From: a bacterium
Lineage (GTDB): Bacteria; Electryoneota; Electryoneia; Electryoneales; Electryoneaceae
Reading direction: 5' to 3'
DNA: 30,007 nucleotides
Assembly (NCBI GenBank): GCA_028278125.1
Contig: JANQEY010000026.1
Span: forward strand, 1 to 30,007
In this document: in pieces, positions 1 through 30,007 of the stretch
How the letters are laid out: every line of letters begins with the position of its first letter
Position numbering within the stretch: the stretch's first letter is position 1
Notes under the pieces: model-generated
The model's database searches: none
Seen by the model: only the letters and a program-made list of their open reading frames with translations
Told to the model about the DNA's origin: nothing
Program-made: the position numbers and the translations under genes

Positions 1-237
1 TTATATTTGGATTATAATGATTACAGATTTGGAGGAAGCAGATATCAATGCAAAATTGAAAAGATTGATGTATTTAAGAGAGCTTCACTAGCTGTGTGGA
101 GAGGTAAGAGAAATATTTTGGTTGCAGAAATCTTAAATGAAATTTTAGAAAAATTTAATGTGCTAGATGATTATACTCAATATTCCTTAAAATACCTTGA
201 TAACTATTACAGCGGAAAATACTATCACAACATTTAG
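1..237 (+). CDS. 3' end of an unrecognised protein (5' end outside window)
   Basis: The reading frame is open from the first base and ends at TAG 235-237, so this is the last 78 residues or so of a longer protein. A TTG at 7-9 could be read as a start, but no ribosome binding site can be seen because the upstream sequence is missing, so a partial gene is more likely. The peptide is rich in Lys, Asn, Tyr and Ile (for example LNEILEKFNVLDDY) and is very AT-rich, like the next gene and unlike the rest of the window. I do not recognise a family. It lies 53 bp upstream of the DAC-like gene on the same strand and may be co-transcribed with it. Confidence 0.5.
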   Translation, partial: LYLDYNDYRFGGSRYQCKIEKIDVFKRASLAVWRGKRNILVAEILNEILEKFNVLDDYTQYSLKYLDNYYSGKYYHNI

Positions 238-290
238 AATTTATTTATAGACCTAGCAAGCATATAGTATATAAAAGGATAGGGAATAAT

Positions 291-1673
291 ATGTATAAAA
301 TTACTGAAGCATTTTGCGCTTTCAAGGATCTCTTTGGACCAGTCACTAAAGTCGAAGTGCTAGATATCGCGGATAAAGATAATCCACAACACATTCTTGG
401 AGACAAGATATATGATGAGCATAAGAAAAGAAGCAAATTGTCTGATGAAGAAATGGATAACATTTTTGATAGAGCTGGAACAGGTGAACATCCCTGGCAG
501 CTAGATTACATATTACCAAAAGAAATTCTTTCAATAGCGTTTAGTTTTGATCAAGGTGTACTAGTAAAATTAGAACAATTCAGTAATTTTAATAGGATAA
601 TAAACTTTGAATATGATAATCACAAATTTTCGTTTATTATTGTTTCACCTCTTTTAGATTATGATGAAAATATTCAATTATTCAATGCTTTTATACCATT
701 TATAAATAAATATTTAAACAATAAAATCCAATACCCAGTTATTGATTATCTTAAAACGTTCTTTCCTTCATTTATAGAGAATAAAGTTAGCGATGTGCTT
801 GAAATAGTTAAGAAGATTAGTATGCAGAAAATAGAGGGTAAAACCGTTGAGACTGGTCTAATATTTGTTTCAGACTATTATAGTTTTAAACAGGAATACT
901 ATTCTGATTTGTTTATTGATATATGTAATTCAGATAGTATTAAAAATATTAATAATATAAAACAACCATATTTAGAAATTACAAATGGTAAAAGAGGTTT
1001 TGTGGTTGTAGATAATGAGTTTGGTATAAAGGGATTATTTTATCCTGATGATGAACCAATGGGGCTTGACACTATTCTTTCAAGAGGAAGGAAGCAAATG
1101 TCAGAATCTTTATTAGTAACAATTAAAGGAACAGAATTAACTAGAATAGTTTCAAAAAACGAATTATTATTAGAAATACATAATGGTATTTATAGGAAAA
1201 TTGATTATGGACCATTTTACGAAACCATCAAAAAGATAAAGGAAAAACTAAATTTAAAATGCAATGATAAAGAATTAGCGGAAAATATTATCGAAATATC
1301 CTATCTAAAAAAGGGAACTATAATTGTGATTGGTGAAGAAATAGCCGATAATTCAATATCTAAATATAATGATTGTAATATGAAATTATTAGTTAAAAGG
1401 AATAGAAAGACTATTTTTAGAAGTAATTTACTATTACAGCTTTCGAGTACCGATGGGGCAATATTGATGGATGAAGAATTAATAATTTATGGTTATGGAG
1501 CGATATTAAGTTATAATAACTCTGAGCGACAAAATCAAACCAATAAACAGGGAGCAAGAAGTCTTACCGCGAAAATGTATGCAAGAGAACATCCAGGTCA
1601 TTGTTTGATAAAAATATCAGAAGATGGACCGATCGAAGTGTATTACGAGGGAAAATTAGTTATCGGGATATAA
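291..1673 (+). CDS. Divergent diadenylate cyclase (DAC/DisA_N-like) protein with N-terminal putative sensor region
   Basis: A 460-residue soluble protein. The C-terminal ~150 residues resemble the DAC domain, which makes cyclic di-AMP from two ATP. The core strand GTIIVIGEE (342-350) matches the usual G-[AT]-L-I-V-I-E segment. It is followed by a DGA motif (388-390), then GAR-S-L-T-A (421-427) where canonical enzymes have G-T-R-H-R, and a final SEDGPIEVYYEGKL strand pair. D388 and R423 are kept but the H and second R of RHR are replaced, so cyclase activity is uncertain. Residues 1-310 are not a family I can name. Comparative-genomics work has described diverged DAC proteins with N-terminal predicted sensor domains (DACNV, DACNG, DACNH, DACNK), and this architecture fits that general plan. 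The start ATG follows a GGATAGGG ribosome binding site. The gene is strongly AT-rich relative to everything after 1800, suggesting horizontal acquisition. No transmembrane segment is evident. Confidence 0.6.
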   Translation: MYKITEAFCAFKDLFGPVTKVEVLDIADKDNPQHILGDKIYDEHKKRSKLSDEEMDNIFDRAGTGEHPWQLDYILPKEILSIAFSFDQGVLVKLEQFSNFNRIINFEYDNHKFSFIIVSPLLDYDENIQLFNAFIPFINKYLNNKIQYPVIDYLKTFFPSFIENKVSDVLEIVKKISMQKIEGKTVETGLIFVSDYYSFKQEYYSDLFIDICNSDSIKNINNIKQPYLEITNGKRGFVVVDNEFGIKGLFYPDDEPMGLDTILSRGRKQMSESLLVTIKGTELTRIVSKNELLLEIHNGIYRKIDYGPFYETIKKIKEKLNLKCNDKELAENIIEISYLKKGTIIVIGEEIADNSISKYNDCNMKLLVKRNRKTIFRSNLLLQLSSTDGAILMDEELIIYGYGAILSYNNSERQNQTNKQGARSLTAKMYAREHPGHCLIKISEDGPIEVYYEGKLVIGI

Positions 1674-1730
1674 ATAATAGAAATAATGAATTCGTAAAAT
1701 TATAATAATTAGTTTAAACATTTAAATAAG

Positions 1731-1766
1731 AACCATTCCAGTCCTCTTTCCCGGATTGGTTTTTTA
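1731..1766 (+). terminator. Rho-independent terminator after the DAC-like gene
   Basis: AACCATTCC (1731-1739) pairs with GGATTGGTT (1753-1761) with one T-T mismatch, followed by a T run. It closes the AT-rich segment. A TATAAT at 1772-1777 just beyond it could be the -10 box of the next gene, but no clear -35 accompanies it. Confidence 0.7.
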
Positions 1767-1800
1767 TTGTATATAATGGGTCAACAATTTCCGGGTACCT

Positions 1801-3708
1801 ATGACAGACAATCAGAAAACCGGCATTTTCCTTCACCAGTACATGATCATCGCCTGCCTGGTGGTTGTGAAGATACTGATCCATATGCTCACCCCGGAGT
1901 ATGGGATATTCCGTGATGAGTATTTCTACATCGCCATCGCTGACCAGTTGAGCTGGAAAAACCTTGACCTTCCCCCGTTAACACCGTTTGTTTTAAAACC
2001 GTTCCTGGCAATCTTCGGGTACTCGGTCAAGAGCCTGCATTTCGCATCATCGTTTATCGGTTCGATTTCGCTGGTTATTACCTGCCTGCTGGTGAAGGAT
2101 TTCGGCGGTAAAAAATACGCGATATTCTTGACGGGTCTTTTTAACATCTTTTCCGGGTTTATGATCTTCGCGTCGATCTTCACCTATGATTCAATGGATT
2201 TCCTCATCTGGGTGACCGCGTTATATATCCTGGCGAAGATCATGAGGGAGAGCACACCTAAAAAATGGCTGCTGCTGGCGCTGGTTCTAGGGCTTGGATT
2301 TCTCAATAAACTGACCATCCTTTTCCTCGGTTTGACCATCGCGGTGGCATTACTTTTATCTCCACAGCGTGTTATCTTCAAGAAGGGATGCCCCTGGGTA
2401 GCTGCTTTTATCGCGCTGCTGTTTTCGATTCCGTTTATAATCTGGCAGGTGAATAACGACTGGTATTTTATCGATGTTGCCACCAGCTATAGCGGTGGAA
2501 TAGCATTTCGTCCGTCGATCGGCAATTTCCTCTGGCAGCAGTTTTTGCCCAATAATCCGTGGACGGCACCGGCCTGGATAACCGGGCTGGTTCTGCTCCT
2601 ATTCTCGAAAAAATGGTGGGACTACCGTTTCTTTGGATTCGCGTACCTGTTCCTGTTAGTCTTGATGTTTTTTACCGGGGCGAAATTCTATTTTATGATC
2701 CCGCTTTATGTTCCGCTATATGCAGTCGGGGCGATACATTTTGAAAGGTTGATCGAGAATCGGGCCTGGGGTAACCTGAAACGTGGACTTGTCAAAACCA
2801 CAATCCCTGCTTTGTTTTTGGCTCTAACAACACCTCTCTTGCCGTTGCTGATTCCAGTGCTGCCGATAGAGAAACTTGTCAAATACCTGGAAGTGTTTGG
2901 GGTGGATGCCGGGGTACGCACTGAAAACCTGGAGATTGACGAACTCCCGCAATATTTTGCTGACCGTTTCGGCTGGCCGGAGATGGTAGAGGAGGTCGCT
3001 GCGGCTTATGAAACCGTCCGTCCGGGTGAAGGTGAACCAGGTGTCGGAATCCTTACGGATAACTGGGGTGAAGCCAGCGCTGTCCATTATTATAAAGATA
3101 AGTACAACCTTCCTGAACCCATCAGTATGCATGGCTGGTACTATTTCCATACGGCCCGGACTCACGAGTTTGTCGATACTTATGTAGCTCTCGGGATAGC
3201 GCCAGGTGACCTTATGAGTCTCTTCCGTGACGTGCAATTGTACTCTGTTTTTACCCATCCCTATTGTATCCCGCACGAAAACAACTCGCATATCGTAATA
3301 TGCCGTGATCCCGTTTTTGACCTCGAGCAATACTGGCGGATAGCCCACAGGATGGACAGGGATTTCGAAAGGATGTTTAAAAAACAGGGGGTGAATGAGG
3401 CGATCAACTGGTACCGTGAACAGAAAGCCAATAATCCAGACCTGATTCTCTATACAGAACGACAAATGAACGCGCTTGGGTATGAATTTCTCTTCGATGG
3501 CAAGGTGGTCGAAGCGATAGAGATATTCAGGTTTAATGTAGAGGAGTTTCCTCATGCGTGGAATGTATACGACAGCCTTGGTGAAGCGTACATGGAAAAC
3601 GGGCAGTATGACCTGGCTGTTGAGAATTATAACAAGTCCATCGAGCTCAATCAGGATAACCAGAACGGTAGGGATATGCTGGAACGGATTGAGGCGTTGA
3701 GGGAATAG
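1801..3708 (+). CDS. GT-C (PMT/ArnT-like) membrane glycosyltransferase with C-terminal TPR tail
   Basis: A 635-residue integral membrane protein of the dolichyl-phosphate-mannose/ArnT-like superfamily (glycosyltransferase 39/83 type). It would transfer a sugar from a polyprenyl-phosphate donor at the outer face of the inner membrane. The acidic pair in IFRDEYFYIA (D39-E40), after the first membrane helix, is the usual catalytic-loop signature of this superfamily. Some nine or ten hydrophobic helices follow up to about residue 355. Residues 370-510 form a soluble periplasmic-type domain. The last ~115 residues hold at least one clear TPR (WNVYDSLGEAYMENGQYDLAVENYNKSIELNQDN, given here only as the TPR at about 585-620). 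ATG 1801 immediately precedes the conserved N-terminus; its ribosome binding site is weak. It stands alone on its strand. The acceptor cannot be told from sequence. Confidence 0.82.
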   Translation: MTDNQKTGIFLHQYMIIACLVVVKILIHMLTPEYGIFRDEYFYIAIADQLSWKNLDLPPLTPFVLKPFLAIFGYSVKSLHFASSFIGSISLVITCLLVKDFGGKKYAIFLTGLFNIFSGFMIFASIFTYDSMDFLIWVTALYILAKIMRESTPKKWLLLALVLGLGFLNKLTILFLGLTIAVALLLSPQRVIFKKGCPWVAAFIALLFSIPFIIWQVNNDWYFIDVATSYSGGIAFRPSIGNFLWQQFLPNNPWTAPAWITGLVLLLFSKKWWDYRFFGFAYLFLLVLMFFTGAKFYFMIPLYVPLYAVGAIHFERLIENRAWGNLKRGLVKTTIPALFLALTTPLLPLLIPVLPIEKLVKYLEVFGVDAGVRTENLEIDELPQYFADRFGWPEMVEEVAAAYETVRPGEGEPGVGILTDNWGEASAVHYYKDKYNLPEPISMHGWYYFHTARTHEFVDTYVALGIAPGDLMSLFRDVQLYSVFTHPYCIPHENNSHIVICRDPVFDLEQYWRIAHRMDRDFERMFKKQGVNEAINWYREQKANNPDLILYTERQMNALGYEFLFDGKVVEAIEIFRFNVEEFPHAWNVYDSLGEAYMENGQYDLAVENYNKSIELNQDNQNGRDMLERIEALRE

Positions 3709-3724
3709 AGGACAAGTATCTAGT

Positions 3725-3858
3725 GTGTCGTTGCGAATCCCCGAAGGGGTGAACCGGAACGCAGTGTAGCTCGGGGGTGTAGTTTCCCACCAACAATGCA
3801 ATCTCAGAAAAGATTAGATGTGAGATTGCTTCGTCGCTACGCTTCCTCGCAACGACAC
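3725..3858. repeat. Head-to-head pair of dispersed repeat units (large palindrome)
   Basis: The outer arms GTGTCGTTGCGA (3725-3736) and its exact reverse complement (3847-3858) enclose inner arms GCAATCTCA (3798-3806) and its exact reverse complement (3821-3829). Each half therefore has the form GTGTCGTTGCGA - variable centre - GCAATCTC, one unit forward (3725-3806) and one reversed (3821-3858). The same two ends recur at 15454-15499 and, less exactly, at 4193-4221 and 16616-16692. Confidence 0.75.
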
Positions 3859-3869
3859 CTTTACAAATC

Positions 3870-3978
3870 CCGGGATGCGCTGATCCCGGCCTACCATTAT
3901 CCGTCATTGCGGTTGATGGCCCGGCTTGACTATCAAGCCGGGTTTCTTAAAGATGCCGGGTTGGGAGTACCCGGCATC
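3870..3978. repeat. Three consecutive perfect hairpins
   Basis: CCGGGAT (3870-3876) pairs with 3883-3889; CCCGGCTTGA (3920-3929) pairs with 3933-3942 across a 3-nt loop; GATGCCGGGT (3952-3961) pairs with 3969-3978. All stems are exact. The second is followed by GTTTCTT and could terminate rightward transcription from the glycosyltransferase, but the cluster as a whole looks like a tandem run of REP-like palindromes. Confidence 0.65.
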
Positions 3979-4047
3979 CATATATAGACCTCTGAAAACC
4001 TTAACGACGCTGGATTGGTAAGGGTAAACCTCACCGAGCTACACTAT

Positions 4048-4125
4048 GTTCACGGCTGTGCTTCGCACACCGCAAGCTTCGCTTCGGTTCGTTCCGGTTC
4101 CGGTCAAGTCCGGGACGACACCTTT
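4048..4125 (-). repeat. Dispersed repeat copy sharing 31 bp exactly with 16651-16681
   Basis: Bases 4048-4078 are the exact reverse complement of 16651-16681, a 31-bp match. Read on the minus strand the copy begins GGTGTCGTCCCGGAC, which resembles the start of the repeat at 13929. It contains short internal echoes (CGGTTC / CCGGTTCC). Confidence 0.7.
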
Positions 4126-4192
4126 ATGAGCCATGTGGCATCTTGATGAAACCCGACAACCCACCTGCGGTGTGATGTCGGGCCACCCAAAA

Positions 4193-4221
4193 CGTCATTT
4201 CGAGCACAACAAAGCAATCTC
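4193..4221 (+). repeat. Short copy of the CGTCATT-CGAGC...AAGCAATCTC repeat
   Basis: This 29-bp stretch has the same opening (CGTCATTTCGAGC) and closing (AAGCAATCTC) as the longer copy at 16616-16692, with almost no centre. A similar sequence is a common dispersed element in many bacterial genomes. Confidence 0.55.
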
Positions 4222-4224
4222 TTT

Positions 4225-4256
4225 ATTAAGAAACCCGACTTGCGAGTCAAGTCGGG
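4225..4256 (-). terminator. Terminator of the cytochrome operon
   Basis: CCCGACTT (4234-4241) pairs exactly with AAGTCGGG (4249-4256). Read leftward the hairpin is followed by GTTTCTTAATA, a moderate U tract, 15 bp beyond the stop of the minus-strand cytochrome lipoprotein gene. A similar hairpin (4152-4158 / 4176-4182) lies further on and may be a backup. Confidence 0.6.
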
Positions 4257-4270
4257 CCACCAAATAATTA

Positions 4271-4681
4271 TTAATTATCCTCCGCGCCGTCGTCTATCCA
4301 TTCACGGATAACGTTTATATCCTCCTGAGGTAATGGGTCAGATGGTTGTGGCGGCATAATACTGCCTACAGTTCCTTCCATTCGCTGGATCATCAGGCTT
4401 TCGTCAGCGTCCCCATCATCTATCTGGTTACCGTCTGTGATGTTGTCATAAGAGGAGACATTAAATCCCCCAAAACTCTCCGAGGTATGGCATGGGGCGC
4501 AGTTGGCAAGCAGGTAATTGGCGATACCGTTTTCACCGGACCAGGTTGCGACAAGGGTAGGTAAGGGACCGGGTTGCGGATCGGGACCAGTAACCTCATC
4601 ACCAAAATCACTGCAGGAAGTGAATACGAATACCATTACTATCAAAAGAGAAACAGCAAGAATAAATGAACTGGTTTTCAC
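4271..4681 (-). CDS. Mono-heme c-type cytochrome lipoprotein
   Basis: A 136-residue exported lipoprotein: a hydrophobic N-terminus ends in the lipobox FTSC, lipidated at C23. After an acidic/Pro-rich linker comes one heme c site, CAPCH (61-65), and a downstream MPP (M109), the likely sixth heme ligand. The fold resembles the short planctomycete-type/class I cytochrome c domains that shuttle electrons in the periplasm. The start is GTG: its G overlaps the TAG stop of the upstream YceI gene (TAGTG), and the GGAGGTG ribosome binding site lies inside that gene, so translation is probably coupled. It is the last gene of a three-gene minus-strand operon with a YceI protein and a heme-bearing porin-like protein. 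Its partner is unknown. Confidence 0.85.
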   Translation of the reverse strand: MKTSSFILAVSLLIVMVFVFTSCSDFGDEVTGPDPQPGPLPTLVATWSGENGIANYLLANCAPCHTSESFGGFNVSSYDNITDGNQIDDGDADESLMIQRMEGTVGSIMPPQPSDPLPQEDINVIREWIDDGAEDN

Positions 4682-5295
4682 TATTCACCTCCGGTTTGAG
4701 ATTCAGCTTTTGCTGTAAATTTTACCTCGACTGCCTGCCTTTCGTCCAGTTTCATCACCAGGAATTTGGGACGCGGGATTTCGTAATCAGCCAGTAAAAC
4801 ATCAAACTTTGCTGTGACCTGCAGTTCCATTTTCGCCTTGTCCCATCTCGCTGAGATCGACGGTTCAATGGTTTTCGTTACACCGTGTAATGTAAACTCA
4901 CCCTTGATCTTGAATTCAGCAGTTTCACCACTCACCAGCGCACCCTGTTCTATAATTTCACCCAGGACAAATTTGCTGGACGGATACTCATCCGTGTGGA
5001 GATGGTTATCCCGCATGTGCCCATTGCGCATTTTATTATCCGTGTCCAGTGTAGCCATCTGTACCTCGAACATCGCTGTGGCAGATGATAAATCTGCTGG
5101 GTCGAAATTCAGGGTCCCGGAAATCTGGTCGGTTACTCCCTTGATGGTTTCCAACGGCGCTTTTGAGATAAAAGTCACCTTGTTGGGTTTGCCTTGTAAT
5201 ATTTTGCAGGTCAATGGTTCACTAATAGCGGTATTAGCTATCAACAGGATTACCAGGATCGGAACGACGGATAATATTCTATCTGAAATCTTCAT
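4681..5295 (-). CDS. YceI-family periplasmic protein
   Basis: A 204-residue secreted protein with a signal peptide (about 1-25, ending near NTAIS-EP) followed by a YceI-type lipocalin-like barrel. Recognisable segments are the repeated beta pattern starting at NKVTFISKAPLETIKG, the NKMRNGHMRDNHLHTDEYPSSKF block that is diagnostic of YceI proteins, and GEFTLHGVTKTI. Members bind long isoprenoids or quinones. I chose the ATG at 5293-5295 because GGAGG lies five bases upstream; the frame stays open 13 codons further up, into the end of the previous gene, without a ribosome binding site. It begins 10 bp after the porin-like gene and overlaps the cytochrome gene by one base. Between two heme proteins, a role in quinone or lipid-linked redox chemistry at the periplasm is plausible but inferred. 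Confidence 0.88.
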   Translation of the reverse strand: MKISDRILSVVPILVILLIANTAISEPLTCKILQGKPNKVTFISKAPLETIKGVTDQISGTLNFDPADLSSATAMFEVQMATLDTDNKMRNGHMRDNHLHTDEYPSSKFVLGEIIEQGALVSGETAEFKIKGEFTLHGVTKTIEPSISARWDKAKMELQVTAKFDVLLADYEIPRPKFLVMKLDERQAVEVKFTAKAESQTGGE

Positions 5296-5305
5296 AATTC
5301 CTCCA

Positions 5306-6418
5306 TTAAAACCAGACGTGTAATTGGATTTCACCTATTCCATATTCAGTAATCACGTCTGAGATTTCTTCATAGTTCCATTCTATTGCCGGGACAATTT
5401 CCAGGTAACCGGTTAAAAACATCTCTGTTGATAATTTTGCACGGTAGGCGTAACCGGTTGTGTACTCAATGTCTGAGTCAAAGAAATCGTAGTGGCCGTT
5501 GATTCGAATCCCATCACGGATCTCGTATCCAAGGATATGAGATGCTACTAAGGCTGTTCCACCGTTGACCATTACATCAGCTTCACCCAGGTAGGTCAGT
5601 TTTCCGAGGTTGATTCCCCAGAATGCTCCTCCGTATCGCTGCAGTGGTTCAGGGATTCCGATATCAGCGTAGCGGTAACTCCCACCAAGTGTCAGGTTGA
5701 GAGAACCGAAGTTGGTTCTTACTGCAGCCCGTGATGTGATAGCCTTTCCCTCGTTGCTGTCTATAATGTCCGCGCCGCCGTTGGTTATAGCCACAGACCA
5801 TTCCCAGCCAGTGCGATATGTGCCCATTTCAATCCCAGAATCCTCTACCAGGCTTGGTCCTTTCTGGGGGAACTGGCTGAATCCGAGATAATCACGAACG
5901 AAGGCTTTATGATCAGCGAACCGCCATCCAAATGATGGAATAAACCGTCCCATCCGGACTGTTGATGAATGGGGAAGACCCTGGAAAAGGACATATGTTT
6001 CAAATGCCCGTCCGATTCCCTTTTCGAGGAATACGAGTGTTCTGTCGCTGGGTGTAATTGCCAGGTAAAAATCACCTTGCATGGTCAGGAAGCTGTTGTC
6101 TTCGAATTCCTCTTCCATCCATGATCCATGAAACATGGAACGGAAATCGACACCGAACTGGAGAAATTCATTCAGCTGAGGATTTATCTCACCGATTTTT
6201 CCGAAATCCTCGATTTTATTCATGGGGAGTTTACTGTAGCTGTAAAACTGGGCGCCATAAAGGTTTCGTATCCCCGCACCACCGGGATTATGGTGGCATA
6301 GCTGGCAAGCCTGGTTAGCTTCGGCACTGAAACGGGGAATTGCATAGAGGTTCGGATTAGCGATTACTAATAAAGCTAGTAGCAGTAAACATATCCAGGG
6401 GATGGTCTTTTTGATCAT
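5306..6418 (-). CDS. Outer-membrane beta-barrel protein with an N-terminal heme c site
   Basis: A 370-residue exported protein. A signal peptide (about 1-26) is followed at once by CQLCH (38-42) in the context CHHNPGGAGIRNLYG, a single c-heme site at the mouth of the mature protein. The rest is a run of alternating amphipathic strands with many aromatics and Gly, ending in a C-terminal Phe (...IQLHVWF), the usual signature for outer-membrane barrel insertion. Proteins of this layout occur in several uncultured phyla next to cytochromes and look like analogues, not proven homologues, of porin-cytochrome conduits. It is the first gene of the operon with YceI and the cytochrome lipoprotein, and is divergent from the P460-type gene. 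Substrate and electron path are unknown. Confidence 0.78.
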   Translation of the reverse strand: MIKKTIPWICLLLLALLVIANPNLYAIPRFSAEANQACQLCHHNPGGAGIRNLYGAQFYSYSKLPMNKIEDFGKIGEINPQLNEFLQFGVDFRSMFHGSWMEEEFEDNSFLTMQGDFYLAITPSDRTLVFLEKGIGRAFETYVLFQGLPHSSTVRMGRFIPSFGWRFADHKAFVRDYLGFSQFPQKGPSLVEDSGIEMGTYRTGWEWSVAITNGGADIIDSNEGKAITSRAAVRTNFGSLNLTLGGSYRYADIGIPEPLQRYGGAFWGINLGKLTYLGEADVMVNGGTALVASHILGYEIRDGIRINGHYDFFDSDIEYTTGYAYRAKLSTEMFLTGYLEIVPAIEWNYEEISDVITEYGIGEIQLHVWF

Positions 6419-6748
6419 GGTGAGTTTGCTCCTTCTATAGGTTTTATATCACATCAATTGTTTTATGTAAACCAATGGCAGCAAAACGTTTAAAGATCAA
6501 ATAATGGTGGCTTCTGTTATAATCAGTGAGCTTAATATAATCTCAGATATATTAATTTAACGACAGCAGAGTAAAAAACAATATTTTTCTCAAATTTAAT
6601 TGAACTTGTGGATCAACAGGTCTATAATAAATCTCATCAAAGTATTTTCAAAGAATTTAAGATGGAGCCGGTTAAACTAATCATTACAGCTAGGAGGAGA
6701 AGTAGAAGAACAGGGAAAGTTTATGAACCGTTAGTGGAGGAGGAAATT
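6419..6748. promoter_or_regulatory. Divergent intergenic region between the two heme operons
   Basis: This 330-bp AT-rich interval separates two divergently transcribed heme-protein genes and must hold promoters for both. Two TATAAT words (6518-6523 and 6536-6541) face the rightward gene, but neither has a good -35 at 16-18 bp. The frame of the rightward gene is open back to 6608, but that extension lacks a leader or ribosome binding site and is not taken as coding. Confidence 0.35.
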
Positions 6749-7744
6749 ATGAAGATTGAGAGGTTTTTAACACTTTTAATTGCTCTACTGCTTGTGATCT
6801 CGATCGGCATCGTCGGTTGTTCGGATGATGATGACGATGATAACGGGATTGACGAAGGGTTTATCGCCGCCGCTGAAGATTTTGAGGGATTCGAGGGATG
6901 GGAGCTGATAGACTATACGATCTATCCTACAGCTCTCGCAGAACTAGGCCCTGCACATGGCGCAAGTGATCCAACTGTCGCTCGTATGATTTACCAGAAT
7001 ACAACCTCGGAAGTTGTTGATGGTGAATATGCCCGTGGTTCTGTGATTGTCAAAGAGACATTCATGTGGGATGAAAATGGCGAGAAAGAACCTGTTGCCG
7101 CAGGAGCATTCCTTGGGATGGTAAAACGTGCCGGTGAATACAATGCGGAATTTGACGGCTGGGAGTATTTTATGCTCGGTGCAGATGGATCAATAGTTGA
7201 CCGAGGTGCAGCCGACCTGGGTGAGTGCCAAGCATGTCATGCAAATGCAAATACGGATTATATCTTTGACCATCCCTCTGAAATGATCTTAGAAGACGGT
7301 GGAGAGTGGGAGTATTTTGAGGATGGAACAACCTGGGAATTGAAAGACAGCCAGGTAGGACCTGATCCGTTACTTGGTGAAGCTCACGGCATAAATGATG
7401 ACCTGATCCGTGATGTTTATCTCTGGCAGCCTGGTGCGATGTACGCTGATGGTCAATTCCCCATCGGTACAACCATCCTTAAGGAAGTATACCAGATGGA
7501 TGGTGATGACAAGGTATATGTCAACGACGGCGCAGGCGCATGGACGGCGATGGTGAAAAGAGGTGGAGATTTTAATCCCGGTCACGGTTCCTGGGAATGG
7601 TTCATGATTAATCCATTAACAGAAGAGGTTATGCGTGGGGGTGACTTAATGGGTGATATGTGCAATACTTGTCATGCCGAGGCCGGTGGTGATGAGGATG
7701 AAGGTGGCGATTATGTCTTCCATCACCCGGATATGGGATTCTAG
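6749..7744 (+). CDS. Lipoprotein with two tandem cytochrome P460-type domains (two heme c sites)
   Basis: A 331-residue lipoprotein: lipobox IVGC (C24), then an acidic DDDDDD stretch, then two copies of a ~130-residue P460-like domain. Each copy shows a H-G pair, a V/I-Y strand, a G-[ST]-x-I-x-KE strand (K102 and K245), an MVKR strand, a GWEYF / SWEWF strand, and a terminal heme site followed by DYIF or DYVF: CQACH (160-164) and CNTCH (305-309). Family members with a lysine-crosslinked heme oxidise hydroxylamine, while others only bind gases; I cannot assign the crosslinking residue. The ATG at 6749 has a strong GGAGGAGG site eight bases upstream and gives a proper lipoprotein leader, so longer starts are rejected. 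It is divergent from the porin/YceI/cytochrome operon, suggesting a common electron-transfer function at the cell envelope. Confidence 0.83.
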   Translation: MKIERFLTLLIALLLVISIGIVGCSDDDDDDNGIDEGFIAAAEDFEGFEGWELIDYTIYPTALAELGPAHGASDPTVARMIYQNTTSEVVDGEYARGSVIVKETFMWDENGEKEPVAAGAFLGMVKRAGEYNAEFDGWEYFMLGADGSIVDRGAADLGECQACHANANTDYIFDHPSEMILEDGGEWEYFEDGTTWELKDSQVGPDPLLGEAHGINDDLIRDVYLWQPGAMYADGQFPIGTTILKEVYQMDGDDKVYVNDGAGAWTAMVKRGGDFNPGHGSWEWFMINPLTEEVMRGGDLMGDMCNTCHAEAGGDEDEGGDYVFHHPDMGF

Positions 7745-7765
7745 CATTAGAACATAGTAAAACTC

Positions 7766-7798
7766 TACCCGGTTCATTTTTTGAGCCGGGTATTTTTT
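7766..7798 (+). terminator. Strong rho-independent terminator
   Basis: TACCCGGTTCA (7766-7776) pairs with TGAGCCGGGTA (7782-7792), one G-T wobble, followed by TTTTTT. It ends the P460-type gene. Confidence 0.9.
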
Positions 7799-7885
7799 AA
7801 TATTTCTGTCAGTAGAGTGATTCATGAAGCCATTTTTTGATTAGATTGTTTCATAAATTATTGGGAAAATAATCCGGGACAACAA

Positions 7886-8380
7886 GTGACCGAAAATAAT
7901 AACGACATAAACATTTCTGAGCAGTTAATCGAAACCTGGCTGATAAACAACCGGGTAAACTTGAGACTGCTGGAGGAGCTTTCCCAGGAAGCACTGGAAA
8001 CGACACTTTCGACTCGTGGCGGACGGACGGTTGGGATGCAGCTGGCACATTGCTGCTGGTTAAGACGGTATAAAATCGAAGCTGCTGATAAAGAGCTTGT
8101 GAAATCTATCCCTGAGATTGGACGGGAAAACGGTCATGATAAAACAGCCCTTGCTGATGGATTTAAGATATCGGGTGATGTTTTTACGGAATTGATAAAC
8201 CAGAGTATAAAAAACGGTGGAAAAGTGAAAGGTTTCAAAAGGGGTATTTTCGCCATGATCGGCTATTTAATTTCCCATGAAGCCCACCATCGAGGGCATA
8301 TTCTTCTTACTTTGAAACAGGCGAAGGTCAAGTTTCCTCCTAACGCTCGTATGGGACTTTGGGAGTGGAATAAAATCTAA
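7886..8380 (+). CDS. DinB-like four-helix metal-binding protein
   Basis: A 164-residue soluble protein of the DinB/YfiT-like superfamily. The pattern of four helices with a metal-binding His triad is visible: H55 in MQLAHCCW at the end of helix 2, and H131 and H135 in ISHEAHHRGHIL near the end of helix 4. Members are metal-dependent, often thiol (mycothiol or bacillithiol) transferases or proteins of unknown role. The start is GTG 7886; the ribosome binding site is weak (CGGGA). No partner is evident, and the VOC gene follows after a hairpin. The specific reaction is unknown. Confidence 0.8.
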   Translation: MTENNNDINISEQLIETWLINNRVNLRLLEELSQEALETTLSTRGGRTVGMQLAHCCWLRRYKIEAADKELVKSIPEIGRENGHDKTALADGFKISGDVFTELINQSIKNGGKVKGFKRGIFAMIGYLISHEAHHRGHILLTLKQAKVKFPPNARMGLWEWNKI

Positions 8381-8386
8381 AGGTAG

Positions 8387-8416
8387 CCCGGATTGCTCGG
8401 TTTTTGAGAATCCGGG
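8387..8416 (+). terminator. Hairpin between the DinB-like and VOC genes
   Basis: CCCGGATT (8387-8394) pairs exactly with AATCCGGG (8409-8416). The following ATTTAATT is a poor U tract, so this is either a weak terminator or a copy of the CCCGGATT palindrome also seen near 15509-15535. Confidence 0.5.
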
Positions 8417-8455
8417 ATTTAATTCAAGCGTAAACAATGAAGAAAGGAAATATTT

Positions 8456-8854
8456 ATGACAGATAAGAAAAAAGTAACCGGTATCGGTGGAATATTCTTC
8501 AAGTGCAAAGATCCAGAAAATGTAAAAAACTGGTACAGGGATAATCTTGGTCTTGACACTAATGAATACGGTTCAATGTTCGAATTTCGACTGGGAGAAG
8601 ATCCGGACAAAAAAGGTTTTTTGCAGTGGAGTACATTCTCGGATGACACAGATTATTTTGATCCGTCAAGTAAAGAATTTATGATCAATTACCGTGTGGA
8701 AAACATAGTTGACCTGGTCGAAGAACTTAAGAGTGCAGGCGTGCAAGTTCTTGACGATATTGCGGAATATGAATATGGCAAGTTTGTCCACATCATGGAT
8801 CCTGAAGGGAACAAGATTGAATTATGGGAGCCGGTTGATGTGGCTTTCGAGTAG
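8456..8854 (+). CDS. VOC (glyoxalase/bleomycin-resistance fold) protein
   Basis: A 132-residue single-module vicinal-oxygen-chelate protein. It shows the N-terminal GIGGIFFKCKDPENVKNWY strand-helix, a central MINYRVENI strand, the VEELKSAGVQV helix, and the C-terminal HIMDPEGNKIELWEP strand (112-126), whose Glu (E122) is the usual metal ligand. Such proteins act as lyases, dioxygenases, isomerases or drug-binding proteins. The substrate cannot be read from sequence. ATG 8456 follows a GAAAGGAAA ribosome binding site. It lies 75 bp after the DinB-like gene on the same strand. Confidence 0.85.
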   Translation: MTDKKKVTGIGGIFFKCKDPENVKNWYRDNLGLDTNEYGSMFEFRLGEDPDKKGFLQWSTFSDDTDYFDPSSKEFMINYRVENIVDLVEELKSAGVQVLDDIAEYEYGKFVHIMDPEGNKIELWEPVDVAFE

Positions 8855-9014
8855 ATGATGATTAGTAAACGGAATTCTTTTCAATTCTTGATATAAGCTG
8901 CACTATTCAGCTCAGGTTTTGCAGAATTTCTGAAACATTATAAGAATATTAAATTATTCATTTCAGCCCTGATTATGGTTTACTTCGCGAAAATCGCTTA
9001 AATTATTATCGTAT

Positions 9015-10220
9015 ATGGGCTCAAGATTCGAAACTCTCGACCGGGATTTTAACTGGCGTACCGGTCAGGTTGATTGGCCGGTAACAACTGCAACCTCCCA
9101 GGGATTATCCGGTGTTATTGCCTGCGAGACCAAGGTGGCGTGGGTAAATCCCAATACCGGTGAACTTTCCTACCGGGGAATACCGATCCAGGACATTGCA
9201 GGTAACGCGTCATTCGAGGAGGTGGCATATCTCCTTGTAGAGGGAAAACACTGGCGCGACCACCCGGAAATATTCCAGTCATTTTGCCGACGTCTTCATC
9301 GTGTTCGCCAAATGCCGATTGAGGTGTTGCAGATCCTCGAACTACAATCCGGTGACACCCATCCCACACGGATGCTCCGTGCAGCAATTTCCGCACTGGG
9401 CTGTCATGATATAATCCCCAACGACGATATCAAGGAAAACCATCGCTGGGAAGATGTCTGGATGATCAGCCAGGTTGCAGCTCTCGTGGGACATATAACA
9501 CGTTTCAGGAAGGGAAGGAAACCCCTTATCTCCGACTATCGCCAGACCCTGGCCAAGGACATGCTCTACATGATCTCGCGGGAAAAACCAACCCGGGAAC
9601 AGGAAGACCTGTTGAATCTATTGTGGGTGCTTTTCGCAGATCATGGTTTGGATGCACCGGCATTTACAGGGATGATAGTAGCCAGCTCCCGTGCAAATCC
9701 CTATTACAACATTGTTGCAGGGTTAAGCGCATTGCGGGGTACGTTGTTGGGAGGGGCAGTAGAACGGATAATCCGGATGTTCCAGGGACTTCGTGATGCA
9801 AACGTTGCCAGGGCCTGGACAGAGGGTATGCTGGCAAAGGGATATATAATTCCGGGTTTCGGTCACCGAATGTTTCGCCAGCAGGATCCGAGAGTGGATA
9901 TAATTAAAAAGGTGATTCCAACATACGCTATTACCGAGGAACAGAAGTTGTCGCTCGAGGTGCTGGAGACTATTGAAGAAACGGCATCTGCGATTCTCAA
10001 TCCGAAAGATGTATACGTAAACATCTATTTTTATTCGGCACTACTGTTTCACTACCTGGGAATAGAACCGGAAATGGCACCATGTTTTTACGCAATCGGA
10101 AGGATGGCCGGCCTGGTTGCGCGTGTCCGTGAATACTTAGCTGATAATCGACTGATTCATCCCAGGGTAAAATATACCGGTGAGCTGAATAAAAAATATT
10201 TAACGTTGGAAGAACGATGA
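9015..10220 (+). CDS. Citrate-synthase-family protein, paralogue 1 (catalytic Asp replaced by Tyr)
   Basis: A 401-residue citrate synthase-like protein. The family condenses oxaloacetate and acetyl-CoA (or close analogues). The first catalytic His region is present as FADHGLDA (H210) and the second as GFGHRMF..DPR (H284). The third motif, normally N-V-D-F-Y-S, reads N-I-Y-F-Y-S (336-341), so the catalytic Asp is Tyr338. The oxaloacetate-loop His of GPLHGGA is Leu (GTLLGGA, 242-248). The C-terminal R-P before the Y-x-G tail is H-P. Ordinary citrate synthase activity is therefore doubtful. Length is near normal. The gene ends in ATGA, its TGA overlapping the ATG of paralogue 2, so the two are translated together. 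The ATG 9015 start has a poor ribosome binding site. Confidence 0.85.
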   Translation: MGSRFETLDRDFNWRTGQVDWPVTTATSQGLSGVIACETKVAWVNPNTGELSYRGIPIQDIAGNASFEEVAYLLVEGKHWRDHPEIFQSFCRRLHRVRQMPIEVLQILELQSGDTHPTRMLRAAISALGCHDIIPNDDIKENHRWEDVWMISQVAALVGHITRFRKGRKPLISDYRQTLAKDMLYMISREKPTREQEDLLNLLWVLFADHGLDAPAFTGMIVASSRANPYYNIVAGLSALRGTLLGGAVERIIRMFQGLRDANVARAWTEGMLAKGYIIPGFGHRMFRQQDPRVDIIKKVIPTYAITEEQKLSLEVLETIEETASAILNPKDVYVNIYFYSALLFHYLGIEPEMAPCFYAIGRMAGLVARVREYLADNRLIHPRVKYTGELNKKYLTLEER

Positions 10221-11335
10221 AGCCATTTCAAAAAGAAATGGAACAGACATATAATCGTGGCATGGAAAGCCTGTTTGTCGGTGAAACTACCATCGGGAAA
10301 ATCGAAGGAAAAGAGGGTAAACTCTGGTATCGAGGTTTCGACGCTGAAGAACTGGCAAAAGTCAGTAATTTTGAGGAAGTATCATACCTCCTTATTCATG
10401 GCGATCTTCCGACAAAATCTCAGTATGACAGGTGGTGTAAAGAATTTGAGCTCTGGCACGAACCACCGGATTCGTCGCTGAAAGTTCTTGAATATCTTCC
10501 GACCGAAACACACGCGTTAAAACTATACCGAACGATGCTGACAATTGCCGCTTGCCATATCCCTGAAGGTGAAAACACCCGTATAGAGGCACAATGGCGA
10601 CGGCCGGCATTAATCCTTGCCTGGTGCTCAACAATTGCAGCGGCAGCTATCTGCCATATACTGGGGAAAGAAGGAAAACCATACAACCCGGATAAATCAT
10701 TTTCTGCAAACTTTCTCGCTCAGGCTTTGGGTAAAGAACCGACGGATGATGAGCTAAAAGCATTTGATGTCAGCCTGATTGTTCAGGCTGAAGACGGAGT
10801 CCATGCCGCGGCGCTGGCAGCGTTGACTGTTATTTCGACAAGGGCGGATCTTGGCAGCGCTGTACTTGCCGGGATGGGAGCCCTCTCGGGCGACCTGCAG
10901 GGTGGAGCCAGCCAGTTTGCTTTCCAAAACCTGGTTCAGCTCAAATCGGTTGAAGAGGCACGGGAATGGGTAGATCAGAAACTGAATGAGCGATACAGGT
11001 TCCCCGGCTTCGGTCACCGGAATTATAAAACTTTTGATCCCCGTGTTCGAATCCTTGAACCTTTCGCTGAAAAACTTCTGACAAAAAATGGCGATCCCCA
11101 TCTCTGGGATATCTACCGGGTAATAAAAGAGAAGGTGGAATCGACACTTGGTAGCAAAGGTGTCTATCTCAACGTAGACGGTATTACGGGGCTGATTTAC
11201 CACGCACTCGGTTTCCCACCTGAGTCTTTTTCAATCCCTTTCGCTTTGGCAATTCAAACCGGCTGGATGGCGCATTGCCTTGAGTATCTGTCCGAAGGTA
11301 AAATGTTTGAGCCGGGCGCGATCTATACCGGTTAA
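10217..11335 (+). CDS. Citrate-synthase-family protein, paralogue 2 (first catalytic His replaced by Asp)
   Basis: A 372-residue citrate synthase-like protein. The second catalytic His is kept in FPGFGHRNY (H267) and the catalytic Asp in LNVDGITG (D321). The first motif, normally A-D-H-E-x-N-A-S-T, reads A-E-D-G-V-H-A-A-A (191-199), so the catalytic His is Asp193. GPLHGGA reads GDLQGGA (225-231), and the terminal R-P is E-P, though GWMAH (349-353) is kept. This is the reverse of the loss pattern in paralogue 1. The start overlaps the previous stop by four bases (ATGA), which suggests equimolar production and possibly a heteromer. In well-studied citrate synthases the catalytic triad sits within one subunit, so simple complementation between subunits is not a given. 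Alternatives are a different acyl-CoA substrate or a regulatory partner. Confidence 0.85.
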   Translation: MKPFQKEMEQTYNRGMESLFVGETTIGKIEGKEGKLWYRGFDAEELAKVSNFEEVSYLLIHGDLPTKSQYDRWCKEFELWHEPPDSSLKVLEYLPTETHALKLYRTMLTIAACHIPEGENTRIEAQWRRPALILAWCSTIAAAAICHILGKEGKPYNPDKSFSANFLAQALGKEPTDDELKAFDVSLIVQAEDGVHAAALAALTVISTRADLGSAVLAGMGALSGDLQGGASQFAFQNLVQLKSVEEAREWVDQKLNERYRFPGFGHRNYKTFDPRVRILEPFAEKLLTKNGDPHLWDIYRVIKEKVESTLGSKGVYLNVDGITGLIYHALGFPPESFSIPFALAIQTGWMAHCLEYLSEGKMFEPGAIYTG

Positions 11336-11501
11336 CAGCTATTATGTGAATTTAACTATCCTGTTTAATATCGATTTCTTATCATGTTGATATACCATCC
11401 AGATAAATTATAAAACCTGGTCAACAATGTTCCTAAAAATTGATTATATTTAATTAATCACTCTGAATCTTAGAGCGACATGAAATATTGCGGATATTTA
11501 C

Positions 11502-13880
11502 ATGAAAAATGGCAGTAAAATATTGTTATTGTTATTGATGGTTATTTGTAGTGTACCCGATGCATTTTCAGATGATTTCTACACACAGTCTGAAGTACTT
11601 TTTGATGACGCAGTATTGCCCTCTATTTATATCACCATTGATCCTGACTCCCTCGACTGGTTACTGGAAGAATGGAACCTGGAAAATCGAAGATACCTTG
11701 AAGCCACTTTTCGGTATGTAAGTCCGGAGATTGATACAACCATTGAATCTGTTGGTTTCAGGCTCCGCGGCAACACATCACGTTATGCGCAAAAAAAGTC
11801 TTTCAAAATATCTTTTGGTGAGTTTGGTGATACCAATCGTTTTTATGGATTGCAACAGATAAATCTCAACGGTGAACACAACGATCCTTGTATAATCCGT
11901 TCGAAGATTTGCTGGGATTTGATGAAAGAGTTTAATGCTCCATCCAGCCGTGCAGCGCATGTAAAGTTATATACAAACCAGGAATACCGGGGATTGTATA
12001 TCCATGTGGAGGAATACGACCGGACTTTCCTCCAGGGCAGGTTTGGTGACGATAATGGTAATCTCTATAAATGTTTATGGCCGGCTGACCTGGAATATAT
12101 TAGCGCGAATCCTGATGATTACAAGTATACTCATGGTGAGCGCAGAGCATACGATCTACGTACAAACAGGGAAGAGGACGATTATACGGGCCTGGCTGAT
12201 TTCATTGACATTTTAAACAACACACCGGTTGATCAATTCCAGGATGAACTGGAAACCTGTTTTAATACCTGGGACTTCCTGCAGGTTCTGGCAACTGAGG
12301 TGACTACAGGCCACTGGGACAACTACTGGTATAATAAAAATAACTTCTATCTCTATCATAACCTGGTGACAGGGAAGTTTGAATATATCCCATTTGACAT
12401 GGACAATACATTTGGAATCTGGTGGGAAATTTTCGGTGACAATGAAGAATGGGGAATCGAATCTATTTATGACTGGGGAAATTTCGGTGATCAGGATCGT
12501 CCACTTGTTGATCACATCCTTTACTTTGATCAATACAGGGACCTCTATTCCTATTTCCATGAGAGAATATTATCAGAAACATTTAATGATATTGAACTCG
12601 AACCATATATAGAGAATCTACGAGAGATAATTGACCAGGCGGCAATGAGTGACATCTACCGTACCCTGGATTACGGTTGGAGTTACCAGGAGTTCCTGGA
12701 TTCCTATGACGAGGCGCTAGGTGCTCATGTTCACTATGGATTATATGAGTTTATCGATACAAGGTATAATGCGTCGATGGATCAGCTGGAGATTGGAGAG
12801 ATTATTCCTTTCTACGTTCATGATCCTGTCCTCCGTTTTAATCCCAATCCGGGTGAAATAGAAGTTGAGGTGGATATATTTGACGATTCCAATCTAACAT
12901 CTGTGACACTATATGTATTCAATGAACCTGATCCTGTCAGCTATGAACTTGAATTTACTGAAGAATTTTTTGACGGGATTGTAGCATACTTTAGATTCAG
13001 CGGTATAATTGGAACAAACCAGGCCGATGGCGCGATAGCATATTATCTGGAAACGGAAGATGAGGATGGTAACATTTCAATAACTCCACGTAGCGCCCCC
13101 GAATCATGGAAATATTTCCGTTTTGAACCTTTAGTGATTAACGAGTTCCTGGCTTCGAACAATACAATCATTGCAGATGAATTTGGAGAATACGACGACT
13201 GGTTGGAGTTGTATAACTGTTCTGATTCACAGGTGTCGCTGGCAGGGTGTTCGATCACTGATGAGCCGGGTGATCCCGACAAATGGTTCCTGCCGGATAC
13301 AGTAATTAATCCCGGTGACCATCTGTTAATCTGGACGGATGGCGATGACGACCAGGGAGATTTGCACACAACGTTCCGACTGGATCGCGATGGTGAATAC
13401 ATCGGTTTGTTCAGGCAGGTTGAGGATGAGTTTATTTTGATTGACAGCCTGTTCTTTGGATACCAGGAGACCGATGTATCTGTTGGACGAATGCCCGGTG
13501 GTACCGGCAACTGGGAATCGATGATACCCTCCCCCGGCTGGCCTAATGGTGAAACAGTAGTTGGTCAAACTTTCAGCTCTGTACCCGAGGATTTTATGCT
13601 GCATCCCAACTATCCCAATCCATTTAACCCGGGAACTTCTATTTCGTATTCATTGGGTAATACTGGTAACGTGAAAATATCGATCTTCAACTTACTTGGA
13701 CAGGAAGTTTTAGAGCTGGTAAATGAATCACAGGAAGCCGGTAATTACAATTATTACTGGAACGGAAACAACTCTGGTGGCTTGCCGGTTTCAAGTGGAA
13801 TATATTTTTACCGGTTAGAAGTTGAAGGAAGAAGTAGTTCTGATTTCACTCAAACACGAAAGATGCTGTTGTTACGTTAA
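11502..13880 (+). CDS. Secreted CotH-kinase-domain protein with lamin-tail domain and C-terminal sorting domain
   Basis: A 792-residue exported protein. A signal peptide (about 1-23) is followed by a CotH domain (about 40-440) with RLRGNTSR...KKSFKI (88-103), LYIHVEEYD (165-173), HWDNYWYNKNNFYLY, and the acidic FDMDNTFG (298-305) typical of CotH protein kinases, where the Asp residues bind metal. A lamin-tail domain follows (about 545-680; INEFLASNN...DDWLELYN). The last ~90 residues are the NYPNPFNPGTSISY...GIYFYRLE...RKMLLLR sorting domain shared with two other proteins in this window. It is therefore predicted to be exported through a T9SS-like route and displayed or released. CotH members phosphorylate proteins in spore coats, but the role of secreted ones is unknown. 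ATG 11502 is directly followed by the Lys-rich leader. Confidence 0.85.
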   Translation: MKNGSKILLLLLMVICSVPDAFSDDFYTQSEVLFDDAVLPSIYITIDPDSLDWLLEEWNLENRRYLEATFRYVSPEIDTTIESVGFRLRGNTSRYAQKKSFKISFGEFGDTNRFYGLQQINLNGEHNDPCIIRSKICWDLMKEFNAPSSRAAHVKLYTNQEYRGLYIHVEEYDRTFLQGRFGDDNGNLYKCLWPADLEYISANPDDYKYTHGERRAYDLRTNREEDDYTGLADFIDILNNTPVDQFQDELETCFNTWDFLQVLATEVTTGHWDNYWYNKNNFYLYHNLVTGKFEYIPFDMDNTFGIWWEIFGDNEEWGIESIYDWGNFGDQDRPLVDHILYFDQYRDLYSYFHERILSETFNDIELEPYIENLREIIDQAAMSDIYRTLDYGWSYQEFLDSYDEALGAHVHYGLYEFIDTRYNASMDQLEIGEIIPFYVHDPVLRFNPNPGEIEVEVDIFDDSNLTSVTLYVFNEPDPVSYELEFTEEFFDGIVAYFRFSGIIGTNQADGAIAYYLETEDEDGNISITPRSAPESWKYFRFEPLVINEFLASNNTIIADEFGEYDDWLELYNCSDSQVSLAGCSITDEPGDPDKWFLPDTVINPGDHLLIWTDGDDDQGDLHTTFRLDRDGEYIGLFRQVEDEFILIDSLFFGYQETDVSVGRMPGGTGNWESMIPSPGWPNGETVVGQTFSSVPEDFMLHPNYPNPFNPGTSISYSLGNTGNVKISIFNLLGQEVLELVNESQEAGNYNYYWNGNNSGGLPVSSGIYFYRLEVEGRSSSDFTQTRKMLLLR

Positions 13881-13928
13881 AATGTTGTCGCGATAACAAT
13901 ACTACAGCTAGTTACTTGTATTGTAGGA

Positions 13929-14020
13929 GGTGTCGTCCCCGACTTGCCTGTCCGCCGAAGCCTTGGCGACCGTGGAATCGGGGCTTGCCCACCAGTGTCT
14001 AAGGCGGGATCCAGTGTCTT
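13929..14020 (+). repeat. Dispersed repeat-like sequence downstream of the CotH gene
   Basis: It begins GGTGTCGTCCCCGAC, nearly the reverse complement of bases 4110-4125 (GGTGTCGTCCCGGAC), and continues with GC-rich imperfect palindromes such as CGCCGAAGCCTTGGCG. I see no gene between 13881 and 14073. Confidence 0.5.
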
Positions 14021-14073
14021 TGGTTTTAAGCACTGAAAATCGGATATTCAGACAAAAGATTATGGAGAATTAG

Positions 14074-14541
14074 ATGATAAATAAATCCCATCATTTCTTG
14101 ACAATCATTTTGAGACCAGCATTCTCCATTTTTTGCATTTCATTCATTCTCTCCATATCCGGCTGTTCAGTCACAAGCTACATGACCGGTAATTTTATTG
14201 ATGGGAAGAGAAGTTATCTGACGGATATTGAATTCAGTGAAATAGACAATAAGCTGAACCAAGGTGATGATATTGTCATCGTTTTTGAAGATGGCACGCC
14301 GTTGGAATGTGAATACATATCAGCAGATGCAGGGAGGAGCATAAATGTCAAGTATGAAAACACCGAGATTGAGGCACTGATATATAAACCGTCTATCCAT
14401 CAAACATTCGATTATCATCAAATAGCCTCTATTTCACGTGTCGACAAACCTTCAACAGGCAGGATAATTCTGACACCCCTGGGTTTGAATATGGATTTCG
14501 CGGCTGCTGCGATTCTGCTAATTGTATCTCAATCTGACTGA
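14074..14541 (+). CDS. Lipoprotein of unknown function
   Basis: A 155-residue protein. The long hydrophobic leader ends in the lipobox SISGC (C31), so it is predicted to be lipidated in the periplasm or outer membrane. The mature part contains a small beta-type domain (DDIVIVFEDGTPLECEY...INVKYENTEIEAL) that resembles an Sm-like or barrel segment only loosely, and a hydrophobic C-terminal stretch (LNMDFAAAAILLIV). I do not recognise a family. The ATG follows GGAGAATTAG, a good ribosome binding site. It is flanked by the repeat at 13929 and a 239-bp AT-rich spacer (14542-14780) in which I see nothing definite. Confidence 0.7.
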   Translation: MINKSHHFLTIILRPAFSIFCISFILSISGCSVTSYMTGNFIDGKRSYLTDIEFSEIDNKLNQGDDIVIVFEDGTPLECEYISADAGRSINVKYENTEIEALIYKPSIHQTFDYHQIASISRVDKPSTGRIILTPLGLNMDFAAAAILLIVSQSD

Positions 14542-14780
14542 ACGTGGCATCTAGACACTATTAAAATAGGGCTTAATTGATATAGTGTTATCATCTAATT
14601 TTTATTAATTGCCTGCCAATCCATACAGTTCACCCCCTATATAATTTAGCGAGGAACACTTCATTGCTATAATTTTCTTTGCCCCCGAGGGCGGTAAGAC
14701 TTGCGGCAGGGTAATTCTGGCGAGATATTTATATCTGTATTTTCCGTGGATGGGATCAGGTTAACAGGACAGGTGTAAAT

Positions 14781-15374
14781 GTGAATTTCTGGAATGAGCG
14801 TATCAAGGAAGACCCGGTTCATGTGACGGTCGCAGACCGTTTACTGAAAGACGAAATCAATGGTTTAACGCCCGGTAAGGTACTGGATTTTGGTTGCGGT
14901 TCGGGTAAAAATGCTCTCGAACTTGCTAAAAACGGTTGGTCTGTTACAGGTGTTGACTGGGAAGAGGAAGCGATTGATAAAGCCCGATCTGATGCCTGGG
15001 AACTGCAACTCGATGTGGAATTTTTCCTTTCCGACCTCACCTTCTGGAAACCGTCCGATAAGTATAACCTGGTAATCTGTACCTATGCTCTTCCTGGAAA
15101 AGAAGGATCAGAAGATGTCCTCAAAATCGCCATGGAAGCGCTGGATGATGGTGGGATTCTGCTCGTCTCTGAATGGGATAAATCGATGGCGGAAAACTGG
15201 AATATTGACGAGGAGGAGATGTTCTCGCCTGAAAGAATTGTCGATCTGCTTTCAGGTATGACTATCGAAAAGGCTGAAGTACTTAATATCAAGGACACCT
15301 TTGGAAAGCATGATCCCCGCGCAAAGGCAGGCCGTGACGCTAATGTCGCGTTTGTCCGGGCGAAGAAGGGGTAG
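14781..15374 (+). CDS. Class I SAM-dependent methyltransferase
   Basis: A 197-residue Rossmann-fold methyltransferase. Motif I VLDFGCGSGKNAL (34-46) binds the SAM methionine part, the acidic end of strand 2 is VTGVDWEEEAI (55-65), motif II/III is FFLSDLTFW, and motif IV region KYNLVICTYAL lies near 93-103, followed by the LDDGGILLVSEW strand. It resembles TehB/small-molecule methyltransferases of about 200 residues. The start is GTG 14781 with AGGACAGGTG upstream. It converges on the AraC-type regulator gene; there is no operon partner. The substrate is unknown. Confidence 0.85.
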   Translation: MNFWNERIKEDPVHVTVADRLLKDEINGLTPGKVLDFGCGSGKNALELAKNGWSVTGVDWEEEAIDKARSDAWELQLDVEFFLSDLTFWKPSDKYNLVICTYALPGKEGSEDVLKIAMEALDDGGILLVSEWDKSMAENWNIDEEEMFSPERIVDLLSGMTIEKAEVLNIKDTFGKHDPRAKAGRDANVAFVRAKKG

Positions 15375-15410
15375 CTTACGCATCGAATTTTGTATAATGT
15401 TTGAACAGAT

Positions 15411-15441
15411 AAATCCAGCTGAATCAGCCGGATTTAGTTAT
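15411..15441 (+). terminator. Terminator-like hairpin after the methyltransferase
   Basis: AAATCCAGCTG (15411-15421) pairs with CAGCCGGATTT (15425-15435) with one A-C mismatch, followed by AGTTATTTT. Confidence 0.5.
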
Positions 15442-15453
15442 TTTAAGGATTGG

Positions 15454-15499
15454 GATTGCTTCGCTTTCCCGCTGCTGCGGGAAAAGCTCGCAACGACAC
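15454..15499 (-). repeat. Dispersed repeat unit (reverse copy)
   Basis: On the minus strand it reads GTGTCGTTGCGAGC, a hairpin centre (TTCCCGCAGCAGCGGGAA), then GAAGCAATC. The ends match the units at 3725-3858 while the centre differs. Confidence 0.7.
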
Positions 15500-15536
15500 T
15501 CTTTTTTTCCCGGATTCGCATAGCGCAACCCGGGCT

Positions 15537-15574
15537 ACAAAAAAACCGGCTGATTATCAGCCGGGTTTTCTTTT
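15537..15574. terminator. Bidirectional terminator between convergent genes
   Basis: CCGGCTGA (15546-15553) pairs exactly with TCAGCCGG (15557-15564) around a 3-nt loop. An A run precedes and a T run (TTTTCTTTT) follows, so it can stop the methyltransferase transcript rightward and the AraC-type gene leftward. Confidence 0.85.
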
Positions 15575-15605
15575 AGACCAATACCGCCAGCAACGGAGCA
15601 TATAT

Positions 15606-16571
15606 TCACAAGGCAGTGATCGGCATGTAGATCTCGAACTGGTGCTTGTGTTCCGGGTGCTCCTTGGGATCGTTGAGGTAGAGCTCAAAAGGTGGACGGT
15701 CGTCCGGGGTGTATCCACTTTCAGGCAGCCAGCTGCCGTACAACGCTTTCCATGCCAGGGGATACTCATCTGCATTGACCTCAAACTTGCCGATGGCATA
15801 TTTACCACCGCTAACACTCATTTTACCCACTTCTCCACTTACCTCGGTGTCTTCGGGAACGGTCATACAGACATCGATCCGAAGCTTGTCGTCATCCGTG
15901 AGAGATGGATCATCGTGGTAAATGGTCATGAACCTGGTTGTTTCGGGATTAAACAGGTTCTTGGGACCAGCCCATTTCATAAGGTTTGTAAACAGGCGGT
16001 CGAATAATTGTTCATCACCCCTGTAGGGTCCAACGTGACGGATATAAGCTACTGTCATATCCTTGACATCCTCTACACGGACGTCGACATCAAATCCTGG
16101 TTTTTCTACCATTTTTAATCTCCATGTAAATTGACCTGTGACGGGATCAATTTGCAGAGAAACAGACCCGTTTTCTTCACTCATATTGCCGTCCGTTTGA
16201 TGAATCTTGCTATTTTTCTCCATCTTGGCGAGTTTGCGGATGTCGATTGAATTGCGCCAGTCGGACGCGCTTACTCCGAACCGGTCCTTGAATGCTCTTG
16301 CAAATACTGCCGATGAGGTGAATCCAAGTCCAAAAGCTATGTCTGTAATTGAAGAGTTTTTACTGACGACCAGTTTAAAGGCAGCCTTCTCCAGCCTTAA
16401 ACGGAGAATAAACTGGTAGAGAGATTCGTTCATCACCGCGGAAAATATCCTATGGAAATGGTAACGGGAGAAGTTTGCAATCTCTGCCACCTCATCCAGT
16501 GTAAGTTGTTTATCGAGGTTCGTACTGATGTAATCAATTACACGGTTGACTCGTTTTATATGTTCACTCAT
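15606..16571 (-). CDS. AraC-family transcription regulator with GyrI-like effector domain
   Basis: A 321-residue regulator. The N-terminal ~110 residues are an AraC-type double helix-turn-helix: LTLDEVAEIANFSRYHFHRIF forms the first HTH (about 23-43), and ITDIAFGLGFTSSAVFARAFKDRFGVS the second (about 75-101). After a linker, residues 150-321 form a GyrI/SbmC-like small-molecule-binding domain (starting VRVEDVKDMTVAYIRHVGPY, ending PEHKHQFEIYMPI), as in Rob and related multidrug-sensing regulators. It probably senses a hydrophobic or cationic compound. The ATG is preceded by GGGGGAAT. The natural targets could not be identified; its nearest neighbours are a convergent methyltransferase and, upstream, the divergent metal importer. 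Confidence 0.9.
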   Translation of the reverse strand: MSEHIKRVNRVIDYISTNLDKQLTLDEVAEIANFSRYHFHRIFSAVMNESLYQFILRLRLEKAAFKLVVSKNSSITDIAFGLGFTSSAVFARAFKDRFGVSASDWRNSIDIRKLAKMEKNSKIHQTDGNMSEENGSVSLQIDPVTGQFTWRLKMVEKPGFDVDVRVEDVKDMTVAYIRHVGPYRGDEQLFDRLFTNLMKWAGPKNLFNPETTRFMTIYHDDPSLTDDDKLRIDVCMTVPEDTEVSGEVGKMSVSGGKYAIGKFEVNADEYPLAWKALYGSWLPESGYTPDDRPPFELYLNDPKEHPEHKHQFEIYMPITAL

Positions 16572-16825
16572 TTATTCCCCCTAGTTCATAATTTTGTAAT
16601 AAATATAGAATTCCCCGTCATTGCGAGCGCAGCGAACCGTAGCTAAGCGGAGCTTGCGGTGTGCGAAGCACAGCCGTGAACCAAGCAATCTCATCGGACA
16701 AATAAAAATGAACTCAGGATTTCTTCTCTACTCCAATGACGCCTATTTAACCAAAATAATTACCAATAAACAAGAGCTGAATGTTAGTTCCGGTATTGTA
16801 CAGCCAGAAAAACTCCATTTCTCCC
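16572..16825. other. Upstream spacer with no gene
   Basis: With the promoter region below, this is part of a 334-bp gene-free interval between the divergent AraC-type gene and the metal importer. It contains one repeat copy (16616-16692), and I see no other feature before the promoter at 16826. The open frames here are translations of the repeat. Confidence 0.6.
16616..16692 (+). repeat. Dispersed repeat, CGTCATTGCGAGC...AAGCAATCTC copy
   Basis: It starts CGTCATTGCGAGCGCAGCG and ends CCAAGCAATCTC. Bases 16651-16681 are the exact reverse complement of 4048-4078. The start and end match the short copy at 4193-4221. Confidence 0.75.
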
Positions 16826-16856
16826 TTGACTTTAGAATTAGCATGGCCTAACTTTT
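16826..16856 (+). promoter_or_regulatory. Promoter and candidate DtxR/MntR-type operator of the metal importer
   Basis: TTGACT (16826-16831) is a near-consensus -35. A weak -10, TAACTT (16849-16854), sits 17 bp further. Bases 16838-16856 (TTAGCATGGCCTAACTTTT) match the 19-bp DtxR consensus TTAGGTTAGCCTAACCTAA at 13 positions by my alignment, including TTAG and GCCTAAC, and cover the spacer and -10. A metal-bound repressor here would block RNA polymerase, which fits the genes downstream. The regulator itself is not in the window. Confidence 0.4.
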
Positions 16857-16905
16857 TGCTTCAAAGGTATATCGCATAAACAAAATTAGCATTAAGGAGA
16901 TAGCA

Positions 16906-17847
16906 ATGAAGTTTTTCAAAATAGCAGCAGTTTTACTGATAGCAGGATTAATTGCCGGTTGTGGACAAGGCTCTAAGAAAGCTAAGCAGGATTTGTCTAA
17001 AAGAACAATCAAGGTGGTCGCGACCACAGGTATGATAGGCGATGCCGTTTCGAATGTTGGAGGAGACCGTGTATCGGTGACAACTCTCATGGGGCCTGGA
17101 ATTGATCCTCATTTGTACAAGGCGAGCGAGGGTGATGTCCGTGTGATGTCTAACGCGGATATAATATTTTACAACGGTATCCATCTTGAAGGTAAGGTGA
17201 CCGAGGTTCTGGAGAATATGCACGGAATGGGAATCGCCACTCATGCCGTAGCCGAATCTGTTCCGGAAGAGAAACTGGTTGAAACTGAAGGAGCGGCTGA
17301 TCCTCATGTCTGGTTCGATATTGGGCTATGGAAATACGTGATTAAGTCAATTGAAGAATCATTATCTCAACTCGATCCCGGCCATTCAGATACCTACAAA
17401 TCACAATCTGAATCGTATCTGAAAGAGCTGGATGAACTGCAAACGTATGTCATAGAGAAAGCGCAATCCATTCCAGAAAACAACAGGGTTTTGATTACAG
17501 CACATGATGCATTCGCATATTTCGGCAATGCTTATGGTTTTGAGGTACATGGTCTCCAGGGTGTCAGTACGGCAACCGAGGCAGGAACCGCAGATGTTCA
17601 GAACCTGGCGAAATTTATTGCGGAACGGAAGATACCGGCAATATTTGTTGAATCTTCGATCCCGGTGCGAACCCTTGAGGCGGTTCAGGCTGCTGTCGAG
17701 TCACGTAACTTCCAGGTCAATATCGGCGGAGAACTGTTCAGTGACGCAATGGGCGATCCGGGTACCCCGGAAGGTAAATATTTGGGGATGTTCCTTCATA
17801 ATATAGATACAATCACCAATGCTCTATCAGGTGACAGTGGCAAATAA
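16906..17847 (+). CDS. troA: Metal ABC importer substrate-binding lipoprotein (TroA/ZnuA family)
   Basis: A 313-residue lipoprotein with lipobox IAGC (C19). The cluster A-I binding-protein fold is clear. The four metal ligands of TroA-type proteins are at GIDPHLY (H69), DPHVWFD (H134), TAHDAF (H200) and LFSDAMG (D280), nearly the numbering of Treponema TroA (68, 133, 199, 279). It lacks the His-rich loop of ZnuA, favouring Mn, Fe or Zn uptake of the TroA/MntC type without settling which. The ATG follows AAGGAGATAGC. It is the first gene of a tight four-gene operon: the ATPase starts 18 bp on. A DtxR/MntR-like site overlaps its promoter. Confidence 0.9.
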   Translation: MKFFKIAAVLLIAGLIAGCGQGSKKAKQDLSKRTIKVVATTGMIGDAVSNVGGDRVSVTTLMGPGIDPHLYKASEGDVRVMSNADIIFYNGIHLEGKVTEVLENMHGMGIATHAVAESVPEEKLVETEGAADPHVWFDIGLWKYVIKSIEESLSQLDPGHSDTYKSQSESYLKELDELQTYVIEKAQSIPENNRVLITAHDAFAYFGNAYGFEVHGLQGVSTATEAGTADVQNLAKFIAERKIPAIFVESSIPVRTLEAVQAAVESRNFQVNIGGELFSDAMGDPGTPEGKYLGMFLHNIDTITNALSGDSGK

Positions 17848-17865
17848 CCCTGAAGAAAGTTCACC

Positions 17866-18693
17866 ATGAATACGGAGAATATTGCAACGGATACAAACGC
17901 AATCGAAGTGATGGATCTGACCGTTGCCTACCGTGACAAGCCGGTACTCTGGGATATAGACCTGGAGGTTCCCCAGGGAGTCTTGATGGCTGTAGTCGGA
18001 CCAAACGGAGCAGGCAAAACAACGTTGTTAAAATCCATACTTGGCCTGGTTAAACCGGCTGCCGGGCATGTACGGATTTTGAACAAGCCGTATGATTCGG
18101 TCAGACAGAAGGTTGGTTATGTTCCCCAGCGCGGAAGTGTTGATTGGGATTTCCCGACAACTGTTTTGGACGTTGTGATGATGGGCAGTTACGGAAAACT
18201 CGGTTGGGTGCGACGGCCGGGTAAAGCTGAAAGAGAACTTGCTTCATCTACCCTTGAACGCGTAGGAATGCAGGATTTTGCCGGTCGTCAGATCAGCCAG
18301 CTTTCTGGAGGTCAACAGCAACGGGTTTTCCTTGCCAGGGCAATACTCCAGGACGCGCAGGTTTATTTCATGGATGAACCCTTCCAGGGAGTAGACGCTA
18401 CCACTGAAAGAGCGATCATCGAAATACTGCAGGATTTCCGTGCCAAGGGCAAAACAGTCCTTGTAGTCCATCATGACCTTCAGACAGTTCCTGAATATTT
18501 TGACTGGGTGACTCTGCTGAATGTCCGTCGTATTGCCAGCGGACCTGTTGATGAAGTTTTCACAGAAACAAATCTCAGGCTGGCATACGGGGGGAGGGTG
18601 GCATTTCTTACAGACCATCATCCCGGAGAACCCCTGGCCGAGCATGCTTCAGAGACTAATGATCAGTCTAAGCAGGACGAGGGGATTGAATAA
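17866..18693 (+). CDS. troB: Metal ABC importer ATP-binding subunit
   Basis: A 275-residue ABC ATPase. Walker A is GPNGAGKTT (45-53), the signature is [15 protein letters not shown], and Walker B is [12 protein letters not shown], followed by the switch His in VVHHDL. It belongs to the manganese/zinc (TroB/MntB/ZnuC) group by gene context and by the C-terminal tail. It powers import of the metal carried by TroA through the two downstream permeases. Its TAA stop shares one base with the ATG of the first permease (TAATG), indicating coupled translation. Confidence 0.93.
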
Positions 18694-19823
18694 TGCTCGC
18701 AATGTTTTTTCAAGATTATACCTTGCGTACAGTTGCCCTTGGATCTGCGTTACTGGGAATAGTCAGCGGTGTCCTGGGATGTTATGCGATGCTGCGAAAA
18801 CAGAGCCTTCTTGGTGACGCCATCAGTCATGCGGCATTGCCGGGAATAGCCCTGGCGTTTCTTTTCACACAGTCTAAATCAACAATAATATTGTTGATCG
18901 GGGCTGCCGCTGCCGGACTGATCGCCAATCTTAAAATCATCTCAATTGTACGTAATACAAGGATCAAGGAGGACAGCGTCCTGGGAATAGTACTCTCAGT
19001 TTTCTTCGGTTTCGGACTGGTTCTCCTGACATTTATCCAGAGAATGCCGACAGCCACCCAGGCTGGACTGGATAAATTCCTCTTCGGGCAAGCCGCGACC
19101 TTGATGGAACGTGACCTGGTAATAATGGCAATACTTGGAATTCCAACATTACTGTTGGTTGGTATATTCTGGAAAGAATTCAAACTTTTAAGTTTTGACC
19201 CGGATTACGGCGCGACTTTGGGATATCCAATCAGAACCATAGAAATCCTCCTGACGACACTTATAGTAATTGCAATTGTTATAGGATTACAGACAGTTGG
19301 TGTTGTCCTGATGAGCGCGATGATCATCGCGCCTGCTGCCGCAGCTCGTCAATGGACTGACAGGATGGGATGGATGATACTCCTTGCTGCACTGTTTGGT
19401 GCCTTATCCGGGGTGTCGGGTTCGATGTTGTCATCAGTAATACCTAAACTGCCTACAGGACCAACCATTGTTGTGATGATAAGTGCGATTGTCGCAATCA
19501 GTCTGCTTTTTGCGCCAAACAGGGGGATTGTCTGGAACTGGCTGAAGATGAAACGTAACCGGCGGAAATTACAAATCAACGCTATCCTTGAGGATCTGTT
19601 CCTGCTGGCAAAGCAACATGACAATCCTTCACATGCTCATTCCATTGCAACCTTAAGAGCCATGGCTTCGGGTCATGGAGGTGTAGACAGAAGCCTTGAG
19701 GAATTGGAGGCTCGTGGATATGCGAAAAAAACAGTGGGTTGGTCACTGACACCTGCCGGATACAAAGAAGCTGTGAAAATGGCTGAAACCATGGGAGTGC
19801 GCGATGGTAACAGCACAATTTGA
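18693..19823 (+). CDS. troC: Metal ABC importer permease 1 with C-terminal winged-helix-like tail
   Basis: A 376-residue ABC-3 family permease. Residues 1-285 hold the usual eight or so membrane helices, including the DAISHAALPGIALAFLF block and the LMSAMIIAPAAAARQWTDRM block typical of the family. Ordinary members stop near 285-300; here ~90 extra cytoplasmic residues (286-376) form a likely winged helix-turn-helix: NAILEDLFLLAK, then a recognition-type GVDRSLEELEARGYAKK helix and a WSLTPAGYKEA wing. Similar domains are the DNA-binding parts of DtxR-type metal regulators. It overlaps the next permease gene by 20 bp. The domain may sense metal or regulate the transporter; its function is inferred. 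Confidence 0.88.
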   Translation: MLAMFFQDYTLRTVALGSALLGIVSGVLGCYAMLRKQSLLGDAISHAALPGIALAFLFTQSKSTIILLIGAAAAGLIANLKIISIVRNTRIKEDSVLGIVLSVFFGFGLVLLTFIQRMPTATQAGLDKFLFGQAATLMERDLVIMAILGIPTLLLVGIFWKEFKLLSFDPDYGATLGYPIRTIEILLTTLIVIAIVIGLQTVGVVLMSAMIIAPAAAARQWTDRMGWMILLAALFGALSGVSGSMLSSVIPKLPTGPTIVVMISAIVAISLLFAPNRGIVWNWLKMKRNRRKLQINAILEDLFLLAKQHDNPSHAHSIATLRAMASGHGGVDRSLEELEARGYAKKTVGWSLTPAGYKEAVKMAETMGVRDGNSTI

Positions 19824-20913
19824 GATCCAGGCAATCGGTGTTGTCGTAGCCGTCGCTTGCGCGCTTCCGGGTGTATTCCTGGTATTGAGACGGATGGCGA
19901 TGATGTCCGACGCGATCAGTCATTCAATCCTCCTGGGTATTGTACTCGCGTTTTTCCTCGTAAAAGATCTTGCATCGCCGTGGTTAATTGTTGGTGCAGC
20001 TATAACCGGTGTTGTAACAGTCAGCCTGTCCGAAATCCTCCTGAAAACAAGGCTGGTAAAACAGGATGTTTCAATTGGATTGGCATTTCCACTTCTCTTT
20101 TCGCTTGGTGTAATTCTTATCAGCAGATACAGCGGTAATGTTCACCTCGATATTGATATGGTTCTGCTGGGTGAACTGGCTTTCGCGCCATTCGACAGGT
20201 TTATTGCAAATGGTATCGACCTTGGTCCACGAAGTTTATGGGTGATGAGTGGAATCCTTCTGTTGAACGTCGTGTTCATTGCAGTATTCTTTAAAGAGTT
20301 AAAAATAGCCACGTTTGACGCAGGTCTTGCAGCTTCTCTCGGTTTTCTGCCTGGGGTTATCCATTACGGTTTGATGTCTGTTGTTTCTGTTACAGCAGTC
20401 GGAGCATTTGACGCTGTAGGTTCAATCCTGGTCGTGGCTCTGATGATTGTCCCCCCGGCGACGGCCTACCTGCTTACAGACCGGTTATTGATAATGATTG
20501 CTCTCAGTGCGTTTTTCGGAGCATTGAGCGCAATTTCCGGTTACTGGATGGCACATCTACTTGACGCTTCGATAGCTGGAGCTATGGCAACAATGGCTGG
20601 TGTGTTTTTTGGATTGACCTATCTGATGGCGCCAAATAGAGGTTTGCTGGCAGTCGCCCAACGTCGTAGAGACCAGAAATGGGAGTTTGCCAGGAAGATG
20701 CTGACCGTCCATATGTACCAGCATGAAAACACTGAGGATGAGGAAACGGAGTGTAGCTTACCTCATCTACAGGATCATTTTATGTGGACTCAACATTTTG
20801 CCCAGACAACGGTTAAATCACTGGTACGTGATAAACTTATAGAAATCGAAAACGGAATATTAAAACTGACAAAAAACGGTCGTGAAGTGGCCAGGGAAGC
20901 GATTGTGCAATAA
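19804..20913 (+). CDS. troD: Metal ABC importer permease 2 with C-terminal winged-helix-like tail
   Basis: A 369-residue ABC-3 permease, paralogous to the preceding one. It has the SDAISHSILLGIVLAFFLV and VALMIVPPATAYLLTDRLL blocks. After LTYLMAPNRGLLA there is an ~83-residue cytoplasmic extension (about 287-369): ARKMLTVHMYQHE, then TVKSLVRDKLIEIENGILKLTKNGREVAREAI, a helix-turn-wing pattern like the first permease's tail but diverged from it. Together the two would form a heterodimeric channel, as TroC and TroD do. ATG 19804 lies inside the end of permease 1. A strong terminator follows. Confidence 0.88.
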   Translation: MVTAQFEIQAIGVVVAVACALPGVFLVLRRMAMMSDAISHSILLGIVLAFFLVKDLASPWLIVGAAITGVVTVSLSEILLKTRLVKQDVSIGLAFPLLFSLGVILISRYSGNVHLDIDMVLLGELAFAPFDRFIANGIDLGPRSLWVMSGILLLNVVFIAVFFKELKIATFDAGLAASLGFLPGVIHYGLMSVVSVTAVGAFDAVGSILVVALMIVPPATAYLLTDRLLIMIALSAFFGALSAISGYWMAHLLDASIAGAMATMAGVFFGLTYLMAPNRGLLAVAQRRRDQKWEFARKMLTVHMYQHENTEDEETECSLPHLQDHFMWTQHFAQTTVKSLVRDKLIEIENGILKLTKNGREVAREAIVQ

Positions 20914-20936
20914 GAATAGAATATTCAGAATAGAAT

Positions 20937-20971
20937 AAAGGGATTATGAAGTTTATCATGATCCCTTTTTT
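20937..20971 (+). terminator. Terminator of the metal importer operon
   Basis: AAAGGGAT (20937-20944) pairs with ATCCCTTT (20961-20968), extended inward by ATGA/TCAT, followed by TTT. Confidence 0.9.
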
Positions 20972-21050
20972 AGACCATTTGAACCGAGCCATAATAAAAG
21001 AATATATTGGAGCACTCAAATATTAAAGGAAAAGGGAGGGATTGAATACG

Positions 21051-22037
21051 ATGGCAAGGCTACTTTCGAAGTCTGATGTTATGCAGGTTCTCAACATGAA
21101 CGATACAATCGAGATCCTGGAAAAAGCTTTTCTCGACCTGGCAACCGGGCAAGCGGATATGCCCCAGCGGACACCAATTGTATCCCAGGAATATGGTGGA
21201 CTTTCGCTGTTCATGCCTGCATACCTTAAGGGAATGGGTGCCCTGGGTGCCAAGATAGTAACTGTCTACAAGGACAATCCAGCCAAATTCGATATGCCTA
21301 CTGTCCTAGGCACCATCATTCTGCTTGACGAAAAAACCGGGTTACCGGTGGCTTTAATGGACGGCGGCTATTTAACGGGAATGCGTACAGGTGGAGTAGC
21401 CGGTCTTGCGACAAAAATCCTTGCCCGCGAAGACTCAAAGATTCATACAATGTTCGGAACCGGTGGAATGGCAAAAACCCATGCCTGGGCAGTTGATTGC
21501 GCACGAGATATAGAAAAACTGGTTCTCTTCTCTATCGATCCCATGGACAAACGGGAAGCTTTCCGTGATTCTCTGAAGGAGATTATTGATTGTGAAATGG
21601 TAATCGCTGATAATCCTCAAACCGCAGTTGGTGAAGCAGATATCGTCACCCTGATAACCAGCTCGAAAGATCCGGTTGTTGAAGGATCTTGGTTTACGCC
21701 GGGGACACATATTAACGGTACTGGCTCCCATGCACCAGCCATGCGTGAGCTCGACTTGGACACAATTTCCCGGTCAAAGGTAGTTTGCGACCTGGTTGAT
21801 GCCTGTAAAGCTGAAGCAGGTGACTTTATGATCCCTGTTGATGCGGGAGAATGGAGCTGGGACCAGGTTCACGGTTCACTGGGCGATGTAATTGCAGGCA
21901 ATATATCCGGCCGGGAAAATGATGAAGAAATAACCCTGTTTAAGAGCGTTGGATTGGCCATACAGGATATTTCAACTGCATTGCATGTTTATAACCAGGC
22001 TTCAGAAAAACAGGTAGGGACTGAGTTTAATTTTTAA
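21051..22037 (+). CDS. Ornithine cyclodeaminase / mu-crystallin family enzyme
   Basis: A 328-residue NAD(P)-dependent enzyme. The N-terminal domain has K68 in GAKIVTVY and R112 in GMRTGGVAG, which hold the substrate carboxylate. The nucleotide-binding turn is GTGGMAKTHAWA (136-147), and the GSHAPAMRELD motif and SVGLAIQDISTA end are typical of the family. Members act as ornithine cyclodeaminase, alanine dehydrogenase, ketimine reductase or 2,3-diaminopropionate-type synthases; sequence alone does not separate them. I prefer ATG 21051, ten bases after GGGAGGG, over the TTG at 21042, which is only one base from it. Its stop overlaps the convergent sulfotransferase stop by a few bases. No biosynthetic neighbours are evident. 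Confidence 0.88.
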   Translation: MARLLSKSDVMQVLNMNDTIEILEKAFLDLATGQADMPQRTPIVSQEYGGLSLFMPAYLKGMGALGAKIVTVYKDNPAKFDMPTVLGTIILLDEKTGLPVALMDGGYLTGMRTGGVAGLATKILAREDSKIHTMFGTGGMAKTHAWAVDCARDIEKLVLFSIDPMDKREAFRDSLKEIIDCEMVIADNPQTAVGEADIVTLITSSKDPVVEGSWFTPGTHINGTGSHAPAMRELDLDTISRSKVVCDLVDACKAEAGDFMIPVDAGEWSWDQVHGSLGDVIAGNISGRENDEEITLFKSVGLAIQDISTALHVYNQASEKQVGTEFNF

Positions 22038-22966
22038 AATTCAAAACCGTATTTGGCAGCTAGTTTACCGGTAATTTGATTTATTTGTTTAACCTGGTCG
22101 TCACTCAGTTCAGATTTCCAGCGGATATCTTCATTGATTTTTTCAATCTTTCTCTTTCTCATGGCATTGCCATGGATGTGGTAAAGCTTATGGTCAATGT
22201 TTTCCAGTTGAAAACTGTTCTCAATTCCCAGGAATTGGGATATTATTGACATCCATTGCCCGGGATTTTCGCATAGTTGATTATAGTTAACCATCAGCAC
22301 CTGGTCTTTTTCCAGGTGCTGATTTGCTAACAATTCAACTCGATTATTAAAATTATTCCAGCTGGCAGCGACTTTTGAGATTTTCAGGTTCTGATTTGTT
22401 CTGATGATAGAAGCAACAACACCCCTCGGATCCCTGACAAGGTGAATAAATTTGAATGATACATCCGGACGTTCTTTTTCCCGTGCAAAAAGTCGCATCA
22501 GGTAAAAACTTTTACTTGCATCGACAAAAATATTGGCTTCAGCTACTCTTGCCGCGACCTTTGACACGTTTATGGCGTACTCCAGTCTTAATTTTTCCTG
22601 TTTCCAGTGACTGCTAAAAAATCTTGCCGTTCTGTTCCTGATTGTTTCATATGGTTCAGCCATGGGGTAATGAATAATTTTTTTAGAAAAAGAAGTTATT
22701 CTCCGGTCGAAATCAATATTGTGTTCAAAATATGATTTACCCTCTTGGTTCAATTCTTGTTCGACTTTGTTCCAGAACGGGCATTGGTCAAATGGTTCAA
22801 GGCATGAACATCGTGGCCTTCCTTTTATGTAAGTGGGGAATTCACCGACAGAACAAATTTCAGGATGTGTGGCCAGCAGAAACGCCAGCAATGTAGACCC
22901 TGAACGGCTTGGACTTGTTATATAAACGTACGATAATGGTGATTTAGGCTTGTTTTCTGATAACAT
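22034..22966 (-). CDS. Sulfotransferase-family protein
   Basis: A 310-residue PAPS-dependent sulfotransferase-like protein. The 5'-phosphosulfate loop is ITSPSRSGSTLLA (about 16-28) and the 3'-phosphate region is HLVRDPRGVVAS, both standard. Three cysteines are clustered at C53, C55 and C62. No signal peptide is present, so it is cytoplasmic or peripheral. It would sulfate a carbohydrate, lipid or peptide; bacterial members often act on polysaccharides or lipids, and no polysaccharide cluster surrounds it. The end overlaps the convergent cyclodeaminase-family gene by four bases. A perfect 12-bp hairpin lies inside the coding region (22293-22323). Confidence 0.85.
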   Translation of the reverse strand: MLSENKPKSPLSYVYITSPSRSGSTLLAFLLATHPEICSVGEFPTYIKGRPRCSCLEPFDQCPFWNKVEQELNQEGKSYFEHNIDFDRRITSFSKKIIHYPMAEPYETIRNRTARFFSSHWKQEKLRLEYAINVSKVAARVAEANIFVDASKSFYLMRLFAREKERPDVSFKFIHLVRDPRGVVASIIRTNQNLKISKVAASWNNFNNRVELLANQHLEKDQVLMVNYNQLCENPGQWMSIISQFLGIENSFQLENIDHKLYHIHGNAMRKRKIEKINEDIRWKSELSDDQVKQINQITGKLAAKYGFEF

Positions 22967-23080
22967 GGAGTAGTTGTACCTGCTGAATATAATTTCAAAT
23001 TTAAGACTAAATTAATTGAAATCGAGAAGATATTCAATTAAATATAAGCCATGTAGCAATCAAATTTGTGGGGAGGAATT

Positions 23081-23809
23081 ATGCTGCGTTTGTTTGGAGT
23101 TTTATTACTTGTTTCGTTCCTGGCGATAGGATGTGATACGGATGATGATGAAAGTAATGAAAAACAGTCAGTCAGTGATACGGAAACATTGATGTTCGAT
23201 GCGGGAGAGATTGGAGTTGTTTCTATTGGCAATATAAATGGGACAATAACCATCTCGACCACAACTGACGATTCTATAACGTCTGTTGTAACCAGAGAGT
23301 GTAAGGGATATGACGTCGAAGGAAATGAGGGAATGTTGGACAGTATTGACGTAAATCATAACGATACCAGCGGCAATCTCAGTTTTATAGTAGATATTCC
23401 CGACGAAGCGGGTGATTATGAATATTATGCTTATTTTGACCTGCAGGTACCTGCAACAGTTGGCTTGAATCTGTCGATTATAAATGGTGAAATAGAATTA
23501 GAAAATCATGAGGCAAGTATCAATGCAGGGGCTACCAATGGAGTAATAGAGTGTGATCTGGCTGAGTTAGCAGTGGATGATTCTCTAAATATTGGTTGTA
23601 CAAATGGTTCAATCACCTTAACTCTTCCTGTAGATGTTTCTGCCAGTTTTGTTGCAAGCGTAGTAATCGGAACGGTCTCAGTAACAGGATTTCCATCGGT
23701 TAACTATACTCTCAATGAGGACGAACGTAAAACCGGTACATTTGGAGAAGGCGAAGCTTCAATAAATTTAGCCCTGGTAAACGGAACAATTGAGATAAGG
23801 AATCGTTAA
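23081..23809 (+). CDS. Lipoprotein with DUF4097-like beta-repeat (putative adhesin) domain
   Basis: A 242-residue lipoprotein with lipobox LAIGC (C18), followed by an acidic DTDDDE linker. The mature domain is built of short repeats of the N-G-x-I-x-[IL] type (INGTITIS, INGEIELEN, TNGVIECDL, TNGSITLTLP, VNGTIEIRN), the right-handed beta pattern of the DUF4097/DUF4098 head-to-tail adhesin family. The function of that family is largely unknown, though it recurs near envelope-stress systems. The ATG has GGAGG five bases upstream. It precedes the pirin gene by 59 bp on the same strand. Confidence 0.75.
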   Translation: MLRLFGVLLLVSFLAIGCDTDDDESNEKQSVSDTETLMFDAGEIGVVSIGNINGTITISTTTDDSITSVVTRECKGYDVEGNEGMLDSIDVNHNDTSGNLSFIVDIPDEAGDYEYYAYFDLQVPATVGLNLSIINGEIELENHEASINAGATNGVIECDLAELAVDDSLNIGCTNGSITLTLPVDVSASFVASVVIGTVSVTGFPSVNYTLNEDERKTGTFGEGEASINLALVNGTIEIRNR

Positions 23810-23868
23810 ACAGCAGTTATGGTTTGTAAGATAGCATCAATTTTACATTAAACTTACCGGGATTTATC

Positions 23869-24720
23869 ATGTCTGAATATTGCCCGATCGAAGAGATAAT
23901 CAGTGCACAACCGATTGTTGAAGGAGCTGGAGTTAAGCTCAACCGCGTGTTCGGTTACAACCAGGCACCAAAGTTTGATCCTTTCCTGTTGCTGGACGAT
24001 TTCGGTTCAGATAATCCTGATGATTACATGGCTGGATTTCCCTGGCATCCGCATCGGGGAATCGAAACGGTTACCTATATGCTCGACGGGTTGGTTGAAC
24101 ATGGTGACAGCCTGGGTAATGATGGCGTGATCAAGTCTGGTGAGGTTCAGTGGATGACAGCCGGAAGCGGGATTATCCACCAGGAGATGCCTCAAAGGTT
24201 TGAAGGGCGATCACGTGGATTCCAACTCTGGGTGAACCTGCCAAAAGAACACAAAATGATGAAGCCGCGTTACCGCGAGATTAAGGTTGAACAGATTCCA
24301 ATGTACCTGATTGAGGATGGGATCAAGATCAAGGTAATTGCAGGAACAGTAGGGACAGCAACCGGACCGGTAAAAGACCTAGTAGTAGATGTCGAATATC
24401 TCGATATAACTCTCAATCCCGATACCGTTTATGACCATGCTATTCAGAATGGGTACCATACAACGGCATATGTGGTTGATGGATTAGGATACCTCGATCC
24501 TGCCGGATCGATCGATGTAACCGAGGGGCAATGTGTACGATTTGGTGAAGGAGATGCAATTGCCATCCGTTCAGGGCATCTTCCATTCAGGATATTGCTT
24601 GTCTCAGGAAAACCTTTAGATGAACCTATTGCCTGGGGTGGTCCAATTGTCATGAATACAAGAGAAGAAGTGGATAAAGCATTCGCGGAATACCGCAGTG
24701 GTGATTTTATTAAGGAATAG
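23869..24720 (+). CDS. Pirin-family bicupin protein
   Basis: A 283-residue pirin. The N-terminal cupin carries the metal ligands HPHRG (H60, H62) and GSGIIHQE (H104, E106), equivalent to the Fe-binding residues of human pirin. The C-terminal cupin starts near residue 150 and lacks an obvious metal site. Bacterial pirins act as quercetinases or as redox-linked regulators, and the role here is unknown. It may share a transcript with the lipoprotein upstream. A bidirectional terminator separates it from the convergent large protein. Confidence 0.9.
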   Translation: MSEYCPIEEIISAQPIVEGAGVKLNRVFGYNQAPKFDPFLLLDDFGSDNPDDYMAGFPWHPHRGIETVTYMLDGLVEHGDSLGNDGVIKSGEVQWMTAGSGIIHQEMPQRFEGRSRGFQLWVNLPKEHKMMKPRYREIKVEQIPMYLIEDGIKIKVIAGTVGTATGPVKDLVVDVEYLDITLNPDTVYDHAIQNGYHTTAYVVDGLGYLDPAGSIDVTEGQCVRFGEGDAIAIRSGHLPFRILLVSGKPLDEPIAWGGPIVMNTREEVDKAFAEYRSGDFIKE

Positions 24721-24750
24721 GCTGAAGAAATTCCTTCAATAGTTGTAAAA

Positions 24751-24789
24751 TAAAAACGCCCATCAACCAAATGGAGATGGGCGTTAACT
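24751..24789. terminator. Bidirectional terminator between pirin and the convergent secreted protein
   Basis: AACGCCCATC (24755-24764) pairs exactly with GATGGGCGTT (24776-24785), flanked by AAAATAAA on the left and AACTTTG on the right. Confidence 0.8.
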
Positions 24790-24804
24790 TTGTATGCACA
24801 AAAT

Positions 24805-26832
24805 TTATTTCAACAATACCATACGGCGCAGTTCAGAATAACTTCCCTGGGCTCCTTCAGCTTCCATTTTGTAGAAATAAATTCCGGAAGCAAATCCCTG
24901 GGCATCCCATGATACAGTATGATATCCTGCCTGTTTGTCGGCTGAAAGCAACCTGGTTACTTCACGACCGTTAAGGTCAAAGACTGTTATAGTTACATCT
25001 GCCTGCCCCGGCAGCGAGAAAGCAATATCAGTCGTTGGATTGAATGGATTCGGATAATTCTGCTCTAGTGAATAGGAAGCGGGAATCACATTCTGCTGAT
25101 CGTGATCTACGGAGGTTAAGTCGAATGCGTAGTTAATCCAGTTAACCATCAACTGGTTACGACTGTCTACATCCGCGATCGCTTCAAACGGGAATCCAAG
25201 AAGCAGGGTTTTATATGTGTCAGTTTCGTTACGAACGCCTGCACGACGTACCATCGAATACCACAAACTTACTTCACCACCACTGATCGTTATTGAGGTT
25301 GGTACACCCCTGTTATCAGCGCCGTCTCCACCGCCGATGTCAAAGGATAGTCCGTTACCGATTGGATCGCCTTCTTCACCCTCAGCATGTATTCCTGCGG
25401 GATATTCCTGCTGGTATGCTGCGCCCATCATTTCTATCAGTGTTGAATTCGCCATATTTGCGGGTGCGTTACTGCCTGTAATCCAAAGGTTACCGCCGGC
25501 TTCAAGGTAGCTGACGAGAGCTGCTACATCTTCTTCCGTCATGATACCTTCTCCACCGGTGAACCAGATTGCGGCTTCAGGCACGGCAGAAGCAAGATCC
25601 ATCGCGTCAAGCATGTACATGGAATTATCCCAGACTGAATAGTTAGAAGCTCCTGCTGTTATTACAGCGTCCAGGCTCTGGGTATAATATTCAGAGTACA
25701 TGCCGCCGGGGACATTGTTTACAAGTAAAACATCATCACAGATGCCCGTATAGAAGGTTAAACTGGCTTCATAACCTGGAATGTGCTCAGAACTGAAAGT
25801 GAATGTAAAAGTACCATCATAAACATCCATATTGTCAGTAGTCTGAACAGTAAATGTACTTGTGTAAGTTTCATCGACACCCAGGTTAATGGTACCGTTC
25901 TCTGTCATATCTCCATCAGGAGTAGTATAGACATAGGTCCATCCCTCAGGTAAATCGCTGGTTACCTCAACAGATATTGCGTTGTCTTGTGGAATAAAAT
26001 TCTCAAGATCAAACTCGAATACTGCCGATTCGCCTGCTCTTGTGAGATGCGCAAAGTGTTGCGTTGTAGCAAAGGTCAGATTGTCGAATGCAGCTTTCTC
26101 TGCGTTGATAACTTCTTCAGTGTTATCATTTTGTACAAAAGCAATGGCAGTGAGATTCTCGGGAAGAATTTCAAAAGTGTCCTGACCGTCCAATAATATG
26201 ATTGGATAATCGAAGGTGAAAGTATAAACTTCGGTCGAATTCTCGTCTATTTCGAAATCAACACCTTCATGATCGGGTGAATAGGTTAGCAAGTCATTGT
26301 GAAAATCATTCTGTCCGTTGTTTCCACTATACCAGCCGGTAACTCCATTGGAAAGCAGGGCACACCTTAATTTGTTGTTACCGGTAACAGCTTCATCAGC
26401 ACTGTTAACGATAACTAAAACAATTGCTTCTCCATCACCTTCATAGGAGAAAACCTGTAATCCAATTGGACTCTCAACATCAATCCGGTTATTGTACTGT
26501 GTGGCAAGCCCGTTAAAATTTCCTGGATACTGTTCAACCAATCCGTCAACAAAGCAGCTTGGCCAATGGGGTACAGGGTAATAACTAACCCGTCCGTCGT
26601 GATCATCTGAATATGACGACCAGGGATCAAAATCATCATGCGTTACAAACGCGACAATATTACTCGCATAAGGTTCTGTTGACATAAAATTTGCAAACGT
26701 CGGCGCCGCCGTCGCACACGGGCCTCACCAGTATGCCCAGAATTCTTCAAACATTACCTTCCTCTGGAATCCCATTGCCGAACTTGCAATAAGTCCGAAT
26801 GCGACGATTCCAAAAACTAATTTCCTCAACAT
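24805..26832 (-). CDS. Candidate selenoprotein: secreted Omp28/thioredoxin-like protein with W-U-G-P-C site and C-terminal sorting domain
   Basis: A 675-residue gene when the TGA at 26725-26727 is read as selenocysteine (residue 36). The ATG at 26830-26832 has AAGGAG seven bases upstream. A signal peptide (1-21) is followed at once by VMFEEFWAYW-U-GPC (26-39), where thioredoxin-like and Omp28-type proteins have WCGPC. The frame is intact on both sides. A redox-fold region follows, including DDFDPW and the YPVPHWPSCFVDG segment expected of Omp28-type proteins. Further on are a beta-sandwich region, a ThuA/GATase-like domain (about 360-570) and the NYPNPFNPTTDI...SGIYFYKME...RRMVLLK sorting domain in the last ~90 residues. 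A GC-rich hairpin begins 11 nt after the TGA. An ordinary caller would start at Met50 (26685) and lose the leader. Alternatives are a nonsense mutation or a read error. The enzymes for selenocysteine are not in the window. Confidence 0.72.
26698..26714 (-). promoter_or_regulatory. Candidate bacterial SECIS hairpin
   Basis: Read on the minus strand this is CGACGGCGGCGCCGACG. CG and CGGC pair with GCCG and CG, separated by one A-A mismatch, around a GGC loop 18-20 nt after the TGA. Bacterial SECIS elements usually have a G at the start of the apical loop about 16-37 nt from the UGA, which this meets. The GC-only third positions here contrast with the rest of the gene, as expected if RNA structure constrains the codons. 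Confidence 0.55.
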
Positions 26833-26906
26833 AATAAAACTCCTTAATGATACGAATATTCGATCAATGTTTTACTATCCGGCTCTTCTGAATTTCAAAC
26901 TTTAAT

Positions 26907-29900
26907 TTATTTAACAAGAATCATCTTCTTCATATCTGTAAATTTATCTGCACGTACCTGGTAGAAATAGATACCACTACCCAAAAGTGAGGCATCAAAC
27001 TCAACATTGTGGTATCCGGGACTGACGTTTTCATTGACCAGTACGGCTACCTGCTGTCCCATGAGGTTATAAACGGTCAGCAGTACATCCTGCGCTTCAA
27101 CAAGGTCATAACGGATATGGGTTGTCGGGTTAAATGGGTTCGGGTAATTTTGATGCAACGCGTATTTTGTGGGCATATCAACTACTTCTTCAACGCCAGT
27201 TTCTTCAATAAACTGAACAACCACGTCGATAGGCATTAATCCTGCCCACGGCTCACCTGTAAATAACAGTTCGGCAAAAGCGACGTCACCATCCTGGACA
27301 GCCGGTGGATCACCAACCCAGGCTTCAGTAATATCAGCGCTGATAGTCAGTGTGATCATTGCTTCGGGAGCCAGTGTGCCGGCTACAGGGCCATCTATAA
27401 ACAGCCAGTCCTGAATCGGATCTTCCCAGGGAACTTCGAGGACATTGAGTGCTGCGTTCCAGTTGAGATCCGCACATCCGATGTTTTCAAAATCGATATT
27501 CACGGACGCAGTTGAATCAATTTCACCACCAAACTTAATGTCAATGATAATTGGATCCGTAATTGCTGAGCCTTCTGGGTAAGTCATGATGACATCAAGT
27601 GTTACAACATCCTCAGGTATTAAATCGAAGGCTCCGTATGTCTCAGCATAATAGTTTTCAAGCTCAAAACGGATATCATAGGTGATTACCGGAATATCCG
27701 GAATAGAATACATTCCATCTATATCTGTTGTCGCCATTAGTTCATCGTTCAGGTAAACCTCGACGCCTTCAATTGGTTCACCACCCTCTTCACATTCCAC
27801 AACAGTACCCTCAAGAGTGCCAAACTCTGGTGGTACAAGGAACCAGTTCATGAAGTTCTCAAAGAAATCTTCACGAGTATTACCCTCTTCACCATCAACC
27901 AGGTTTCCTACCTCGAAGCTGAATGTTGCGGTTTTGTACAAGAGGCCCTCAAGGTCCCAGTAAATCACACCCGCGGCAAAGTCATCTGCTGGATTTATAA
28001 AAACTACAGTCGCGTCATCTTCCGCTGTATAATCGTCAACCCAGCTGTTCTCACCACCATAGGTCATGTCCATTCCTTCGGTGATAGTACCATCAACACC
28101 TTCGACGGATGCCAGATCTGAACCGCCATCGGCGACATCAGCCAGGCGGAAATAGGGCATCAGGTTTTCTGGTACAACCCATCCGAAAGTATCGCCACCC
28201 TCATGGTATACATTTCCACCGTTGTCCAGGTATTCCACAAGCAGGGTTTCGTCCTCTGAACCGGTCTCTATCGCATAGAAATTCGGATACATTCCCGTAC
28301 AGACAAACACACCTTGATAGTCAGAGAGTTCATAATCAGCTAATGAGTTTGCTTCAATATAGGTATAGCCTAGATCGCCCAGGATCTCCATCACGTTTTC
28401 ACCTGAGTCCGGAGTCGGATCCGGATTATAAATCAACAAATCCACATTCGGATCAGCGTAGTCAACCATTACCGTATTTGTGGGATTTGATTCCCCTTCA
28501 TCCCAGTCAGCAGTTACATAATATTCATACTCACCATAATCTGGCAGAACGTCATCATAGGTTGTTTCGGTTGTTCGTCCAATTTCAGCGCCATCCCGAT
28601 AGACAACATATTCTATAAATTCATCAATTTCATTGTCATTCCGGCCAAAGCGTTCATATATACTGCAGCTACGGTTATTAACAATACGATCATAACGGAC
28701 ACGTGGATTTTCAATAACCGGGAGCGGGCTGCTGCAAAGTTCAGACATTTCAACGGGTTGAGCTTGAACGGGATTCGGATTCGGATTTCCAAATTGTGCC
28801 AGCATCTCTATTTCATCAGCTATACTGACCTGGTTGATCTCAAGCCTGTCTGTCAAATCGAGAGAAGAGTATGAACCATATATTACAGCACCATCAGCGT
28901 AAGTGTCATCAGTAAATGCAAATGTCTCAATGTCATTTATATAGAATGTAAAATCTGATCCATCAGCTACAACTGTAACCGTATTCCATGAACCAAGCCC
29001 TGTATTGATATCCGGACTTGCTGTCCAAGCCTGGATTACAGCCGCGCCATCAGGATCGAATCGGAAGATCGAATATGATCCACCAGGAGTGATGTTGAAC
29101 AGATAACCTGAAGTGGCATCGTTAGCAAACTCATCTCCCCTGATTATTAAACCAATACTGGAAGTTTCTGATCCTTCTGCACGTGATACTTCCCATTCAT
29201 ATATGCCATCTCCGAAAATGTCGCCATCATACTTGGCGCCCATCCAGTCATCAGTGCCTGCCCGATCACCAACAAGCATATTATCTGATACTTCCCATAC
29301 GCCTGCATCCGGATCAAAGAGGAAATCATCTGCTACTCCATCGGTGAAATCATCAATAAGCAGGTTTTCCGTAATTCCAATCCAGTTTAATGTTACTCCA
29401 CCCATACCGTCATGTACTGCACCAAGGTAGGAAGGATCGGGTGGTTCGTTATAAAAGAGAATTGCAAGCTCTTCGTATGGGTAATCCACAGGATCTACAT
29501 CAACGGACGCGGCGAGGCCAATGGTACCATCATCATTCTGGATACCGATGAGTTCATCAGTATAATTCATATCACTGAAGCTATGATACTGCATCAGGAT
29601 GTCACCATTAGGATAGAGAATGGTCTGGCACGTTACAATATTTGGATCACTATATTCGTAAATCCCGTCATATGATACAACAAAATTGCCGTCTTCATCT
29701 TCACCGTAATAGATTGTCCCGCCCTCTTCCGGATCCATATCCTGGGCGTAGAAGTTTATACTGTTGTAATAATCATCCTCTGGAAGATCACTTGGGAACC
29801 AATCATAACCTTCACCAAACGACAACAGACCGTTTGAGCCGATCCAGATTTCATCCCAGTCATTACCGTAAAAGTTAAATGTGAATGGAAGCGCGAATGG

Positions 29901-30007
29901 CCCCTGGTAGTCATCATCGCCCATATCAGTAATGGCGGTGCCTGTCTCGCTGATATCGATCCAATCATACATTGGACCAGCATCTTCATCACTATCGATA
30001 TAATGAT
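26907..30007 (-). CDS. Large secreted multidomain protein with C-terminal sorting domain (5' end outside window)
   Basis: The frame is open to the window end, giving at least 1,032 residues; the true start is outside. Visible parts in order: a beta-sandwich with FTFNFYGNDWDEIWIGSNGLLSFG near the start; a LamG/ConA-like region (about 220-400); a fibronectin-III-like region (VVYRDGAEI...YYVTADWDEG); a ThuA/GATase-like domain (DLLIYNPDPT...NVYHEGGD); a carboxypeptidase-regulatory-like domain (about 760-830, GTLEGTVVE...); an Ig-like domain; and the NYPNPFNPTTHI...SGIYFYQVR...KKMILVK sorting domain. No catalytic residues stand out. It lies 74 bp upstream of the selenoprotein candidate on the same strand without an evident terminator, so the two may be co-transcribed. 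Confidence 0.83.
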   Translation of the reverse strand, partial: HYIDSDEDAGPMYDWIDISETGTAITDMGDDDYQGPFALPFTFNFYGNDWDEIWIGSNGLLSFGEGYDWFPSDLPEDDYYNSINFYAQDMDPEEGGTIYYGEDEDGNFVVSYDGIYEYSDPNIVTCQTILYPNGDILMQYHSFSDMNYTDELIGIQNDDGTIGLAASVDVDPVDYPYEELAILFYNEPPDPSYLGAVHDGMGGVTLNWIGITENLLIDDFTDGVADDFLFDPDAGVWEVSDNMLVGDRAGTDDWMGAKYDGDIFGDGIYEWEVSRAEGSETSSIGLIIRGDEFANDATSGYLFNITPGGSYSIFRFDPDGAAVIQAWTASPDINTGLGSWNTVTVVADGSDFTFYINDIETFAFTDDTYADGAVIYGSYSSLDLTDRLEINQVSIADEIEMLAQFGNPNPNPVQAQPVEMSELCSSPLPVIENPRVRYDRIVNNRSCSIYERFGRNDNEIDEFIEYVVYRDGAEIGRTTETTYDDVLPDYGEYEYYVTADWDEGESNPTNTVMVDYADPNVDLLIYNPDPTPDSGENVMEILGDLGYTYIEANSLADYELSDYQGVFVCTGMYPNFYAIETGSEDETLLVEYLDNGGNVYHEGGDTFGWVVPENLMPYFRLADVADGGSDLASVEGVDGTITEGMDMTYGGENSWVDDYTAEDDATVVFINPADDFAAGVIYWDLEGLLYKTATFSFEVGNLVDGEEGNTREDFFENFMNWFLVPPEFGTLEGTVVECEEGGEPIEGVEVYLNDELMATTDIDGMYSIPDIPVITYDIRFELENYYAETYGAFDLIPEDVVTLDVIMTYPEGSAITDPIIIDIKFGGEIDSTASVNIDFENIGCADLNWNAALNVLEVPWEDPIQDWLFIDGPVAGTLAPEAMITLTISADITEAWVGDPPAVQDGDVAFAELLFTGEPWAGLMPIDVVVQFIEETGVEEVVDMPTKYALHQNYPNPFNPTTHIRYDLVEAQDVLLTVYNLMGQQVAVLVNENVSPGYHNVEFDASLLGSGIYFYQVRADKFTDMKKMILVK

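Follow-up and report, generated by a model that had tools for sequence, protein, structure and literature searches.

A predicted Omp28-type selenoprotein with a type IX sorting domain and its Sec- and Cys-containing relatives

The gene and its in-frame TGA codon

In the window, by which we mean the whole 30,007-nt stretch of DNA analysed, the minus-strand frame 26832-24805 contains on translation one internal stop, a TGA at codon 36 (26727-26725), and ends with TAA. The gene and its flanks comprise the following features.

24805..26832, minus strand: predicted selenoprotein gene, 675 aa with Sec36, stop codon TAA (translated frame)
26725..26727, minus strand: TGA codon 36, predicted selenocysteine, residue 1 of the UGPC motif (translation and homologue column)
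26716..26718, minus strand: TGT codon of Cys39, predicted resolving cysteine of UxxC (translation)
26840..26845, minus strand: ribosome binding site AAGGAG, 7 nt 5' of the ATG at 26832 (by eye)
26767..26832, minus strand: probable signal peptide, residues 1-22 (hydrophobic N-terminus by eye; model helix 3-19)
24755..24785, minus strand: intrinsic terminator hairpin, then a T-run (fold z -5.7; 0/200 shuffles)

The terminator is absent from a separate terminator scan, probably owing to its loop and bulge, and Rfam and tRNA scans of the whole 30,007-nt window gave no matches.

The context of the TGA, FEEFWAYW-U-GPCATAAP, is that of a thioredoxin active site (W-U-GPC). The original prediction had described an in-frame TGA at the first Cys of a thioredoxin motif, in a frame that reaches an ATG with a ribosome binding site and a signal peptide, and translation and, by eye, the ribosome binding site and a hydrophobic N-terminus bear this out. 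It had also put the TGA at the resolving position, which has to be corrected: in a thioredoxin CxxC motif, the first cysteine is the attacking residue and the second the resolving one, here Cys39 (26718-26716).

The TGA could be a real stop, either because the gene is decaying through a nonsense mutation or because translation starts downstream at 26685. The program-made ORF list starts the gene at this position, 49 codons downstream of the ATG at 26832, and the database gene call does the same, the protein deposited for the contig (P0002, 626 aa) being likewise clipped at the TGA. Furthermore, Omp28-like genes are numerous paralogues in the related genomes, and one of them could decay. However, the TGA is preceded by a ribosome binding site and a signal sequence, the remainder of the 675-aa frame is open, a covarying hairpin accompanies the codon, and 24 other distinct genes, from 13 genomes, carry a stop codon at the same column that is always TGA and not TAA or TAG (see below). 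We therefore regard a real stop as very improbable.

Code reassignment or general read-through would also open the frame, since a tRNA reading TGA as another amino acid could yield the same product. However, TGA is the ordinary stop of the window ORFs 9015-10220, 15606-16571 and 18693-19823, and it also ends ordinary genes in relatives (e.g., L012, L013 and L042), so that the original prediction was right to set reassignment aside. This explanation is also opposed by the alternation of TGA with Cys at the redox column, by the hairpin and by the Sec genes of the relatives, and we give it hardly any weight.

Homologues, SECIS-type hairpin and decoding genes

The closest homologue, P0003 (67% identity), is known here from the protein alone. 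Its first residue, a Met, lies two positions past the expected CxxC, as it would in a TGA gene clipped by gene prediction. A scan of the species genomes led to two loci, L001 (the gene also handled as L014), which has the Cys form, and L002, where the match is confined to the C-terminal part. The codon census was then based on 39 genomes from the phylum of L001, together with the window. An alignment search with the N-terminal domain gave matches in 38 of these 39 genomes, where homologues with exactly one TGA occur alongside homologues without any. Sequences too fragmentary to include the motif column (L100, L102 and G011:C115) and weak short matches (E about 1e-6 and above) were excluded.

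The motif column in the resulting 81 rows, including the window, holds TGA 26 times, TGC 36 times, TGT 17 times, and GAC and AGC once each. Counting L093 and L094, two nearly identical contig ends, as one, this corresponds to 25 distinct genes with TGA, 53 with TGC or TGT and two with Asp or Ser, so that 78 of the 80 distinct genes have one of the codons TGA, TGC and TGT. The alignment of homologues called for by the original prediction thus shows TGA and Cys codons sharing one column. The 24 distinct TGA genes other than that of the window are distributed over 13 genomes. All but one of the 25 TGA genes have UxxC, L092 having UxxxC. The residues N-terminal to the window TGA align with both Sec and Cys homologues; together with the 24 further distinct genes that carry TGA at this column, this makes the placement of the TGA more than chance. 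In L013 and L053, where Asp or Ser replaces the first Cys/Sec, redox activity may have been lost, judging from the sequence. Among the 81 matches listed in a protein search with full-length members, most of them nameless, none was named a selenoprotein.

Downstream of the window TGA, comparative folding located one further feature.

26693..26719, minus strand: SECIS-type hairpin, loop GGC at +18 to +20 from the TGA (26707-26705), core helix 26714-26708 / 26704-26698 with one A.A mismatch

According to the available text of PMC13188914, the bSECIS model has a loop of 3-9 nt with a G within loop positions 1-2, an upper stem of 4-16 bp, a spacing of 16-37 nt and an MFE of at most -7.5. The window hairpin agrees with each of the constraints quoted there: its 3-nt loop starts with GG 17 nt from the TGA, a 4-bp upper stem is followed by the mismatch and 3 bp more (6 of 7 core pairs), and its energy is -9.9 kcal/mol if the closing pair is imposed. 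It differs from the bSECIS element by the single A.A mismatch in the core helix.

In nine TGA genes, nt 11-17 after the TGA pair with nt 21-27 around a 3-nt G(G/U)C loop, forming 6 or 7 of 7 pairs, while the best of 27 Cys genes reaches 5 of 7 in the same register. Of the alignment cells of these nine genes, 95.2% are paired, compared with 20.6-58.7% in slid controls, a percentage inflated by the choice of genes for fitting the register; the weight therefore rests on the compensatory changes, which were observed at all seven pairs. None of 500 shuffles scored as high on any of five measures. Outside the 39-genome group, one of 20 TGA genes (L149:2551-4548) forms all seven pairs. A second SECIS design, with a 6-nt loop at nt 19-24 that starts with GA, was found in L029, L036, L046, L085, L087, L088 and L093.

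Compared with synonymous recodings, the hairpin z averages -1.74 in TGA genes (n = 25) and -0.08 in Cys genes (n = 53; p 3e-5), with values of -2 or below in 14 of 25 and 4 of 53, respectively. The window hairpin itself has a z of -2.28 (2/100). Nine of the 25 TGA genes, including L039, L088 and L093, lie above -1.9, so a clear hairpin is not universal under a simple scan. Plain RNAfold around and after the window TGA, over 46 and 91 nt, gave no excess stability (z +0.93 and +0.59), and the window hairpin is thus convincing only through the comparison across homologues. The comparison also bears on a sequencing or assembly error, in which TGC or TGT would have been read as TGA. Such an error is made extremely unlikely by the recurrence of TGA at one column across separate genome assemblies and by a hairpin that accompanies TGA far more than Cys.

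Genes for selenocysteine decoding scored over the curated cut-offs in most of the 39 related genomes (selB in 33, selA in 34, selD in 34 and tRNA-Sec in 32). Matches of selB below cut-off were not counted, nor were RF01852 matches below cut-off, present in each of the 39 genomes and each of the 14 controls, taken as selC. All 13 genomes with TGA members possess selA, selB and selD, and 12 of them tRNA-Sec (absent from G025). In G001, G004 and G011, none of the four Sec genes is over the cut-off, and their four census members are all Cys forms. Each of the remaining 23 genomes passes the cut-off for at least one Sec gene, and none yielded a TGA member; gene presence alone therefore does not predict TGA. 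Of 35 selD matches that pass the cut-off, 33 have one TGA each and are thus predicted selenoproteins as well.

The citrate synthase encoded in the window shares 71% identity with its G020 counterpart. The predicted selenoprotein pairs with L012 of G022 (support 93) in the domain tree, in a clade of eight Sec, two Cys and one Asp members. From these two observations, the organism of the window appears to belong to the same group as the 39 genomes or to a near one.

Taken together, the alternation of TGA and Cys at one column, the covarying SECIS-type hairpin and the Sec-decoding genes in relatives with TGA copies make selenocysteine the best reading of the TGA at 26727-26725. This reading, already put forward in the original prediction, is strongly supported at the level of sequence comparison.

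A further observation concerns eight genomes, G012-G017, G039 and G040 (L169-L180, L183-L192 and L198-L201), which carry two selenocysteine-decoding sets. Two selA genes over the cut-off are present in 8/8 and two selB genes in 7/8; the paired selB copies are 34-41% identical to each other, the second copy of G014 being a fragment. G012-G017 have two different tRNA-Sec (TCA) genes, one of which adjoins selD. Bin contamination is made less likely by the two SelB types of G012, G013 and G015-G017, each of which falls into a clade of its own with good support. Of the two SECIS designs, G013, G014, G016 and G017, genomes with the second decoding set, have the one with the 6-nt GA.. loop, and G019, G020, G022 and G023, with one selB each, have the 3-nt GGC/GUC loop (L012, L031-L035, L041 and L043) that the window also shows. 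Each SelB may thus have its own SECIS type.

Fold, export and known families

Structure prediction and profile searches divide the protein into three recognizable parts.

26473..26763, minus strand: thioredoxin-fold domain spanning approximately residues 24-120, with helix 37-51 starting right after Sec (model, fold matches; Pfam Thioredoxin 22.2 bits, cut-off 23.5)
26089..26472, minus strand: beta-sandwich of the Omp28/HBP35 fold, about residues 121-248 (model, fold matches; Pfam Omp28 28.7 bits at 83-248, cut-off 34.9)
24850..25056, minus strand: T9SS type A sorting domain, residues 593-661 (PF18962 38.2 bits, cut-off 27; TIGR04183 37.8 bits, cut-off 23)

The AF2 model of residues 1-286 has a mean pLDDT of 87. 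In this model, residue 36 lies between strand 26-33 and helix 37-51, the position of CxxC or UxxC, at a helix start after a strand, that marks the thioredoxin fold. The best Foldseek match in the PDB is HBP35 (5y1a; E 1.1e-13, TMq 0.64, rmsd 10.2, 16% identity), which a sequence profile also finds (E 3.2e-7), followed by 2axo and then by the Omp28 domain 2r2c, with thioredoxins also in the list.

HBP35 of Porphyromonas gingivalis is the most similar known protein and shares the two-domain fold, the N-terminal thioredoxin motif and the C-terminal sorting domain. The available text of PMC2907840 describes a surface form with this sorting domain, and a thioredoxin activity that is lost upon change of both active-site cysteines; a dependence of HBP35 on the Por secretion system is reported in PMC3120885. 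In contrast to the CxxC of HBP35, the window protein has UxxC, and the two are only 16% identical in the structural alignment. The domain fold also matches the P. gingivalis Omp28 lipoprotein (PF11551; 2r2c). Unlike in Omp28, UxxC replaces CxxC, and the window protein scores 28.7 bits against PF11551, below the gathering threshold of 34.9.

TIGR04183 is over its cut-off in the window protein and in 14 TGA homologues of the group. The scan took in 15 of the group's 24, the rest lying on short stretches, and the fifteenth, L039, falls just under the cut-off of 23 with 22.3. Among TGA proteins from outside the group, 9 of 19 scanned are over the cut-off. The PorU sortase, the part of the T9SS searched, is over its cut-off in 37 of the 39 related genomes. 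The sorting domain and the presence of PorU in relatives make surface export by the T9SS likely, and the protein is probably exported, as the original prediction had proposed. The gene upstream (26907-30005, minus strand, open at the window end), 74 nt from the selenoprotein gene, has a T9SS tail as well (TIGR04183 41.5 bits).

As for novelty, the original prediction had called such a protein possibly undescribed, which does not hold for its kind. PMC2398784 described GOS_C in 2008 from 74 sequences containing Sec, with UxxC and a Trx-like fold, and the NCBIfam model NF045500, "Omp28-related selenoprotein", is tabled as GOS_C with UxxC in PMC13188914; Omp28-related selenoproteins were thus already known. 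As far as these texts show, the window protein resembles NF045500/GOS_C as a bacterial Omp28/Trx-like protein with a predicted Sec in UxxC and existing Cys homologues. It might then be a plain member of the described family, with nothing new about it. This has in its favour the shared motif and fold (PMC2398784, PMC13188914) and an NF045500 match with E 2.7e-5 over residues 20-252. However, this match reaches only 23.7 bits with a cut-off of 200, and 34 other TGA proteins scanned reach 66.3 bits at the highest or have no match listed. These scores are no better than that of P0005, an ordinary Cys homologue with the annotation Chitinophagales (61.9 bits), which is level with the TGA proteins, and no protein over the NF045500 cut-off was found in the 39 related genomes. 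Plain membership is therefore unlikely, though it deserves more weight than the other alternatives.

Instead, we regard the window protein as an Omp28-type selenoprotein with a T9SS tail outside NF045500, set apart by the model score; a difference from GOS_C in the tail is not claimed. The new part would be an exported, many-branched and often T9SS-tailed clan of Sec-containing Omp28 proteins beyond NF045500, a curated model that does not reach the branch holding the window protein. Further Omp28-type or T9SS selenoproteins were not found in print in the open-access literature, as far as its text was accessible.

As a whole, the locus very probably encodes a selenoprotein, which would be exported by the T9SS and act as a thiol-disulfide oxidoreductase. 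From established biology, SelB with Sec-tRNA would read the TGA as selenocysteine, and the signal peptide would carry the protein across the inner membrane. The type IX system would then take it across the outer membrane, where PorU would remove the sorting domain, leaving the protein on the cell surface or outside. By analogy with HBP35, the Trx/Omp28-fold domain would serve as the oxidoreductase, with U-x-x-C in place of C-x-x-C. Selenocysteine, a costly residue, is usually associated with enzymes of the cytoplasm or periplasm. If the family places it on T9SS cargo, selenium-based redox chemistry would take place at or beyond the outer membrane. Gene prediction that clips the gene at the TGA, as in P0002, loses both the signal peptide and the active site.

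Evolution of the family and neighbouring genes

A tree of 79 members requires at least nine Sec/Cys changes, seven of which are forced by well-supported branches. The search was extended to 386 genomes, relatives of G020 that include the 39. Of the 23 one-TGA rows listed outside the 39, 22 were read, on 20 stretches of DNA, with C/U-x-x-C accepted up to four residues from the motif column; the TGA lies at this column in 20 genes of 11 genomes, while L152 and L156 have Cys at this column and the TGA elsewhere. These genes were picked for having a TGA, and their numbers are no measure of frequency. The most Sec copies found in one genome is four (G435). In the control phylum of G002 (Ignavibacteriales), 122 of 296 genomes had a match, with no TGA row among the matches listed.

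We lean slightly towards the view that the family forms a large and largely unannotated clan of T9SS-exported cell-surface selenoproteins, with several paralogues per genome, repeated Sec/Cys swaps, members in several bacterial lineages and two SECIS designs that track one or two complete decoding sets.

Two other groups of genes in the window were noted by eye. At 9015-11335 (plus strand), two citrate-synthase-like genes overlap by 4 nt, and a neighbouring pair of citrate-synthase matches also occurs in G006, G012 and G020. The region 16906-20913 (plus strand) holds genes of a metal-type ABC transporter, namely a binding protein, an ATPase and two permeases; the C-termini of both permeases appear to resemble winged-helix regulators.
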